64,000 nt of DNA from Anaerolineae bacterium (GCA_020848035.1 JADLAX010000082.1:1-64000), one strand, 5' to 3'. Counted from the stretch's first letter, positions 1-64,000 are shown. The notes: generated from the letters alone by a model not told the origin. Numbers and translations: made by a program.

Positions 1-518
1 ACGGCCGGAATGCCTAAATCAACCAGCACAACCGTGCCGTCCTGCTTCAGCTGCACCGTTTCAGGCGACAGGTAGTAGTGGTACAGGTCCAGCCGTTCGG
101 CCAGTTCCAGCGCTTCGGCCAGCTGGTGCACAATTTTGAGGGCGTAGAGGGTGTTGGCCGGAGTAGATTGCTGGGAGAGCTGAATCAGCCGCTCGCGCAG
201 GGTAATGCCTTCTACCAGGTCACGGGCGATGTACGGCCGTTTGTTCGGCGTGACGCCAATTTGATAAATTTGGGCAATGTTGGGGTGTTTAAGCTGCGCG
301 ACCTTTTGCATCTTGGCGGTGAACTGGTCGGCAAACTGCTTTTTGTTATTAAAAGTTGGCAGCAAAATTTCAACCGCAACCGCACGGTTTTCGTCTACAT
401 CAAAAGCCCGATAAAGGTCGGTTACGGCCGTCTGATTTATATGAGCCTCTAATTTATATTGATCGATAAGCTGATCATATAAATTTGGCGACCTTGCCTG
501 GTCTTTCTGGGTATCCAT
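1..518 (-). CDS. Protein kinase-like protein, probable pseudokinase (N-terminal part, runs off the window)
   Basis: This is the first 172 codons of a minus-strand gene cut by the window edge, starting at the ATG at 516-518. The translation follows the bacterial Ser/Thr kinase fold: an N-lobe with YRAFD, a helix ending in LKHPNI, then a hinge with ARDLVEGITL. The catalytic signature is broken. The VAVK lysine is Glu50 (VAVEIL), the glycine-rich loop has no glycines, and the HRD motif reads HYY at 147-149, so the catalytic Asp is missing. Only a DLG at 167-169 remains where DFG should be. I infer a binding or scaffold protein rather than an active kinase. The C-terminal part is outside the window. 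A good promoter lies 40-70 bases upstream. Confidence 0.8.
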   Translation of the reverse strand, partial: MDTQKDQARSPNLYDQLIDQYKLEAHINQTAVTDLYRAFDVDENRAVAVEILLPTFNNKKQFADQFTAKMQKVAQLKHPNIAQIYQIGVTPNKRPYIARDLVEGITLRERLIQLSQQSTPANTLYALKIVHQLAEALELAERLDLYHYYLSPETVQLKQDGTVVLVDLGIPA

Positions 519-559
519 TCGTTCCTGACATTTCGATCTTATGCAAAGTAGTCGAAATC

Positions 560-589
560 ATTATAGCGCAAGACAAATGTAAGTTGTAA
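560..589 (-). promoter_or_regulatory. Sigma-70-type promoter of the pseudokinase gene
   Basis: Read on the minus strand, TTACAA (584-589) is followed after 18 bases by a perfect TATAAT (560-565). Transcription would start near 553, giving a leader of about 35 bases before the ATG at 518. Confidence 0.55.
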
Positions 590-885
590 TGATTAGGTAC
601 GCAATTTGGACGAGCATGAAGGATGCGGCTGCGGTGCTGCCCGTAACGACATTGCTTGCTTACACAGATTTACTTAGCGGGTGTTGCGGGCCACTCTCTT
701 CCTAAGAAATGACTTGTTGACATCGGGTCAACATCAAACTTGCCAACTGCTCCCAGTACAACACACATACACTTAGTTGGTAAATCTTACCAATTCAAAG
801 TTTCATTTCATCTTACGAATTGACCAATGGGTCAAGAATAGCTGTCATCGAGTTGTCCTCGGCAGCAGCCCGCCTGTTAAAAATC

Positions 886-965
886 GTAACCGTTCAGTTC
901 TCTGTAGAGCATGGGCCGCGCCTCGGCGCTGTGCGCCCTCGTGCGAGATACCCACTGAACGGTTA
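886..965. repeat. 80-base element bounded by perfect 12-base inverted repeats
   Basis: GTAACCGTTCAG at 886-897 is matched exactly by CTGAACGGTTAC at 954-965. The 56 bases between are GC-rich and contain smaller hairpins (for example GGCGC-TGT-GCGCC around 924-936). It could be a structured RNA, a transcription-stop structure for the gene ending at 993, or a small non-autonomous mobile element. No second copy is visible in the window. Confidence 0.5.
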
Positions 966-992
966 CAAAAAATCTACGAATTCTTGAAGAAC

Positions 993-2582
993 CTATGGTT
1001 TTAACACGGTTAAGCTGTATTTTTGATTGGTGTTGGTGGGGCCGTCATTAATAATCCAGACAAAGTAGCTGCCGGGCGGCTGGCTGCCCAGGTTGATCAC
1101 CTTGGTTGTGGCAAAGTCGCCGTTTTGCCCCAGGAAGGTGAGGTTACCGCAGCTGCCGCGCCAGACGGTAATTTGCCCGGCAATCGGGGCAAAATTGGTC
1201 AGGTTAACGGTGAGTGTGCCGCTGCTGTTGACGTTGAAGCTGTACCAATCGTCTATATCTTCGGCCAGGAATTGGGCCGATTGGTTAACGGTAATTGGGA
1301 AGCTTTGGGCGCAGCTGTTGTTGGGTTCGCCAAGGGGGGTATGGTTGGTGACGTTGTTGAGCGCGAGGGGCAGGTAGAGGGTAAATGTGTCGATGGTGGG
1401 CGGATCGACCGGTTTGACCTCGATGACAGCGGCCGTTTCTGCGGTGAGGCTGGTGTTGGTAAGTGGTTCAACGGCCGTTACTACAAAACTGATCTTGCCG
1501 CTGGCTGTGGGGGTGAAGGTGCAGCTGAATACGGCCGTTTGCCCCGGTGTTAGCTCTTTGCCGGAAAAAGCACACACGGCCGGGTCTGCGGTCAGTTGAA
1601 TGTCATTGAGGCTGACCAAACCATTGTTGGTGACCCCCAGCTCCAGCGTAACCGCGTCGCCTTCTTCGACCGTGACGGTGGCGGGCTGCACCACCAGCTC
1701 CAGGCGCGGATCAACTACGTGGGCCGTGATGAGGCTTTCGGCTGTGACGGGGTGCGCCAGAGCGGTGGCAGTGGCGAGGACGGTGGCGTTGTTTGCCATG
1801 CCCAGCGTGGCGTTTTCAACCGTGCAGGTGTAGCTGGTATTCTCCCCTGGGGCCAGAGTGGGCAGGCTGCCAACCGCGCGGTTGCAGCTGGTAAACAGAT
1901 TGTGACTGACCGTCAAATCGTTCAGGGCCACATCGCCGCTGTTTTGGATGGTAACTTCAACAGTGAACGAGTCGCCCAGCAAAACGGTGGGTGGCATGAT
2001 TTCCTGGCTGATTTGCACGGCCGGATTATAAATCTCCACAAAATCGACAAAGATGTTGGCGATAAAGAGGGGCACCGCGTTTTGGTCCATTTCCATGGCC
2101 AGGCTGATCTCTTGCCCGGCGTATTGGCTGATGTCGATGAGTGCATTTTGCCAGACGGCCGTACCGGTGGGGCCATTCACCGTGAGTGTCCAAACCTCAT
2201 CATCGTTGATCAATACACGGGCCTGGTCTTGATTCAACACATCAACCGCGCCTTTGTAGGGAGCGTACCAGAAGGAAAGAACGGCCGCATCTGGCCCCAG
2301 CGTTATGGTCTGGCGGGCACCGTTGTTGCGGACGCCGTTGTTGCAAAGCCCGCCCAGCCACAGCGACCGGCTGCCCTCGTAGTTGCCGGTTAAACCGGCC
2401 GTGCCGGTCCAGTTGCCCAGGCCGCTAATCGTGCAGCTTGAGTTGAAATATTCCGTCCAGCCCGATGGGTTATTCTCGAAGCTGCCATCGTGGATGAGGC
2501 CAGCCGAGAGCTGGGTCACCAGGAGGAGCGTTAAGCTAAAAATTGCGACAATTCGAATGACAAGCTGGCGTACGCGAGGCAT
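993..2582 (-). CDS. Secreted protein with jelly-roll-like, Ig-like and PPC-type domains
   Basis: This 529-residue protein begins with a signal peptide (residues 1-27, basic start then a hydrophobic run ending near SAG). Residues 28-185 resemble a jelly-roll or carbohydrate-binding sandwich (GLIHDGSFE, later LSFWYAPY). Two Ig-like repeats of the CARDB/DUF11 kind follow (about 188-290 and 290-395), each with the phrase VTNNG or IQNSG and paired cysteines. The C-terminal 115 residues look like a bacterial pre-peptidase C-terminal (PPC) domain: GEPNNSC near the start and DIDDWYSFNV. It is probably an exported surface or matrix-binding protein. No catalytic domain is visible. It lies between two kinase-like genes on the same strand. 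Confidence 0.75.
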   Translation of the reverse strand: MPRVRQLVIRIVAIFSLTLLLVTQLSAGLIHDGSFENNPSGWTEYFNSSCTISGLGNWTGTAGLTGNYEGSRSLWLGGLCNNGVRNNGARQTITLGPDAAVLSFWYAPYKGAVDVLNQDQARVLINDDEVWTLTVNGPTGTAVWQNALIDISQYAGQEISLAMEMDQNAVPLFIANIFVDFVEIYNPAVQISQEIMPPTVLLGDSFTVEVTIQNSGDVALNDLTVSHNLFTSCNRAVGSLPTLAPGENTSYTCTVENATLGMANNATVLATATALAHPVTAESLITAHVVDPRLELVVQPATVTVEEGDAVTLELGVTNNGLVSLNDIQLTADPAVCAFSGKELTPGQTAVFSCTFTPTASGKISFVVTAVEPLTNTSLTAETAAVIEVKPVDPPTIDTFTLYLPLALNNVTNHTPLGEPNNSCAQSFPITVNQSAQFLAEDIDDWYSFNVNSSGTLTVNLTNFAPIAGQITVWRGSCGNLTFLGQNGDFATTKVINLGSQPPGSYFVWIINDGPTNTNQKYSLTVLKP

Positions 2583-2762
2583 GGGATTTTTCCTCTTTGA
2601 TTCAGTCTGATCACACTTCCGGCAAACAAAGGCATAAAAATATGCAGCGGCGCATCTTCAATTGCTGAATTGCTGGCTTATGGCTTCCGCAAGGTTATTT
2701 AATTAGTGTTCCGTTAAAAAGTTGCGACGTCTCTTAAGGAGTTGTGACGAAGGCCCGCGATA

Positions 2763-4343
2763 TTAAGGTGGCTTCACTGTTGGCGTTGGGGGTTCGGGTG
2801 TTGGATTGGGTCCTGGGGGTGGAGAGGTTGGGTTGGGGCCGGGTACGGCCGTTGGCGGTATCGGTGTGTTGGTCGCAACAGGTGAAAAACGTACCCAAAT
2901 CTGCTGGCCTACGCTCAACAGAGTGCCTTCAAGACAGTTTACTTCTTGCAGCTGCTGCACCGTGGTGTTGGTGGCCTGCCCAATGGCCGACAGCGAATCG
3001 CTGGCCTGAATGGTGTACAGCACCCAGCCAAACGGTGGCGAGGGTACGCAGGTGGTCCCAGCTGTGGGTTCGCTGGTGGCGGTGTTGATGGGTTGGTCTG
3101 GCTCTGTGCTGGTGGGGTCGGGGGCGGTTGTTTCGGTGGGCGGTAACTCGGTTGGGGTGGCGGGGGCGGTTGTTTCAGTGGGTGTGGTCGTGGGTGGGTC
3201 GGTGGCGCTGAGGAGGGGCTGGGCTTCGGCCTCCTGCATTTCCTCGGCCTCTGTGGCTGTGGCCGTGGGGCTGGCTGGTTCCAGAAGCTCTGTAGCACCG
3301 GGCAGCAGTCCCGATTCGGGCGTCGGCGCTGCCGCGCCCCGCTGCCGCGCGCCGCCGCGTGCCCACAACATCACCAAAAGCAGTAAAACAAGGACCACAA
3401 AAGCTGGCACCACAATTTTGAGAATTTTTGGCTGGCTGACGCGCCTGGCCAGCAGCCGCCAGGCGGGTGGCGGTGGCGGCGGCGGTGCGCTTTCGGCGGC
3501 CAGGGCTAGCTCCAGCGCTTTTTGCTGGTCAGCGGCCGTTTCGTAGCGGCTCCACTCTTTTTGCCAGATGCTGTCGCGAACGGCCGTGTAGGTGGCCTCG
3601 GTTAAACCAGGGCGCAGTTCGTTTAGCGGCAGTTCCCGCGCGGTGCCCTTGTGCTCAAAAATGTCCCATTCCGACACCGGCAGCGGGGGCAGCTGCCCGG
3701 CCAACAGCCGGTAGAGCAAAATCCCCAGCGAAAAAACGTTGCTGCGCCCCGACAACGTTTTGCCCGCCAGCTGCTCCGGCGAACGATAATCAAGCTGGCT
3801 CGGCCCTTCTGCGGCGGCCGACGCTGGGGGCGGTGGGGTGGGCGGCACTACCAGGTCCAGCAGCAGCGGCTGGCCGGTGGCGTCGACAAAGATATTCTCC
3901 GGGCGCAGGTCATGATGGAACAGGCCGGTGGGATGAGCCGCCGCCAGACCAGCAGCGAGCTGTTTCACCAATTCGATGGCGCGGAGCACGTGGTCGTGGT
4001 TTGCCGGATCGGGGGTGGCAGTTAAGAGCGGGTGATCGGCCAGGAACTGTCCCTCGTGGTACGGGAAGACGGCATACGGCCGTTTTTCGGCCGTACCATG
4101 GTCACTTATCGGGAGAATATTTTCGTGGGCCAGCTGAGCGGCCGTTTCGGCTCGGCGCAAAAAGCGGTCTGGCAAATCGCCGGTCACAGCCTCGGGGCGT
4201 AAGGTCACCAGGAAAACGGTTTTGCCTGTTTTTTCATCCGTGGCCCGATAGATAACAGTGAATGGCTGCTCCACCAGCACTTCTTGCAGCGAATAATGAC
4301 TTATTTGGTTAAGATCGCTCTTTTTGTTTTTTACCGGTGGCAT
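2763..4343 (-). CDS. Membrane-anchored kinase-like protein with extracellular LysM domain
   Basis: This 526-residue protein has a protein kinase fold (residues about 15-285), a proline-rich linker, one membrane helix (about 311-332), a long Thr/Pro-rich stalk and a LysM domain (about 440-485, with IQASDSLSAIGQATN). LysM binds peptidoglycan, so the protein could link the wall to the cytoplasm, like PASTA kinases. The kinase part is degenerate: the VAVK lysine position is Val46 and the glycine loop is gone, yet HHDLRPEN at 144-151 keeps the catalytic Asp and Asn, and DLV at 164-166 stands for DFG. It may be inactive or atypical. The C-terminus ends in another Pro/Thr-rich tail. The ATG start at 4343 fits the fold boundary. 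Confidence 0.8.
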   Translation of the reverse strand: MPPVKNKKSDLNQISHYSLQEVLVEQPFTVIYRATDEKTGKTVFLVTLRPEAVTGDLPDRFLRRAETAAQLAHENILPISDHGTAEKRPYAVFPYHEGQFLADHPLLTATPDPANHDHVLRAIELVKQLAAGLAAAHPTGLFHHDLRPENIFVDATGQPLLLDLVVPPTPPPPASAAAEGPSQLDYRSPEQLAGKTLSGRSNVFSLGILLYRLLAGQLPPLPVSEWDIFEHKGTARELPLNELRPGLTEATYTAVRDSIWQKEWSRYETAADQQKALELALAAESAPPPPPPPAWRLLARRVSQPKILKIVVPAFVVLVLLLLVMLWARGGARQRGAAAPTPESGLLPGATELLEPASPTATATEAEEMQEAEAQPLLSATDPPTTTPTETTAPATPTELPPTETTAPDPTSTEPDQPINTATSEPTAGTTCVPSPPFGWVLYTIQASDSLSAIGQATNTTVQQLQEVNCLEGTLLSVGQQIWVRFSPVATNTPIPPTAVPGPNPTSPPPGPNPTPEPPTPTVKPP

Positions 4344-4466
4344 AAATTATGAAATCACGCTTACAACAATACATGGCCCAAATGAGGCACGGGTTACTTT
4401 AGAAAGACCCATTATACACGTTACGGAAATTGGTTAAAGCCAAAAAGGTCAAAAATATATCTTTGC

Positions 4467-5051
4467 TCATTCTGGCAAGAAGAGGATCTGCCGTTCCTCG
4501 CTGGCGAGCAGCAGCTGTTCTTCAGCACCCCCTTGAAGCTGAAGCTGCCAGACGGCCGTTCCTACCACCGGTTCAATGGCGTCAAAATCAACCAGCAGCT
4601 GATACAACTCGCCAAAGTTGGGCTGATCCAGTGTGCCCACGATTTGCACGCTTTCCTCCTGGCGCAGGATTAAGACAAACTGCTGGTGGGGCTGGAGAGG
4701 GGCCGGGTAGCTCCAATAGAACGCCAGACGGCCGTTTGGCGGCAGGCTGCTTTCGTCGGGGGGGCCAAGCAGGGTAATGACGGCCGTTTCCGGCACGTCG
4801 GGGCGCGGGGTGAGCGTGGGCGTGGGGCTGGGCAGGATGGTTGCCTGCAAAATGGGGGCGCGGGTGCCTTCGGGGAGCGGGGTTCGCGTCGGGCGCGGGG
4901 TGAGGGTGGGTGTGGGGTTGGTGGCAACGGCCGTACTGCTCTGGCGCAAAATGAGCAGGTTATAGACGCCCAGGATCACCAGCAAAATCAGCAGCGGGGC
5001 GACGGTGAGCCAAAACCGCCTGGTTTTGAGCCGCTTTTTGAGCATTTGCAT
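4467..5051 (-). CDS. Membrane-anchored protein with Thr/Pro stalk and Ig-like C-terminal domain
   Basis: I start this protein at the ATG at 5051 (residues MQMLKKRLK), because the longer upstream frame adds 27 residues with no membrane logic; the ATG at 5045 is an alternative. A basic N-terminus leads into one membrane helix (about residues 13-32), then a repetitive Thr/Pro stalk (TPTLTPRPTRTP-like, 40-85), then a roughly 110-residue beta-rich domain containing ITLLGPPDE and FYWSYPAPL, which resembles an Ig or fibronectin-like fold. No family is recognised. Four copies of ACGGCCGT fall inside this short gene. It lies upstream of the kinase-LysM gene on the same strand and may be co-transcribed with it. 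Confidence 0.65.
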   Translation of the reverse strand: MQMLKKRLKTRRFWLTVAPLLILLVILGVYNLLILRQSSTAVATNPTPTLTPRPTRTPLPEGTRAPILQATILPSPTPTLTPRPDVPETAVITLLGPPDESSLPPNGRLAFYWSYPAPLQPHQQFVLILRQEESVQIVGTLDQPNFGELYQLLVDFDAIEPVVGTAVWQLQLQGGAEEQLLLASEERQILFLPE

Positions 5052-5163
5052 GGATGATGACAATAGCGTATGACTCCCGTGCTGAGATCGTTTGGCCAAT
5101 AACCCGGGGATTGTAACATAGCACCACAACAACGCTCAATTAAGCGCCGATAATGCGTTGGCG

Positions 5164-5199
5164 TAAAAACAAACGGCGCGATCATCATCGCGCCGTTTG
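5164..5199 (-). terminator. Intrinsic terminator of the acylase operon
   Basis: A perfect 13-base stem (5170-5182 with 5187-5199) and a four-base loop is followed, on the minus strand, by a T-rich run (TTTGTTTTTA). It lies about 120 bases downstream of the acylase gene that ends at 5318. Confidence 0.8.
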
Positions 5200-5317
5200 C
5201 CTCAGAAAAGAAAGAGGAGCCCCGAATAACTTGTTTGTACCAAGTTATGGCCAGATTGTAGCATGGGGTCAGGTGGGTTCTAGTGTGAGGTTTGTCATCA
5301 TTGAAGTGTGAGGATGA

Positions 5318-7699
5318 TCATAGCCATTTGGTCAGGGTTAGCTGCTGCTGCGTGCCGGCGATGACGTCGCTTTCATGCCACAAAATGGGGAAATTTATGC
5401 CTTCAAGCCACAGCGGCGTCAGGTCGGCATAATGCGGGCTGCCCAGGTGGCCAGACTGGCCCGGCGCTAAAATCGCCTCCGCTTTTTCGATGGCGCTCAT
5501 GTCCACAATAAGTCGTGATGAGACGGAAATGGCGCAGCAGGTGTATCCGCCCGGACGCATGCCCGCCTGGGCCACCGTGTTGCCATCCCCCGGCACGGCC
5601 AGCGGCCCGACGTTAAAAATGGGCTCCAGCGTGGCGACGCGCCCCAAAGCGTGTTGGAAGGTGGCCTGATGCAGCCTTCCCCACTGCCACTGGGCCGGAT
5701 CTTCGCCAAGGGTTTGCCGCAGAACGGCCGTACTCCTCGCCAAACAGTCAAAAACCAAATCGTTTCGCGCAGCCAGGCTGGCAAACCAGGTGGTGGGAGC
5801 GGTCGTCAGAAGGCGCAGCAGATTCACCAGCCAGTAACCCTGGAATTCGTTGACCGGGTGCAAATTATCGTTGTGGCCGCGGCCCAGCAAAACGGGCAGC
5901 AGGTCGGCGGGTACTTTGCCGGGCAGCAGCCCCTCGGTGAGCTGCTCAACCAGCACTTCAAACAGCGCACCACCGACACTTTCAGTGGTGAGACGGCCGT
6001 CCCACGCTAGCAGCAGGTCGAGGGCCAGCTGGCTGTCTGGCGGTAGGTTGGGTGGGGTGGGCAGTGCTTGCAGCAGGGCCACCAGCTCCAGACCGGGCAG
6101 GCTGAGCTGATCGCTCATGTAGCGGCGGCAGTCGTCCTGGCTGTGGCTGGGCTGGCTGTGCAGCAGCTGGCGGATGCGCTCGCCACGGTAGCCGTTGCGC
6201 CACAGCTGGCCCAGGTTGTGGCCGCTGTTCCCGGCGGGCAGCAGCCGGTGGTTGGCCGAGATGATACGGCCGCTTTTGGGATTCAGGGCATGGGGCATCT
6301 GGTCAAAGGGCACAACACCCAGCCACTCGTGTGTGTTGCTCCAGCCGGGGCTGGGCACGCTGCCGTCACCGGCGGCGCGCCGTGGCACCTGGCCCGACAC
6401 CCAATGGCCGATGTTGCCCTGGCGGTCGGCGTACAGCAGGTTAAGCGACGGGGCGTGGATGTGGGCCACGGCCGTGACAAATTCATCCCAATTTTCGGCC
6501 CGGTTGAGCCAGCCAAAGCCATCCACGGTGCAGCCACCGCGCAGCGCGGTGGAGCTGTAGGCCAGGGGCTGCGGCTCGTTGGCCATCAGCTTGTGAATGA
6601 GCGGGCCGTGGTGGGTGCAGATCACCATTTCCCGGTGCGGCTTCTGGAAGCGCACCTCGATCACTTCCTCAAACACCTCCGCCTGCCGCCATGTCTCGCC
6701 AAACTGGTAGCGGGTCGGATCGTCCGGGTGCAGCTTTTCGATGAACAGATCTTCGCAGTCGGTGTAGGCCAGGGTAGCGCCCCAGCTGATACGGCCGTTG
6801 TGCCCCACCATCACATACGGCAGCCCTGGCTGGGTAAAGCCAGCCACGTGCAGGCCATCGTCGCTGCGCAGATGCTGGAAGTGCCAGATGGACGGCGTGC
6901 CCACGGGCAGGTGCATGTCGTTGCACAAAAGTGCGCCGCCGCTGGTGGTATGCTCCGGGGCAATGACCCAGCCGTTGCTGCCCCGGCCCGCGCCATCCAG
7001 ACTGCCTTTGCCCATAAACGGATTTTGCCAGGGAACGGCCGTTCCTTTCCAGGCATCAATCCACTGCGCATTTTCTTCAATGCCGTCGGGCAAGGTGGCG
7101 GGGAACTGCTCGGGGTAGGTGATGAGTAAATCTTGTACCACAGCTTTGTCCACCTGCTGCAAGAGCTGGGCCTTCACCAGTTCACCAAACGCGCCGTGGG
7201 TGAGCGCCCACATTTGCAGGTGGGCGTAGGCCAGCGAATCTAGCAGCGTCCACGGCTGGGGCCGGTGCTGGATGACGGCAAATTCGAGGGGCAGCACCGG
7301 CTGGCTGGTCAGGTAGGCGTTGACCCCGGCGGTATAGGCAGTTAAATCATGGTGAGCCTGCTCAGCCAGGCTGGTCAGGGTGGCGTGGGCCAGGCGGGCA
7401 AAGCCAAAGGTGCGGCTGAAGCGGTCGGTTTCCCGGGTGAGTGCGCCAAAAACGGCCGAAAGCGTGCCGGTGGCGGCGCGGCGGTTGAGCTCCATCTGCC
7501 ACAGCCGGTCCTGCGCGTGCACAAACCCCTGGGCAAAGTACAAATCGTGCCGGGTTTGGGCGTGGATGTGGGGCACCCCCCACTGGTCGCGGCGGATGGT
7601 GACGCTGGCTTGCAGGGAGGGCAGGTAGATACGGCCGTTTAGTTGGGGCAGGCGTTGGCGGCTCCACCGTTTGACAATAGTTTTTAGCCGATCAGCCAT
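5318..7699 (-). CDS. Penicillin acylase family N-terminal-nucleophile amidohydrolase
   Basis: This 793-residue protein belongs to the penicillin amidase (S45) family of Ntn hydrolases, which mature by self-cleavage and hydrolyse amides such as acyl-homoserine lactones, beta-lactam side chains or aculeacin-type lipopeptides. Visible family marks: DQWGVPHI near residue 40, FAQGFVHAQDRLWQMELNRR at 55-74, the nucleophile Ser241 in RGSNGWV right after the spacer peptide, and LLCNDMHLP shortly after. Unlike many secreted homologues, no signal peptide is seen, so it may act in the cytoplasm. It starts five bases after the M23 gene stops, so the two form an operon. The substrate cannot be told from the sequence. 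Confidence 0.9.
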   Translation of the reverse strand: MADRLKTIVKRWSRQRLPQLNGRIYLPSLQASVTIRRDQWGVPHIHAQTRHDLYFAQGFVHAQDRLWQMELNRRAATGTLSAVFGALTRETDRFSRTFGFARLAHATLTSLAEQAHHDLTAYTAGVNAYLTSQPVLPLEFAVIQHRPQPWTLLDSLAYAHLQMWALTHGAFGELVKAQLLQQVDKAVVQDLLITYPEQFPATLPDGIEENAQWIDAWKGTAVPWQNPFMGKGSLDGAGRGSNGWVIAPEHTTSGGALLCNDMHLPVGTPSIWHFQHLRSDDGLHVAGFTQPGLPYVMVGHNGRISWGATLAYTDCEDLFIEKLHPDDPTRYQFGETWRQAEVFEEVIEVRFQKPHREMVICTHHGPLIHKLMANEPQPLAYSSTALRGGCTVDGFGWLNRAENWDEFVTAVAHIHAPSLNLLYADRQGNIGHWVSGQVPRRAAGDGSVPSPGWSNTHEWLGVVPFDQMPHALNPKSGRIISANHRLLPAGNSGHNLGQLWRNGYRGERIRQLLHSQPSHSQDDCRRYMSDQLSLPGLELVALLQALPTPPNLPPDSQLALDLLLAWDGRLTTESVGGALFEVLVEQLTEGLLPGKVPADLLPVLLGRGHNDNLHPVNEFQGYWLVNLLRLLTTAPTTWFASLAARNDLVFDCLARSTAVLRQTLGEDPAQWQWGRLHQATFQHALGRVATLEPIFNVGPLAVPGDGNTVAQAGMRPGGYTCCAISVSSRLIVDMSAIEKAEAILAPGQSGHLGSPHYADLTPLWLEGINFPILWHESDVIAGTQQQLTLTKWL

Positions 7700-7704
7700 A
7701 TTGT

Positions 7705-8493
7705 TTACTCACACGTTGGATTGGCGGCACAGCCAACGGCCGTTGGCACACAGGCGTAATTGAGCGGCATGCCCAGGTAGGCAGAGGGGTCGATGGTGTT
7801 GGTAAAATCCAGCTCGTTCAGGTACTGCCCGCTGCCATCATCCAGCACAATGGAAAAATGCAGGTGGGTCCAGATGGTCCTGGCGGAGGCGCCGTTGTAA
7901 TCGCCGGTATAACCGAGACGGGTACCTTGCGCCACAAACAGCTCTCGCGTGCCTGGGGGAAACGCCGCCTCAATAAAGTCGTTGCCGTCCCGGTCGGCCA
8001 TGTGCGTGTAGTACAGCCAGAGGGTGCGCCCCGGCTGGAGCGGGTCGTCTGGTACGCGCATGATGAGCGAACTGCGCCAGTTGTCCTCGCGCGTCACGTA
8101 GCCGTCGTAGGCGGCGTAAACTGGCGTGAGGCCCGGCTCTGTGTCGCTGAAAATGTCAATTCCCTGGTGCGGGCTTGCCTGAGAATACGGGCCGCGCGGA
8201 TCGCCATAAAGCAGGCCAATAAAGCCATCGGCGGGCAGGACGAAGGGGGCACCGGGGCACGCTTCGCGCTGTTCGGTGATCAACTCGGCACGTGCCGCAG
8301 CGTCGCCCTGGGCCCATTGCACAAAAGTTTGGCTGCGCGGATCGGTGAGAAGTGGCACATAACCCACCAATTGATTGAGCAAGTAGCTACCCGCCAGCAG
8401 CAGTATGAGGACCAGCGCTATTTTGAGGCCGCGACGGTGCGGGTGGACCAGCCAGCGCATAAATTGTGTGAGCCATGTGGCAAGTCGATTCAT
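7705..8493 (-). CDS. Membrane-anchored M23 (LytM-type) metallopeptidase
   Basis: This 262-residue protein has a short cytoplasmic start, one membrane helix (about residues 25-45) and an extracellular M23 domain. Zinc-ligand motifs are present: HQGIDIF near residue 110 and HLHFS near residue 213. M23 enzymes cleave peptide cross-links in peptidoglycan or act as inactive regulators; here both motifs look intact. The first gene of an operon with the acylase (five-base gap), it is separated from the upstream EF-G gene by a terminator. A 16-base palindrome centred on ACGGCCGT lies in its last codons (7732-7747). Confidence 0.85.
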   Translation of the reverse strand: MNRLATWLTQFMRWLVHPHRRGLKIALVLILLLAGSYLLNQLVGYVPLLTDPRSQTFVQWAQGDAAARAELITEQREACPGAPFVLPADGFIGLLYGDPRGPYSQASPHQGIDIFSDTEPGLTPVYAAYDGYVTREDNWRSSLIMRVPDDPLQPGRTLWLYYTHMADRDGNDFIEAAFPPGTRELFVAQGTRLGYTGDYNGASARTIWTHLHFSIVLDDGSGQYLNELDFTNTIDPSAYLGMPLNYACVPTAVGCAANPTCE

Positions 8494-8592
8494 GGGTCTG
8501 GATTATACCGGGGCCACGGAGCACCGCATATGCCTTTCCCTGCGCTGTTTCATGAGATTCTCAAACTTCCCCAAGCCGCGTACCTGCCAATT

Positions 8593-8629
8593 AAAAAAAG
8601 GGCAAGCCACAACTGGCTTGCCCTTTTTC
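8593..8629 (-). terminator. Intrinsic terminator after the EF-G-like gene
   Basis: GGGCAAGCC at 8600-8608 pairs perfectly with GGCTTGCCC at 8615-8623, with A and T runs on both sides. On the minus strand it follows the EF-G-like stop codon by about 20 bases; it can act in both directions. Confidence 0.85.
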
Positions 8630-8648
8630 AAGTGTAAATGAAATGGCG

Positions 8649-10715
8649 TTAGCTTTCTTCTTCGGCAGCTTTGGCTTTGGCGATGACTTCTGCCTGGAGA
8701 TGGGTGGGCACACGGCCGTATCGTAAAAACTTCATGGCAAACACGCCGCGCCCCTGGGTCATGGAGCGCAAATCGGCCGTGTAGGTTTGCATTTCGGCCA
8801 GCGGCACTTCGGCTTTGACGATGCTCTTGGTGCCTTCCTGGTCCATGCCCAATACACGCGCGCGCCGGGTGTTCATGTCGCCCAGAATGTCGCCCATGTT
8901 GTCGGCAGGCACCGTGACCGAAACCTCAAAAATGGGCTCCAGCAGCACGGGGCCAGCGCCCAGCATCGCCTGCTTAAACCCTTCCCGACCGGCCGTCTGG
9001 AAGGCGATTTCTTTGGAGTCTACCGGGTGCTCCTTACCATCGTAGACGATGGCTTTAACGCCCACTACCGGGTAACCGGCCACGGGACCGGCCTCCAGCG
9101 CCTGGCGGCAACCTTTTTCTGTAGCCGCCACAAACGGACCCGAAATGGAGCCACCAAAAATCTCGGAGCCAAATTCAAATTCGGCATCATCGTCCAGCGA
9201 TTCGACACGCAGGAAGACGCGGGCGTACTGCCCGGCACCACCGGACTGCTTCTTGTGGGTGTATTCGGCCGAGTTGGTTTTGGTGATCGTTTCGCGGTAG
9301 GGCACTTTAGGCACCGTGGTTGTGAAGTGCACGCCAAACTTGGACTTGGCCTTTTGTACGGCGATGTCCAGATGGGTGTTGCCCATGCCTGCCAGAATGG
9401 TTTCATGGGTGGCCAGTTCGGTATGCCATTTTAAGGTGGGGTCTTCGATGGTGAGGCGGGTGAGCGCCTGGTTGAGTTTGGCCACGTCGGATTGGGACAC
9501 GGGGTGGATGGCCACCTGGGCAATGGGGTTGGGTTGTTCAATGGCGGGCAGCCGCAGCTTGTGGCCTTTGTCGGAGAGGGTGTCGTTGGTGTGGGCATCG
9601 CCCAACTTCACAACCGCGCCAATGTCGCCGCTGTGCAGCTTAGTGATGGCCTTTTGCTCTTTGCCGGTGAGCACTTGCAGCGTACCCACCCGAACTTCGC
9701 TGTCGCTTTTAACATCCCAAATGCGGCTGTCGGATTCCAGCACACCGCCATAGACACGCAGGTAGCTCATACGGCCGTATGGATCTTCACGCGTCTTAAA
9801 GACAAATGTGGCCAGCGGCGAGCTGTCGTCCACTTTGTAGGTCACGTCTTCACCAGCGGCGTTAACGGCCGTAAAACCTTCCGTTTCGTTGGGGGCGGGG
9901 AAGAGGCGGACCAGGGCGTTCATCAAGGGAATCACGGCAATGTTGGCCTGGGGCGCACTGTAAATTACCGGGATGGCCGACCCCTGCTGCATCGCCAGGC
10001 GCAAACCGCGCACAATGTCTTCGTCGGGCAGGCCGTCGTTTTCAAAATATTTTTCCATCAAGGCGTCATCGCCTTCGGCGGCGGCTTCCACAATGGCCAG
10101 ATGGGCCGCTTCGGCCTCGTCCTGGAGTTCGGCGGGGATGGGGCCGCGTTCGTCCTTGTCACCCAGGCGCGCTTCCATCGAGAGCAAATCGACCACGCCT
10201 TTAAACGTAGCCCCTTCGCCAATGGGCAGCTGAAGCGGAATAAAATTGCCGCTCAGGTTGTCCTGCACGCTTTTGAGGGCGCGGGCAGCCCGCACGTTTT
10301 CGCGGTCCATCTTGTTGATGACCACAACGCGGGGCAAATTGCGCTTTTCAACTTCGGCCCAAACGATTTCGGTGCCAACTTCCACGCCAGCCACGGCTTC
10401 TACCAGCACCAGCGCACCTTCAGAGACGGCCAGCGCGGCATTCACCTCACCGATAAAATCGGCATAGCCTGGGGTGTCCAGGACATTAACTTTGTGATCG
10501 CGCCACTCAATGGGGGCCAGCGCGGTGGCGATTGAACTGTGGCGGTGGACTTCTTCTTCTTCAAAATCCATAGCCGCCGTGCCGCTTTGCACATCGCCCA
10601 TACGGGTGGTAACGCCGGTGTTGAACAACAGCCGTTCCACAAGGGTTGTTTTGCCAGCCCCGTTGTGGGAGATTAAAGCAATATTGCGGATTTGACCTGT
10701 TTTATATTCTTTCAT
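8649..10715 (-). CDS. Elongation factor G-like GTPase (EF-G2 type paralogue)
   Basis: This 688-residue protein shows the full EF-G order: GTPase domain with P-loop SHNGAGKTTL at 16-25, DTPGYADF and NKMD, then domains II to V (C-terminal YRETITK, later ADNMGDILGDMNTRRARV). The P-loop and the switch I region differ from translational EF-G: AHIDAGKTT is replaced by SHNGAGKTT, and the RGITI motif is replaced by HRHSSIATA. These are marks of the second EF-G class found beside the main FusA in many bacteria. It is not part of a ribosomal str operon here. The role of EF-G2 is poorly settled; a function in recycling or a special translation step is possible. An AAGAGG site lies ten bases before the ATG. 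Confidence 0.85.
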   Translation of the reverse strand: MKEYKTGQIRNIALISHNGAGKTTLVERLLFNTGVTTRMGDVQSGTAAMDFEEEEVHRHSSIATALAPIEWRDHKVNVLDTPGYADFIGEVNAALAVSEGALVLVEAVAGVEVGTEIVWAEVEKRNLPRVVVINKMDRENVRAARALKSVQDNLSGNFIPLQLPIGEGATFKGVVDLLSMEARLGDKDERGPIPAELQDEAEAAHLAIVEAAAEGDDALMEKYFENDGLPDEDIVRGLRLAMQQGSAIPVIYSAPQANIAVIPLMNALVRLFPAPNETEGFTAVNAAGEDVTYKVDDSSPLATFVFKTREDPYGRMSYLRVYGGVLESDSRIWDVKSDSEVRVGTLQVLTGKEQKAITKLHSGDIGAVVKLGDAHTNDTLSDKGHKLRLPAIEQPNPIAQVAIHPVSQSDVAKLNQALTRLTIEDPTLKWHTELATHETILAGMGNTHLDIAVQKAKSKFGVHFTTTVPKVPYRETITKTNSAEYTHKKQSGGAGQYARVFLRVESLDDDAEFEFGSEIFGGSISGPFVAATEKGCRQALEAGPVAGYPVVGVKAIVYDGKEHPVDSKEIAFQTAGREGFKQAMLGAGPVLLEPIFEVSVTVPADNMGDILGDMNTRRARVLGMDQEGTKSIVKAEVPLAEMQTYTADLRSMTQGRGVFAMKFLRYGRVPTHLQAEVIAKAKAAEEES

Positions 10716-11071
10716 GCGTTAAAAACCTCTTGGAAATGGGTATCATTTATACTCGCGGCGAGCACTGATTGACCGTGTCACCTCTGAGTTTATCGTTATT
10801 TTTCGGCAAGCGACGAGACCGTAGGGTGCTGCATGATGGGGATTTTGTGGGTGTGTGCCTAAAGCGTATCAATGATGTTTTGGTGACCCGCCACCTGATC
10901 GGGGAAATCAAATGCGTGGTTCCTTTTTCTCTTTTTTGGTTCTTGGGAACGGCCGTGATTTTATTGGAAAAGGGGGGAGTTGTCAAAACGGTGCAACGGC
11001 CGTACTGCCTCTGCGTATTAGGGGTGCAGTGGTATGTTCCCTGTGGATTTTGATTCTGTGGAGGTTTCAAA
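10716..11071. other. Divergent intergenic region
   Basis: About 355 bases between the minus-strand EF-G-like gene and the plus-strand LiaF-like gene, so it should hold two promoters. A TATAAAT box on the minus strand near 10745-10752 is a possible -10 for the EF-G gene. Two ACGGCCGT copies are present (near 10950 and 10996). Open frames on both strands here lack ribosome sites and I do not call them. Confidence 0.5.
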
Positions 11072-12115
11072 ATGGATGACTTTTATCAGACGAAGGAACG
11101 GCGCGGTGGTCGTTCGCTTTTCGGTCCTGTATTTTTGATTGGTTTGGGCATTTACTTTTTGCTGCGCAACCTGGGGATCGTGTCGGATTTGAACTGGGGC
11201 GTGGCGTTTCAGCTGTGGCCGCTGCTGCTCATCTTTTTGGGCATCAACATCATTGTGCAGCAGGTGAGACGGCCGTTTGGCACCATTTTGAGCGGCCTGG
11301 TGAGCTTAACGGCCGTAACCCTCTTTGGTGCCATTCTGCTGTTTGGCGTTGAGCTGCCCTTTTTGTCGCGCTTTAACCTGCAAACGACGGCCGAATATCG
11401 CCAGGAAACGGTGGCCGTGAGCGGTGAGGGGGTGGAAACGGCCGTTGTTACCCTCGATTTGAACTCCCTGGGCGCAGATGTGACCGGGCTGGACAGCAGC
11501 CAAAATGTGCTGGAAGGCACGGTGAGCATTGCCGGTGACCTGCGTTTTGAGCAAAACATGCGAGGCTCCGAAGCGGTTGTTACGTTGGGCGAAGATTTTT
11601 CCGGTTGGTGGCTGGGCAATTGGCCAACTGGTGGCAGTCAGCCGCCCTGGCAAATTGGGCTTAGTCGGACCGTGCCGCTGGACCTGACGATTGATATTGG
11701 CTCTGGCCAGACCGACCTGGAATTGGGCAGCATGCTGCTGCGCGATTTGGAAATTGACGCCGGGTCTGGGGCACTCACGGTGCAGCTGCCGGGTGACGAT
11801 TATGACGTGAGCCTGGATAGTGGTTCTGGCAGTGTGACAATGACCTTGCCGCAAGACGGCCGTCATGAAATTGACATTGATGCCGGGTCTGGGGCGATGA
11901 ACCTCTTCCTGCCGCCCAACATGGAAGCCCGGGTTGAGCTGGACAGCGGCTCCGGTCGGGTGTCGCTGGATGATCGTTTTGTGCGCGTGACGGGTGATGA
12001 AGATGACGGCGTCTGGGAAACACCCGGCTACGACGCCGATGGGGCCAACACGGTTCTCATCGTGATTGATGGCGGCTCTGGCGCAATTTCCATCAACCAG
12101 CCGCAGGGGCGGTAA
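11072..12115 (+). CDS. LiaF-like membrane protein with GSG-repeat beta-helix domain
   Basis: This 347-residue protein has three membrane helices in its first 95 residues (starting at SLFGPVFLIGLGIYFL), like the LiaI/LiaF N-terminal family (DUF5668), which senses envelope stress in Firmicutes. The outside part ends in about six repeats of 18-20 residues, each with the core I/L-D-x-GSG followed by short beta strands (for example IDIGSGQTDL, LDSGSGSVTM, IDGGSGAISI). This pattern fits a small beta-helix of the DUF4097 adhesin type. The start ATG follows GGAGG. A role in envelope sensing is inferred from the family. No LiaRS-like pair lies nearby. Confidence 0.75.
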   Translation: MDDFYQTKERRGGRSLFGPVFLIGLGIYFLLRNLGIVSDLNWGVAFQLWPLLLIFLGINIIVQQVRRPFGTILSGLVSLTAVTLFGAILLFGVELPFLSRFNLQTTAEYRQETVAVSGEGVETAVVTLDLNSLGADVTGLDSSQNVLEGTVSIAGDLRFEQNMRGSEAVVTLGEDFSGWWLGNWPTGGSQPPWQIGLSRTVPLDLTIDIGSGQTDLELGSMLLRDLEIDAGSGALTVQLPGDDYDVSLDSGSGSVTMTLPQDGRHEIDIDAGSGAMNLFLPPNMEARVELDSGSGRVSLDDRFVRVTGDEDDGVWETPGYDADGANTVLIVIDGGSGAISINQPQGR

Positions 12116-12124
12116 CTGGTTATT

Positions 12125-12190
12125 GGTAATCGGTGGTCGGTGGTCGGTAAACCGTTCACTGTTCACCGATTACCGTTTACGGATTACGGG
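12125..12190. repeat. Self-complementary period-7 array 1
   Basis: Nine successive 7-base units run in phase from 12125 to 12187. The first four are of the type GGTAATC or GGTGGTC, the rest are mainly their complements such as CGATTAC, so the RNA can fold into a hairpin. The array starts ten bases after the stop codon of the LiaF-like gene and runs into the last codons of the convergent sufE gene. Confidence 0.85.
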
Positions 12191-12599
12191 CTAACTGCTT
12201 CATGTGGGCGAGAACGGCCGTTACCCCGTTCAAGCGCTGGCCTGTCAGCACATGCTGTAACCCCATCTGCAAATAAAATTCCTGGGGAATTTGTTCAATT
12301 GCTTCTGGAGTGGTCCAGCCGATGCCCTCTTGCAGCAGCGACGCGTAACCGCGCACGGTGGGCGCTTCTTCGGGGATGTCGAAGTGGTAAAAGATCTTGC
12401 CCTCTTTCCATTCGGGGTAGATGAAAACAGGTGACACACACTCATGCACCTGGTCCATGTTTGCTTCGCTGGTGTCTACCCAATTGGGCAGCGGGGGCAG
12501 CTTTTCGGCAAACTCCAGCAAATATTCCAGCTTCTCCTGGCCAACACACAGGCTAAAATCCTCAACAATTTCTGCAAGACGGGGTGGTAAATTGCTCAT
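12177..12599 (-). CDS. sufE: SufE-type sulfur acceptor protein
   Basis: This 140-residue protein matches SufE/CsdE, which takes persulfide sulfur from a cysteine desulfurase (SufS) and passes it to the Fe-S scaffold. The acceptor cysteine is Cys54 in VHECVSPVF, and family features include PPRLAEIVEDF at the N-terminus and GLQHVLTGQRLNG near the end. Length is normal. It stands alone, without suf genes. A TGTTACAAT box lies only seven bases before the ATG, so the messenger may be leaderless. The last residues (about RNP) are encoded inside a period-7 array that belongs to the gene boundary. Confidence 0.9.
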   Translation of the reverse strand: MSNLPPRLAEIVEDFSLCVGQEKLEYLLEFAEKLPPLPNWVDTSEANMDQVHECVSPVFIYPEWKEGKIFYHFDIPEEAPTVRGYASLLQEGIGWTTPEAIEQIPQEFYLQMGLQHVLTGQRLNGVTAVLAHMKQLARNP

Positions 12600-12606
12600 G
12601 GTTTTG

Positions 12607-12616
12607 ATTGTAACAA
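12607..12616 (-). promoter_or_regulatory. Extended -10 promoter box directly before sufE
   Basis: On the minus strand TGTTACAAT reads as an extended -10 (TG-N-TACAAT). TACAAT ends seven bases before the ATG, which predicts a transcript with almost no leader. Confidence 0.45.
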
Positions 12617-12690
12617 AATTATGGGCGTCAGACAGATTTTTTCATTTAACTTTCTAAACCAGAATTTTACGGGAACGGCCGTTCCCCCTG

Positions 12691-12699
12691 TGCTATACT
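12691..12699 (+). promoter_or_regulatory. Extended -10 promoter box for thyA
   Basis: TGCTATACT fits TG-N-TATAAT. No clear -35 is seen at the right distance. Directly upstream is a 16-base palindrome, GGGAACGGCCGTTCCC (12671-12686). The predicted leader of about 90 bases holds the tandem GCAGAT and CTGCG repeats. Confidence 0.4.
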
Positions 12700-12711
12700 C
12701 CCGCGAGGAAA

Positions 12712-12780
12712 AAATGGGACGCAGATGAACGCAGATCACGCAGATTTCTTCTCTGCGCCTCCGCGTCTCTGCGTCAAAAA
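12712..12780. repeat. Tandem ACGCAGAT / CTCTGCG self-complementary repeat
   Basis: Three ACGCAGAT-type units spaced nine to ten bases are followed by three CTGCG/CCGCG units spaced eight bases, in opposite sense, just before thyA. Similar CTCTGCGT runs recur near 14480-14495 and at 24631-24657. Confidence 0.6.
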
Positions 12781-12794
12781 AAGAGAGGGGCAGG

Positions 12795-13589
12795 ATGAGA
12801 CAATATTTGGATTTGATGCAGCATGTGTTGGACAACGGCGTGCGCAAGGAAGATCGCACTGGGACGGGTACGATCAGCGTGTTTGGTTACCAGATGCGCT
12901 TTAATCTGGCCGAGGGCTTTCCGGCGGTGACGACCAAAAAGCTGCACTTCCGCTCGATTATTCACGAGCTGCTCTGGTTTTTGCGCGGTGAGACGAACAT
13001 TCGCTACCTGCACGAAAACAAGGTGACCATTTGGGATGAGTGGGCCGACGAAAATGGCGAGCTGGGGCCGGTTTATGGCTCGCAGTGGCGCTCGTGGGAG
13101 GGGGGAAACGGCCGTTCCATCGACCAAATCACGCAAGTGCTGCACAGCCTCCAGCACAAGCCCGACTCGCGCCGCCACATCGTCTCCGCCTGGAACGTGG
13201 CCGAAATTGAGCAGATGGCCCTGCCGCCCTGCCACCTGCTGTTCCAATTTTACGTGGCCGAGAACAAACTTTCCTGCCAGCTCTACCAGCGCAGCGCCGA
13301 CATCTTCCTCGGCGTGCCTTTCAACATCGCCTCCTACGCCCTGCTGACGCTGATGATGGCCCAAGTGCTGGGCTACCAGCCCGGCGATTTTGTCCACACG
13401 CTGGGCGATGCCCACCTCTACCTCAACCATCTGGAGCAGGCCAAACTCCAGCTGTCCCGCGATCCATTCCCGCTGCCCCACATGCACCTCAACCCAGCCG
13501 TCACCGACCTGTTCGCCTTCCGCTACGACGATTTTGAACTGGTCAACTACCAATCTCACCCAACCATCAAAGCCCCCATTGCTGTCTAA
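12795..13589 (+). CDS. thyA: Thymidylate synthase (ThyA)
   Basis: This 264-residue enzyme methylates dUMP to dTMP using methylene-tetrahydrofolate. It has the normal ThyA length and the nucleophile Cys146 in [11 protein letters not shown], with RTGTGT near 21-26, the dUMP-binding [18 protein letters not shown] and the typical PHPTIK-like end ([11 protein letters not shown]). It oxidises the folate to dihydrofolate, so the DHFR gene 320 bases downstream closes the cycle. A small gene sits between them and a perfect 22-base hairpin lies directly after the stop. One ACGGCCGT copy encodes the loop GGNGRS. Confidence 0.97.
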
Positions 13590-13592
13590 AAA

Positions 13593-13645
13593 GTAGCCGC
13601 GGTTTCTTACCGCGCAATGGAAACGCGGTAAGAAACCGCGGCTAC
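13593..13645. repeat. Perfect 22-base inverted repeat between thyA and the next gene
   Basis: The arms 13593-13614 and 13624-13645 are exact complements with a nine-base loop. The stem core contains GCCGCGGTTTCTTACCGCG. It begins three bases after the thyA stop and ends directly before the ribosome site of the next gene. There is no T-run, so it may protect or process mRNA rather than end transcription. Confidence 0.9.
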
Positions 13646-13659
13646 GAGGATTGATGTTT

Positions 13660-13911
13660 ATGAGTGAGTTTCAGCAATATCTGGAAGGTTTTTCCAAAGC
13701 GCCACTTGAAGAGCGGGTGCAATATTTTCGCCATGAGACCTTAAGGTCCCTGAATTTTGCCAAAGGGTATGCTAAATTGCTGGAATTGACCGCAAATAGT
13801 TCCGCTGGATTGCCAGAAGATGCGCCACAACTGTTTCAAAAATTGCTTAGCAGTTTGGACGAAATTGGACAGCTACTTGATGCACTTGTTGGCCGGGATG
13901 AGACTGAATAA
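13660..13911 (+). CDS. Small protein resembling a histidine-kinase dimerisation helix
   Basis: This 83-residue protein starts at ATG 13660, ten bases after GAGG; ATG 13654 is an alternative. It is wholly helical in character. The stretch RHETLRSLNFAKGYAKLLEL resembles the HisKA/DHp helix of sensor kinases (H-E-x-x-x-x-L-x-x-x-x-GYAxLL), followed by a second amphipathic helix (LFQKLLSSLDEIGQLLDAL), which would form the four-helix dimer bundle. No ATPase domain follows. It overlaps nothing but abuts folA exactly (TAA then ATG), so the two are co-translated. A signalling role is only an inference. Confidence 0.65.
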   Translation: MSEFQQYLEGFSKAPLEERVQYFRHETLRSLNFAKGYAKLLELTANSSAGLPEDAPQLFQKLLSSLDEIGQLLDALVGRDETE

Positions 13912-14439
13912 ATGAGTAACCCTGAGGTCTCAAGTAACTCTAAACAACCATTGGCTATGGTTGTAGCCATGGATAAAAACCGCCTGATTGGCGCGGATAA
14001 CGGGCTGCCCTGGCGCTTACCGGACGACATGCACTGGTTTGTGCAGCAGACGATGGGCAAACCAATCATCATGGGGCGCAAGACGTATGAATCGATTCCG
14101 GCCAAATTTCGGCCGTTGAAGGGGCGGCACAACATTGTCCTGACGCGAGAGCAGAGCTACGATGCGCCGGGAGCGACCATCGTGCATTCGGTGGAGGATG
14201 CGCTGTTGGCGGCGGGCGATACAGAAGAAATCATCATCGGCGGTGGGGCGAATTTGTATGCCCAGCTGCTGCCGCAAACAAGCCGCCTCTACCTCACGCT
14301 CGTTGATGCTGAACTGGACGGCGACGCCTATTTCCCCCCAATCGACTGGTCTGCCTGGCATGAAACCTTTCGCCAGCACCACCCCGCCGACGAGCGGCAC
14401 CACTTTGCCTTCACCTGGCTAATCCTGGAACGAGCGTAA
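13912..14439 (+). CDS. folA: Dihydrofolate reductase
   Basis: This 175-residue enzyme reduces dihydrofolate to tetrahydrofolate with NADPH. Visible marks: MVVAMDKNRLIGADNGLPWRLPDDM, GKPIIMGRKTYESI, and IIIGGGANLYAQLLP. It carries about 14 extra N-terminal residues before the usual start; an internal ATG (MVVAMDK) could be the true start, but the first ATG directly abuts the upstream stop codon. The pair with thyA is classical: ThyA produces dihydrofolate and DHFR recycles it. No exact ACGGCCGT is present in this gene. Confidence 0.95.
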   Translation: MSNPEVSSNSKQPLAMVVAMDKNRLIGADNGLPWRLPDDMHWFVQQTMGKPIIMGRKTYESIPAKFRPLKGRHNIVLTREQSYDAPGATIVHSVEDALLAAGDTEEIIIGGGANLYAQLLPQTSRLYLTLVDAELDGDAYFPPIDWSAWHETFRQHHPADERHHFAFTWLILERA

Positions 14440-14509
14440 CTGTTCACGGCGGAGAACGCAGAGCGTTTTGATTTTTTCTGCGTCCTCCGCGTGTTTTGTG
14501 GTTAGCTTC

Positions 14510-15586
14510 TTACGCCAGACGGTTGACGTTATTCAAATCTTCAAACGCTTGCTTGAGGCGGGCGCGGAAGGCATCTTCCCCGGAGCGCAGCCAGCGGCGC
14601 GGATCGTAATATTTTTTGTTGGGCTGGTCTTCGCCCTCAGGATTGCCAATCTGGCCCTGGAGGTAGCCGTGGTATTTCTGGTCGTACAGGCGTACGCCGT
14701 CCCAGAACGCCCATTGCAGGTCGGTGTCGATGTTCATTTTGATAGCGCCGTAGGACAGGGCTTCGGCAATCTCGGCCGGACTGGAGCCAGAACCACCGTG
14801 GAAGACGAAGTCAATCGGTTTTTCTTTAGTGCCGAATTTTTCCTGCACGTACACCTGCGAGTTGTGCAAAATGACGGGGCGCAGCTGCACGTTGCCCGGT
14901 TTGTAGACGCCGTGCACGTTGCCAAACGCGGCGGCGATGGTGAAGCGGTCGCTCACCTTCATCAGTTCTTCGTAGGCGTAGGCCACTTCTTCGGGCTGGG
15001 TGTAGAGGCGGGAGCTGTCCACGCCGCTGTTGTCTACGCCGTCTTCCTCGCCGCCGGTGATGCCCAGCTCGATTTCCAGCGTCATGCCCATCTTGCTCAT
15101 GCGCTCCAGGTAGCGCTTGCTAATTTCGATATTTTCCTTGATCGGCTCTTCGGATAGGTCCAGCATGTGCGAGCTGTAGAGCGGGATGCCGTGCACTTTG
15201 TAGAACGCTTCACCAGCGTCCAACATGCCATCAACCCAGGGCAGCAGTTTTTTGGCGGCGTGATCGGTGTGCAAAATGACGCGAGCGCCGTACAAGGCGG
15301 CTACCTGGTGCACATGTTGTGCCGCAGAGACAGCCCCGACAACGGCCGCTTTTTCCCCGCTGTTGTTTAATCCCTTCCCCGCAAAAAAGACGGCACCGCC
15401 ATTCGAAAATTGCAGAATGACGGGGGAATTTACGTCGCGGGCGGTTTCCAAAACGGCGTTGACGCTGTTGGTGCCAATCACGTTGGCGGCGGGTAAGGCG
15501 TATTGATTGGCCTTGGCGTGGGCAAAAATCTCCTGAACCTGATCGCCGGTTACAACCCCGGCTGGAATGTGGCTGATGCCTGACAT
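14510..15586 (-). CDS. fbaA: Class II fructose-bisphosphate aldolase
   Basis: This 358-residue zinc enzyme splits fructose-1,6-bisphosphate into two triose phosphates for glycolysis, or joins them in gluconeogenesis. It has the class IIA length and motifs: YALPAANVIGTNSVNAVLE at the start, VILHTDHAAKKLLPW with zinc ligand His, LEIELGITGGEEDGVDN, and FVFHGGSGSS. It is transcribed alone on the minus strand; the ATG at 15586 follows a purine-rich AAGGAGAG site. The gene has no exact ACGGCCGT, as for several highly conserved genes here. PEP carboxykinase in the same window would feed the gluconeogenic direction. Confidence 0.95.
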   Translation of the reverse strand: MSGISHIPAGVVTGDQVQEIFAHAKANQYALPAANVIGTNSVNAVLETARDVNSPVILQFSNGGAVFFAGKGLNNSGEKAAVVGAVSAAQHVHQVAALYGARVILHTDHAAKKLLPWVDGMLDAGEAFYKVHGIPLYSSHMLDLSEEPIKENIEISKRYLERMSKMGMTLEIELGITGGEEDGVDNSGVDSSRLYTQPEEVAYAYEELMKVSDRFTIAAAFGNVHGVYKPGNVQLRPVILHNSQVYVQEKFGTKEKPIDFVFHGGSGSSPAEIAEALSYGAIKMNIDTDLQWAFWDGVRLYDQKYHGYLQGQIGNPEGEDQPNKKYYDPRRWLRSGEDAFRARLKQAFEDLNNVNRLA

Positions 15587-15978
15587 AAAAAACTCTCCTT
15601 AAAAGTGACCTGGAAATGGTAAGCCGTGAAACATTGTGGGGGTGTGGGTGGGAAACGGCCGTTCCATCTCCATTGATAATATGGTTGACTTGTGCTGCGT
15701 GCGTTCATAGATGAGGTGCGAAGATGGGACCAGACTCAAAGATTGGTCCCATCTGTGGGCAACCGGGTACAAGTATGCAGAGGTTTGCCCTAAAAAACCA
15801 CTCTTTTTGGCACGACTCTCCCTGCCGTTTATCATTACTTAAACGTGTACGGCGTAATCGGCCACGTAAGGAAATTTCGTTACCGTGGCCCAAGCTGTAA
15901 ACGCCACCAATGGAACATCAACCAATCACCCACGCGCTGCTGGCTTGAGCCAATGCGCAGCGATCAATCAGGAGCAGT
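15587..15978. other. Divergent intergenic region with a 10-base stem hairpin
   Basis: About 390 bases between fbaA (minus) and proB (plus). GATGGGACCA at 15723-15732 pairs with TGGTCCCATC at 15744-15753 around an 11-base loop; no T-run follows on either strand, so it could be an operator or an RNA structure. One AACGGCCGTT lies near 15655. No gene is supported. Confidence 0.55.
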
Positions 15979-17079
15979 ATGTACCAGCGAATTGTCGTGA
16001 AATTGGGAACCAGCGTGCTGACGGGCGGTTCGCCCCAACTCGATCATCCCCACATGGTGGAGCTGGTGCGCCAGTGCGCCGCGCTGTACCGCCGGGGCAA
16101 AGATATGATTATCGTGACCTCTGGGGCGATTGCCGTAGGGCGGCACCGCCTGGGTTTCCCCGACCTGCCCAACACCGTCACCAGCAAACAAATGTTGGCC
16201 GCCGTTGGCCAGAGCCGCTTGATGCAGATGTGGGAGCGCTATTTTGAGATTTACGGCATTCACGTGGGGCAAATGCTGCTAACGCGGGCCGACGTGACCA
16301 ACCGCAAGCGCTATCTCAATGCCCGCGACACGCTGCAAACCCTGCTCGACAATCGCATCGTGCCCGTCATCAACGAAAATGATGCGGTAGCCACCGAAGA
16401 GATCAAGGTGGGCGATAATGACAATCTCTCGGCGCTGGTTTCCACCTTGTCCGAGGCGGATTTGCTGCTGCTGTTGACCGATCAGCCGGGGCTGTTTACG
16501 GCCGATCCGCGCACCAATCCCGATGCCCAACTCATCCCCGAGGTGAATAAAATTGACGAGGCGGTGAAGGCGTTGGCCGGGGGCAGCGTCAGCGGGCTGG
16601 GTGTGGGCGGCATGGCCACCAAGCTGCAAGCCGCCGACGTGGCTCGCCGCGCCGGGGCCGACGTGGTGATTGCCGCCGGGCGTGCCCCTAACGTGATTGA
16701 GCGCATTGTAGCCGGGGAATCGGTGGGGACGCGCTTTCCCGCACTGGAAAAATCGCTGGAGAACCGTAAGCGGTGGATTTTTGCCGGGCGCAAGGCGCGG
16801 GGCTGCGTGGTGATTGACGAGGGGGCCGCGCGAGCCTTGTTGGAAAACGGCCGTTCCCTCCTCCCCGCTGGCATTACGGCCGTTACCGGCAGCTTTGAAC
16901 GCGGCGACACCATTTGCATCGAAGGGCACAACCGGCAAGAATTGGCGCGCGGTATCACCCGCTATTCCAGCGATGATTTGCAAAAGATTGCTGGTCTGCG
17001 CTCTGACCAGATTGCCGAGCGTCTGGGCTACGGCTACGGCCCGGTGGTTGTGCACCGCAACGATTTGATTCTGTTATAA
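15979..17079 (+). CDS. proB: Glutamate 5-kinase
   Basis: This 366-residue enzyme phosphorylates glutamate, the first step of proline synthesis. The amino-acid-kinase domain (1-260) shows [24 protein letters not shown] and [11 protein letters not shown]; the C-terminal 100 residues form the PUA domain ([24 protein letters not shown]). AGGAG lies five bases before the ATG. Gene proA follows after 70 bases, across a period-9 palindrome, so the order proB-proA is an operon. Feedback inhibition by proline at the kinase domain is known for the family. Confidence 0.96.
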
Positions 17080-17085
17080 AGCTGC

Positions 17086-17135
17086 CGCGGATTACGCGGA
17101 TTTTATCGATTTTAATCCGCGTAATCCGCGGCTAA
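17086..17135. repeat. Self-complementary period-9 array between proB and proA
   Basis: Five 9-base units in phase: CGCGGATTA and a variant, a spacer unit, then TAATCCGCG twice. The arms from about 17084 and up to 17132 are complementary over some 19 bases. It starts five bases after the proB stop. Confidence 0.85.
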
Positions 17136-17149
17136 TTGGGGAGAATGTG

Positions 17150-18412
17150 ATGAGCGATTTAATTGCGATGGGGAAGGCGGCCAAGGCGGCGGGGCGCAAG
17201 CTGGCCACGCTGACAACCAACGAGAAAAATCGGGCCTTGCTGGCGATTGCTGAAGAGTTGGAACTGCAAACGGCCGTTGTCCTGGCCCAAAACGCGCTGG
17301 ACATTGAAGACGGCCGGGCCAAAGGGCTGAGCGACGGGCTGCTGGACCGCCTGCTGCTGACCGAGGCGCGCATCGCGGGTCTAGCGGCCGACACGCGCAA
17401 GGTGGTCGATCTGCCCGACCCGGTGGGGGCCGAGTTTGACAGCCGGGTGCTGCCCAACGGCCTGCGCCTCAGCCGCCGCCGCATTCCGGTGGGCGTGCTG
17501 GGCGTCATTTACGAAGCGCGCCCCAACGTCACCATCGACATCGCCACGCTGTGCCTGAAGACGGGCAACGCGGCCATTTTGCGCGGTGGCAGCGAAACGC
17601 TGCGCAGCAACCTGGCGCTGGTGAACGTCATTCAGAGTGCGCTGGACAAGGTGGGACTCCCGGGAACGGCCGTGCAGTACATCGCCAATCCCGACCGCAC
17701 CCTGGTAGCCGAAATGATGCGGCTGGATCGGTACATCGACATGCTCATCCCGCGCGGCGGGGCGGGGCTGCACCGCCTCTGCCGCGAGCAGGCCACCATC
17801 CCGGTGATCACTGGCGGCATCGGCATTTGCCACGTGTTTGTGGACGAGAGCGCCGACCAGGACAAAGCGCTGGACATCATCGAAAACGCCAAGGTGCAGC
17901 GCCCCAGCGTCTGCAACGCGCTGGACACCGTGCTGGTGCATCCCGCCATCGCCGACGAATTTTTGCCCAAAGTGGCGGCGCGCATGGCGCAAAACAAGGT
18001 GGAGCTGCGTCCCGCAGGCCGCGCCCTGGAGATTTTGAGCGGCAACGGGCACGGGGCCAAAGTGGTGCCTGCTGGCCCCGACGATTTCAGCACGGAATGG
18101 ATGAGCCTGATTTTGGGCGTCAAAATCATGGGGCTGGACGAGGCCATCGACCACATCGACGCCCACAGCATGGACCACAGCGACAGTATTTTGACGAACG
18201 ATTGGCACAACGCCACCAAATTTTTGAATGAGGTGAACAGTTCGGCCGTTTTTGTGAATGCCAGCACGCGGTTCAACGATGGCGGACAGTTTGGCCTGGG
18301 GGCCGAGGTGGCCGTGAGTACGCAAAAGCTGCACGCGCGCGGGCCGATGGGCTTAGAAGAATTAACGACGTACAAGTGGGTGTGCATTGGGGATGGGCAT
18401 ATACGGCCGTAA
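17150..18412 (+). CDS. proA: Gamma-glutamyl phosphate reductase
   Basis: This 420-residue enzyme reduces gamma-glutamyl phosphate to glutamate semialdehyde with NADPH, the second proline step. It is an aldehyde-dehydrogenase-fold protein: [37 protein letters not shown], and the catalytic cysteine in [18 protein letters not shown] start it at ATG 17150 behind GGGGAG; a GTG three bases earlier is in the same frame. It ends with an EELTTYKWV motif typical of ProA. A strong bidirectional terminator follows. Confidence 0.97.
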
Positions 18413-18421
18413 CCAATTTTA

Positions 18422-18446
18422 GCCACGAATTTCACGAATTTACGCG
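18422..18446. repeat. CACGAATTT tandem repeat (period 9)
   Basis: CACGAATTT occurs twice in phase after the proA stop, followed by ACGCG. A degenerate relative lies at 60712-60745. Confidence 0.6.
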
Positions 18447-18450
18447 AAAA

Positions 18451-18487
18451 AAAAGCGCAAGGGGCTTTGCACCTTGCGCTTTTTTGT
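18451..18487. terminator. Bidirectional intrinsic terminator between proA and an acetyltransferase gene
   Basis: AAAAGCGCAAGG (18451-18462) pairs with CCTTGCGCTTTT (18472-18483), with A-runs before and T-runs after. It lies between two convergent genes and can serve both. Confidence 0.9.
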
Positions 18488-18545
18488 GCCCCGCTAAAGA
18501 AGGGTTGTGCTGAGCTTGCCAGAGCAATGACAATTCGAGTTTAGT

Positions 18546-18582
18546 TGTCATGCTAAGGTCCTCCGAAGCATCCTGCCCGCTT
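18546..18582. repeat. Partial TCATGCTGA...GAAGCATCC repeat element
   Basis: TGTCATGCTAAGG then CCGAAGCATCC, a degenerate half of the element seen in full at 22190-22307 and again at 45255-45320. It lies at the 3' end of the acetyltransferase gene. Confidence 0.55.
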
Positions 18583-18583
18583 G

Positions 18584-19156
18584 TTACCCGGCGTACCTCT
18601 CTTCAGCCCCCGCCTCAACCATTTTTGTCATCCGGGCCAACGGGAATCGCGTGCCGTCGGGCATGACGGCGTCTGACCGCTCCTGCACGACAAAGCCAAC
18701 CGCCGCGTACAGCGGCTCGCCGGTGCGCGTGGCCATCAGCTCCAGCCGGGTAAAGCCCGCCTGGTGGGCGGCCATTTCCGCCACACCCAGCAAAGCCCGG
18801 CCAATGCCCTGGCGTGAATGGTCCGGGTGGACAAAAAAGGCGCGGATTTTGGCCGGATCGACCCGCGGATCGAGCAGGTTATCGTCGGTGGGCGACTGCT
18901 TGGCTTTGTCGCCGCCGACCATGGATTCACGTTTGCTCCAGCCACCACAGCCGACGATACGGCCGTTCATCTCCGCGACAAAGTAGGTGCCATCGTGAAT
19001 CAGCTGCGTGTCGATGCCGTAGGCATACCGCAGCGCGCTGTCGATTTGTGCCTGGGAATAGTCGCGCACGTTGAGGTGTTGGACTGCTTCGATAACCAGC
19101 TCGTTCAAAACTGGCAAATCGGCCATCACGGCCCGGCGAATGATAAAAGGTGTCAT
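18584..19156 (-). CDS. GNAT-family N-acetyltransferase
   Basis: This 190-residue protein has the GNAT fold: an N-terminal strand IIRRAVMADLPVLNEL, a central FVAEMNGRIVGCGGW, and motif A for acetyl-CoA binding in IRAFFVHPDHSRQGIGRALL (residues about 107-126), followed by LELMATRTGEPLYAAVGF. The target amine cannot be told from sequence. An insertion of some 20 residues (KRESMVGGDKAKQSP) precedes motif A, as in a subgroup annotated simply as GNAT. It is transcribed alone. Confidence 0.85.
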   Translation of the reverse strand: MTPFIIRRAVMADLPVLNELVIEAVQHLNVRDYSQAQIDSALRYAYGIDTQLIHDGTYFVAEMNGRIVGCGGWSKRESMVGGDKAKQSPTDDNLLDPRVDPAKIRAFFVHPDHSRQGIGRALLGVAEMAAHQAGFTRLELMATRTGEPLYAAVGFVVQERSDAVMPDGTRFPLARMTKMVEAGAEERYAG

Positions 19157-19304
19157 ACAGATTCTCCTGAAAGGCAGCTGCCTGGTGTTGTTAAGGTTGT
19201 CTTGAGAGGTAGCTTAAGGGGAAACGGCCGTCCTCACAGCCAGCCTGGGGAAGATTCTGCTTATCACCAACGACAGCGCAAAGCGCCTGCCAAAAGTGAG
19301 GAAC

Positions 19305-19338
19305 AACAAAAAAGCGCCCGGATGAAGCCGGGCGCTTT
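19305..19338 (-). terminator. Intrinsic terminator of the histidine kinase gene
   Basis: AAAGCGCCCG (19311-19320) pairs with CGGGCGCTTT (19329-19338); on the minus strand the stem is followed by TTTTTTGTTG. It lies 25 bases after the stop codon at 19363. Confidence 0.9.
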
Positions 19339-19362
19339 GGCAAAGAAGGGCGGAAAAGGTGT

Positions 19363-20505
19363 TTATTTTTTCCAGATGATCGGCACCGTGACCATAAATT
19401 TGGTGCCGCTTTCCGGTGAGGATTGAAACTGGACTTTGCCGTGTAGATAATTTTCGGCCAGCAGCTTCATGCTGTAGGTGCCCAGCCCGCGATCGTACCC
19501 TTTGGTGGAAAAAGAGCGCTGAAACACTTGCAGCTGGACGTGATGGGGCATCACGGTGGGATTGTGGACTGAAATGTGTAACTGGTTGTAACTGCTTTCG
19601 CAGTTCAACGTGACGGTTTCGCCCACTTTGCACGCTTCCAGCGCATTTTTCACCATGTTAGACACCACGCGCCCTAAAAGCGTTCTGTCGCTCTGGATGA
19701 GGATATCTTCGGCCTGGGGATCGAGGAGGAGGAAACGGCCGTTGGCCACCCCATGCTGCTGATAAACGTTAATCAAATCCACCAAAAACGGTACCGTTTC
19801 CAAAAGCTGCGGTTCAACCGTCAAATCGCCTTGCTCGGCGGCTGAAATCTGGCTTTGCGCTCTGATTTCGTCAATCAGCTGCACCGATGCCTGCTTGAGC
19901 AGCGCCTGGACTTCCTCCACGGGCATCATCGACAGCTCGCCGTGTTGTTCCAGCATTTCCGCCAGCCCTTGAATGGCACCGGCCGTATTGGTAATGTCGT
20001 GAAAAAATACCCGCTCTAAAATGCGCCGCCTTTTTTCGCTGCTGATGTCCACGATGGCAAACAGGGTGAATTTCTCATCTTCAAAATTAAGCGGCGTGGC
20101 CCACACCCTCAGATCGAGGGCTTCATGTACGTCACTTTTGCTGACGCTGATACGGCATTCGTTTAGCGTCTTTTTGCCTTTTTGTGCCTGGGCAATGGCC
20201 TGTGCCGCGCCACAAACGGCACAAAACTGCGACGTACCGCAGCCGCCTTCCATGGTAGTGGCATGAGTACAGCGCAAAGCTTCCCCCAGGCGAAGCCCCA
20301 AAATGCCGTCCGGCTGCTTCAAATTTACAAAATTGAGAAAGTTTTGGTTAACGTAAACAATTTGCCGATTGTTGTTTAATATGACCACGCTCTCCAGAAC
20401 CCCGCTTAGCAAGGGATCCATGAGAGCAAATTCGCTAAAAAAGTCATTTTGTTGGGCAATGATGTCCAGGTCGTCTCTTTCTGGCGGAGCGTAAAACGTG
20501 TGCAT
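19363..20505 (-). CDS. Sensor histidine kinase with cysteine-rich PAS domain
   Basis: This 380-residue soluble protein has a PAS domain (about 35-155), a dimerisation helix with phospho-acceptor His169 in ERVFFHDITNTAGAI, and a HATPase domain with an N-box (NMVKNALEA) and a G-box (YDRGLGTYSMKLLAE). The PAS domain carries a tight cysteine set: Cys79, Cys89, Cys95 and Cys98 within CTHA...GGCG...FCAVCGA, which suggests metal, Fe-S or redox sensing. The His is followed by DITN, as in kinases with an atypical HisKA_7-like start, not HELR. No response regulator gene is adjacent, so it is an orphan kinase. Confidence 0.85.
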   Translation of the reverse strand: MHTFYAPPERDDLDIIAQQNDFFSEFALMDPLLSGVLESVVILNNNRQIVYVNQNFLNFVNLKQPDGILGLRLGEALRCTHATTMEGGCGTSQFCAVCGAAQAIAQAQKGKKTLNECRISVSKSDVHEALDLRVWATPLNFEDEKFTLFAIVDISSEKRRRILERVFFHDITNTAGAIQGLAEMLEQHGELSMMPVEEVQALLKQASVQLIDEIRAQSQISAAEQGDLTVEPQLLETVPFLVDLINVYQQHGVANGRFLLLDPQAEDILIQSDRTLLGRVVSNMVKNALEACKVGETVTLNCESSYNQLHISVHNPTVMPHHVQLQVFQRSFSTKGYDRGLGTYSMKLLAENYLHGKVQFQSSPESGTKFMVTVPIIWKK

Positions 20506-20657
20506 TTTGGGAGAACCATACCTTTCTGCCGGATCGTGAAGCAGTAGGATTCATTCAATCGTGTTGAAAGCGTTTTTAACAATTATCGGCTGGATTCCCA
20601 AAAGGTGTATATGCACTAAGTCCTGTTTTTCTCTGGAAAACCAGAATTAACGCCAAT

Positions 20658-21281
20658 TTATGGAACGGCCGCTTCATATTCCGCGTAACTTTTTAGCACC
20701 ACGTCGGCGGGCAGATTATTGCGGAAGGTAATGGCCAATCCGTGATACGGATAGCTCGGTTCGCCATCCACCACGATAAAGTGCAAATGCGGGTACCCCG
20801 CCAGGCCCGATCGTCCCGAAATCCCGAGCACATCCCCCTGTTCAACAGCATCCCCTTCAGCTACGTCAATGCCGTCTTGCGGCGAGTGGTAGTACAGCGC
20901 ATAGGTGCCATCCCCATGATCAATCACGACGTAGTTGCCTGCGCCCCCCCCATTACTCGGCTGGTCTTCGACCACCCGGTAGACGGTGCCGCTGCGAACG
21001 GCCGTAAACTCTGTCCCTACCGGCATGTCAAAATCGAAGGCGTATTGGTCTGGTTCCCCGGCGCGGTGATAGGAGCTGGAGCAGTTGGTCAGGCCAGTTT
21101 CGTACTTCTCGCCCGCCGGGAAGGGCAGCACGTAAGGGGATTCGGCCGGATCGGGGTAAACCTGCCCGTCGCAGCCCGCGATGGGTTCATCGGCGGAACC
21201 CGGCGTGGCCTGGCTGCACCCCACTATCAGCAAAATCATCAGCAATCCAAACGCGCCCAGGTATACAACTGGTTTTTTCAT
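20658..21281 (-). CDS. M23-type metallopeptidase lipoprotein
   Basis: This 207-residue protein has a lipoprotein signal peptide with the lipobox LIVGC (lipid on Cys22). The mature part is an M23 domain: YHRAGEPDQYAFDFDMPVGT with the likely zinc His before the Asp, GGAGNYVVIDHGDGTYALYYH and YPHLHF near the end. The YAFDFDMP form belongs to an M23 subgroup in which the first zinc His lies some residues earlier than in HxxxD enzymes. It may be peptidoglycan-directed and anchored to the membrane. It is transcribed alone. Confidence 0.8.
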   Translation of the reverse strand: MKKPVVYLGAFGLLMILLIVGCSQATPGSADEPIAGCDGQVYPDPAESPYVLPFPAGEKYETGLTNCSSSYHRAGEPDQYAFDFDMPVGTEFTAVRSGTVYRVVEDQPSNGGGAGNYVVIDHGDGTYALYYHSPQDGIDVAEGDAVEQGDVLGISGRSGLAGYPHLHFIVVDGEPSYPYHGLAITFRNNLPADVVLKSYAEYEAAVP

Positions 21282-21466
21282 GCGCCTGACACTCCTTTGA
21301 TATCTTGTGGAATAAAAATTGGCGTGAGGCTCATTTTACAGGGCTGGCAGCTTCCGGCCAATGTCAACTGAGGTTGGCGATGGCCCGACGGTACTTTTTC
21401 AAACGGCCGTAATCCATTCGGTTGGCAAGGGAATGCGCAAAGTGTCGCTTTTGTCGCGCAAAGCCA

Positions 21467-21495
21467 TTGCTGATGTGGCTAGCGCAGGGTATGAT
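21467..21495 (+). promoter_or_regulatory. Promoter directly before udk
   Basis: TTGCTG (21467-21472) and TATGAT (21490-21495) are 17 bases apart. The -10 box ends eight bases before the ATG at 21504, which predicts a leaderless or nearly leaderless messenger; no ribosome site is seen. Confidence 0.6.
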
Positions 21496-21503
21496 CGAAC
21501 GCC

Positions 21504-22163
21504 ATGATTGACATGACGCGGCGCGAGCCAAACAGCCCCATTGTATTCGCCGTGGCCGGTGGTACAGCATCAGGCAAAACAACCGTAGCCACAACTATTT
21601 TAGAAGCCGTTGGCGCAGCCAAAGTCGCTTACATGCCGCACGATGCGTACTATCGTGACCAGCCCCAGCTCTCTTTTGAAGAGCGATCCCAGCTCAATTA
21701 CGATCATCCCAACTCTCTGGAAACCCGGCTCATGGTGAAGCACATCAAGCAGCTGCTCAAAGGCCAACCGGTGCACGTGCCGGTCTATGACTTCACCACC
21801 CACCGTCGCACCGACCAGACGGTGCTGGTGGAGCCTGCACCCATCATCCTGGTGGACGGCATTCTCATCTTCACCAAACGGCGGCTGCGCGAGCTGATGG
21901 ACATTAAAGTGTACGTCGATACCGATGCCGACGTGCGCTTTATCCGCCGCTTAAAGCGAGATATGGAAGAACGCGGCCGTTCCCTGCCCTCGGTGGTGTC
22001 GCAGTACCTGGAGACGGTGCGCCCCATGCACCTGAAGTTTGTGGAGCCAAGCAAGCGCTTCGCCGACGTGATCATCCCCAACGGCGGTATGAACCGCGTG
22101 GCCATCGAAATGGTCGTCTCGCGCCTGCACGCGCTGCTGCCGGACAGCCAGCCTCAGGCGTAA
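21504..22163 (+). CDS. udk: Uridine kinase / P-loop nucleoside kinase
   Basis: This 219-residue kinase phosphorylates uridine or cytidine for pyrimidine salvage. It has a P-loop GGTASGKTT near residues 19-27, YMPHDAYYRD, NYDHPNSLETRLMVKHI, VPVYDFTTHRR, and the lid with RRLKRDMEERGRS. These are the uridine kinase motifs rather than phosphoribulokinase ones. Length is normal. The start may be ATG 21504 or ATG 21513; the promoter position favours a start at 21504 on a leaderless transcript. Confidence 0.88.
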   Translation: MIDMTRREPNSPIVFAVAGGTASGKTTVATTILEAVGAAKVAYMPHDAYYRDQPQLSFEERSQLNYDHPNSLETRLMVKHIKQLLKGQPVHVPVYDFTTHRRTDQTVLVEPAPIILVDGILIFTKRRLRELMDIKVYVDTDADVRFIRRLKRDMEERGRSLPSVVSQYLETVRPMHLKFVEPSKRFADVIIPNGGMNRVAIEMVVSRLHALLPDSQPQA

Positions 22164-22189
22164 ATTTCCCCCACTCAAGTGCATTGAAC

Positions 22190-22307
22190 TTATCATGCTG
22201 AGCGAAGCGAAGCATCCCGCAAGCACAACATGGCAGGCGCCTTTGTTAGACCCGTGTATTGCCGATTATCCTGCGGATGGGATGCTTCGGGGGACCTCAG
22301 CATGACA
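22190..22307. repeat. Inverted TCATGCTGAG...GAAGCATCCC element, full copy
   Basis: TCATGCTGAG (22193-22202) pairs with CTCAGCATGA (22296-22305), and inside them GAAGCATCCC (22209-22218) pairs with GGGATGCTTC (22279-22288). It lies between the convergent udk and glycosyltransferase genes. Degenerate partial copies lie at 18546 and 45255. Confidence 0.8.
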
Positions 22308-22317
22308 CATGGTGACG

Positions 22318-23439
22318 CTATTGGGCCAGGCGGCGGTAGTGGGTCAGGGTAGCTACGGCCGTTTCCTCCCATCTGAACCGCGCCGCCTGCCCCAACCCCC
22401 GCTGAGCCATCTCGTCCAGCGTTGCCGCATCCGGCAGAAGCGCCAGCAGCGTTTGGGCGATGGCCTGGCTGTCGGTCGGGTCAAAATAGGCCACCGCGTC
22501 GCCGCCCACCTCGGGCAGGCTGGATGTTTGCGAGCAGGCTACGGCCGTTCCGCAAGCCATCGCCTCTAGCACGGGCAAGCCAAACCCTTCGGCCAGACTC
22601 GGAAAGACAAACAGCCGCGCCCCGCTGTACAGGGCGGGCAGATCGGCATCGTCCACCGGACCCAAAAAGCGGATGTGATCGTGCAGGTTGTGCTGGGTTA
22701 CGGCCGTTTTCACCGCCTCATACCGCTCATCCCACCGCCCGGCAATGAGCAGGGGTGGTGCCGTGGGCAGCTCGTTTACCACCGTGGCCCACGCTGCCAC
22801 CAATCGCGCCAAATTTTTGTGCGGCTTGTTGATGCCCAGGTAGAGCACGTAGTTTTGGGGCAAGTTGAGCTTGTGGCGCACGGCGGTAACGGCCGTTGCC
22901 GCCTGTGGCGTAAACTGGTCATCGGCCGCCAGGGGAATGGTGGCAATTTGCCCCGGCTGGAGCGGGTAATGAGCCAGGAACTGCTGCCGCGTCGCTTCCG
23001 AAATGGCCAGGCAGTGGTGGCTGGCCCGCAGCGCCAGCCGTGTGGTTAGCCGCGCCAGCAGCCGCGCTTGCGGCGACACCAGCTGGGGAAATTGCTCCGG
23101 GATAAGGTCGTAGAGCGTCAGCAGGGTGGGCACGCCGGGGCGGTAGGGCATGAGGGAGTAGGCGCTGTGGTAGACCGTGGCGTTCACCTGCCGCAGCAGG
23201 CGCGGGATGTGCCACTGCTGGGCAAAGGCGAAGGGCGAAACGGCCGTCTCTACCCACTGCACGTTGGTCTGCGGTGCGGGCAAAGGCCAGTCCGTGCCCG
23301 CCTGCGGATTGTGCAGCAGCAGCAGTTTTTCCCCGGCGACCAGCTGCGGCACCAGGTGGCGCGCCAGTTGGCTGACATAGCGGCCAATCCCCGGAAAATG
23401 CGCCGTGGCTGTGCGAGCGTCCAGCACGTACCGCTTCAT
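22318..23439 (-). CDS. Family 4-type glycosyltransferase
   Basis: This 373-residue protein has the GT-B fold of GT4 enzymes: an N-terminal acceptor domain with GIGRYVSQLARHL and a C-terminal donor domain with LYLGINKPHKNLARLVAAW and the EX7E motif in AEGFGLPVLEAMACGT. The GT4 family moves sugars from nucleotide donors to glycans or lipids with retention. Its start overlaps the stop of the upstream glycosyltransferase by four bases (ATGA), so translation is coupled and the two probably act on the same glycan. No signal peptide or membrane helix is present. Confidence 0.88.
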   Translation of the reverse strand: MKRYVLDARTATAHFPGIGRYVSQLARHLVPQLVAGEKLLLLHNPQAGTDWPLPAPQTNVQWVETAVSPFAFAQQWHIPRLLRQVNATVYHSAYSLMPYRPGVPTLLTLYDLIPEQFPQLVSPQARLLARLTTRLALRASHHCLAISEATRQQFLAHYPLQPGQIATIPLAADDQFTPQAATAVTAVRHKLNLPQNYVLYLGINKPHKNLARLVAAWATVVNELPTAPPLLIAGRWDERYEAVKTAVTQHNLHDHIRFLGPVDDADLPALYSGARLFVFPSLAEGFGLPVLEAMACGTAVACSQTSSLPEVGGDAVAYFDPTDSQAIAQTLLALLPDAATLDEMAQRGLGQAARFRWEETAVATLTHYRRLAQ

Positions 23440-24584
23440 CGCTGGCCCTCCACCGTTTTTTGCAAAATATGGCCGATGTGTACGGCCGTTTGCTCAATCG
23501 AAAACTGCTCCCTGGCCCGCCGCTGCCCGGCCTGGCCCAGGCGGTGCCGCTCCACGGGGTCCGCCAGCAGCGCCCCGACCGCGTCGGCCAGCGCCACGAG
23601 GTTCCCTGGCGGCACCAGCACGCCGGTTTGCCCCGGCAGCACAATTTCTGGCAGCGCCCCGTGGCCAAAAGCGACCACCGGCTTGCCCGAGGCCATCGCC
23701 TCGATGTTGACCAGGCCAAACGGTTCCGGGTCGCCGGGATGCACAAAAACGTCCAGCGCTGCCAGGGCCGGGCGCACGTCGCTGAGGTGGTCGGTGAAGT
23801 GCAGGCAGTCGGCCAGGTTGTGCGCCGCCGCCTGCTGCCGCAGCTGCGCCGGGTAGCTGTCCGCCTCGCCCAACGGGACCCCGCCGACAAGCACAAAGTG
23901 GGCCTCTGGCCAGGTTTGGCGCACCAGGGCGGCCATTTCGATGAAGCGGTGTTGCCCCTTCCACGGCCGTAATCGCCCGACCATGCCCACCAGCGGCGCA
24001 TCCGCCGGAATGTGGTACGCCTGGCGAAACACGTGGCCGTCCAGCGCTTGGGCAAAGCGGGTCAGGTCGATGCCGTTGGGGAAAACGGCCGTTGTCCCCC
24101 CACATGGTAAATGGCTGGCCGTCGCCGCCGAGTTGGCGATGACTTGGGCCGCCGCCCGGCACAACACCCACTTGGCCGCCCAATCCACCCCGCGAAAGCG
24201 CGGCGCCGTTTCCGACAGCCAGAAATCGCGCATGTGCCAGAGGAACGGCCGTTTAGCCACCCGCGCCGCCCCCATGCCGTACAGCGCCGCTCGCACTGTA
24301 TTCGCATAGAGAGCCACAGCGCCGTTTTCCTGGGCGATTTGTGCCAGGTCTCGGGAAAAGTAGCGCCAATCCTGGGCAAACTGCCGGGAGCGGCGCAGCT
24401 GGGGCAGGCTGATCGAGTGCCAGGGGATGCCCTGCTCTCGCGCCTGGCGTGCCAGAGCACCGTCGGGGCAGGCCAGGTGCGGCTGCCATTCGGCGTGATC
24501 CAGGTGCCGCAGCAGCAGCAGCAAACTGTGTTCCGCACCGCCCAGGCCGGTAGCGTGGTCAACAAAAAGTACAGGCAAATTCAT
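23436..24584 (-). CDS. Family 4-type glycosyltransferase
   Basis: This 382-residue protein is a second GT4 enzyme: GLGGAEHSLLLLLRHL at the N-terminus (glycine-rich acceptor loop), GMVGRLRPWKGQHRFIEMAALV in the donor domain, and EX7E in EPFGLVNIEAMASGKPV. It is the first gene of a two-gene operon with the next glycosyltransferase. The sugar and acceptor are unknown; a surface polysaccharide or glycolipid is likely. Four ACGGCCGT copies are present. Confidence 0.88.
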   Translation of the reverse strand: MNLPVLFVDHATGLGGAEHSLLLLLRHLDHAEWQPHLACPDGALARQAREQGIPWHSISLPQLRRSRQFAQDWRYFSRDLAQIAQENGAVALYANTVRAALYGMGAARVAKRPFLWHMRDFWLSETAPRFRGVDWAAKWVLCRAAAQVIANSAATASHLPCGGTTAVFPNGIDLTRFAQALDGHVFRQAYHIPADAPLVGMVGRLRPWKGQHRFIEMAALVRQTWPEAHFVLVGGVPLGEADSYPAQLRQQAAAHNLADCLHFTDHLSDVRPALAALDVFVHPGDPEPFGLVNIEAMASGKPVVAFGHGALPEIVLPGQTGVLVPPGNLVALADAVGALLADPVERHRLGQAGQRRAREQFSIEQTAVHIGHILQKTVEGQR

Positions 24585-24713
24585 ACGTTTAACACACCCT
24601 CAAAATCCACAGATCCCACAGCTTCTCCCTTTCTCTGCGTCCCCGCGTCTCTGCGTTGAGTGCTTTTCAAGGGAGATTTCATCAGCGCAGGCTCAACACC
24701 ATGAATGAAAGTC

Positions 24714-24770
24714 AACCGATTTCGCCGATTTACCAAATTTCATCCGCGTTAATCCGCGCAATCCGCAGCC
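24714..24770. repeat. Self-complementary period-9 array
   Basis: Six 9-base units in phase: two of the type CCGATTTCG or CCGATTTAC, one transition unit, then three of the type ATCCGCGTT or ATCCGCGCA. It shares the ATCCGCG unit with the array between proB and proA. Confidence 0.7.
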
Positions 24771-24960
24771 TATTTTCGAAGGAGCAAATAGGTTTATCAT
24801 TGTCAGAAGTGTAACGCGGCGCGGGCCAATTTCCCATGAAACGGCGGCGTCATCCAGTTTGTGATAAATGGCCCTTAATTTACATTAAACAAATCCCAGC
24901 ACCTGGAAAAACTGAACATTAGGGGGGAGTAAGTCCTGTTTTTAACTCTCTTTCTTCCCT

Positions 24961-24966
24961 TATAAT
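24961..24966 (+). promoter_or_regulatory. TATAAT box eleven bases before the first cyclase gene
   Basis: A perfect -10 sequence ends 11 bases before the ATG at 24978. The -35 region (GTTTTT) is weak. The transcript would begin about six bases before the start codon, and no ribosome site is visible, so a leaderless messenger is likely. Confidence 0.5.
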
Positions 24967-24977
24967 TCACCGTAGCC

Positions 24978-27900
24978 ATGAGCTTATCACTCCTCAACCA
25001 ACCCGCCCTTGAAGGAACGTCTGGCCAGAACTTGCGCATGCTGGCCCAACGCCTTGCCGCCTATATTCCCACAACCCTCACCCGAAAAATTCTGCAAGAC
25101 GAATCCCTGATACCCGGCCAGGCGGAGATGATCACGGCGGCGACGATGTTTGCCGATATGTCTGGCTTTACGCATGTGGCTGAGGCGCTGGCGGTAGACG
25201 GGGCGCGTGGCACGGAGGCGCTTAGCCGTACCTTGCTGATGACCTTCACCGCCCTCATCAACGCCATTCACGATGCGGGTGGTTCGGTGAGCCATTTTCA
25301 TGGCGACGCGATGATGATCTACTTCCCGGATGCTGACGGCAAGGCCGCCTCTCGCGCCCTGGCCTCGGCCCAATTTATGCAGCGGCTGATGCAGACCAAT
25401 TTTGGCCGGGTGGAAGCGATGCCGATGGGCAAGGAGGAAAACGGCTACACGCTGTCTATCAAAATTGGGGTGGGCTACGGCCGTTGCCTGGAAATGCTCG
25501 TCGGTAATGAGGCTAACCGGGAATTTGTGCTGGCGGGAACGGCCGTTGATGAAGCCGTCGCCGCCCAGTTGCAGGCCGAAGCGGGGCAGGTGGTGGCCAG
25601 CCAGGCCGCCCTGCACGCCGCCGCGCTGCCCGTCACCGGGCCGTTTCGCGTGGTGGCCGAACTGCCCCCAGTGCCCGGCGCCCACGAAGGGTTGTTTTGG
25701 GAAGCGTACGAACAGCCTGCGTTGTCCCGATTGGTAACGGCCGTGCCCGCTTTTCTGCCCCCCGCCGTATTTGAACGGCTGCAAGATCGCGGCAGCCAAT
25801 CCATTTCTGAACACCGTACCGTCACCTCCATGTTTGTCCAGTTTGACGGAATCGATTTTGCTGACCCGGCAGCGGGCGAACGATTACAGACCTACTACCT
25901 CTGGGCCTGGCAGATGGTGCAGCGCTACGGCGGCCCCAACAGCCGGGTCAACCGCGTCCTCACCGGCGACAAGGGCAGCCAGCTGCACATCTTGTTTGGT
26001 GCGCCGGTGGCCCCGGACGCCCCAGAGCAGGCGCTGCGCTGTGCCCTGGCTTTGCAGCAGCGACGGCCGTCTTTTATCACCTGCCAGCGCATTGGGCTGA
26101 CCGTGGGCCGGGTCTTTGCCGGGGCCGTTGGCGCGATGAATCGCCGCGAGTACACCGTGGTCGGGCGCATGGTTAACCTCTCGGCCCGGCTGACCCAGAT
26201 TTGCCCGCCGGACGGCATTTTGGTGGATGCTGCGACGGCCGTTCGAGTACAGGCGCACATCACCAGCCGACCGTTACCCCCGGTGCAGTTGAAGGGACAT
26301 ACCGAGCCGGTGGCGATTTACCAGGTGGTGGGCGAACAAACGGCCGTCACCCAGGCCCAGGCGCGTTTTCAGCAGTGGCAGCAGCCGCCCGCCGGGCGCA
26401 CCAAGGAGCTGCGGCAGCTCTACAAACGGTTGGCGGCGGCGCTGGCCGGTGAAGGTGGTCTGCTGGCCATTCACGGCTCCTACGGCAGCGGGCAGATGCC
26501 TTTTTTGGCCGCCGGGGTGCGCCACTGGCTGGAGGCGGGGGGCCATGCCCTGGTGGGCGTCTGCCAGCAGCACACCTCCGACGTGCCGTACGCGCCCTGG
26601 ACCTCAGTCTGGCGTGACTTTTTTGAGCTGACGGCCGAAATGCCCCCTGCTGAACAGCTGACCCAGGTAAGCGAGCGGGTTCACGCGCTGACACCCGATG
26701 CACCCCATGCCCTGAATTTGTGGCGCGAACTGCTCGGCGCACCTTTGCGCTCGACGGCGCTGCTGCTGGACCTGCCCGCCGTGGTGCGGCAGATGCGCCT
26801 TTTTAAGCTGGTGATGAAAAGCTTACGCCAGGCGGTGACGGAACGGCCGTATCTCATCGTGTTGGAAGATATTCACCTGGCCGACCAGGCGTCGCTGGAC
26901 CTGCTGGATGCGCTGGTGCAGCAGAGCCGTGAGCTGCCCCTGCTGCTGCTGGTGACGTACCGCACTGGCGCAAACCTGAACTTTCATACCCTCAGCCAGC
27001 CGGGCAGCCGCCAGATTACTCTGAACGACTTCACGCCGCAGCAGGCGCGCCGCCTCATTCGTGAGCGCTTGGGGACCGACCAGCTGCCGCTGCTGCTGGA
27101 GCAGCGCCTGGGGCTGCGTGACCGCCTGGGCCGCGAATCGGCCGTTAACCCGCTGTTTTTGGAAGAATCGCTCCAGCTGATGCTTTCGTTGCAGGTGGTG
27201 GAGCTGGACAAAAACAAGTATGGCGACGGCCGTTTGCGCATTAACGAAGCTGAGCTGGCCAACATGCAGGTGTCGGACACCATCTACACGCTGCTGCTGT
27301 CGCGCCTGGACCAGCTGCCCGCCGCTGAGCGCGGCTTGCTGCAAACCGCCTCGGTGATTGGCCGCGAGTTTGACCTGGCCACGTTAGTCGCCATTTCGCC
27401 AGGGTTGAGCCGGGAAACGGCCGTGGATCTGCTGAATACCCTGGTGCAAACTGACCTGGTGCTGCAACTTTCGTCTGGGTTGGTGCCGACCTACCTGTTC
27501 CAGCACAATCTGGTGCACGAGGTGGTTTACCAGAGCCTGACCTACGCCCGGCGGCAGACGCTGCACGCCACCATCGCTGATCTCATCATTCGCCAATCGG
27601 GTGAGCTGCTGGCGACGCAGTATCCCGTGCTGGCCTACCATTTTAGCCAGACTAACCAGCACCAGGACGGCTTGAAGTATGCCCTGGCTGCCGCCCGCGA
27701 CGCCGAGCTGACGCACAACTATCGTGGGGCGGCCGAATTTTACAAGCAGGCGGCGCATCATTTAGAGGCGTTGGGGCAAAAGGCGGCGTGGGAAACGGCC
27801 GTCGCTGTCTGTGTCGCGCGGGCCAGGCTGCTGCTGCGCCTGGGGCAGTTTGGCCAGACCAGTTCAATGATTGCCGAAGCGATGAAGCTGTGCCTCGATC

Positions 27901-29138
27901 ATAACGCTATTGATCGGACGCTGGCCCTGTACAACCTGACAGCCGAACTTCGGCTGCGCCAGGCGCGTTACACCGAGGTGCCCGGTCTGACCAACAAGGT
28001 CATCAATTCTTTGCTGGCCGACACGCCGCCGGAGGAGCAGGGCCGGGCGTACCTCTTGTGGGGCCAATCCCTGGCGGCGTTGGGTGATTGGGCTGCGGCG
28101 CTGCGCAAATTGAGCCACGCCGAGACGATTTTGCAGCCAACGGACCAGCCGCACCTCCTGGCCCCGCTGCTCATGGCCCTGGCTGAAGTGCAAACGCAGC
28201 GCCAGCTGGACGATACGGCGCTGCAACCGCTGGAAACTGCCCTCACTCGCCTGACCGATGAGACCGACCCCCTGCTGTGGGGGCAGGTGCAGCTTACTTT
28301 GTCGCAGGTGCTGCTGCGTTTGGGCCGGGCAGAAGCGGCCCTGACGGCGGCGGAAACGGCCGTCTCCCGGCTGCGCGCGGCGGGGGCTAACTTACTGGCA
28401 CACGGCCTGGTCCATCGGGCTGCGGTGTACATCTACCTGGGCCAATTTGAAGCGGCGCTGGGCGATTTGCAGATGGCTGGCGAGCTGTTCGACGGCATGG
28501 ATGATGTGGCCGGGCAGCTCAAGCTGTACCTGCTGTGGGGCGTGGAGTACCACGGCGGCCAGGGGGATTGGCGGCAGGCACGGCGACGCCTGGTGCGCGT
28601 GGGGCAGCTGCTCACCGCCCAACCCAAGGACGACGGCATGGTGATGCAGGAAGGTGTTCGCCTGTGGTTGGGCATGGGTTTGGTGGCCCTGCACACGGCG
28701 CGTTGGGACCAGGCCCGCTCGCTGCTGCACAAGGTGCAGACGGCCGTTGCCTCACGCCAATTTGTCTGGTGGCAGCCTGCGGCGCACTGCGCCTGGGGTT
28801 TGCTGCTGCTGGCCACGGCGGGCGAAGGGGCGGCACGGCAAACGGCCGTTACCGAGGCATTCCGCTCCTTCCAAAAAGGGTTCCAGGCGGTGCAGGCCGG
28901 GGGCTGCCCCGATGAACTGCCGGTGCTGCTGCTGCAAATGGGGTTAACGGCCGTTGAGCTGGGCGACACGCGGGGCTGGGATTATTTGGAAACGGCCGTG
29001 GAAGCAGCCCACCAGCGTGCCCGCCAGACCGACCGCCACGCCGTCTTGCAGCAAGCCCGCCAGGCACTTACCCACGCGCCAGACCGCCACCTGCGCCAGA
29101 TTGGTCACTCCCTCCCTTCGCTGAATTCGGTTCGATAG
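24978..29138 (+). CDS. Soluble adenylyl cyclase-like protein: two class III cyclase domains, NTPase, TPR
   Basis: This 1386-residue soluble protein has two class III cyclase domains (about 50-215 and 280-455), an AAA16/STAND-type NTPase (about 475-880) and a long TPR tail. The layout matches mammalian soluble adenylyl cyclase (ADCY10). The first domain supplies metal ligands Asp60 (ADMSGFT) and Asp110 (HGDAMM). The second has a base-binding Lys332 in GDKGSQL and Asn400 and Arg404 in EYTVVGRMVNLSARL, as needed for a pseudo-heterodimer with one active site that makes cAMP. The NTPase P-loop is damaged: GSYGSGQM at 500-507 has Gln506 where lysine belongs. It starts an operon with a membrane protein and a paralogue. 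Fifteen or so ACGGCCGT copies fall in the gene. Confidence 0.85.
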   Translation: MSLSLLNQPALEGTSGQNLRMLAQRLAAYIPTTLTRKILQDESLIPGQAEMITAATMFADMSGFTHVAEALAVDGARGTEALSRTLLMTFTALINAIHDAGGSVSHFHGDAMMIYFPDADGKAASRALASAQFMQRLMQTNFGRVEAMPMGKEENGYTLSIKIGVGYGRCLEMLVGNEANREFVLAGTAVDEAVAAQLQAEAGQVVASQAALHAAALPVTGPFRVVAELPPVPGAHEGLFWEAYEQPALSRLVTAVPAFLPPAVFERLQDRGSQSISEHRTVTSMFVQFDGIDFADPAAGERLQTYYLWAWQMVQRYGGPNSRVNRVLTGDKGSQLHILFGAPVAPDAPEQALRCALALQQRRPSFITCQRIGLTVGRVFAGAVGAMNRREYTVVGRMVNLSARLTQICPPDGILVDAATAVRVQAHITSRPLPPVQLKGHTEPVAIYQVVGEQTAVTQAQARFQQWQQPPAGRTKELRQLYKRLAAALAGEGGLLAIHGSYGSGQMPFLAAGVRHWLEAGGHALVGVCQQHTSDVPYAPWTSVWRDFFELTAEMPPAEQLTQVSERVHALTPDAPHALNLWRELLGAPLRSTALLLDLPAVVRQMRLFKLVMKSLRQAVTERPYLIVLEDIHLADQASLDLLDALVQQSRELPLLLLVTYRTGANLNFHTLSQPGSRQITLNDFTPQQARRLIRERLGTDQLPLLLEQRLGLRDRLGRESAVNPLFLEESLQLMLSLQVVELDKNKYGDGRLRINEAELANMQVSDTIYTLLLSRLDQLPAAERGLLQTASVIGREFDLATLVAISPGLSRETAVDLLNTLVQTDLVLQLSSGLVPTYLFQHNLVHEVVYQSLTYARRQTLHATIADLIIRQSGELLATQYPVLAYHFSQTNQHQDGLKYALAAARDAELTHNYRGAAEFYKQAAHHLEALGQKAAWETAVAVCVARARLLLRLGQFGQTSSMIAEAMKLCLDHNAIDRTLALYNLTAELRLRQARYTEVPGLTNKVINSLLADTPPEEQGRAYLLWGQSLAALGDWAAALRKLSHAETILQPTDQPHLLAPLLMALAEVQTQRQLDDTALQPLETALTRLTDETDPLLWGQVQLTLSQVLLRLGRAEAALTAAETAVSRLRAAGANLLAHGLVHRAAVYIYLGQFEAALGDLQMAGELFDGMDDVAGQLKLYLLWGVEYHGGQGDWRQARRRLVRVGQLLTAQPKDDGMVMQEGVRLWLGMGLVALHTARWDQARSLLHKVQTAVASRQFVWWQPAAHCAWGLLLLATAGEGAARQTAVTEAFRSFQKGFQAVQAGGCPDELPVLLLQMGLTAVELGDTRGWDYLETAVEAAHQRARQTDRHAVLQQARQALTHAPDRHLRQIGHSLPSLNSVR

Positions 29139-29168
29139 TTTAGAGACGCTGCTATAAAATAGGTCTTT

Positions 29169-29699
29169 ATGCTACCGAGTATTGAAAATATTCAATTTGA
29201 AGAGAACAAAGAACGCCTCAAGATTGTCCTGCCGGTAAAAAAGCAGTGGATTTATCTGGTTTTATACAGCATCATGCTGCTGCTCTGGGTGGGCATGTTT
29301 GTCTACGGCCTGATCTTTACCTGGCAAATCGCCTTTTCTGGCGAACGGTTTGCCTTTGTTTTTACCGTCATGCTGGTGGGATTGCTGTACATCTTGTTTC
29401 GCCTGGGTAAGGTGGTGTGGGGGCAGTGGCAATATTATGCCGCCAACCGGGAGATCTTATTTATCCACCCAGAAATGCTGATTGTGCGGCGGCCGGTTTC
29501 GATCTTTGGCATCACCACCGCCTATGACCGGGCCCACGTGACGCCGTTTTATTACAGCGACAAACACAGCTGTCCGGCCTTCGATTACGGGCACCAGCAC
29601 GTCTATTTTGGGCACGATCTGCTGGCCGATCCGGCAAAACGGCTGATTGGTTATCTCAATGCCCGTTACTATCCCCACCGCGATGAAGATGACGACTAA
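29169..29699 (+). CDS. Two-helix membrane protein, possibly PH-like
   Basis: This 176-residue protein has two membrane helices (about 28-50 and 62-82) and a cytoplasmic C-terminal part of about 90 residues with strands such as ILFIHPEMLIVRRPVSIFG, a pattern seen in bacterial PH-like domains (YdbT or DUF304-like). The acidic tail is HRDEDDD. No family is certain. It lies 30 bases after the first cyclase gene and its stop codon directly abuts the start of the second, so all three are one operon. It could anchor or sense for the soluble cyclases. No ACGGCCGT occurs in it. Confidence 0.7.
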   Translation: MLPSIENIQFEENKERLKIVLPVKKQWIYLVLYSIMLLLWVGMFVYGLIFTWQIAFSGERFAFVFTVMLVGLLYILFRLGKVVWGQWQYYAANREILFIHPEMLIVRRPVSIFGITTAYDRAHVTPFYYSDKHSCPAFDYGHQHVYFGHDLLADPAKRLIGYLNARYYPHRDEDDD

Positions 29700-32600
29700 A
29701 TGATGGTCGGCATGAACACAGTGAGCGAAGAAAAATTGGTTACCGGTGAGATGCTGCGCCAGTTGGCGGCGTACATTCCCGCCACCTTGGCGGATCGCAT
29801 TTTGCGCGATGGGCTGCCCACGCCGGGCGAACCGTATGCGCTGACGGCCGCTACGCTCTTTTCCGACATCTCGGGTTTTACCAGCATGTCGGAAGAGCTG
29901 GCCTCGGACGGGCCGCGCGGTGCCGAGGAGCTGAACCGCGTTTTGTTGGTGACCTTCACGGCGATGATTGACGTGATTCACGAGCTGGGCGGCGCGGTAA
30001 ACCACTTTTACGGCGATGCCATGTCGGTCTATTTTCCCGACACGGACGGTACGGCCGCTCTGCGTGCCCTGTTTTGTGCCCAGATGATGCAGCAGCTGAT
30101 GCTCACCAGCTTCAACCGGGTGGTAACCAACCGCCCGCCGGGCAAACACCCCTTCTTTGAGCTGACGATAAAAATTGGCGTGGGTTACGGCCGTTGCCAG
30201 GAGCTTGTGGTAGGTCATCCGCAGCACAGCCTGGAATTTGTGCTGACGGGAGCGGCCGTCGACGAAGCTGCTATGGCTGAACGGCAGGCCAGTTCGGGGG
30301 ACATCATTGCCAGCAAGGCGGTGCTGCGGCAGGCAGGGCTGCCCGCTGCGGCGGCGTTTGAGAAGCTGGCAACGGCCGTATCACGCCCCGCCGCCCATCC
30401 CATTCTCGATTGGCCCACCTACGATGAAGCGGCTCAGCAGCGCCTGGCGGCGGTCATTTTGCCCTTTGTGCCACCCGCACTCTACCGTCGCCTCGTTTCT
30501 ACCGGAGCCACAGAGATTGCCGAACACCGTCCGGTGACCACCATTTTTGTCCAGTTTAATTACAAAAACCGGCAAGACGACTCCTCTGCCATTGAAACGG
30601 CCGATTTAGGCCAGCAGCTCCAGGCGTATTACCAATGGGCCTGCGAAGTGGTCAGCCGCTTTGGCCAGGAAAATGCCCGGGTCAACCGCGTACTGACCGG
30701 CGACAAGGGCAACCAGCTGCACATCATGTTTGGCGCGCCGGTGGCCCCCGATGCGCCAGAGCAGGCGCTGCGCTGCCTGCTGGCGATGCAGCGCAGCAAA
30801 CCATCGTTCATCGAGACGCAGCGCATTGGCGTGGCGGTGGGCAAGGTATTTGCCGGGCCGGTGGGCTCTTCGGCGCGGCGCGAGTACACGGTGGTGGGCG
30901 ACATTGTCAACCTGTCGGCGCGGCTGATGCAGGTGTGTGAGCCCGGCGCAATCTGGACCGATCAGGCGACCGCCGAGCGCACCCGCCAGGTGATCGAATG
31001 TGAACCACTGCCGACCATTCATCTCAAGGGCAAGCAAACGGCCGTTACCCCCCACCTGGTGCAGCGCGATCGGGCCGTGACAACCCTGATGAAGGCGTAC
31101 ATTGATCGGTGGGAACGGCCGTTGGTCGGGCGCGAGGAAGAGCTGGATTTGCTGCTGGGCGGCATGGATGCGGCGCTGCGCGGGGTGGGGGGAGCAGCGG
31201 CCGTTTATGGTGGCACCGGCGTGGGTAAGTCGCGCTTGCTGGCCACTGGCGTGCGCCATTGGCTGGCCCAAGACGGCCTGGGATTGATTGGCGTTTGTTA
31301 CCCACACACGCAGGATTCGCCTTACAGCCCGTGGCGCGATGTCTGGCGCGAATATTTTGGCCTGACCACCGGCACGCCGGTTACCCAGCAAATTGCCGCT
31401 GTCATCATGAAAACCCATGACCTGGTGCCCGATGTGGGTGACGACATGGGGTTGTGGCGTGAACTACTTGGTCTGCCCATGCCCCAGGCGGCGTCGCTGC
31501 GCGATCTGACGGCCGAAGCGCGCCAGGTCCGGCTCTTTTCGCTGGTGCGGCGCTGCTGCCTGGCGATTGCGGCGCAGCAGCCGCTGCTCATCGTGCTGGA
31601 AGGGTTGCAGTGGGCCGACCAGGCATCAGTGGCGCTGCTGGACGAGCTGAGCGGACATTTGGACGGCGCGGCCTTGTTTCTCGGCTTCACCTTTCGTTCG
31701 CGGGAGCGGGTAGAGATTGCCACGATGGAACGGCCGTTGTGTATTCCTATTCCCCTGGCCGATTTATCACCCGCTGCGGCGCGGCAGCTGTTGAGCCATC
31801 TGGTGGGCACGGCCGAACTGCCGCAGGCGGTGGAGCAGCATCTGGGGATGCGTGATCGGGAAGGTCGTGACAGCCCGGTGAATCCCCTGTTTTTGGAAGA
31901 GGCGCTGAACGTGATGATGGGGGCGGGGGTGCTTCGGGTAAACGGCCGTGTTCAGGTAGATGAGGTGGAGCTGGCCCGCATGCAGGTGCCCGATACGATT
32001 CATGGCCTGCTGCTGGCTCGCCTGGATCGCCTGCCGCCCGCCGGGCGCGATTTGCTGCAAGTGGCGTCGGTGATTGGCCGCCAGTTTTCCGCCGAACCGC
32101 TGCAAGTGATCGCCCAAACGCCGCCGCAGCAAACGGTGCTGCGCCTGCTGACCGACCTGTCGGAAGCGGAAATGACGCGGCTGGTAACGGCCGATCCAGA
32201 GTGGATTTACCTCTTCCAGCACGCCATGACGCACGAAGTGGCGTACGAAAGTTTGCCCTACGCGCGGCGGCAGCAGCTGCATGCGGCCGTAGCCAGCTGG
32301 CTGGCGCACAAATACCAGCACAACCTCAAACCGCTGCATTCGGTGCTGGCCTACCACTACAGCCGGGCCGACAACCACCGCGAGGCGCTGCAATACGCCA
32401 TCCTGGCCGCTGATGAAGCGCGCAACATCTTTGCCAACCGGGAAGCGATTGATTTGTACACGTTGGCCGAGCGTCATTTGCAGGCATTGGCCGAGGCGGG
32501 GTTGTGGGAAACGGCCGTACATCTCTATCTGTCGCGGGGAGAATCACTCCGCTTTGTGGGCGATTTTAACGACGCCATTCGGGACGCCGAACAGGCTGCC

Positions 32601-33833
32601 GAGCTGGCCATCCGCGAAAATGATAAGGAGCAGTGGGCCAAATCGTACAACTTGATCGCCGAGCTTAAATGCCGCCAGGCCCACTTTGAAGAAGCGCAGC
32701 AGCTTACCGAGCAGATCATTGCAGAGTTGCAGCATGACATTACGGTTGATGAATTGGCCCGGGCCTACCAATGGTCGGGAATGGCCGCCGGGTATGCTGG
32801 CGATTTTGACCTGGCTTTAACCCGGCTGCAAAGCGCCGAATCGCTGTGCCAGGCCTACAGCGGTCGCGTCCGGCTGGCCCGGGTTTTAGAGGCGAAAGCG
32901 TTTATTTACTACTCGCAGCGAAAGCTAGATTTGGCTCTGTCGGCGATGAAACAAAGTGTGGATTTGTCCCGCGATGTGAGCATCCCGGCAAACCTGGCAT
33001 CCTCGTTGAACAACATCGCTTTGGTGCAGTTTGAGCTGGGGCAGGCCGCCGATGCGCTGGAAACCTACAACGAGGCGCTGCAATATGTTCAGGATACGAG
33101 CCAGCATTTTCTGGCCCAGGTGCTGGGCAATCGCGGTGAGGTTCTTTGTTATCTGGGTAAATTTGACCAGGCCCACGAGAGTTTTCTGCGCTCCATTGAG
33201 CTTTACACCCGCATGGACGATGCGCAAGGATTGGCCGATGTCTATGTGTTGATGGGCTACGAATATGGCTGCTCTCTCAAGCAAGTGGCGCAAGCGGCCG
33301 ATTGTTTGCAAAGCGCGGCCGGAATTCTGGATTTAAGGCCGAACGATTATGCCGAAATCCGGCTGCGCTGGCTCATTGGCATGGGTTACCTTCACCTGTT
33401 AAAAAAGGAGCCTTTTGAAGCTGTCGGTTTGTTTGAACAGGCGGAGGCGTTACTTGAGGAGCGAGAAGTTGCCTGGTGGCACCCCATCCTTCTTTATTTT
33501 CAAGGCTCCACCTTTTTTCAGATTGGGGATGTGACGGTGGCGCGGGAAAAATTACGCCGGGCCGTGGAGTTGTCTAATGATCGGGGGTGCCCAGACTATA
33601 AGCCGTTGATTTATTTGCAGTTGGCGCGTTTAGCTGAAGACAGAGCAGAACAAGAAGAGCTGCTGAATAAGTCGATTCAAGCCGCGTGGCAGCGCTCGCG
33701 ATTGATTGATCGGATTGAAATTTTACGTGGGGTGGGGGAATTAATGGTAGGGTTTCTAGACGATTTTGCGGTGAAAAAAGGGAGAGAGTTTCTTTCTCTG
33801 GCAGTGGATTTGGAACGTGAAATGGAAAAATAA
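29700..33833 (+). CDS. Soluble adenylyl cyclase-like protein, paralogue with intact P-loop
   Basis: This 1377-residue protein repeats the architecture of the gene upstream: cyclase 1 with Asp56 (SDISGFT) and Asp106 (YGDAMSV), cyclase 2 with Lys336 (GDKGNQL), Asn404 and Arg408 (EYTVVGDIVNLSARL), an NTPase and TPR repeats. Here the P-loop GGTGVGKS at 504-511 keeps Lys510, so this copy can probably bind and hydrolyse ATP in the NTPase domain. The ATG at 29700 follows directly on the upstream TAA; ATGs at 29703 and 29712 are alternatives. The last third, from about 32.5 kb, lacks ACGGCCGT. A clean terminator follows the stop. Confidence 0.85.
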   Translation: MMVGMNTVSEEKLVTGEMLRQLAAYIPATLADRILRDGLPTPGEPYALTAATLFSDISGFTSMSEELASDGPRGAEELNRVLLVTFTAMIDVIHELGGAVNHFYGDAMSVYFPDTDGTAALRALFCAQMMQQLMLTSFNRVVTNRPPGKHPFFELTIKIGVGYGRCQELVVGHPQHSLEFVLTGAAVDEAAMAERQASSGDIIASKAVLRQAGLPAAAAFEKLATAVSRPAAHPILDWPTYDEAAQQRLAAVILPFVPPALYRRLVSTGATEIAEHRPVTTIFVQFNYKNRQDDSSAIETADLGQQLQAYYQWACEVVSRFGQENARVNRVLTGDKGNQLHIMFGAPVAPDAPEQALRCLLAMQRSKPSFIETQRIGVAVGKVFAGPVGSSARREYTVVGDIVNLSARLMQVCEPGAIWTDQATAERTRQVIECEPLPTIHLKGKQTAVTPHLVQRDRAVTTLMKAYIDRWERPLVGREEELDLLLGGMDAALRGVGGAAAVYGGTGVGKSRLLATGVRHWLAQDGLGLIGVCYPHTQDSPYSPWRDVWREYFGLTTGTPVTQQIAAVIMKTHDLVPDVGDDMGLWRELLGLPMPQAASLRDLTAEARQVRLFSLVRRCCLAIAAQQPLLIVLEGLQWADQASVALLDELSGHLDGAALFLGFTFRSRERVEIATMERPLCIPIPLADLSPAAARQLLSHLVGTAELPQAVEQHLGMRDREGRDSPVNPLFLEEALNVMMGAGVLRVNGRVQVDEVELARMQVPDTIHGLLLARLDRLPPAGRDLLQVASVIGRQFSAEPLQVIAQTPPQQTVLRLLTDLSEAEMTRLVTADPEWIYLFQHAMTHEVAYESLPYARRQQLHAAVASWLAHKYQHNLKPLHSVLAYHYSRADNHREALQYAILAADEARNIFANREAIDLYTLAERHLQALAEAGLWETAVHLYLSRGESLRFVGDFNDAIRDAEQAAELAIRENDKEQWAKSYNLIAELKCRQAHFEEAQQLTEQIIAELQHDITVDELARAYQWSGMAAGYAGDFDLALTRLQSAESLCQAYSGRVRLARVLEAKAFIYYSQRKLDLALSAMKQSVDLSRDVSIPANLASSLNNIALVQFELGQAADALETYNEALQYVQDTSQHFLAQVLGNRGEVLCYLGKFDQAHESFLRSIELYTRMDDAQGLADVYVLMGYEYGCSLKQVAQAADCLQSAAGILDLRPNDYAEIRLRWLIGMGYLHLLKKEPFEAVGLFEQAEALLEEREVAWWHPILLYFQGSTFFQIGDVTVAREKLRRAVELSNDRGCPDYKPLIYLQLARLAEDRAEQEELLNKSIQAAWQRSRLIDRIEILRGVGELMVGFLDDFAVKKGREFLSLAVDLEREMEK

Positions 33834-33859
33834 AAAAGCTCCCATTTGGGAGCTTTTTT
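33832..33859. terminator. Bidirectional terminator after the cyclase operon
   Basis: AAAAAAGCTCCC pairs with GGGAGCTTTTTT around a four-base loop. It lies at the cyclase stop codon and two bases before the end of the convergent small gene, so it can serve both. Confidence 0.92.
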
Positions 33860-33860
33860 A

Positions 33861-34079
33861 TTATCCAGCACCGGGCAACCAGCGCCCTTTGGTGGTGCGG
33901 TCACCTAGACCACCGGCAAAATCGTCGAAGTTGTCTTCGTCGAGGTTTTGCAGCAGGCTGCGCTCTTCATCGGTTACAGGATAACCTTCAAGAGCCTTGT
34001 TTAAATCCTTGAAGAGCAGTGTGCGGTACGTTTTGTCGGTTAAAGCACGTTCTACAACTTGATCTAATGCGTCTGACAC
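33861..34079 (-). CDS. Small RiPP-leader-like (NHLP-clan) protein
   Basis: I start this at GTG 34079 because GGGAGG lies exactly six bases upstream; the longer ATG start at 34100 would include that ribosome site. The 72 residues read like NHLP-clan precursors of the Os1348 or Franean1_4349 type: a helix with VVERALTDKTYRTLL, then ALEGYPVTDEERSLLQNL, then DNFDDFAGGLGDRTTKG and a short end RWLPGAG. Such leaders guide modifying enzymes to a core after a Gly-Gly-like site; here DFAGG precedes LGDRTTKGRW. No maturase or transporter is adjacent, so the function as a RiPP is unproven. Confidence 0.6.
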   Translation of the reverse strand: MSDALDQVVERALTDKTYRTLLFKDLNKALEGYPVTDEERSLLQNLDEDNFDDFAGGLGDRTTKGRWLPGAG

Positions 34080-34219
34080 GGTGTTCCTCCCGTTTAACAT
34101 TTATCATTTTACTAAGCCAATGAAGTTGGTTTCAGTATTGCGCTTCTCCAGGCTTTTGTCAACGAAGAAGCCATACAATTCTTATGTTATCTACTTAACT
34201 TTCACAGCTGCTTACGGTA

Positions 34220-36394
34220 TCAGGGTTTCTCTTCTTCGTCATACGGCCGTTTCCACAACAAAAACAGCGTTACCAACAGCACGACCCCAATCATGCCCAG
34301 TTGTACCGTCACAGACAGCGGCTCGATGCGGCTGATGACCCCACCGCCGCCTTTGGCCGCCGGGCCACCCTTGGGCAAGCCTTCGGAATCGCCGTCGCCT
34401 ACCACGGGCAGATTCTCATTCACCTGGGTGCCGTCAAGCGTAAGCAGATAAGCCACGATCTCGTCAATTTGACCTTCTGTCAGGCGACGGCCGTAATCTT
34501 GCGGCATGATGTTGGGCATACACGGCCCGTTGGGGCAGGTTGGCGCCAGGGCATAGTTTGGCTCGATGATCGACTGGCGGATGTAGTCGGCCGCCGCAAC
34601 GTCGGGGATGCGCCCGGTAGCCTCATAGCCAATGGCCGACAGATCCGGCCCCACTTTGTGTCCTTCGCCGATGGGGCCAATGGCGTGGCAGGAGCCGCAG
34701 CCCGCGTTCAGAATAACCTCTTCCACCGTGTCGCCCTCTACCGGGCGGGGCGTGGGGGTGGGGGCGGGCGTGGCGGCCGTTTCCGTGGCAACCGGTGTGG
34801 CCGTGACCATCGCCGCCAGCTCTTCGGCCGTGGGCTGGGGCAGCTCCTCGGTGATTTGGGCACGTAGGATAGCCTCGCATTGGTTGATACCCGGTTCGGG
34901 GTCGGGCATGCACCACAGTGGCTCCGTTTTCCTGGTTTTGAGCAGCGGCACGTACCAAAGCACAATGTCTTCACCCAAAATCGACTCGTCGTTGAGCCAT
35001 TGGCGGGGCGGTTGGAAGGTGTCGCCAGGGCCGGGTGAAAGCGGCTGCTCGCCTTCCAGCTCGTTGTCGTTCAGGACAAAAAAGCGGGCTTCGTCCAGCC
35101 CCAGCGGGTCGGTAGGCAGCAGCGTCCAGCGGTAGAGCAGTTCGCCGCCGCCGGTGGCCAGCTTGAAGCCATCGGGGCCAAGATTATCAACGAAGGGAAA
35201 CAGCTCCAGCTCGGTTTCAGCCTCAACCCACTCAGTTTCCTGCCACAGCCAGACCTGGTCGTCTGCCGCGCCGTCCAAATCAACGTCTAGTCGCCAAAAC
35301 GGCCGATAGATCGACAAATCATCACAGCCGGGGCCGTAGGAGATGAAGCGCGGCTCGAAGCTGCCATCGGCAAAAAAGCGCATGATTTCTTCGTAGCGGT
35401 AGCAGCAGATGCAGTTGGGCCAGCGGGTGAACTCGGTGAACAGCTGGCGCACCTCGAAGCCGTCTTCCAGGTCGTTGACGATGGTGTCGCCAAAGGGCGG
35501 CACGGTGGCCGAAAAGCCAATTTCGTCCCGATAGCCGCCAGGCCAGCTGGGGTACCATGCTTCCACCTGGGGAATTTTGACGGTGGAGAAGACGGTTTTT
35601 CCGTCATAGGTCGCATCGCGGAACAGCACGCCGTCGTGGGCGGTCATTTCCCAGCAAACGTTCCAGCCGTCCTGCTCGTGGCAGCCGTCGGTAAATGCGT
35701 CGCGTTGGGAGACGGGGGCGGCTACGTCCAGATCGGGCCGGGCGCGGGTGTAGAAGGTGCGAGCGACGGTTTGTTGGGTCATGTTGACAAAGACGTGGAA
35801 GATACGGCCGTCGCCCTCAGGATTGTGAAAGGTTAAGTCCACGCACCAATCATCCTGGCAGGTATCGTCGGCCAGCCAGGCCGACATGGGGATCATCGCC
35901 GGATCGCCGTCGCCGATGTTGCCGAGAACGGCCGTTACCGCCGGATCTGCCGCCGCGATTTTGATGGCCTCATTGGCGATAAAGCTGCTGCCCGCAGGCC
36001 GGGCCAGGTCATCCTGCCACTGGGCCAAAATCGAATTGTCGTGCAGCAGGAGGATCTGGTTGACCGTGCCGCCGGTGGTTCGGTTGTAGTAGGTGAGGTG
36101 GACGCAGCTGTTGCCGGTGCAGCCCAGGTTGGCCCAGGGGCGGGCTTCCGCCAGGGTCATCGGCAGGGCATCGACAAAAACCAGGTTGGAATCGGCGGTG
36201 TTGAGGTTGGCTAATTCGGCCGTATCCAGCCCCAGCGGTCGGCCATCGGGTGACATGTACAGCTGCTGGCCCTTGGCAATGGCCAGATCAATTGACGCCT
36301 GCTGCCGCCACAGGGACCAAACTAGATTAGCAATCAGAAAAAGCAATAACGTGAGACAAAAACGAAGGACAATTCGATGCTGTTTTGGGGTCAC
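34220..36394 (-). CDS. Membrane-anchored c-type cytochrome with amine-oxidase-like N-terminal region
   Basis: I start this at GTG 36394, because ACGGGAG lies six bases upstream; the longer frame to 36454 would include it. The 724-residue protein has an N-terminal membrane helix (about 8-28), a large extracellular part of about 500 residues, a Thr/Pro stalk, a cytochrome c domain with heme motif CGSCH and a likely Met ligand in NIMPQDYGRRL, then a second membrane helix near the C-terminus. The middle part (YEEIMRFFADGSFEPRF, FRWR-like FWRLDVDLDG) resembles the catalytic core of copper amine oxidases, but no clear topaquinone Tyr site is present; instead there is CICCY. Likely an electron-transfer protein outside the membrane. 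Confidence 0.7.
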   Translation of the reverse strand: MTPKQHRIVLRFCLTLLLFLIANLVWSLWRQQASIDLAIAKGQQLYMSPDGRPLGLDTAELANLNTADSNLVFVDALPMTLAEARPWANLGCTGNSCVHLTYYNRTTGGTVNQILLLHDNSILAQWQDDLARPAGSSFIANEAIKIAAADPAVTAVLGNIGDGDPAMIPMSAWLADDTCQDDWCVDLTFHNPEGDGRIFHVFVNMTQQTVARTFYTRARPDLDVAAPVSQRDAFTDGCHEQDGWNVCWEMTAHDGVLFRDATYDGKTVFSTVKIPQVEAWYPSWPGGYRDEIGFSATVPPFGDTIVNDLEDGFEVRQLFTEFTRWPNCICCYRYEEIMRFFADGSFEPRFISYGPGCDDLSIYRPFWRLDVDLDGAADDQVWLWQETEWVEAETELELFPFVDNLGPDGFKLATGGGELLYRWTLLPTDPLGLDEARFFVLNDNELEGEQPLSPGPGDTFQPPRQWLNDESILGEDIVLWYVPLLKTRKTEPLWCMPDPEPGINQCEAILRAQITEELPQPTAEELAAMVTATPVATETAATPAPTPTPRPVEGDTVEEVILNAGCGSCHAIGPIGEGHKVGPDLSAIGYEATGRIPDVAAADYIRQSIIEPNYALAPTCPNGPCMPNIMPQDYGRRLTEGQIDEIVAYLLTLDGTQVNENLPVVGDGDSEGLPKGGPAAKGGGGVISRIEPLSVTVQLGMIGVVLLVTLFLLWKRPYDEEEKP

Positions 36395-36544
36395 AGCGAA
36401 CTCCCGTTTGTGAATGTTTATAGAAGTTGGCAACGGATTATAGCCAACCGGCAAGGTTTAGCACGGTGGTTGGCGGTTTTCTCATTTCTCATAGAGATGA
36501 GGTGCAGCGTATGTCGGGTTAGCAAAGGGCAGCGCCTCTGCAAT

Positions 36545-36578
36545 AAAAAACGCTCTGCAGCAGCCTGCAGAGCGTTTT
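36545..36578 (-). terminator. Intrinsic terminator of pckA
   Basis: CGCTCTGCAG (36551-36560) pairs with CTGCAGAGCG (36565-36574) around CAGC; on the minus strand TTTTTTATTG follows. It lies about 30 bases after the pckA stop. Confidence 0.92.
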
Positions 36579-36605
36579 GGTAAGGGTTAAACGTGGTATA
36601 TCAGT

Positions 36606-38192
36606 TTAGAGCGATGGCCCCGCATTGATGATGGCTTCGCTGCTGCCTGCTTTGTACTTCTCAAAATTCTTGATAAAGAGGTTGGCCAGTTTAACAGCCT
36701 GGGCATCGTAGGCGGCTTCGTCTTGCCAGGTGTTCTTGGGAACGAGCATCTCATCCGGGACGTTGGGGCAGGTGGCGGGCACGGCCAGGCCAAAGATGGG
36801 ATCGGTGACAAATTCCACGTTATCCAGCGAGCCGTCATGAATGGCATCGATGATGGCGCGGGTGTAGCGCAGCTTGATGCGCGAGCCAACGCCGTACGGG
36901 CCACCAGTCCAGCCGGTGTTGATCAGCCAGGCGGTTGTGCCATATTCGGCCATTTTTGCTGCCAGCAGTTCGGCATATTTGCTGGGATGCCACACCATAA
37001 ACGCCGCGCCAAAGCAGGCGGAGAAGGTGGCTTCTGGTTCGGTAACGCCAACTTCGGTGCCTGCCACTTTGGCGGTGTAGCCGCTGATGAAGTGGTACAT
37101 GGTTTGTTCCGGCGTCAGCTTGCTGACGGGCGGCAGCACGCCAAAGGCGTCGGCGGTGAGCAGGATGATGTTTTTGGGATGGCCGCCCACACAAGGAATT
37201 TTGGCGTTGGGGATGTACTCGATGGGATAAGCGGCGCGGGTGTTTTCGGTAATGCTGATGTCGGTGTAATCAACCTGGTGGGAACGGCCGTCGTACACCA
37301 CATTTTCCAGCACCGTGCCAAACTTAATTGCGCCATAGATTTCCGGCTCGTTTTCGGCCGACAGGTTGATCGCTTTGGCATAGCAGCCGCCTTCGATGTT
37401 GAAAACGCCGGTATCGGTCCAGCAATGTTCATCATCGCCAATGAGCTTGCGTCGGGCATCGGCGGAGAGGGTGGTTTTGCCGGTGCCAGAGAGGCCAAAG
37501 AAGAGGGAAACATCGCCCTCGTCACCTTCGTTGGCGGAGCAGTGCATGGAGAGCACACCCTTCTTGGGCATGATGTAGTTCATGACGGTGAAGATGCCTT
37601 TTTTCATTTCCCCGGCATATTCGGTGCCGAGGATGACCACTTCTTGCCGCTCAAAGGAGAGATCGATGCTGGTTTTGGAGGTCATGCCGGTGGTGTAACG
37701 ATTGGCCGGGAATTGCCCGGCGTTGTAGACGACGTAGTCGGGATCGCCAAAGGTGACCAGCTGTTCGTCGGTGGGGCGAATGAGCATATTCCACATGAAG
37801 AGGGCGTGATACGGCCGTGTGCAAATAATGCGTACCTTAATCTGCTCGGTTGGGTCCCAGCCGCCAAAACCGTCTACGACATACAGCTTGGGGCGGGTGT
37901 TGAGATAGTCGATGGCCCGTTCGCGGTTGATTTCAAAGGTGTGCTCGTCAACGGCAATGTTGACCGCGCCCCACCAGATATTGTCTTTGGAATCGGGATG
38001 CTGCACGATGCGCTTGTCTTTGGGGCTGCGGCCGGTTTTTTGGCCGGAGCGCACCATCAGGGCACCGGTATCGGCAATGGCGGCATCAACTTCATAGGCC
38101 AGCGCCTCCTGGTAAAGTTGGGCAGGCATGGCGTTGCGCACGACGTTGGCAACATCAATGTTGTGTTGTTTGAGCGAAAATTGAGTGGACAA
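36606..38192 (-). CDS. pckA: Phosphoenolpyruvate carboxykinase (ATP)
   Basis: This enzyme turns oxaloacetate and ATP into PEP and CO2, the entry of gluconeogenesis. The ATP-type marks are visible: [28 protein letters not shown] (P-loop), MHCSANEG and [18 protein letters not shown] start it at TTG 38192, since AAGGAGG lies five bases upstream and the resulting 528 residues match the usual length; the ATG at 38273 would add 27 residues with no family match. It pairs functionally with the aldolase in this window. A terminator follows. Confidence 0.95.
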
Positions 38193-38901
38193 GAGAACCT
38201 CCTTGCAATGGTTGCCTGGTAAGGTTGTGCGTGCGGAACGGCCGTTGCCAGCCAGAAAGAACCGTTTGTTCAACCTTAAGGCGAAAGTATTTTTATTTTG
38301 ACCAGTTGAAATGACTTCCTGCGGTTACGCAAGCCTGGATATGCAAGCGTGGCGTACAGCTCCGAGCAACCCGCGCCAGGTTTAAACAAAACCGGGTTTG
38401 GTGCGGTTTACCACGGAAGTTGCCGATCGGCGCAAATTGGTTCAGCCAAATCTGCGGCCAGATGCCTTATCCAGTATCGGGCAAAAGCCAACAAGAAGGA
38501 CGCATCTTTATGCCTCCAATTGTGGCCTTGATTGACGCAAATCACAACTCAGTAGGATTTTTGGTTTGGGAAATTTTTTTGTGACCTGCTCTTCAACGAT
38601 GTTAAAGCGGGCAAGCCTATCGCAGCAAACGATCTACATACCCCTTTGTGGCAAAAAATAATTGGGAAAAACGGCTCTGATTTTCATTAAAACAGCTTGC
38701 CAATTATCAAATGCACGGCGTAATTATAGCAAAAACCGACTGCTTTTTTTGGCCAAACGTAATGTGTAGGATAAACAAAACTCATGAACAGCCATTGCCC
38801 TTGCTTATTCAGGTGCAGGGTTAAAATAACGGCCGTTGTTCCTAAATTTAGGCTATGGTATGACTATTTTGCGTTTCCTGGTTTCTGGTTAAACTAGAAT
38901 C
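38193..38901. other. Long divergent intergenic region between pckA and coaBC
   Basis: About 710 bases with no supported gene. Next to pckA it holds the ribosome site, an AACGGCCGTT copy (near 38238) and an 8-base inverted repeat (TAAGGTTG with CAACCTTA, about 38219-38279). A plausible plus-strand promoter is TTGCCA (about 38698) with TAATTA 18 bases on. Another AACGGCCGTT lies near 38829. The middle, 38300-38680, shows nothing I recognise. Confidence 0.5.
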
Positions 38902-40128
38902 ATGAGCAAAATTCGCCTGTTGGATGGAAAGAAAGTTGTATTGGGTGTTACTGGTTCAATTGCCTGCTACAAGGCGGTTGACCTGGCGTCTAAGCTGACC
39001 CAGGCGGGTGCGTTGGTAGATGTGATTCTTACCGAAGGCGCCCAGCAGTTTGTGTCGCCGTTGACCTTTCGTTCGGTGACGGGACGGCCGTCTTATACGG
39101 ACATGTGGAGCCGCGAAGTGCACGTACAGCATGTGGGCCTGGGTGAAGCGGCCGATCTCTTTGTGGTGGCCCCGGCAACGGGCCACACCCTGGCCAAAAT
39201 GGCCTACGGCCTGGCCGATAACTTGCTCACGGTCACTGCCCTGGCGGCGCGCTGCCCCATCCTGGTGGCTCCGGCAATGGACGGCGGCATGTTTGACCAT
39301 CCGGCGACGCAGGCCAACATCGCCACCCTGCGCCAACGTGGTGTGCTCGTTGCCGGGCCAGCCGAGGGGCGCATGGCGTCTGGCCTGACCGGCCTGGGAC
39401 GTTTGGTGGAGCCAGCCGATTTGTTGGGCCATATTCGCCAGGTGCTGGCCAAAGAGGGTCCGCTGGCCGGGCGCAAGGTGGTGGTTTCCACTGGCCCTAC
39501 GCGGGAACCGATGGATCCGGTGCGCTTCATCAGCAACCGGTCTACCGGCAAGCAGGGGCTGGCCGTGGCCCAGGCGGCGCTGGATGCGGGTGCGGAGGTC
39601 ACCATCGTGCATGGACCCATTGCGGAGCCAATTCCGTTTGGGGCAACGGCCGTTGCCGTGCAAACGACCGACGAGATGGGCAGTGCGGTGCTGGAAGCCG
39701 CCCAATCGGCCGATGCCTTGTTTATGGTGGCTGCCGTAGCCGATTTCCGGCCCAACACCCAATCGGACAAGAAGATCAAGAAGACCGACGAACAGTGGGG
39801 GCTGGCCATTGGTTTGGAAGTGACGCTGGATATTTTAACGGCCGTTAAAGCTCAGCGAGACAAAAGCGGCTTTCCCCGCGTGGTGCTGGGGTTTGCCGCC
39901 GAAACACACAACGCGTTTGAATACGGCCGTGACAAGCTGCTGCGCAAAGGACTCAACTTCATCGCCGTCAACGACGTGATGGATAAGGGCGTGGGCTTTG
40001 AGGTAGACACCAACAAGGTGCTGCTGCTCAGTTCGGCTGGGGTGGTGGAAGAGATACCGCTGCAGAGCAAAACGGCCGTGGCGGAACGGCTGGTGCACCA
40101 TGTGGCCAAGAGTTTGAACGGAAATTGA
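38902..40128 (+). CDS. coaBC: Bifunctional phosphopantothenoylcysteine decarboxylase / synthase
   Basis: This 408-residue enzyme makes 4'-phosphopantetheine for coenzyme A. The N-terminal CoaC half (1-185) is a flavoprotein with GVTGSIACYKAVDLASKL, the active His in VQHVGLGEAADL, and PAMDGGMF in place of the more usual PAMNxxMW. The C-terminal CoaB half has STGPTREPMDPVRFISNRSTGKQG, AAVADFRP and KIKK. CoA supply fits the beta-oxidation and HMG-CoA lyase genes in this window. The ATG follows AAACTAGAAT with no ribosome site, so a leaderless start is possible. Confidence 0.95.
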   Translation: MSKIRLLDGKKVVLGVTGSIACYKAVDLASKLTQAGALVDVILTEGAQQFVSPLTFRSVTGRPSYTDMWSREVHVQHVGLGEAADLFVVAPATGHTLAKMAYGLADNLLTVTALAARCPILVAPAMDGGMFDHPATQANIATLRQRGVLVAGPAEGRMASGLTGLGRLVEPADLLGHIRQVLAKEGPLAGRKVVVSTGPTREPMDPVRFISNRSTGKQGLAVAQAALDAGAEVTIVHGPIAEPIPFGATAVAVQTTDEMGSAVLEAAQSADALFMVAAVADFRPNTQSDKKIKKTDEQWGLAIGLEVTLDILTAVKAQRDKSGFPRVVLGFAAETHNAFEYGRDKLLRKGLNFIAVNDVMDKGVGFEVDTNKVLLLSSAGVVEEIPLQSKTAVAERLVHHVAKSLNGN

Positions 40129-40135
40129 GGGGCAT

Positions 40136-40205
40136 AGTGAGAAGTGATAAGTGAAAAGTAAAAGGTGCTGCACCTTTTCACTTATCACTTTTTACTTTTC
40201 ACGCC
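40136..40205. repeat. Self-complementary period-7 array 2
   Basis: Ten 7-base units in phase: AGTGAGA and AGTGATA types on the left, CACCTTT and TCACTTA types on the right, folding into a long hairpin. It begins eight bases after the coaBC stop and ends just before the next gene. Confidence 0.9.
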
Positions 40206-40225
40206 TGCTCTTGTAGGATCAAAGA

Positions 40226-40588
40226 ATGGATCGCGTACAGTTACGAGAAGATTTGCTAACCGTGTTTAACCAGGAAGAGTTCCGGCTGCTGTGTCGGCGG
40301 CTGGGGGTGGCGTATGACCAGCTGCGTGGCCAGACGCCGCGTGACAAGGCGGGGTTGTTGATTGGCACGATGGAGCGCAACGGCCGTTTGCCCGAACTGG
40401 TGCAGGAAGTGGTGCGGGAACGGCCGCACCTGGAAACCAACTACAGCGCCTACGTCGCTATCGAAACGGCCGCTGCCGATGATCCGCTGAGCTGGCTGGA
40501 CCGGCTGGCCAAAGGCGAAGGCCCGGCCATCGAAGAGCCGCCCACCATGCGCTGGAACACCGAAATTATTGAGGATGATGATGAGTAA
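40226..40588 (+). CDS. Effector-associated-domain (EAD7-like) protein
   Basis: This 120-residue protein has an 80-residue helical death-like domain: LREDLLTVFNQEEFRLLCRRLGV, then YDQLRGQTPRDKAGLLI and ERNGRLPELVQEVVRERP. That pattern matches effector-associated domain 7, an adaptor fold used in bacterial conflict and signalling proteins to recruit partners by homotypic contact. Here it stands alone with an acidic tail (EIIEDDDE). Its partner would be another EAD7 protein elsewhere. Its end overlaps the start of the next gene by eight bases. Confidence 0.75.
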   Translation: MDRVQLREDLLTVFNQEEFRLLCRRLGVAYDQLRGQTPRDKAGLLIGTMERNGRLPELVQEVVRERPHLETNYSAYVAIETAAADDPLSWLDRLAKGEGPAIEEPPTMRWNTEIIEDDDE

Positions 40589-40955
40589 GATTTTTGTGAT
40601 GTTGGGTGCGGCATTGATGATGTTGGGGGTTGGTGCGGGCGCGTTTGGGGCCCACGGGCTGAAACCCTACTTTGAACGCTTTCCTGATTTGGCAAGCACG
40701 TATGAAACGGCCGTGCGCTACCACGTCTACCATGCCCTCGGCCTCTTTGCTGCGGCCTGGCTGGCCGATAAATACCCAACCAGCCTGACGACCTGGGCTG
40801 GTTACCTGATGGTGGCCGGTATTGTTATCTTTTCTGGCAGCCTGTACCTGCTTGTGGTTATCCGGCAAGGCTGGTTGGGGGCCATAACACCCATCGGCGG
40901 CGTCGCTTTTGTGGCAGGCTGGGGCTGCCTGCTCCTGGCCGCCTGGCGCGCCTAA
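40581..40955 (+). CDS. DUF423 family membrane protein
   Basis: This 124-residue protein has four membrane helices (LGAALMMLGVGAGAFGAHGL, YHALGLFAAAW, GYLMVAGIVIFSGSLY, PIGGVAFVAGWGCLLLAA) and the family sequence GAFGAHGLK, as in E. coli YgdD. The function is unknown. I start at ATG 40581; ATGs at 40575 and 40578 are equally possible. It overlaps the end of the EAD gene, so the two are translationally coupled, which is unusual for this family. Confidence 0.85.
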   Translation: MSKIFVMLGAALMMLGVGAGAFGAHGLKPYFERFPDLASTYETAVRYHVYHALGLFAAAWLADKYPTSLTTWAGYLMVAGIVIFSGSLYLLVVIRQGWLGAITPIGGVAFVAGWGCLLLAAWRA

Positions 40956-40969
40956 AACCAACCTGTTAG

Positions 40970-41045
40970 GCGAGTATGCCAGTGTGCAAGTTAGCAAGAC
41001 CTGGCTACTCGCACACTCGCCCACGCTTAACTCGCAAACTCGGCA
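40970..41045. repeat. Self-complementary period-8 array
   Basis: Units of eight bases in phase: GCGAGTAT, GCCAGTGT and relatives on the left, CACTCGCC and ACTCGCAA types on the right. It begins 14 bases after the DUF423 stop and precedes the rhodanese gene. Confidence 0.75.
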
Positions 41046-41059
41046 ATCAAAGGAAGCTT

Positions 41060-41419
41060 ATGAACAACCCCTACGGTGTACCCGGCCTTTCCGTGCATGA
41101 AGTGGCCCACAAACGTGATAACGAAGAAGATTTCATCCTGCTGGATGTGCGCGAACCTGTCGAACTGCACTACGCCAACCTGGGTACCAATGTCTATCTC
41201 GCGCCGATGAGCGAGCTGGCCCAGCAAGGCCCCGAAGCCCTGCCCGAAGAAGTGCTGAACAACAAAGATGCCGAAGTCATTGTGATGTGCCATCACGGCA
41301 ACCGCAGCGCCCAGGTTACGGCCTGGCTGCGCCAGCAGGGCTGGACCAATGTGTTTAACATGGATGGTGGCATCGACGCGTACGCCGCCCTGGTAGACCC
41401 TGGTATTGGGCGCTATTAA
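41060..41419 (+). CDS. Rhodanese-like single-domain protein
   Basis: This 119-residue protein is a single rhodanese domain with DFILLDVREPVELHYANLG and active-site loop CHHGNRS starting at Cys77. Rhodaneses carry a persulfide on this cysteine and move sulfur to acceptors such as cyanide or thiols. ATG 41060 follows AGGAAG. The upstream frame to 40976 runs through a repeat array and is not coding. It may act with sulfur transfer proteins such as SufE in the same window, which is only a guess. Confidence 0.88.
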   Translation: MNNPYGVPGLSVHEVAHKRDNEEDFILLDVREPVELHYANLGTNVYLAPMSELAQQGPEALPEEVLNNKDAEVIVMCHHGNRSAQVTAWLRQQGWTNVFNMDGGIDAYAALVDPGIGRY

Positions 41420-41694
41420 ACTGTGTGTTTGCCGAGTCAGGGCGTCCACACTTTCCAAAAACGAGAGGGCAGAACCAGTTCATTGGTGAAATGTGTGGTT
41501 GCCCTCCACTGCCTGCCCCTTCTGTACTGCCGCTCATAAAATCAAAGGCGATGTATGGTAAAATCGCTCCAGAACCTTTCCCGCAGGTTGTCTCCCCACA
41601 ACAGCCTGCCAACCATTTTGCGCCAGAAATCCTTATCATGTCTTGCAATTACGGGCGTAAAACGATACTAACCGAGCAGCAGCACAGGTAAATC

Positions 41695-42621
41695 ATGGCA
41701 GACTCCCTAAAAATTTATGAGGTAGGCCCGCGCGACGGCTTGCAAAATGAAGCCAACCTCATCAACACCAGTCAGAAAAAAGCGTTGGTGGCAGGATTGG
41801 TAGCCGCTGGCCTGCACCACATCGAGCTGACCAGTTTTGTGCATCCCCAGGCCGTGCCGCAAATGGCCGATGCCGATGATCTCATGACCTTCAGCCGCCA
41901 GAGCTGGCCCGAACGTGACTTCATTGGCCTCGTCTTTAACCAGCGCGGCTACGACCGGGCGCTGGCGGCGGGCTGCCGGGCGATGGCCTTTGGTGTGTCG
42001 GTGAGCGACACGTTTAGCCAGAAAAACACGCGCATGTCGTCGCAGCAGGCGTATGACATCACCCAGGAGCTGATGGCCCAGGCTCGGCGCGACGGCATCT
42101 GGACGCGCATCTACATCATGACCGCCTGGGTGTGCCCATTTGAGGGCAACACGCCGCCGCAGCGCACCATTGCCCTGGCCGACAGACTGTGGCAGATGGC
42201 CCCCGATGAGCTGGCCATTGCCGACACCATCGGCCACGCCAATCCGCTGGACGTGGGGCGCTTGATGGAGTCGCTGGGTCGCCGCCTGGAGATGAGCAAG
42301 CTGGCGGTACACCTGCACGACACGCAGGCGATGGGGCTGGCCAACGCCACCACAGCGCTGCAAGCCGGTGTGCGCATCTTCGACAGCAGCGTGGGCGGGC
42401 TGGGCGGCTGCCCGTTTGCCCCCGGCGCGGCAGGCAACCTGGCCACCGAAGATTTGGTCTTTCTGGCCTATAAAATGGGGCTGGGCAGCGGGGTGGATTT
42501 TGCCCGGCTGTGGGATGTTGTTTATCAAATTGAAGCATATGTAGGACGGCCGATTGGTGGCCGAATCCGGCAGTGGTGGGAAAGCCAGTGTTTGCAGGAG
42601 CCTACGTTTACGTTTAGATAG
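41695..42621 (+). CDS. mvaB: Hydroxymethylglutaryl-CoA lyase
   Basis: This 308-residue enzyme splits HMG-CoA into acetyl-CoA and acetoacetate, the last step of leucine breakdown and of ketone-body metabolism. It has EVGPRDGLQNE, SFVHPQAVPQMADA, and the signature GGLGGCPFAPGAAGN. The catalytic Cys lies in that last motif. It fits the fatty-acid degradation genes 8 kb away. The next gene starts inside its stop codon. The gene contains no exact ACGGCCGT. Confidence 0.92.
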   Translation: MADSLKIYEVGPRDGLQNEANLINTSQKKALVAGLVAAGLHHIELTSFVHPQAVPQMADADDLMTFSRQSWPERDFIGLVFNQRGYDRALAAGCRAMAFGVSVSDTFSQKNTRMSSQQAYDITQELMAQARRDGIWTRIYIMTAWVCPFEGNTPPQRTIALADRLWQMAPDELAIADTIGHANPLDVGRLMESLGRRLEMSKLAVHLHDTQAMGLANATTALQAGVRIFDSSVGGLGGCPFAPGAAGNLATEDLVFLAYKMGLGSGVDFARLWDVVYQIEAYVGRPIGGRIRQWWESQCLQEPTFTFR

Positions 42622-43211
42622 TGGACCAGTACCTCACCCCCCAAATGTTGCTCTCGGCCTACTGCCAGGGTGTATTCCCGATGGCGCATGAAGACGGCCG
42701 TATCTACTGGTACGATCCTGACCCCAGAGCTATCATTCCCTTAGATCGTTTTCATGTTTCCCGTTCGCTTGAACGCACCATTCGTCAGCACTCCTTTGAA
42801 ATACGGCTGAACACGGCATTTACGGCCGTTATCAAAGCGTGCGCCGCTTCAGCCCCGGGCCGTGAAGAAACCTGGATCAACGACGATATCATCCAGGCAT
42901 ACACGCGGCTGCACCGGTTGGGTTTTGCCCACAGCGTGGAGGCGTGGCAGGCAGGTGAACTGGTGGGTGGGCTTTACGGCGTGGCCATTGGCGGCTTCTT
43001 CGCCGGAGAAAGCATGTTTAGCACCGTAACCGACAGCAGCAAGGTGGCCCTGGTCTACCTGGTAGAGCATCTGCGGCGGCGGCGATTCCGCCTGCTCGAT
43101 ACCCAGTTTATGACCGAACATCTGCGCCGCTTTGGTGCTGAGGAGATTTCGGCGGCCGAGTACCGGCAGCGGCTGGGGCAGGCGCTGCTGACGTCGGCTA
43201 CGTTTGGTTAA
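42621..43211 (+). CDS. aat: Leucyl/phenylalanyl-tRNA--protein transferase
   Basis: This 196-residue enzyme adds Leu or Phe from aminoacyl-tRNA to proteins that begin with Arg or Lys, marking them for ClpAP. It has YCQGVFPMAHEDGRIYWYDPDPRAIIPL, HVSRSLERTIR, HSVEAWQ, GGLYGVAIGGFFAGESMFS and LLDTQFMTEHLRRFGA. The GTG start shares its first base with the mvaB stop (TAGTG), so the two are coupled. Length is slightly short of the usual 200-240. Confidence 0.93.
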   Translation: MDQYLTPQMLLSAYCQGVFPMAHEDGRIYWYDPDPRAIIPLDRFHVSRSLERTIRQHSFEIRLNTAFTAVIKACAASAPGREETWINDDIIQAYTRLHRLGFAHSVEAWQAGELVGGLYGVAIGGFFAGESMFSTVTDSSKVALVYLVEHLRRRRFRLLDTQFMTEHLRRFGAEEISAAEYRQRLGQALLTSATFG

Positions 43212-43252
43212 GCCGGGGAACAGGCGTTTTTGTTTTACACGAGGAGGAAGAA

Positions 43253-44233
43253 ATGGAAGGGAAATTAGACCCGCAAGATGTCCGATTGTTTAGCGGCCGT
43301 TCCAATGTGCCGCTGGCCAAAAAAATAGCCGATCACCTGGGCATTCCCCTGGATGAGACCCGCTTTTCAAAGTTTAGCAATGATAATTTGTTTGTGCAGC
43401 TGGGGGCCAGCGTGCGCGGCCGTGTGGTGTACATCGTGCAGTCGCTTACGCCGCCGGTGAGTGATCATCTGGTGGAGCTGCTGATGATGCTGGATATTGC
43501 CAAGAGTGCCGCCGCGCGGGAAATCCACGCTGTCATTCCGTACTTTTCTTATGCCCGTTCAGACAAAAAGGATGCACCACGCATCTCGATCACCGCGCGG
43601 CTGATTGCCGACTTGCTGCGCACCTCTGGCGCGACGCACGTCATGACGATGACGCTGCACTCGCCGCAGGTGCATGGCTTTTTCAGCGTCCCGGCTGACC
43701 CGCTGACGGCGCGTATGACGCTGGAGCAGTTTATGCGGCAACGGCCGTTAGATCCCCGGCACGATGTGGTGGTTGCCCCAGACATGGGCCGGGCCAAACC
43801 CGCCGCCCGCTTTGCCGCTGGCCTGGGTTTGCCCATCGCCTCGGCCGACAAAACACGCGTCTCGGACACCGAGGTGAAGATTGGTGGCCTCATCGGGCGG
43901 CAGGTGAAGGGGTTTGAACATGCCCTGGTGTACGATGACGAAATCGCGACGGCTGGATCGGTGGTGGAATTGAGCCAGGTGCTGGTCGAAAGCGGTATCC
44001 AGCGCATTACCCTGGTGTGTACGCACGGCCTTTTCCTGGGGCCAGCCATTGAGCGCATCAAATCGGTGCCGCAAATTCAGGAAGTGATTACTACGGACAC
44101 GGTGGAACGGCCGTTAGACCGCCGTCCTCCCAACTTAACCGTGCTCTCCGTGAGCCATGTCTTTGCCGAAGCTATTCGCCAAAACTACCTGCGCCGCTCC
44201 ATTGGCGAGCTGTTTGAGGGACTTGAAGTATGA
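43253..44233 (+). CDS. prs: Ribose-phosphate pyrophosphokinase
   Basis: This 326-residue enzyme makes PRPP from ribose 5-phosphate and ATP for nucleotide, histidine and tryptophan synthesis. It has FSGRSNVPLAKKIADHLG, FSNDNLFVQ, VIPYFSYARSDKKDAPR and the PRPP-binding loop in LVYDDEIATAGSVVELS. AGGAGGAAG lies just before the ATG. The motif RSDKKD follows the class I form. The C-terminal ends with SVSHVFAEAIRQNYLR, typical of bacterial Prs. Confidence 0.94.
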   Translation: MEGKLDPQDVRLFSGRSNVPLAKKIADHLGIPLDETRFSKFSNDNLFVQLGASVRGRVVYIVQSLTPPVSDHLVELLMMLDIAKSAAAREIHAVIPYFSYARSDKKDAPRISITARLIADLLRTSGATHVMTMTLHSPQVHGFFSVPADPLTARMTLEQFMRQRPLDPRHDVVVAPDMGRAKPAARFAAGLGLPIASADKTRVSDTEVKIGGLIGRQVKGFEHALVYDDEIATAGSVVELSQVLVESGIQRITLVCTHGLFLGPAIERIKSVPQIQEVITTDTVERPLDRRPPNLTVLSVSHVFAEAIRQNYLRRSIGELFEGLEV

Positions 44234-44301
44234 GTTGGCGGCGTGTGGCAGGTGGCTGGTAGAATTGCGCTCACCAAAATTAACAGGATGATTCCTGACA
44301 A

Positions 44302-44330
44302 GGTGACACGGTGACACGGTGTCTCAAGAT
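44302..44330. repeat. Short GGTGACAC tandem repeat (period 8)
   Basis: GGTGACAC occurs twice in phase, then GGTGTCTC, between prs and the hydrolase gene. Related GGTGA units at period 8 lie at 45184-45250 and 58105-58142. Confidence 0.55.
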
Positions 44331-44368
44331 GCCGGGTTGTGATTTTGTCAGAATAAAAAGAGGAATTT

Positions 44369-45184
44369 ATGAACGAAAACGAAGAAGATTTTGTGATGGC
44401 CTTTCAGGATTCATGTGACAGGCCAACGCTGCTGCTCATTCATGGCTTTCCGCTGAGCAGCCAGATGTGGACGCCGCAGCTGGAGGATTTGGGCGAATAC
44501 GTGCGGGTTATCGCCCCAGACCTGCGCGGTTTTGGCCAGTCGGACAGCGTGCCGGGGCCATACACCATTGCCCAGCTGGCCGATGACTGCGCCGATTTGT
44601 TGGGCCATCTGAATGTGGCTTCCCCCTTTGTTGTTTGCGGCTTATCTATGGGCGGCTACATTGCCCTGGAGTTTTACCGCCGCTACCCGGAGCTGGTGGC
44701 TGGGCTGATTTTGGTTTCCACCCGGGCCGGGGCCGATTCGGAAGAAGCAAAAGCCAATCGGGACAAGTCGGCTGAACTGGCCAAAAATGAGGGAGCAACG
44801 GCCGTTTCTGCCCAAATGCTGCCCAAAATGATGGCCCCAGAATTTTACGAGTCGGATGAGGAGTTGGTCGAGTTTGTCGAGGAAATCATGAGCGCCGCCT
44901 CGCTCAACGGGGTGGTGGGGGCGCTGGCCGCCATGCGCGACCGCATTGATTCCACACCCACGCTGGACGATATTGCCGCGCCCGTACTCATCATTCACGG
45001 CGCGGATGACCAGCTTATTCCGCCGTCTGAGGCTGAGCTGATGTACAAAGCCATCCCTGATGCCGATCTGGTCATCATTCCCGATGCCGGCCACCTGCCC
45101 AACCTGGAGCAGCCCGACATCTTCAACGACGCCGTCATCGACTTCCTGGAAGAACTCTTCGGCGAAGACGATGAAGATGAATAG
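44369..45184 (+). CDS. Alpha/beta hydrolase
   Basis: This 271-residue protein has the classical fold: LLLIHGFPLSSQMWTPQ with the oxyanion loop, DLRGFGQSD, the nucleophile elbow GLSMGG (Ser in VVCGLSMGGYIAL), the acid in IIHGADDQLIPP and the catalytic His in DAGHLPNLEQP. The substrate cannot be told; it resembles 3-oxoadipate enol-lactonase and related esterases. AGAGG lies before the ATG. The C-terminal tail is very acidic (EELFGEDDEDE). Confidence 0.88.
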   Translation: MNENEEDFVMAFQDSCDRPTLLLIHGFPLSSQMWTPQLEDLGEYVRVIAPDLRGFGQSDSVPGPYTIAQLADDCADLLGHLNVASPFVVCGLSMGGYIALEFYRRYPELVAGLILVSTRAGADSEEAKANRDKSAELAKNEGATAVSAQMLPKMMAPEFYESDEELVEFVEEIMSAASLNGVVGALAAMRDRIDSTPTLDDIAAPVLIIHGADDQLIPPSEAELMYKAIPDADLVIIPDAGHLPNLEQPDIFNDAVIDFLEELFGEDDEDE

Positions 45185-45254
45185 GTGACAGGGTGAAGGG
45201 GTGAACGGCCGTTTCCCTCCTCAAACCTTCACCACTTACCTCACCACCTTGAAC

Positions 45255-45320
45255 TTGTCATGCTGAACGCAGTGAAGCATCCCAACCAAGTTGAACGGGA
45301 TTCTTCATTGCGCTCCGCTT
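45255..45320. repeat. TCATGCTGA...GAAGCATCCC element, divergent copy
   Basis: TGTCATGCTGAACGCAGTG and GAAGCATCCC match the left half of the element at 22190-22307; the right half is only loosely complementary. Confidence 0.6.
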
Positions 45321-45460
45321 CCTGCTGTGGCCGGGCGTCCCCGCCGTGCCACTTTCTGGGCTAAAATGCACTGTGGGTGAGCGATAATTGTCCCCACCGA
45401 ACTTATGCTAAAATTCAAGCGTTCAAGATTGCAAAGTAGGCGGCGCGGCAGGACGCCGAT

Positions 45461-45569
45461 GCCGCAGCCAGGTGAGGTTTCGCGCTCGCCGAAGACCGCG
45501 CCGGAGTAGGGGGGCCAAGCCGCAGCCGGACGAGATTTTGCGCTGGGCGAAGACCGCGCCGGAGCAAGG
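45461..45569. repeat. Imperfect direct tandem repeat of about 58 bases
   Basis: GCCGCAGCC...GAAGACCGCGCCGGAG occurs at 45461-45506 and again at 45519-45564. The two units share about 80 percent by eye. It lies upstream of the AT-richer HEAT-repeat lipoprotein gene. Confidence 0.7.
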
Positions 45570-45616
45570 AGACACAAAGTTGAGGTACTAACCTTGAAAA
45601 ATTAGTGTAGTTCATT

Positions 45617-46252
45617 ATGTCACGCTGTTTGATATTTCGACTGATTTCGTTGACCGTAGTATTCTGTTTGGTGTCGTTGTTCGTAGGGGGATGTCGTCCT
45701 CAGTCATCACCATCAATATTACCTGCTGAGACCTTTGAGCCATCACCAACACCTCCAAGCACACTATCCGAATTAATAGATGTCTTGGCTACTGGTGGTG
45801 CAGAGGCACGCATAGGTGCTGCCCAGGTAATTGCGGAGATGGGAACAGAGGCAGAAGAAGCTGTTCCGGTTTTGATAGATAATCTTAGCTATGAAGGATC
45901 ATATGGTGTCAGGTTAGTTGCGGCTAACGCATTAGGGGCCATAGGCCCTGCTGCCAAACGAGCAATACCAGTGTTAATAAGTGTCATGCGTGATGATTTT
46001 GTTCATACACGAAGTGCTGCGGCCAAAGCTTTGGGGCAAATTGGTGATAAATCGACTGTTCCAGCGTTAGCTGAAGCTCTATATGATGAAAAAGAATCCG
46101 TGCGGATGTCTGCAACCGAAGCCATAAGTCTCTTAACAGGAGAAGAATTTACAGAGAACATTACGTTAGACGAAAATGGTATTTCTGAAAAAGTTAAGGA
46201 AGCCAGAAGGTGGTGGGAGGACATCGGTCAATATCAGAATTGGTCTGAATGA
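45617..46252 (+). CDS. HEAT-repeat lipoprotein
   Basis: This 211-residue protein has a lipobox in FVGGC (lipid on about Cys26), a Pro/Thr linker (PSPTPPST) and four or so HEAT/PBS-lyase-type repeats: ARIGAAQVIAEMG, VRLVAANALGAIG, TRSAAAKALGQIG and VRMSATEAISLL. Such repeats mediate protein contacts. Its codons are visibly AT-richer than its neighbours and it has no ACGGCCGT, so it may have come by transfer. The ATG follows a weak purine stretch. Confidence 0.75.
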   Translation: MSRCLIFRLISLTVVFCLVSLFVGGCRPQSSPSILPAETFEPSPTPPSTLSELIDVLATGGAEARIGAAQVIAEMGTEAEEAVPVLIDNLSYEGSYGVRLVAANALGAIGPAAKRAIPVLISVMRDDFVHTRSAAAKALGQIGDKSTVPALAEALYDEKESVRMSATEAISLLTGEEFTENITLDENGISEKVKEARRWWEDIGQYQNWSE

Positions 46253-46281
46253 ATATTTGATTCCCTTGCTATGCCAAGTAC

Positions 46282-46333
46282 ATTTCCCCGGAAATTGTTC
46301 AATCGTAAACTGGCCTAGAATTTCCGGGGAAAT
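46282..46333. repeat. Perfect 15-base inverted repeat
   Basis: ATTTCCCCGGAAATT (46282-46296) and AATTTCCGGGGAAAT (46319-46333) surround a 22-base loop between two convergent genes. It could end transcription on both sides though it lacks a T-run. Confidence 0.75.
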
Positions 46334-46334
46334 A

Positions 46335-47567
46335 TTACCTGCACGGCCGTTTCAACCCATCTAAAATCCAGCAATCCATCCCCTGATCCAGCCACGCCTG
46401 GGCATCGACCCAGATGCCGTCCACCAGCAAATCCCAGTGCAGATGATTGCCCGTTGACAGGCCCGTGGTGCCTACCTCGCCGACGATTTGCCCCGGCTGC
46501 ACCACGACTCCCGGCATCACGGCCAGGCTGGACATGTGGTAAAAGCCCGTGTAAATCCCCAGCCCGTGGTCAATAATCACCGCGCCGCCGCGTACGTACA
46601 AAAATTCAGCCACCACGACGGTGCCGCTGGCAGGGGCCAGTACGGGCGTTCCGCCGTACGCCGCGAAATCGACGCCTTCGTGGTAGCTGCGGTAGGGGCC
46701 GCCGTTGTAGGAGCGCCGCACGCCAAAGGTGGAGCTAATGGTTAAGTAGCTGTTGATGGGCAGCTGAAAGGGCGCATCCCACTGCGCCAGGCCACTGTCT
46801 TGCTCCCAAATTTCAAACAGGCGGGCACGCTCTTCGGCAATGGATTCCTGGTCAATTTGTGCGGCCGTTCCCGTGAGGGTCAGCTCCTGGTATTCCCAAT
46901 CGGCCGGATCGCGGAACTGCCACGGCTGTCGCCAGGGTGGTGCGTCGCCGACCTGGATTTCCAGCACAGGCTGCTGCGTGCCAAAAAATGCGCCCGTGCC
47001 GGTGAGCCCCACCAGGAAATTCTGGTTGGCAAAAACGTCCATTTCGTTGTCGCCGAGAACGGCCGTTACTGCCCCCACCACACCCATTTCTGCCCGAAAA
47101 CCCACCGCCTGCCCCGGCGTGCCTACCACCTGCGACAGCTCTAACCGGCTAAACCCGACGGGCAAATCGCGGGGGATGCTGGTGGCGCCTGGCACCAAAA
47201 CCGGGCGATATAAATTGGCGCGGTACGGCGACGGGCGACCATTGCGTATAGCCAGTGACCACGGCGAGACTTGATGGGCAACGGCCGTTGCCAGCAAATC
47301 CCCCATTGGCCGCAGCAGCATACCGGATTGGGCAACGGCCGTTTCCGGCAGCACCACTTCTGTGCCAATCGCTGGGGGCCGAGATGGATTCATGTGCGGG
47401 TTCAGCGCGTGCAGGTCAGATTCCGGCACCTGGAAGCGCATGGCCAGTGCAGTCCAGCTGTCGCCAGGTTGAATGGTGAGGGAGCCGTTGCTCTGAGCGG
47501 CCGTTGGTTCTGTGATTATTGAGATTATTGAGAAGAGGAGCAGCACCGAAACAATCCACTTTTTCAT
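46335..47567 (-). CDS. Secreted LysM and M23 peptidase protein
   Basis: I start this at ATG 47567 (MKKWIVSVLLLF), since the longer frame to 47777 adds 70 residues without a signal sequence. The 410-residue protein has a signal peptide (1-24, cleavage after TAAQS), a LysM domain (about 28-75, IQPGDSWTALAMRF), a middle part of about 190 residues and an M23 domain at the C-terminus with HEGVDFAAYGG and NHLHWDL. It is probably a peptidoglycan hydrolase. It is divergent from folK. Confidence 0.85.
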   Translation of the reverse strand: MKKWIVSVLLLFSIISIITEPTAAQSNGSLTIQPGDSWTALAMRFQVPESDLHALNPHMNPSRPPAIGTEVVLPETAVAQSGMLLRPMGDLLATAVAHQVSPWSLAIRNGRPSPYRANLYRPVLVPGATSIPRDLPVGFSRLELSQVVGTPGQAVGFRAEMGVVGAVTAVLGDNEMDVFANQNFLVGLTGTGAFFGTQQPVLEIQVGDAPPWRQPWQFRDPADWEYQELTLTGTAAQIDQESIAEERARLFEIWEQDSGLAQWDAPFQLPINSYLTISSTFGVRRSYNGGPYRSYHEGVDFAAYGGTPVLAPASGTVVVAEFLYVRGGAVIIDHGLGIYTGFYHMSSLAVMPGVVVQPGQIVGEVGTTGLSTGNHLHWDLLVDGIWVDAQAWLDQGMDCWILDGLKRPCR

Positions 47568-47673
47568 GCCCGCATTGTACTCGTCAGAGCGTGTTTGGTA
47601 CAGCCAAACTATCTCTGGCTCAGAAAAATTCGTTGTATCCTCAAATTCGCTGTGGCCACCGCAAAATTCCTGT

Positions 47674-47702
47674 TTGACATCAATGACGCGCTGTGTTATA
47701 AA
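47674..47702 (+). promoter_or_regulatory. Consensus sigma-70 promoter for folK
   Basis: TTGACA (47674-47679) and TATAAA (47697-47702) are 17 bases apart, the best match in the window. The leader before the folK ATG at 47770 would be about 60 bases. Confidence 0.75.
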
Positions 47703-47769
47703 GTTTGCCATATGACGCAGGGCAGCATTTTGTATAAGTTGACTGATTCGTTTTAACAACAAAAGTACC

Positions 47770-48273
47770 ATGCACACGATTTATCTAGGTTTGGGTACCA
47801 ATTTGGGGGACCGTACCGCCAATTTGCAGGCAGCTATTACCGGGCTGGCTGAGAAATTGGTGATAACGGCCGTTTCCCCCCTCTACCAAACCCCGCCGTG
47901 GGGTGTCACCGACCAGCCCGACTTTCTAAATTTGTGCCTGGCTGCCCAAACTGATTTAGCACCAGAAGAACTCCTGATTTTTGTCAAAAATCTGGAAACT
48001 GAACTGGGACGTCAACCAGCCAAACGATGGGGTCCCCGCCTCATCGACATCGACATTCTTTTTTACGCCAACCAGCTAGTAGAAACTGAAAATATGAGCA
48101 TTCCGCATCCGCGATTGGCGGAGCGGGCCTTTGTGCTGCGGCCGCTGGCCGACATTGCGCCCGGTTTTGTGCATCCGGTGCTGGGTGAGACGATTGCCAC
48201 GTTGGCGGAAAAAGTGGGGGACGAGGGGATACGGCCGTTTGCCCCCGCACCGGCTCTGGAATTTGACCGTTAA
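47770..48273 (+). CDS. folK: 2-amino-4-hydroxy-6-hydroxymethyldihydropteridine pyrophosphokinase
   Basis: This 167-residue enzyme (HPPK) pyrophosphorylates the pterin for folate synthesis. It has YLGLGTNLGDRTANLQAAI, SPLYQTPPWGVTDQPDFLN, ETELGRQPAKRWGPRLIDIDILFY and HPRLAERAFVLRPLADIAP. FolP, the next pathway step, follows after a TetR-type gene. The gene has two ACGGCCGT copies. Confidence 0.95.
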   Translation: MHTIYLGLGTNLGDRTANLQAAITGLAEKLVITAVSPLYQTPPWGVTDQPDFLNLCLAAQTDLAPEELLIFVKNLETELGRQPAKRWGPRLIDIDILFYANQLVETENMSIPHPRLAERAFVLRPLADIAPGFVHPVLGETIATLAEKVGDEGIRPFAPAPALEFDR

Positions 48274-48309
48274 TCTCTTTTTTTATCGCAAAAATAAGTC
48301 GCTGCTCAT

Positions 48310-48331
48310 TTTTTGAGTGACGACTCAAAAA
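48310..48331 (+). promoter_or_regulatory. Palindromic operator upstream of the TetR-type gene
   Basis: TTTTTGAGT and ACTCAAAAA are perfect complements around GACG. The palindrome ends nine bases before the ATG at 48341 and 37 bases after the folK stop. It is a likely binding site for the TetR protein encoded next. A GTG within it (48317) is in frame but, for this reason, is unlikely to be the start. Confidence 0.65.
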
Positions 48332-48340
48332 GAAAAACTT

Positions 48341-48958
48341 ATGCTAGAAGCCGACATTACTACCCGCCGCGAACGTCGCATTGCTGCCCGCCGAGCGCAG
48401 TTGTTAGAGGCCGCTGCTCACGTGTTTAGCCACAAAGGGTACGAAAAAGCCACTACCAAGGAAATTGCCGAAGTGGCCGACGTTTCCGAGGGCACGCTGT
48501 TTAACTACTTCGCCACCAAGCGCGAACTGCTCATTGGCGTGGCCAAGGCATATGCCGACGAGGTGGCGGCCGATATTGCTTCGGTGCAGGGGGAAACGTT
48601 TGAAGACATGCTGGCCCAGCTCATGGCCAATCGGTTCCGCCGGGGGCGGGAGCGCCGCCTCTTTATGCTCTTTCTCTACGAAGCCCGGCTGAACGTCGAT
48701 GTGCACGAATATTACGTGCAGGAAGCGCTGCACCGCATTATCACCGCCACCGAGCAGCGGCTGACGGCGCTGATCGATTCTGGCGTCATGCGCCCGGTTG
48801 ACCCGGCCATCGCCGCCCGCATGATGAGCGCCACCATCATGGGCTTTGCCGCCCTGTTTGAATTGGGCGTCTCCATTGGCACCAGTTCCCCGGAAAAGCT
48901 GGGGGCAGACGTGACGGATATTTATTTGAATGGATTACGGAACGGGAGTGAGAAGTAA
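48341..48958 (+). CDS. TetR/AcrR-family transcriptional regulator
   Basis: This 205-residue protein has the TetR helix-turn-helix: RRAQLLEAAAHVFSHKGYEKATTKEIAEVADVSEGTLFNYFATKRELL (residues about 15-62), then an all-helical ligand and dimer domain. I start it at ATG 48341 rather than GTG 48317, which lies in the palindrome. It sits between folK and folP on the same strand. Regulators of this form often respond to lipophilic or acyl-CoA ligands; the beta-oxidation cluster 1 kb downstream would fit, but this is inference. The last three residues lie in a period-7 array. Confidence 0.85.
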   Translation: MLEADITTRRERRIAARRAQLLEAAAHVFSHKGYEKATTKEIAEVADVSEGTLFNYFATKRELLIGVAKAYADEVAADIASVQGETFEDMLAQLMANRFRRGRERRLFMLFLYEARLNVDVHEYYVQEALHRIITATEQRLTALIDSGVMRPVDPAIAARMMSATIMGFAALFELGVSIGTSSPEKLGADVTDIYLNGLRNGSEK

Positions 48959-49030
48959 AAAGTGATAAGTGATAAGTGAAAAGTGGCGTTCACTTTTTAC
49001 GTTTGACTTATCACTTTTAACTGATTGATT
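48947..49030. repeat. Self-complementary period-7 array 3
   Basis: Units AGTGAGA, AGTAAAA and AGTGATA run in 7-base phase from 48947, then complementary units such as TTCACTT and ATCACTT. The first units form the last codons of the TetR gene. It ends just before folP. Confidence 0.88.
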
Positions 49031-49034
49031 AAAA

Positions 49035-49883
49035 ATGTTCGATTGGGGCAAACGCACGTACGTCATGGGCATTCTCAACGTCACGCCGGACAGCTTTTCC
49101 GGGGATGGCATTTTGCAGCGCGACGATGAGATTGCTGCCGCTGTGGCCCAGGCGCAGCAGTTTGCCGCCGACGGGGCAGACATTATCGACATTGGCGGGG
49201 AGAGCACGCGGCCCGGCAGCACGCCTGTGACCGAGGCCGAGGAGCTGGCCCGGGTGATTCCAGTGATTGAGGCGGTGCGTACGGCCGTTTCCCTGCCCAT
49301 CTCCGTAGACACCTACCGCGCCAGCGTCGCCGAAGCCGCCCTCGCCGCCGGGGCCAACTGGATTAACGATGTCTGGGGCTTGCGCATGGATCCGCGCCTG
49401 GCCCAGGTGGCGGCCCAGGCCCACTGCCCCGTCGTGCTGATGCACAATCGCAGCAAGCCCAAAGACGTGGCCCAGGAAGAACGGCTCGGCGGCCGTTATG
49501 TGGGTGTGGCGTACGATGATTTGATCGCCGATATCAAGCGCGAGCTGGGTGAAAGCATCGAGCTGGCGCGGCAAGCTGGCGTCAAAGAGGAGCACATCAT
49601 TCTGGACCCCGGCGTAGGGTTTGGCAAAACCGTCACCCAAAATTTACAGCTTGTGAACCAACTGGATCAGTTCAAAACGATGGGTTATCCCATTTTGTTA
49701 GGCACCTCGCGCAAATCATTTATCGGCTACACGCTCGATTTGCCGCCCGAGGAGCGGCTGGAAGGCACGGCCGCTACCGTGGCCATCGGCATCGCCCGTG
49801 GGGCGGACATTGTGCGGGTGCATGATGTGAAACCAATTGTGCGGCTGGCAAAAATGACAGACGCGATTATTCGTTCAACTTAG
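49035..49883 (+). CDS. folP: Dihydropteroate synthase
   Basis: This 282-residue enzyme joins pterin pyrophosphate and p-aminobenzoate, the target of sulfonamides. It has MGILNVTPDSFSGDG, DIGGESTRPGSTPVTEAEEL, WINDVWG, HNRSKP and DPGVGFGKTVTQNLQL. It follows folK (previous pathway step) after the regulator gene. No ribosome site is seen before the ATG, which directly follows the repeat array. Confidence 0.95.
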   Translation: MFDWGKRTYVMGILNVTPDSFSGDGILQRDDEIAAAVAQAQQFAADGADIIDIGGESTRPGSTPVTEAEELARVIPVIEAVRTAVSLPISVDTYRASVAEAALAAGANWINDVWGLRMDPRLAQVAAQAHCPVVLMHNRSKPKDVAQEERLGGRYVGVAYDDLIADIKRELGESIELARQAGVKEEHIILDPGVGFGKTVTQNLQLVNQLDQFKTMGYPILLGTSRKSFIGYTLDLPPEERLEGTAATVAIGIARGADIVRVHDVKPIVRLAKMTDAIIRST

Positions 49884-49897
49884 CCGGTTTTGGGAGT

Positions 49898-49968
49898 AGT
49901 AAAAAGTGAAAAGTGATCAGTGAAAAGAACAATACTTTTTACTTTTTACTTATCACTTTTCACTTATC
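49898..49968. repeat. Self-complementary period-7 array 4
   Basis: Ten 7-base units in phase: AGTAAAA and AGTGAAA on the left, TACTTTT and CACTTAT on the right. It lies 15 bases after the folP stop and shares units with arrays 2, 3 and 7. Confidence 0.9.
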
Positions 49969-49995
49969 AAATCGGCCAAAAAGGGAGCATAAAAC

Positions 49996-51087
49996 ATGTT
50001 AGATTTTCGCTTAGATGAAGAACAGAAGATGCTAACCGATGCCATTGCCCGGTTCGCCAACGAGCGGATGCGCAAGGTATTTCGGGATGCGGAAGAAGAC
50101 GGCCGTATTCCGCCCGAGGTCGTGCAGGCTGGCTGGGAACTGGGCATTTTGCCCACCGGCTTGCCCGAAGCGTACGGCGGCTTTGGCGAGTACACCGCGC
50201 TGACTGGCGTGCTGGCCAGCGAAGCGCTCGCCTGGGGCGACCTGGCCATTGCCCTCAACGTGATGGTGCCGAATTTGGTGGCCATCCCGGTGATGCTGTG
50301 CGGCACCGAGGCGCAAAAAGAGGCGTACCTGCCCCAGTTTTGCGACGAGGTGATGCCCGCGATGACGGCCGCTTTCACCGAGCCAATCGTCAAGTTCGAC
50401 CCGTACAAGTTGAAGACAACGGCCGTTCGTGATGGCGACGCGTATGTGCTGAATGGTGTGAAAACGGCCGTGCCTCTGGCCGAAACGGCCGAACTCATCC
50501 TGGTTTACGCCAACGAAGACGGCCAAACCCAGGCGTTTTTTGTGCCCGCCGACGCGGCTGGTTTGTCCATCGACAAAAAAGCCAAGCTGATGGGCATCAA
50601 AGGGCTGCCCACCAGCATGGTCACCCTGGCCAACTGCCGCGTGCCCGCCGGGAACAAGCTGGGCGGCGAGACTGGTATCGATTTCGGCCTGATTTTGAAC
50701 CACAGCCGGGTGGCTTTAGGCGCAGCGGCCGTTGGTGTGGCCCGGGCCGGTTACGAATACGCCCTCGACTACGCCAAGCAGCGTGTCCAGTTTGGTGAAC
50801 CGATTGCCCACAAGCAGTCGATCGCCTTCATGCTGGCCGACATGGCCACCGACATCGACGAAGCCCGCCTGCTGGTGTGGGAAGCCGCCTGGCAGATGGA
50901 CCAGGGCAAGGACATCACCCGCGACGCCACGCTGATGAAGCAGCGCGTGGACGACATCGTGGTGCAGGTGGCCGACCGGGCGCTGCAAGTGCTGGGTGGC
51001 TACGGCTACATCCGCGAGTACCCGGTAGAGCTCTGGCTGCGCAACGCCCGTGGTTTTGCCTCATTTGATGGACTGGCGATTGTGTAA
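49996..51087 (+). CDS. Acyl-CoA dehydrogenase
   Basis: This 363-residue flavoenzyme takes two hydrogens from acyl-CoA, the first step of beta-oxidation. It has FANERMRKVFRDAEEDG at the N-terminus, GLPEAYGGFGEYTALTGVLASEAL, and the C-terminal QVLGGYGYIREYPVELWLRNAR. It is shorter than the usual 380-400 residues. It opens a row of beta-oxidation genes: two dehydrogenases, FadN and thiolase. AGGGAGC lies before the ATG. Confidence 0.9.
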   Translation: MLDFRLDEEQKMLTDAIARFANERMRKVFRDAEEDGRIPPEVVQAGWELGILPTGLPEAYGGFGEYTALTGVLASEALAWGDLAIALNVMVPNLVAIPVMLCGTEAQKEAYLPQFCDEVMPAMTAAFTEPIVKFDPYKLKTTAVRDGDAYVLNGVKTAVPLAETAELILVYANEDGQTQAFFVPADAAGLSIDKKAKLMGIKGLPTSMVTLANCRVPAGNKLGGETGIDFGLILNHSRVALGAAAVGVARAGYEYALDYAKQRVQFGEPIAHKQSIAFMLADMATDIDEARLLVWEAAWQMDQGKDITRDATLMKQRVDDIVVQVADRALQVLGGYGYIREYPVELWLRNARGFASFDGLAIV

Positions 51088-51093
51088 TGGGGT

Positions 51094-51156
51094 AGTTAAT
51101 AGTTGCTAGTTGCTAGTTACTAACACTAGCCACTAACCACTAGCCACTAACTACCA
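51094..51156. repeat. Self-complementary period-7 array 5
   Basis: Nine 7-base units in phase: AGTTAAT and AGTTGCT on the left, GCCACTA and ACCACTA on the right. It lies six bases after the first dehydrogenase stop and differs in sequence from the other arrays. Confidence 0.9.
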
Positions 51157-51184
51157 ATTACTTCCAAAACAGACGGAGTAAAAA

Positions 51185-52459
51185 ATGATTAGTTTCGAAA
51201 TTCCTGAGATGATTGTGAACCAGAGCCAGATGACCAAGATGGTGGCAGAGCAGGCGATGCGGCCGTATTCGCGGGAACTGGATGAACATGAACACGAACG
51301 GCCGGAAATGTTTGTGAACATGACCTGGCCCTTTGCCCAGCAAATGATGCGCTCGTCGCTGAAGAGCATCGAGAAGCGGCTGGGTGGGAATGGGACCAAT
51401 GGCACGAACGGCCATGCTGCCCCCAAGGGGCCAGATTTTTCCATTTTGGGCTTCATCATGATGGTGGAGCAGATGAGCTGGGGTGACGCCGGGCAGTACC
51501 TTTGCCTGCCGCATCCGATGCTGGGTGGATCGGCTGTACAAGCGGCGGGTACGCCGGAGCAGCAAATTCGCTTCCTCAAGAAGTTCACCGAAGGCGATCC
51601 CAAGTGGGGGGCGATGGCCATTACCGAGCCGGGGGCGGGCTCTGACAACAGTTCAATGCGGACAACGGCCGTTCTCGACCCTGACACCAACGAATGGATC
51701 CTTAACGGCGAGAAGATCTTCATCACCAACGGCAAGCTGGCCCTGGAGGATTCTGACGGCTTATGCGTAGTTTGGGCCACGATTGACCCCAACGCCGGCC
51801 GCGCCGGCATCAAATCGTTTGTGGTGGAAGGGCACACGCCGGGGGTCTCCATTGCCAAGCAGGAGCACAAGCTGGGCATCCGCGCCAGCGACACGGTTGC
51901 CCTGCATTTCGACAACGTGCGGCTGCCGTTCGAAAACATGCTGGGCACGCTGGACCCACAGCAGCCTGCGGCCAACAAGGGGTTCAAGGGGGCGATGAAG
52001 ACTTTCGATGCCTCGCGCCCGGCCGTGGCCGCCAGCGCGATGGGCATTGCCCGCGCTGCGCTGGAATTCACCCGCGAGAAGCTAGCCGAAGAAGGCATTA
52101 TGTTGGATTACACCAAGCCGCGCCACGAACTCACCGCCATCGAGCGTGACCTGATGGAAATGGAAGTGCGGCACAAAGGTGCCTGGCTGCTCACCCTGCG
52201 CGCCGTCGGCATGATGGCCCACGGCGAGAGCAACCGGCTGGCGGCCAGCATGTGCAAGTTCCGCGCCGGTGAGGCCGTCACCTGGATCACCCAGAAGGGC
52301 GTGGAACTGCTCGGTCCGATGGGCTACTCCCGCGAATGGTTGGCTGAAAAGTGGATGCGCGACGCCAAAATCAACGACATCTACGAAGGCACCAAGCAGA
52401 TCAACCAGCTGATCATTGCCCGCTCGATTTTGGGCTATTCGCGGCGGGAGTTGAAGTAG
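51185..52459 (+). CDS. Acyl-CoA dehydrogenase
   Basis: This 424-residue enzyme has the FAD and substrate motifs AMAITEPGAGSDNSSMRTTAV and, near the C-terminus, GVELLGPMGYSREWLAEKWMRDAKINDIYEGTKQI. These fit the medium- or short-chain acyl-CoA dehydrogenase type, with a glycine/asparagine-rich insertion near residue 65. ACGGAG lies before the ATG. Two dehydrogenases side by side may differ in chain length or form a heteromer. A small, AT-rich gene separates it from fadN. Confidence 0.9.
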   Translation: MISFEIPEMIVNQSQMTKMVAEQAMRPYSRELDEHEHERPEMFVNMTWPFAQQMMRSSLKSIEKRLGGNGTNGTNGHAAPKGPDFSILGFIMMVEQMSWGDAGQYLCLPHPMLGGSAVQAAGTPEQQIRFLKKFTEGDPKWGAMAITEPGAGSDNSSMRTTAVLDPDTNEWILNGEKIFITNGKLALEDSDGLCVVWATIDPNAGRAGIKSFVVEGHTPGVSIAKQEHKLGIRASDTVALHFDNVRLPFENMLGTLDPQQPAANKGFKGAMKTFDASRPAVAASAMGIARAALEFTREKLAEEGIMLDYTKPRHELTAIERDLMEMEVRHKGAWLLTLRAVGMMAHGESNRLAASMCKFRAGEAVTWITQKGVELLGPMGYSREWLAEKWMRDAKINDIYEGTKQINQLIIARSILGYSRRELK

Positions 52460-52515
52460 TCGACGGTCGGTGTTAGGTTTAAGAACTGCGTGATAATAAT
52501 TTTCGAGGCAAAAGT

Positions 52516-52869
52516 ATGCGATCCATTTCAATTCAAGTGCAACCCAAAAGATCTCCCGAGATTGATATGGATCGCGTCTTTCAATTGTTCAAAAGGATTG
52601 CTACATTCGAAGAACTTGTAAAGCATCATGCTTTTGACCACGGTGAAGGAACTCAACTCTACCATAATTTCACATTCGGCACGATTGATGCCCAAAAGCT
52701 TTGGCAAATTATCAAGGCAGAGATTTATGAAGATCCTGAACTGGGGAAGCACATGCAAGCTGCATCAATGGCTATGTGCTCCATGGAGGATGGGTGGTAC
52801 GATTACCTGATTCTTTATCACTATGACCCACAAGTTTCCCCTGATAAATTAGATAATCTCGTAGAGTAA
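52516..52869 (+). CDS. Hypothetical protein, AT-rich
   Basis: This 117-residue protein is not recognised. It contains SMEDGWYDYLILYHYDP near the end, with helices FQLFKRIATFEELVKHHAF in the first half. Its codons are clearly AT-richer than the neighbouring beta-oxidation genes, it has no ACGGCCGT and no period-7 array beside it, so it may be a recent insertion. A GAGGCAAAAG site lies before the ATG. It resembles an immunity or regulatory protein in size only. Confidence 0.55.
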   Translation: MRSISIQVQPKRSPEIDMDRVFQLFKRIATFEELVKHHAFDHGEGTQLYHNFTFGTIDAQKLWQIIKAEIYEDPELGKHMQAASMAMCSMEDGWYDYLILYHYDPQVSPDKLDNLVE

Positions 52870-52918
52870 CGATTCTCTTGGTAATAATCAGGGGAACAAA
52901 TTTAGGAGAAGTTGACAC

Positions 52919-55303
52919 ATGACATATTCGATTCGAAAAGCGGCCGTAATCGGGGCCGGGACGATGGGCGGTGGCATTGCGGCGCATCTGGCCAACATTG
53001 GCATTCCCGTGGTGCTGCTGGACATGGTTCCGCCCAACCTGAGCGATGCCGAAAAGAACGATCCCAGGGCGCGCAACCGCATCGTGCAAAGTTTGTACGA
53101 CCGCATGGCCAAGGCCCGCCCGGCCAACCTGGCCCGCGCCGACCGGGGTGAGCTCATCACCCTGGGTAATTTGGAAGATGATTTTGACTTGCTGGCCGAC
53201 TGTGACTGGATTGTCGAGGTCATCATCGAGCAGCTTGCGCCCAAGCAGGCGCTGATGGCGCGCATCGAGGCGGTGCGTAAGCCGGGCAGCATCATCAGCA
53301 GCAACACGTCGGGCATTCCGATCAATGAGATTGCCGACGGCCGTTCCGACGAGTTCAAGGCCCATTTCCTCGGCACCCACTTCTTCAACCCGCCGCGCTA
53401 CCTCAAGCTGCTGGAAATCATTCCCACGCCCGATACCGACCCTGAAGTGGTCAAATTTATGACCAAATTTGGCAGCGACACGCTGGGTAAAGGCGTGGTG
53501 GTGTGCAAAGACACGCCCAACTTCATCGCCAATCGCTTCATCGCCATTGTGGGCTCCTATCTGGCAGAGTATGCCCTGGAAAATGGGTACAGTATCGCCG
53601 AGGTGGACGCCATCACCGGGCCGCTGGTGGGCCATCCCAAAACGGCCACCTTCCGTCTGACCGACCTGGTGGGGCTGGACGTGATGATGCACGTCAACAA
53701 CAACCTCTACCCGGCCATTGCCCACGACCCATACCGCGAAATTCTGAAGGCCCCCAAGAGCACCGCACTGAATGAAAAGTTAGCGGCCAACAAATGGTTG
53801 GGCAACAAAAGCGGCCAGGGCTTCTACAAGCAGGTGCGTGTCGGCAGCGAACGCGAGTTTCATACGATTGACCCTGAGACACTGGAATATTCAAATCCAT
53901 CCAGCGTGCGTTTTGGCTCCGTCGGTGCCGTGCGCAAGATTGAGGATTTGGGCCAGCGGCTGCGCAAGCTGCTGGAATTTGACGACCGTGCCGCCAATTT
54001 TGTGCGCGACACGACGTACTACATGCTGGCCTACGCCGCCTACGTCACCCCTGAAATTGCCTACTCCATCGTGGATGTGGACAACGCCAACCGCTGGGGT
54101 TTTGCCCACGAAGCGGGTCCGTTTGAGATTTGGGACATGCTGGGTGTGGCGGAAACCATCGAGAAGATGGAGGCGGCGGGTCTGGCCGTGGCGGATTGGG
54201 TGAAGGAGATGGTGAGCAGCGGCCACGAAAGCTTTTATAAAGACGGCCGTTTCTACGACTTCAAAACCAAGCAATACAGCCCCGTTCCGCTCGACGAGAA
54301 AAACATCACCGTGGCCGGGCTGCACGAGGGCAACAAAGAGATTGCCCGCAACGACAGCGCCAGCCTGCTAGACATGGGCGACGGCGTGCTGCTGTTTGAG
54401 TTCCACGCCAAGATGAACGCCATCGACGACCAGATCATTGCTCTGGGGCACGAAGCGTTGGCCAGGCTGGACAGCGATTATGACGCGCTGGTGATTGGCA
54501 ACGATGCGGATAACTTCTGCGTGGGGGCCAACTTGTTCGCCGTGGGTGTGGCCGCGGCCAGCGGCATGTGGGACAGCCTGAATGAGATGATTCGCGGCTT
54601 ACAATCGTTGACGTTTGGGTTGCAGCATGCGCCGAAGCCGGTGGTTACGGCCGTTCGCGGCATGGCCCTCGGTGGCGGTGTGGAGATGGCGGTGGCCGGT
54701 TGGGAAGCCGTCGCGGCGCATGAAACCTACATGGGTCTGGTGGAAGTGGGCGTCGGCCTGATTCCCGCCGGTGGCGGTTGCAAGGAGCTGCTGCGGCGCA
54801 GAATCAACCCCGTCATGAAAACCGACAACGCCGATGTGCTGCCCGTGCTGCAAGATGTCTTTACCCAGGTGGCCACGGCCAAAGTGGGCGAATCCGCCTG
54901 GCAGGCCAAAGAAATGGGCTACCTGCGCACCAGCGACATGATTGTGATGAACGGCGAGCATCGGCTGGCCCAGGCTAAGGCCCGTGCTTTGCAGTTGGTA
55001 GCGATGGGAACACAGCTGCCCGAAGTGGAGAAAATCTACGCGGCGGGCCGGGATGCGCTCTACGCGCTAAAGCTGGGTGTGAAGAGCTTTATGTGGGGCA
55101 ACTACGCCAGCGAGCACGACGCGCTGATCAGTGGCAAGCTGGCCTACGTGCTCACCGGCGGCGATCTGAGCGCCGGCACCTGGGTGGACCCGTGGTACAT
55201 CCTCGATTTGGAGCGGGAAGCGTTCCTTTCGCTGCTGGGTGAAGAGAAAACCCGCGAGCGTATGACGCACATGCTGACGACTGGAAAACCGTTACGGAAC
55301 TAA
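52919..55303 (+). CDS. fadN: 3-hydroxyacyl-CoA dehydrogenase / enoyl-CoA hydratase (FadN type)
   Basis: This 794-residue bifunctional enzyme does the second and third beta-oxidation steps. The NAD-binding dehydrogenase lies first (AAVIGAGTMGGGIAAHLANIG, then NTSGIPINEIA, FLGTHFFNPPRYLKLLEII), with a second HCDH part near 340-420 (FAHEAGPFEIWDMLG), and the crotonase fold is at the C-terminal end (AKMNAIDDQI, GNDADNFCVGANLF, GMALGGGVEMAVAGWEAV). This order is that of Bacillus FadN, not the reverse order of FadB. Its partner FadA follows. Confidence 0.93.
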   Translation: MTYSIRKAAVIGAGTMGGGIAAHLANIGIPVVLLDMVPPNLSDAEKNDPRARNRIVQSLYDRMAKARPANLARADRGELITLGNLEDDFDLLADCDWIVEVIIEQLAPKQALMARIEAVRKPGSIISSNTSGIPINEIADGRSDEFKAHFLGTHFFNPPRYLKLLEIIPTPDTDPEVVKFMTKFGSDTLGKGVVVCKDTPNFIANRFIAIVGSYLAEYALENGYSIAEVDAITGPLVGHPKTATFRLTDLVGLDVMMHVNNNLYPAIAHDPYREILKAPKSTALNEKLAANKWLGNKSGQGFYKQVRVGSEREFHTIDPETLEYSNPSSVRFGSVGAVRKIEDLGQRLRKLLEFDDRAANFVRDTTYYMLAYAAYVTPEIAYSIVDVDNANRWGFAHEAGPFEIWDMLGVAETIEKMEAAGLAVADWVKEMVSSGHESFYKDGRFYDFKTKQYSPVPLDEKNITVAGLHEGNKEIARNDSASLLDMGDGVLLFEFHAKMNAIDDQIIALGHEALARLDSDYDALVIGNDADNFCVGANLFAVGVAAASGMWDSLNEMIRGLQSLTFGLQHAPKPVVTAVRGMALGGGVEMAVAGWEAVAAHETYMGLVEVGVGLIPAGGGCKELLRRRINPVMKTDNADVLPVLQDVFTQVATAKVGESAWQAKEMGYLRTSDMIVMNGEHRLAQAKARALQLVAMGTQLPEVEKIYAAGRDALYALKLGVKSFMWGNYASEHDALISGKLAYVLTGGDLSAGTWVDPWYILDLEREAFLSLLGEEKTRERMTHMLTTGKPLRN

Positions 55304-55309
55304 AAGAAG

Positions 55310-55371
55310 ATTGGAGACTAGAGATTGGAGATTAAGATTCGAAATCTCCAATAACCAATCTCCAGTCTCCT
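55310..55371. repeat. Self-complementary period-7 array 6
   Basis: Units ATTGGAG and ACTAGAG on the left and ATCTCCA and GTCTCCT on the right, in 7-base phase (a two-unit transition in the middle). It lies six bases after the fadN stop and just before the fadA ribosome site. Confidence 0.88.
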
Positions 55372-55390
55372 CCGAAGGAGAATTCTTATT

Positions 55391-56572
55391 ATGACACGAG
55401 AAGCAGTCATTGTAGCGGCCAGTCGTACGGCCGTAGGGAAAGGCAAACGGGGCACCACGCGCAACTGGCGGTCGGATGAGATGGCCGCGGCGGTGATCAT
55501 GGAAGTGATGCGCCAGGCAGAGGCGTTGGACCCAAACGACATTGACGACGTGATTATCGGCTGTGCCATGCCGGAAGGGGCCCAGGGGCTGAATTTCGGC
55601 CGTACCATCGCCCTGCGGGCCGGGCTGCCGGTGGACGTACCGGGCATGACGGTCAACCGCTTTTGCTCCAGCGGCCTGCAAACCATCGCCCTGGCCGCCG
55701 AGCGCATCATCGCCAACGGGGCCGACGCCATCATCGCTGGGGGCGCGGAAACGATGAGCCTGGTGCCGATGACCGGTTTCCGGGTGAACCCGAACCCGTA
55801 CATGGTGGAAAACGCACCCGAGGTGTACATGGGCATGGGCCTGACGGCCGAACAGGTTGCCGACGAGTTTGAAGTAAGCCGCCAGGCACAGGACGAGTTT
55901 GCTCTGCGCAGCCACCGCCGGGCCATGGCCGCCTACGAAAAAGGGCTGTTCAAAGACGAAATTTTGCCCATCGAAATTGAGGAAGTGACGCCGGGACCGA
56001 ATGGCCCGCAGCGGCAGACGATCATTTTTGATAAGGATGAGCACATCCGCCCGGAGACGACGCTGGAGGGGCTGGCCAAGCTGCGCCCGGTGTTTAAGCA
56101 GGGCGGCAGCGTCACCGCGGGCAATTCGTCGCCGTTGAGTGATGGGGCTGCGGCCGTTTTGGTGATGGAGCGCAGTAAGGCCGAGGCGTTGGGGCTGAAG
56201 CCGCTGGTGCGTTTTGTTGGCTTCAACGTCGGCGGGGTGCGGCCTGAGGTGATGGGCGTGGGGCCGATTTCGGCCGTGCCGCGCCTGCTGAAGCGCACTG
56301 GCCTGGCCCTGAGCGACATCGACCTGATTGAGCTGAACGAGGCGTTTGCCGCCCAGGCCGTGGCCGTCATTCGCGAGTTGGGCTTTGACGAAGAGAAAAC
56401 CAACGTCAACGGCGGGGCGATTGCCCTGGGGCATCCGCTGGGCTGCACCGGCGCCAAGCTGACGGTGCAAATCATCAACGAGATGAAGCGGCGTGGTAAC
56501 CAGTTTGGCATGGTGACGATGTGCATTGGCGGCGGCATGGGCGCTGCGGGCATCTTCGAGAACTTGAATTAA
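55391..56572 (+). CDS. fadA: Acetyl-CoA acyltransferase (thiolase)
   Basis: This 393-residue enzyme cleaves 3-ketoacyl-CoA with CoA, the last beta-oxidation step. The nucleophile is Cys92 in NRFCSSGLQTIALAAERI, and the C-terminal motifs are NVNGGAIALGHPLGCTGA and CIGGGMGAAGIFE. It follows fadN, as in Bacillus fadNA. AGGAG lies before the ATG. A long hairpin follows the stop. Confidence 0.95.
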   Translation: MTREAVIVAASRTAVGKGKRGTTRNWRSDEMAAAVIMEVMRQAEALDPNDIDDVIIGCAMPEGAQGLNFGRTIALRAGLPVDVPGMTVNRFCSSGLQTIALAAERIIANGADAIIAGGAETMSLVPMTGFRVNPNPYMVENAPEVYMGMGLTAEQVADEFEVSRQAQDEFALRSHRRAMAAYEKGLFKDEILPIEIEEVTPGPNGPQRQTIIFDKDEHIRPETTLEGLAKLRPVFKQGGSVTAGNSSPLSDGAAAVLVMERSKAEALGLKPLVRFVGFNVGGVRPEVMGVGPISAVPRLLKRTGLALSDIDLIELNEAFAAQAVAVIRELGFDEEKTNVNGGAIALGHPLGCTGAKLTVQIINEMKRRGNQFGMVTMCIGGGMGAAGIFENLN

Positions 56573-56579
56573 CCTGGCC

Positions 56580-56620
56580 AATAAGATTGGGCCAATTTTT
56601 TAAATTGGCCCAATCTTATT
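56580..56620 (+). terminator. Strong hairpin after fadA
   Basis: A 19-base perfect stem (56580-56598 with 56602-56620) has a three-base loop. The T-rich part is in the loop and the stem is not followed by a clean T-run, so it may stop transcription weakly or protect the 3' end. Confidence 0.6.
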
Positions 56621-56642
56621 CTGCCGATTGTCAGGGGACGTT

Positions 56643-57806
56643 ATGCCGCGCAACAATCTTTTTGTCGCTTTTTTGCTGAGCCTGTTCTGGATGGTTTGTT
56701 TGATTGGTTGCACACAGGCGCAGGCTGAAGTAGCAGCGGCAACGGCCGTTCCTACCGCCGAACCTACGACCACCCAAACGTCCACCAGTACACCAGAGCC
56801 TACGGCCACCGCCACATTAACGCTAACACCCACAATTCCGGCGACAGAAACGGCCGTGCCCACGCCAACCATACCCCCTTCGCCAACACCTTCTCTGCAA
56901 AATCTTTCCGCCAGCAACAGTCAACTGATTACAGTCATGCGAACCGATTTTGCTATTTCGTCGCAGAGTGACCCGAACGTATACGATCTTGCGGTTAGCC
57001 CGGATGACAGATACTTGGCCGTGGCCAGTAACCAGGGGCTGCTGATTTATGATCTGGCAACGTTGGAGTTAATTACGGCCGTTAATGAGGATGGCAGCGT
57101 GAAAAAAAGCGTAGCCTGGTCACCTGATGGTAAACATTTGGCCGTTGGCTCCGGTCCCCGGGTTTGGATATGGAATTTTGAAACCATGTCTACCGAATTT
57201 GAGTTTTCTGGTCATGAGGTCGAGATGTACCATGTTACCTGGGCAGTTGATCGACCGCTTGTTTTTTCGGTAGCCAACAATGGCTCATTTGGTTCCTGGG
57301 ATATCGAGCTTGGCGAACCCACTACGCCGGTAGAGGAGGTTGGCATGCGGGCTATTGAGTTTTCGCCAAATGGTGACCATGTTGCCTTCAGTCAATGGTA
57401 TCAGCTTTCTGCGGTTAATATGCTAAATGGCGATCAAACAATATTCTCCGAAGAGCACAGCGATCTGATAGCCGCGATAAGTTGGTATCCCGGTAGTTCT
57501 TTTTTTGTTTCTGGGAGTTATGATGGAACTCTGCGGATTTGGGATCTTGCTCAGCAAGATTCCATGAGAGTTCTGGAAGGGCATTCCAGTGACGTTCTTG
57601 ATGTAGCGTGGTCACCGAATGGAATCTATATTGCTTCAGGCAGTGCTGATTTGACGACGTTGATTTGGAGTGCCGAAACGGGTGAAGTTGTATATCGGCT
57701 GCGCGGTCATACGGATGGGATCCGTTCATTGGATTGGTTTCATGATGGATCCCGCTTGGTGACCGGCAGCCTTGACGGAACCATTCGTATTTGGGACATT
57801 CCATAA
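56643..57806 (+). CDS. WD40-repeat lipoprotein
   Basis: This 387-residue protein has a lipobox in CLIGC, a long Thr/Pro stalk (to about residue 90) and WD40 repeats: LAVSPDDRYLAVASNQGLLIYDL, VAWSPDGKHLAVGS, and later HSSDVLDVAWSPNGIYIASGSADLTTLIW and LVTGSLDGTIRIWDIP. About seven blades fit one propeller. I start it at ATG 56643 behind GGGGAC. It probably acts as an extracellular scaffold. Confidence 0.85.
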   Translation: MPRNNLFVAFLLSLFWMVCLIGCTQAQAEVAAATAVPTAEPTTTQTSTSTPEPTATATLTLTPTIPATETAVPTPTIPPSPTPSLQNLSASNSQLITVMRTDFAISSQSDPNVYDLAVSPDDRYLAVASNQGLLIYDLATLELITAVNEDGSVKKSVAWSPDGKHLAVGSGPRVWIWNFETMSTEFEFSGHEVEMYHVTWAVDRPLVFSVANNGSFGSWDIELGEPTTPVEEVGMRAIEFSPNGDHVAFSQWYQLSAVNMLNGDQTIFSEEHSDLIAAISWYPGSSFFVSGSYDGTLRIWDLAQQDSMRVLEGHSSDVLDVAWSPNGIYIASGSADLTTLIWSAETGEVVYRLRGHTDGIRSLDWFHDGSRLVTGSLDGTIRIWDIP

Positions 57807-57823
57807 CACCAAATGGTGAAACC

Positions 57824-57892
57824 GTAGGGGCGAGGCAATTGGCCAATTTCGGGGCATGACAAATGCTGCCTCCACCAATTGCCTCGCCCCTT
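57824..57892. repeat. Inverted GTAGGGGCGAGGCAATTGG element
   Basis: GGGGCGAGGCAATTGG (57827-57842) pairs with its complement ending at 57890, about 18 bases per arm. A second copy with the same outer arm is at 59746-59813. Confidence 0.8.
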
Positions 57893-57908
57893 ACCCAGGA
57901 AACCAATC

Positions 57909-58106
57909 ATGAACGGAACCAACCGATCCACTATCAAAATAGGCCAGCGCGTGGCGATTGTGCTGAAGCAAGACCAGCGCACCGGCAAAACAACCGAAGG
58001 CGTGGTCCAGGCCATCCTCACCAAGTCGCCGACGCACCCACACGGTATCAAGGTGCGCCTGGCCAGCGGCGCAGTTGGCCGCGTCAAAGAGATTCTGGAC
58101 GGGTGA
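57909..58106 (+). CDS. YwbE family protein
   Basis: This 65-residue protein matches the small YwbE (DUF2196) family: IKIGQRVAIVLKQDQRTGKTTEGVV and LTKSPTHPHGIKVRL, with GRVKEIL at the end. Such proteins are a single beta-barrel-like fold of unknown function. I start it at ATG 57909. The gene lies between two repeat elements. Confidence 0.85.
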   Translation: MNGTNRSTIKIGQRVAIVLKQDQRTGKTTEGVVQAILTKSPTHPHGIKVRLASGAVGRVKEILDG

Positions 58107-58159
58107 CGGCGTCACCCCTTCACCCCCTCACCCCTTCATCCCGCGCCCTCGCCATCTCC

Positions 58160-58188
58160 TTGACGTTACCCACTGCCTGGGCTAGAAT
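58160..58188 (+). promoter_or_regulatory. Sigma-70 promoter upstream of ffh
   Basis: TTGACG (58160-58165) and TAGAAT (58183-58188) are 17 bases apart. Transcription would begin near 58195, 190 bases before ffh. Confidence 0.65.
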
Positions 58189-58194
58189 TGCCCG

Positions 58195-58296
58195 TCTGCA
58201 AGGCAACATAAATATTTTTTCCGCCATTGGCAGCAACGTTAACCAATCGAAAGCAACAAATCACGGGTTAATACCATTATTGACCCGTTTATTTTT
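58195..58296 (+). ncRNA. Candidate small RNA or ffh leader with attenuator
   Basis: A good promoter (58160-58188) is followed about 70 bases after the predicted start by an 11-base stem (58263-58273 with 58278-58288, one G-T pair) and TTATTTTT. This predicts a transcript of about 100 bases ending before ffh, or a leader whose hairpin controls ffh. It does not show the GGAAG loop of the SRP RNA. Confidence 0.4.
58263..58296 (+). terminator. Terminator-like hairpin in the ffh leader
   Basis: ACGGGTTAATA pairs with TATTGACCCGT around CCAT and is followed by TTATTTTT. It lies between the promoter and the ffh start. Confidence 0.6.
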
Positions 58297-58384
58297 GTCT
58301 CGGAAAGATTCTACCCGCGCGATTCGCTGATACACCTGTAAAATAATCTGCGCAAGCCGCGGCTAAAAATCTGAAGGAAGATCC

Positions 58385-59728
58385 GTGTTTGAATCATTAG
58401 GCAGCCGCTTGCAGTCCGTTTTTGACGGTCTCCAGCGGCGCGGCAAACTCACCGAAGCCGATGTTGACAAAGCGATGCGTGAAGTACGCCTGGCTTTGCT
58501 GGAAGCCGACGTGAACTTCAAGGTTGTCAAAAGCCTGGTTGAGCGCGTGCGTGAACGCGCCGTTGGTCAGGAGGTGATGCGCAGCCTGACGCCGGGCCAA
58601 CAGGTGGTGAAAATTGTCCAGGAAGAGCTGGTGGATACGCTGGGCGAGCCGGGGCGATTAAACCTGGGCATGCAGTCACCCGCCGTGATCATGTTGGTGG
58701 GCTTGCAGGGTGCCGGTAAAACGACCATGGCGGGTAAGTTGGCCCTTCACTTGCGCAAACAGGGAAGACGGCCGTTGCTCGTTGGTGCCGATGTGTATCG
58801 ACCGGCGGCTATTGACCAGCTGCAAACCCTGGGCCGCCAGCTGGATATTCCCGTCTATGACGAAGGTCCAACTGGCAAACCGGTGGACGTTTGCGTCAAT
58901 GGCGTCAAAAAGGCAGTGGCCTCTGGGGCCACCACCGTCATTTTAGACACCGCCGGTCGTCTGAACATCGACGAAATGATGATGGACGAAATCAAGGCGA
59001 TCAAGGCGAAAGTGAACCCGGTGGAAACATTGCTGGTGGCTGACGCCATGACTGGCCAGGAAGCCGTCCGCGTTGCCACCGACTTTAACAATGCGGTGCA
59101 GATCACCGGCCTGATCATGACCAAAATCGATGGTGATGCCCGTGGTGGTGCTGCCATTTCCATGCGCGAAGTCACTGGTGTGCCGATTAAGTTCCTGGGC
59201 ACCGGCGAAAAGCTCAACGCCATCGAAGAGTTTCACCCGGACCGGCTGGCCAGCCGTATCCTGGGTATGGGCGATGTGCTAACGCTCATCGAGCGGGCGC
59301 AAGAGCAGATGGACCAGGAAGAGGCGGAAAAAGCGGGCAAGAAGATGCTCCAGGGCGACTTTAACCTGGAAGATTTTCTAAACCAGATGCAGCAGATCAA
59401 GCGTCTTGGGCCGATTGGCCAGCTCATGGAAATGATCCCCGGCATGAACAAGATGGCCAAGGACGTGGACCTGAGCAACGCCGATAAAGATTTGAAGCGC
59501 ATCGAGGCGATTATTCGGTCGATGACGCTGCAGGAGCGCCGCAATCCCAAGATTCTCAAAGCCAGCCGCAAGCGGCGCGTGGCGGCAGGTTCCGGCACCA
59601 CCGTGCAGGATGTGAATGCGCTGCTGAAGCAGTTCCAGGAAATGCAGAAGATGATGAAGCAGCTGACCAAGGGCCGTGGCCGTGGTTTGCGCAATTTGTT
59701 GGGCGGCCTGGGTGGTTTTGGTGGGTAG
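58385..59728 (+). CDS. ffh: Signal recognition particle protein Ffh
   Basis: This 447-residue protein is the SRP54 GTPase that guides signal peptides to the membrane. It has an N-domain, G motifs GLQGAGKTT, DTAGRLNIDEMMMDE and TKIDGDARGGAAISM, and a methionine-rich M domain at the C-terminus (FLNQMQQIKRLGPIGQLMEMIPG). The start is GTG behind GAAGGAAG. The gene heads a run with rpsP, khpA and rimM, as in many bacteria. Confidence 0.97.
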   Translation: MFESLGSRLQSVFDGLQRRGKLTEADVDKAMREVRLALLEADVNFKVVKSLVERVRERAVGQEVMRSLTPGQQVVKIVQEELVDTLGEPGRLNLGMQSPAVIMLVGLQGAGKTTMAGKLALHLRKQGRRPLLVGADVYRPAAIDQLQTLGRQLDIPVYDEGPTGKPVDVCVNGVKKAVASGATTVILDTAGRLNIDEMMMDEIKAIKAKVNPVETLLVADAMTGQEAVRVATDFNNAVQITGLIMTKIDGDARGGAAISMREVTGVPIKFLGTGEKLNAIEEFHPDRLASRILGMGDVLTLIERAQEQMDQEEAEKAGKKMLQGDFNLEDFLNQMQQIKRLGPIGQLMEMIPGMNKMAKDVDLSNADKDLKRIEAIIRSMTLQERRNPKILKASRKRRVAAGSGTTVQDVNALLKQFQEMQKMMKQLTKGRGRGLRNLLGGLGGFGG

Positions 59729-59745
59729 CCAGTGAAAAGTGAAAA

Positions 59746-59813
59746 GTAGGGGCGAGGCAGGGGGATAATACGTTGGCTGCACAAGCCATTGATTCTCTAC
59801 CTGCCTCGCCCAT
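59746..59813. repeat. Inverted GTAGGGGCGAGGCA element, second copy
   Basis: TAGGGGCGAGGCAG (59747-59760) pairs with CTGCCTCGCC near 59801-59810. It is directly preceded by AGTGAAA twice (59731-59744), the unit of the period-7 arrays. Confidence 0.75.
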
Positions 59814-59821
59814 AACTTTGA

Positions 59822-59851
59822 TTGAGCAGTTTTCTGCGAATCGTGTAGAAT
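59822..59851 (+). promoter_or_regulatory. Promoter for rpsP
   Basis: TTGAGC (59822-59827) and TAGAAT (59846-59851) are 18 bases apart, giving a leader of about 60 bases before rpsP. Confidence 0.5.
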
Positions 59852-59916
59852 TGGTTGGGCAAGATTGCCCTCAAAATAATCAAAAATCATCTTGAATTGA
59901 GTGGAGATTAGGATAG

Positions 59917-60357
59917 ATGCTAAAAATTCGTTTAAGCCGTAGAGGCAAGAAAAGACAACCCAGCTACCGGGTGGTGGTGGCCGATGTAAATTCCAAGCGT
60001 GACGGCCGTATCGTCGAGCGCATTGGGCATTACAACCCGCTGACCGACCCGGCCGAGTTTGCCATCCGTGAAGACCGCGCTCTGCACTGGCTAAGCGTTG
60101 GCGCTCAACCTACCGACGCCGTGCGCCGCCTGCTGGATAAACAAGGCACCTTCGAGCGCCTCAGCCGCCTGCATGCCGGGGAATCCGCCGCTGTGTTGGC
60201 CGCCGAAGTGACCGGTGAGGTTGTCGCCGCGCCCGAGGCTGTGGAAGCTGTGGCCGAAGTTGAAGAAACGGTTGAAGAAGTAGACGAAGCTGAAGTGGCT
60301 GCTGCTGCCGAAGAAGAGACCGCAGAAGAAGCCGCTGACGACGAAGAAGTGGCTTAA
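59917..60357 (+). CDS. rpsP: 30S ribosomal protein S16
   Basis: This protein begins with the S16 sequence MLKIRLSRRGKKRQPSYRVVVAD and shows IVERIGHYNPLTDPAEF; the domain ends near residue 80. A further 60 residues form a tail of Ala, Glu and Val (EAVEAVAEVEETVEEVDEAEV), longer than in E. coli (82 residues total) but a known type of variation. GATTAGGATAG precedes the ATG. It is followed by khpA after 11 bases. Confidence 0.95.
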   Translation: MLKIRLSRRGKKRQPSYRVVVADVNSKRDGRIVERIGHYNPLTDPAEFAIREDRALHWLSVGAQPTDAVRRLLDKQGTFERLSRLHAGESAAVLAAEVTGEVVAAPEAVEAVAEVEETVEEVDEAEVAAAAEEETAEEAADDEEVA

Positions 60358-60368
60358 TCGAGGATTTG

Positions 60369-60611
60369 ATGAAAGACCTCGTTGAATATGTCGTGAAGTC
60401 GTTGGTGGAGGCACCGGACGAAGTGTCGGTGGCCGAAATGGATGACGCAGAAGAGACTGTGTTAGAGCTGACCGTCGCCGGGCCGGACATGGGCCGCATT
60501 ATCGGCAAAAGTGGCCGGGTGATTAACGCCATCCGTACGCTGGCGCAGGTGGCGGCGGCCAAGCAGGGCAAGCGCGTTTCTGTCGAGCTCATCGAAACAG
60601 GCGATCGCTAA
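60369..60611 (+). CDS. khpA: KH-domain RNA-binding protein KhpA
   Basis: This 80-residue protein has a single KH domain with the GxxG loop in IIGKSGRVINAIRTL, as in KhpA/YlqC. KhpA binds RNA with KhpB and affects cell division in some bacteria. Its place between rpsP and rimM is conserved. I start at ATG 60369; a TTG directly before is also in frame. Confidence 0.92.
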   Translation: MKDLVEYVVKSLVEAPDEVSVAEMDDAEETVLELTVAGPDMGRIIGKSGRVINAIRTLAQVAAAKQGKRVSVELIETGDR

Positions 60612-60674
60612 ACACGTTTCCCGCACTGCGCCAGCCTGGCTTCTCCTTCACGAATTGAACTGGATCAACAGGAT

Positions 60675-60699
60675 AACCTCGCTCTGGCGAGGTTTTTGT
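60675..60699 (+). terminator. Intrinsic terminator after khpA
   Basis: AACCTCGC (60675-60682) pairs with GCGAGGTT (60687-60694) around TCTG and is followed by TTTTG. It separates rpsP-khpA from rimM. Confidence 0.85.
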
Positions 60700-60760
60700 T
60701 GTTATCTGGTGTTTGGCCACGAATAGCGCGGATTGTCACGAATTTTAGTCTAAATAATGG

Positions 60761-60831
60761 TGTCATACCCGCGTAGGCGGGTATCCATCTGTGTTCATCA
60801 AGAGTGGATTCCCGCCTTCGCGGGAATGACA
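60761..60831. repeat. REP-like pair of inverted hairpins
   Basis: ATACCCGC-GTAG-GCGGGTAT (60765-60784) and ATTCCCGC-CTTC-GCGGGAAT (60808-60827) are two perfect hairpins in inverted arrangement, bordered by TGTCAT and ATGACA. This form resembles REP/BIME elements of other bacteria. Confidence 0.85.
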
Positions 60832-60862
60832 GTCAAAATTTCAGACAAAGTGTTAAGCAAGC

Positions 60863-61405
60863 ATGTCTAGAAAGCAGGAAAAACCAGAAGAAACGGACCC
60901 AGAAATGGACTTTATTGTCATCGGCCAGATTACCAAGCCGCACGGTGTGCGTGGTGAGATGCGCGTGATGCCGCACACCGATGTGCCGGAGCGGTTCAGC
61001 TGGCTGGAGCACGTCTACGTGGGCGAAACTGCGCCCAAAAAGATGGCCGTGGAGCAGGCGCGGGTGCACCAGGGCATGATCTTGCTGAAGCTAACGGCCG
61101 TTTCCGACCGTCTTGCCGCTGAATCTCTGCGCGGTGAATGGCTTATGGTGCCCGAAGATGAAGCGCTGCCCCTGGAAGAGGGCGAATATTTTCTCTTCGA
61201 GCTGGAAGGGCTGGAGGTGTACACCACCGATGGCGAGCTGCTGGGCATTCTGACCAGCGTCATCGAAACCAAGGCCAACAACGTGTTTGAGGTGCAGGGC
61301 GAGCAAGGCGAAATCTTGCTGCCAGACACGGCCGAAGTGATCCAGGACATTGATTTTGAAAACGGCCGTATGACGGTGAACCTGCTGCCCGGGTTACGGC
61401 CGTAG
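60863..61405 (+). CDS. rimM: Ribosome maturation factor RimM
   Basis: This 180-residue protein has the RimM N-terminal beta barrel (FIVIGQITKPHGVRGEMRVMPHTDVPERF) and the PRC-barrel C-terminal part (YFLFELEGLEVYTTDGELLG). It helps 30S assembly. The gene usually lies next to trmD, but here dprA follows instead. ATG 60863 gives a 14-residue charged start (RKQEKPEETDPE); ATG 60905 would start at the domain. No strong ribosome site decides between them. Confidence 0.92.
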   Translation: MSRKQEKPEETDPEMDFIVIGQITKPHGVRGEMRVMPHTDVPERFSWLEHVYVGETAPKKMAVEQARVHQGMILLKLTAVSDRLAAESLRGEWLMVPEDEALPLEEGEYFLFELEGLEVYTTDGELLGILTSVIETKANNVFEVQGEQGEILLPDTAEVIQDIDFENGRMTVNLLPGLRP

Positions 61406-61407
61406 TC

Positions 61408-61500
61408 GGTAATCAGTAATCGGTAATCGGTTTACCGTTCACTTATCACTTTTCACTTATCACTTTTTACTGATTACCGTTCACCGATTACCGATAACCG
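61408..61500. repeat. Self-complementary period-7 array 7 (composite)
   Basis: Thirteen 7-base units run in phase: GGTAATC and AGTAATC, then CGTTCAC, then TTATCAC and TTTTCAC, then CGATTAC. It joins the unit type of array 1 with that of arrays 2 to 4 without losing the 7-base phase. It lies two bases after the rimM stop. Confidence 0.92.
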
Positions 61501-61548
61501 AAAGTTTCTCTCAATCGACAACCCATCCAGGAAAGGTATACTTTTCTC

Positions 61549-62679
61549 ATGTCCGATCTCAAATATTGGCTTGGTTTCAATTTGGTGAAAGGCATCGGGC
61601 CAGCCAAGGTACAGGCCTTGCTCGACTATTTTGGGTCGCTGGCCAATGCCTGGCAGGCCAACGAATTTGAGCTGTACAAGATTGGCTTTGACAAGCGGGC
61701 GGTGGCCAATTTGCTGCAGGCCCGGCATGAATTGGACCTGGACGCAGCTCTGGCGCAGGCGCAGCAGGCCAACGTTAAGCTGCTCACCTGGGACACACCG
61801 GCGTATCCCAACTACCTGCGCGAGATTCCCAATCCACCGCCGCTGCTCTACCTGAAGGGCGATCTGCTGGAGCAGGATCGCTGGGCGGTGGCCGTGGTCG
61901 GCACGCGGCGGCTGACCAGCTACGGCCGTCTGGTTACCCGTGATTTAGTGGCGGGGCTGGTGCAGAACAATATCACTGTCGTCAGCGGTTTGGCGCGGGG
62001 GATTGATGCTGTGGCTCATAAGACGGCCGTTGAACTGGGTGGCCGTACCCTGGCGGTGCTGGGGTCGGGACTGGATGCCATTTACCCGGCCGACAACCGT
62101 GCGTTAGCGCAAGAAATTACGCAAGGACACGGGGCTATTATCAGCGAATACGGCCTGGGCATCCAGCCTGAGGCCAAAAATTTCCCGCCCCGCAACCGCA
62201 TCATCAGTGGGCTTTCCCTTGGCGTCATTATCGTGGAAGCAGGCGAACGCAGCGGTGCGCTCATCACGACAAACTTTGCTTTGGAGCAGAACCGCGAGGT
62301 GTTTGCCGTGCCGGGCAATATCAACAGCCCGGCCAGCCAGGGGCCAAACAAGCTGATTCAGGAGGGGGCCAAGTTGGTCACCCGCGTGGAGGATGTGCTG
62401 GAGGAGCTGAATTTACACATGGTGGCGGAGCGAACGGCCGTACAGCTGGTGCTGCCAGAAACGGCCGAAGAAATCGCCCTCTACACCCAGCTCTCGGCCC
62501 AGCCGGTGCATATCGACGACCTCAGCCGCAGCACCGGCCTGCCCAGCGCATTGGTGAGCAGCACCCTGACCTTAATGGAACTCAAAGGGATGGTCCAGCA
62601 GGTTGGCGGTATGAATTACGTGCTGCTGCGCGAGGACACATCTATCTACCAAACCACACAAAGCGAGGACAGTTCATGA
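61549..62679 (+). CDS. dprA: DNA-processing protein DprA
   Basis: This 376-residue protein protects and loads RecA on incoming single-stranded DNA in natural transformation. It has a SAM-like N-terminal part, the Rossmann core with VVGTRRLTSYG, SGLARGIDAVAHKTAVELGGRTLAVLGSGLD and EYGLGIQP, FPPRNRIISGLS, and a winged-helix end. The GXGIDxxAH signature is normal. Its end overlaps the next gene by four bases. In a genome full of one short palindrome, dprA is of interest for DNA uptake. Confidence 0.95.
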   Translation: MSDLKYWLGFNLVKGIGPAKVQALLDYFGSLANAWQANEFELYKIGFDKRAVANLLQARHELDLDAALAQAQQANVKLLTWDTPAYPNYLREIPNPPPLLYLKGDLLEQDRWAVAVVGTRRLTSYGRLVTRDLVAGLVQNNITVVSGLARGIDAVAHKTAVELGGRTLAVLGSGLDAIYPADNRALAQEITQGHGAIISEYGLGIQPEAKNFPPRNRIISGLSLGVIIVEAGERSGALITTNFALEQNREVFAVPGNINSPASQGPNKLIQEGAKLVTRVEDVLEELNLHMVAERTAVQLVLPETAEEIALYTQLSAQPVHIDDLSRSTGLPSALVSSTLTLMELKGMVQQVGGMNYVLLREDTSIYQTTQSEDSS

Positions 62680-63776
62680 AAATAGTTATTTTTGCAGGTG
62701 GCTCCGGCCGACGCCTGTGGCCCATCAGCCGCAAAAAATCCCCCAAGCAGTTTGAACCCATTATTGGCGAAAAATCTACCCTCCGCCTGGCCGTTGATCG
62801 GGTTCTTGATCAATACGGCGCCGTAAACATCTTTATCTCCACCAACGAAGCGTATGTTGACATCATTCGCCAGCAGCTGCCGGAGCTGCCGCCAGCCAAC
62901 GTGATTGGCGAGCCAACGCGGCGCGACCTGGCCGCCGCCGTGGGGCTGGCCCTGGCCCACCTGGCCCACGCCACGCCCGACGAAGCGCTCAACGAGGAGC
63001 CGGTGGCGATTTTGTGGGGCGACAACTACATGGACCAGGTAGACGTCTTCCAGCGTGTGCTGGACGGCGCAGAAAAGCTGATTGCGGGCCATAAGGCCAA
63101 AATTTTGTTCATCGGCGAGACGCCGCGCTTTGCCAATGATCAGCTGGGGTGGATTGGTCTGGGTGAGGAGCTGGGGTCGGTAAACGGCCGTCCCTTCTTT
63201 GGCTTTAAATCACTGCGCTATCGGCCGCCGCTGGACCAGTGCCGACAGATGTTTGCCGAAAATACGCATGTGTGGAATACTGGCTACTTCGTTACCACAA
63301 TCGGATTTGTGCGCAAACAGTACCAACAGCATCAACCCAACATGTGGGCTGGTCTCACCGAAATCGAAGAGGCAATAGGGCAGCCGGTTTACCAGGAGAC
63401 TTTACACCGCGTCTATCCCAATTTGGACGTGTTAAGTTTTGATGATGCCATTCTGCACCACGTCGATCCATCAGATGCGCTGGTGCTGCATGGCGAAATG
63501 GGTTGGAGCGATCCCGGCACCCTGTACGCCCTGAAAGAAGCCGTCAATCCGAACGTGCAAGCCAACGTTACCAAAGGCAAAGTTGTTGTGGAAGCATCGT
63601 CCGACAGCCTGATTTACAACTACGAATCTGATAAGCTGGTAACCGTTATTGGCCTTGAAGGCATGATTGTGGTAAACACGGAAGATGCCATCCTGGTTGT
63701 ACATAAGGACAACATCCCTCTGGTTAAGAAAATGGTGGACGGCCTGGAAGGTACCGATTTAGAACCTTATAGTTAA
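62676..63776 (+). CDS. Mannose-1-phosphate guanylyltransferase
   Basis: This 366-residue enzyme transfers GMP to mannose-1-phosphate to make GDP-mannose, a sugar donor for polysaccharides. It begins with AGGSGRRLWPISRKKSPKQF, the nucleotide-binding loop, and has PVAILWGDNYMDQVD, LFIGETPRFANDQLGWIGLG, NTGYFVTTIGFV and WSDPGTLYALKEA. It has no fused isomerase domain, so it is the single-function ManC type. It starts inside the dprA stop region (ATGA). It could supply the glycosyltransferases in this window. Confidence 0.88.
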   Translation: MKIVIFAGGSGRRLWPISRKKSPKQFEPIIGEKSTLRLAVDRVLDQYGAVNIFISTNEAYVDIIRQQLPELPPANVIGEPTRRDLAAAVGLALAHLAHATPDEALNEEPVAILWGDNYMDQVDVFQRVLDGAEKLIAGHKAKILFIGETPRFANDQLGWIGLGEELGSVNGRPFFGFKSLRYRPPLDQCRQMFAENTHVWNTGYFVTTIGFVRKQYQQHQPNMWAGLTEIEEAIGQPVYQETLHRVYPNLDVLSFDDAILHHVDPSDALVLHGEMGWSDPGTLYALKEAVNPNVQANVTKGKVVVEASSDSLIYNYESDKLVTVIGLEGMIVVNTEDAILVVHKDNIPLVKKMVDGLEGTDLEPYS

Positions 63777-63914
63777 ACCTGACCCTATTTTGACGGTTGA
63801 GGACTCCCTGGTTTTGCCAGAGATAGCCATCAATTTTGGGGTCAGCTCACAGATTAGCGTGGCCTGTTCCGGGTTGTTAATCTGGAACTTGGTGAAGCTG
63901 TTTGCCCAAACAGG

Positions 63915-63956
63915 AAACGTAAAATGCGCACCAGGCTGCATTTTACGTTTTGTGTT
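63915..63956 (+). terminator. Intrinsic terminator after the guanylyltransferase gene
   Basis: AAACGTAAAATGC pairs with GCATTTTACGTTT (63915-63927 with 63938-63950) and T-rich sequence follows. The stop codon is 140 bases upstream; the stretch between holds no gene. Confidence 0.8.
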
Positions 63957-64000
63957 TTATTAGAAATTATGGCTTTCCGACAAAACGTGTGTGGTACAAG

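Follow-up and report, generated by a model that had tools for sequence, protein, structure and literature searches.

A soluble adenylyl cyclase-like tandem protein of Chloroflexota with a conserved membrane-protein neighbour and an exchangeable TPR tail

What might two giant cyclase-like proteins be doing on either side of a small membrane protein? The question is raised by a stretch of 64,000 nucleotides from an Anaerolineae bacterium (GCA_020848035.1 JADLAX010000082.1:1-64000; hereafter the window), in which three genes, here called A, M and B, follow one another on the same strand. The original prediction, made from this DNA alone, saw in them an operon whose products might form one regulated complex at the membrane, perhaps sensing bicarbonate or nucleotide as does mammalian soluble adenylyl cyclase (sAC, ADCY10). 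Our comparison with relatives leads us to favour, with slightly better than even confidence, a reading that is centred on B: a membrane-linked STAND receptor adenylyl cyclase with a swappable TPR sensor. The parts of the locus are as follows.

24978..29138, plus strand: gene A, encoding 1386 aa in the order C1-C2-NTPase-TPR; a tandem cyclase of sAC type from the A clade, which has no P-loop
26475..26498, plus strand: GSYGSGQM (A residues 500-507), a degenerate Walker A with neither the Lys nor the Ser/Thr
29169..29699, plus strand: gene M, a membrane protein of 176 aa, starting 30 nt after A
about 29247-29438, plus strand: the two helices of M (residues 27-54 and 59-90 in the AlphaFold model)
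about 29448-29669, plus strand: possible PH-like domain of M, C-terminal to the helices
29700..33833, plus strand: gene B, a sAC-type tandem cyclase of 1377 aa with an intact STAND P-loop
29835..30383, plus strand: C1 domain of B (residues about 46-228), with metal Asp D56 and D106, and K158
30513..31055, plus strand: C2 domain of B (residues about 272-452), with K336, T397, N404 and R408
31119..31664, plus strand: STAND/AAA_16 NTPase of B, Walker A GGTGVGKS at 31209-31232
32538..33830, plus strand: TPR tail of B (residues 947-1377), exchanged between species
32540..33885, plus strand: exchanged segment, from codon 947 of B to about 50 nt past the B stop
33829..33862, no strand assigned: terminator-like hairpin just after the B stop, within the exchanged segment

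The coordinates, lengths and gaps first given for the three genes all proved correct, and B begins at the very base after the M stop codon. The description of A and B as large paralogues in ADCY10 order is likewise borne out, because both carry two Guanylate_cyc domains, AAA_16 and TPRs (Pfam), show 41% identity across their full length and find human ADCY10, with both catalytic domains, as their best PDB match (phmmer E 2e-22 for A and 2e-26 for B). The locus is not a matter of chance reading frames, given the strong purifying selection on A and the orthologues in many genera.

Is the catalytic core intact? Equivalents of D56, D106, K158, K336, T397, N404 and R408 (B numbering) are present in both proteins; the human counterpart of the Thr, a residue typical of class IIIb cyclases, is T405. 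Apart from K158, these residues were scored across 47 sequences, and the resulting six are conserved in all B sequences that cover them and in the A of the window; K158 (human K144) is invariant. The human enzyme uses D47, D99 and K144 in C1 and K334, N412 and R416 in C2 for catalysis (PMC12867704). The original prediction had placed a metal Asp pair in the first domain and the remaining set in the second, and had named loss of such residues as what would speak against it; alignment finds the Asp pair in C1, the Lys, Thr, Asn and Arg in C2, and all of them retained in both A and B of the window. Since C1 is without the Asn/Arg set, each chain should form a single competent active site, which agrees with the original proposal. 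The AlphaFold model of B residues 1-470 (pLDDT 87, pTM 0.86) likewise retrieves human sAC first in a fold search (E 9e-31, TM 0.73), and human sAC accounts for all of the 24 best PDB matches. In a domain tree confined to the C1 and C2 domains of tandem cyclases, human C1 sits with the bacterial C1 domains and human C2 with the bacterial C2 domains, the split being supported at 100/99. The tandem therefore looks shared by descent, an indication that sAC has its C1/C2 duplication in common with these bacterial proteins. By its residues, B would be expected to make cAMP.

A cyclic nucleotide could also be the output of a conflict system. B would then be an NLR/Avs-like recognition receptor whose signal is executed by M or by a CRP-like protein, in the manner of Pycsar. 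We regard this as rather unlikely, even though an effector-STAND-variable TPR order and an exchangeable tail are features of antiviral STAND proteins too (PMC10907252). PADLOC models of PycC do match C1 (best E 7e-17), but such matches could come from generic class III homology; a two-helix protein does adjoin the cyclase, but M has no cNMP_binding match in Pfam and no match in PADLOC, and it is present in genomes that lack B. For want of those effector features in M, membership in Pycsar itself was rejected. Moreover, the identified neighbours are housekeeping-like (a glycosyltransferase, a uridine kinase, an M23 peptidase, a cytochrome c protein and, by inspection, PEPCK), and K336 and T397 point to ATP rather than to a pyrimidine substrate. 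We thus continue with B as a membrane-linked receptor that would signal through cAMP.

How firmly, then, is B tied to its membrane neighbour? The two helices originally ascribed to M are present in its AlphaFold model, a mid-confidence one (pLDDT 75) that runs in the order two helices, six strands, one helix. The C-terminal, possibly PH-like, domain formed by the latter part had been missed. Top PDB matches in the fold search are mostly PH domains, though at E >= 0.24 and none at E <= 0.001, and Pfam offers a single weak match to bPH_7 (E 0.22); because the fold-match E-values are weak, "PH-like" should be taken as a lead only. The genomic association is much clearer. Among loci from metagenome-assembled genomes of a public collection and from the family genomes, counted only where there was room, M is the gene immediately 5' of B, in the same orientation, at 22 of 23, spanning 12 genera, with gaps of -4 to 361 nt; the one exception is G214, where B has no M upstream. 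Conservation of the membrane protein beside a cyclase, as first supposed, is therefore upheld. The divergence of M follows that of the B core (r 0.91) more closely than that of the B tail (r 0.56).

M also leads a life apart. Copies of M with no B are common, and many of them sit next to the gene for an ABC transporter ATPase and that ATPase's neighbour. At several such loci (L070, L073-L076, L079, L091, L093), M is followed by an opposite-strand gene, c3, that encodes about 276 aa without a Pfam family and then, mostly, by the ABC transporter ATPase c2; the same c3 and c2 genes come after M-B in other genomes. Since M is found without B, and B without M in G214, M has a role of its own, which may be an older one near the ABC transporter. 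Conceivably, M and B are mere transcriptional neighbours with separate roles, M being the older resident beside which B arrived or was lost, and the shared c3/c2 surroundings fit such a history. We nevertheless hold it to be doubtful, because the M-B order has been held in 12 genera while the remaining neighbours changed, and keep to a functional link between M and B.

Does A belong to the same unit? The original prediction treated A and B as an equivalent pair, a view that the comparison does not support. Although A retains a STAND NTPase domain, all 13 covered A-clade genes have lost Walker A, and these genes form one clade (support 97/99; genera g1, g11, g7 and g9), whereas GxxGxGK[ST] is present in every B-clade gene with coverage. 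A is thus an ancient paralogue in a single clade that lost the P-loop, a feature overlooked at first, as was the tail exchange in B described below. It is nonetheless a working protein, as dN/dS values of 0.02-0.16 in C1, C2 and the NTPase region attest to strong purifying selection. In genus g11 the catalytic Arg has changed to His or Gln in six of six A genes (L026:3525, L101, L104, L105, L106 and L116), whereas the g1 genes keep it; the change suggests that catalysis has been lost in g11, and these genes are candidate pseudocyclases under selection.

Mapping A and B over 52 family genomes led us to reject a conserved A-M-B operon. A adjoins M in only four genomes of three genera, namely G406, G181, G410 and the window's own genome, G000; it lies away from M-B in G404, G405, G363 and G396, and is separated from M by another gene in G346. 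In most other genomes that bear it, A is elsewhere or unlinked, and this holds for half of the four species in the genus to which the window belongs. In G204 and G281, A-clade genes occur where no B was detected, and A-clade proteins can thus exist alone. These two genes (L107 and L108), like a tandem cyclase on contig C31 of G398 (L109), have no M nearby. Of the proposed operon, the M-B part stands and the linkage to A does not, so that the lack of conservation in relatives that had been named as counter-evidence applies to one half of it: the conserved unit is M-B, not A-M-B.

These findings also weigh on the idea that A, M and B make up one bicarbonate- or nucleotide-sensing membrane complex. 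Contiguous genes with short gaps in G000, G406, G181 and G410 and the purifying selection on A are what such a complex would predict; however, A is unlinked in most of the genomes that bear it and persists in G204 and G281, where B was not found. The proposed bicarbonate sensing fares no better: the position of human K95 is His and that of R176 is Val or Ala in A and B, and the mammalian binding pocket was rejected as the sensor because its binding residues are replaced. Neutral replacements at these positions accompany lost bicarbonate control in animals, and K95 and R176 vary also in non-mammalian sAC (PMC12867704), so that they define mammalian regulation rather than the sAC family. Their replacement in these bacterial relatives argues against bicarbonate sensing of the mammalian type, and we judge the three-protein complex to be improbable. 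The receptor that we envision consists of B with M at its side.

What would such a receptor read? A possible answer comes from the C-terminal tail of B, which has passed between species again and again, whereas the enzyme half and M have remained in place. The B proteins of the window and of the sister genome G406 are about 95% identical over residues 400-940 and 37% identical after residue 947, whereas the A proteins of the same two genomes are near 90% identical throughout. At the DNA level, homology of the window to G404, G405 and G406 stops at 32536-32539 and is back at 33886, 52 nt past the B stop, in G405 and G406 with the same gene order; the G404 contig ends before this 3' border. Resumption in unchanged order makes an assembly chimera an unlikely cause of the break. 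Similar borders separate G363 from G396 in genus g11, the 5' border recurring also with G397, and no such border is seen between G363 and G346. Core trees (support 99-100 overall) recover g1 and g11 each as a clade at 100/100. The tail trees group g1 and g11 tails with those of other genera, and AU tests reject shared tail ancestry for g1 (p 5e-5), g11 (p 2.5e-4) and G000 with G406 (p 3e-6). In addition, GC3 drops from core to tail in each of the 23 B genes compared (mean -0.184, p 2e-7, a value that overstates independence because the genes are related, although the block pattern recurs in separate clades), and the 13 A genes show no such shift (mean +0.009, p 0.38). It is very improbable that the tails differ through rapid point changes under relaxed constraint instead of exchange. 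TPRs do generally outpace the core, and the tails of A are no exception, but against this reading stand the sharp DNA borders at a single codon with conserved flanks, the tail kin in other genera with rejection by AU tests, a GC3 shift confined to B, and a tail dN/dS of about 0.09-0.12 where measurable.

From where do the tails come? Neither free-standing or silent tail cassettes in the family genomes nor a second copy of the G406 tail in the window's own genome were found. Silent cassettes were accordingly rejected as donors, and transfer from one species to another at the B locus is likelier than conversion from silent copies. Across the phylum, most matches to the B core end at about residue 921-935, near the exchange border, so that the tail may be variable beyond this family.

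How might these parts work together? We envision a scenario whereby the C1-C2 pair of B forms a single sAC-like active site making cAMP, whereby the NTPase, its P-loop intact, serves as a nucleotide-dependent switch restraining the cyclase, and whereby binding of a ligand to the TPR tail releases it. In keeping with this scenario, full-length human sAC has an activity that is lowered in dependence on a P-loop-like sequence (PMC12802110), and the assignment of the tail as sensor would follow the analogy of STAND receptors, in which a variable C-terminal sensor comes after the NTPase (PMC10907252). The switch might or might not hydrolyse its nucleotide, because the second Walker B acidic position of B is often Gly or Asn. 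M might hold B, or the ligand of B, at the inner membrane via its two helices and the possible PH-like domain. Horizontal replacement of the tail at a fixed border would give relatives that share output and membrane partner and read different ligands. Of all this, the architecture, the residues, the paralogy, the P-loop loss in one clade, the M-B linkage and the tail exchange are observed, while cAMP as product, the direction of gating, the sensor role of the TPRs and recruitment by M to the membrane are inferred. CRP-like proteins would respond to the cAMP, and the window's genome, with other cyclases and 30 matches to cNMP-binding domains, holds possible receivers. A would probably still be a cyclase in the window's genus, freed of the nucleotide switch, and in g11, where the transition-state Arg is lost, probably a non-catalytic or regulatory partner. 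More broadly, one might speculate, and we do so tentatively, that the sAC-type receptor cyclases of this Chloroflexota family are recognition receptors with NLR-like logic and cAMP output, with circulating TPR sensors and a switch-dead paralogue devoid of the P-loop.

The bacterial sAC architecture by itself is already known, as tandem relatives are carried by plasmids of Leptospira and rhizobia, and relatives at E <= 1e-60, most of them covering the tandem, turned up in 74 of 400 Chloroflexota genomes. Roelofs and Van Haastert reportedly discussed, in 2002, bacterial sAC-like genes with one cyclase domain. A tandem cyclase on plasmid lbp2 of Leptospira borgpetersenii (NZ_CP012032.1, WP_002741124.1), annotated only as "adenylate/guanylate cyclase domain-containing protein", has all six catalytic residues. 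Two further tandem cyclases in the window's genome, each about 30% identical to B, have Gly at the Thr397 position (C82:97938-101366; L003, L099) or His at the K336 position (C90:174889-178521; L004, L100), and their base specificity may differ for that reason.

The interest of the locus lies instead in the M-B unit, in the P-loop-less paralogue clade and, above all, in the exchangeable sensor tail. In the literature searched, which covered few subscription papers and is thus a weak guide, no description of these three features was found, nor of a bacterial tandem sAC with a membrane partner or swapped tails. A 2025 study of full-length human sAC (PMC12802110) found that activity is lowered by sequence containing the P-loop, identified no regulator specific to an isoform, and directs attention to membrane partners. 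The family described here offers natural experiments on what the C-terminal STAND/TPR region of sAC senses: a clade with the P-loop beside one without it, a conserved membrane neighbour, and tails swapped onto near-identical cores.

How does the family compare with known systems? The C2-NTPase-TPR part of A and B aligns with the TOMM system kinase/cyclase fusion TIGR03903, but membership is rejected, as the scores of 158.9 and 226.7 bits lie below the cut-off of 705.75 and no protein kinase, N-terminal or otherwise, is found by Pfam in A or B. M-B resembles Pycsar (PycC with PycTM or PycTIR) in setting a class III cyclase beside a membrane protein, and departs from it in that no cyclic-nucleotide-binding domain is detected in M, the residues of B are of the adenine type, and NTPase and TPRs are fused to the cyclase. 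With Avs and bacterial NACHT proteins, B shares the effector-STAND-variable C-terminal TPR logic, but its effector is a cyclase instead of a nuclease or protease and its neighbouring genes provide no defence context. Closer are the bacterial sAC-type tandem cyclases of Leptospira, rhizobial plasmids and many Chloroflexota, with the same domain order at about 25-35% identity. Human sAC has the same C1-C2 tandem with one active site and the same catalytic residues, a STAND/P-loop region and a long C-terminal region, and it shares the tandem duplication in the tree. Relative to it, the bicarbonate residues of the window genes are replaced (His, Val/Ala), and the family possesses a membrane neighbour, an exchangeable TPR tail and a sister clade that has dispensed with the P-loop.
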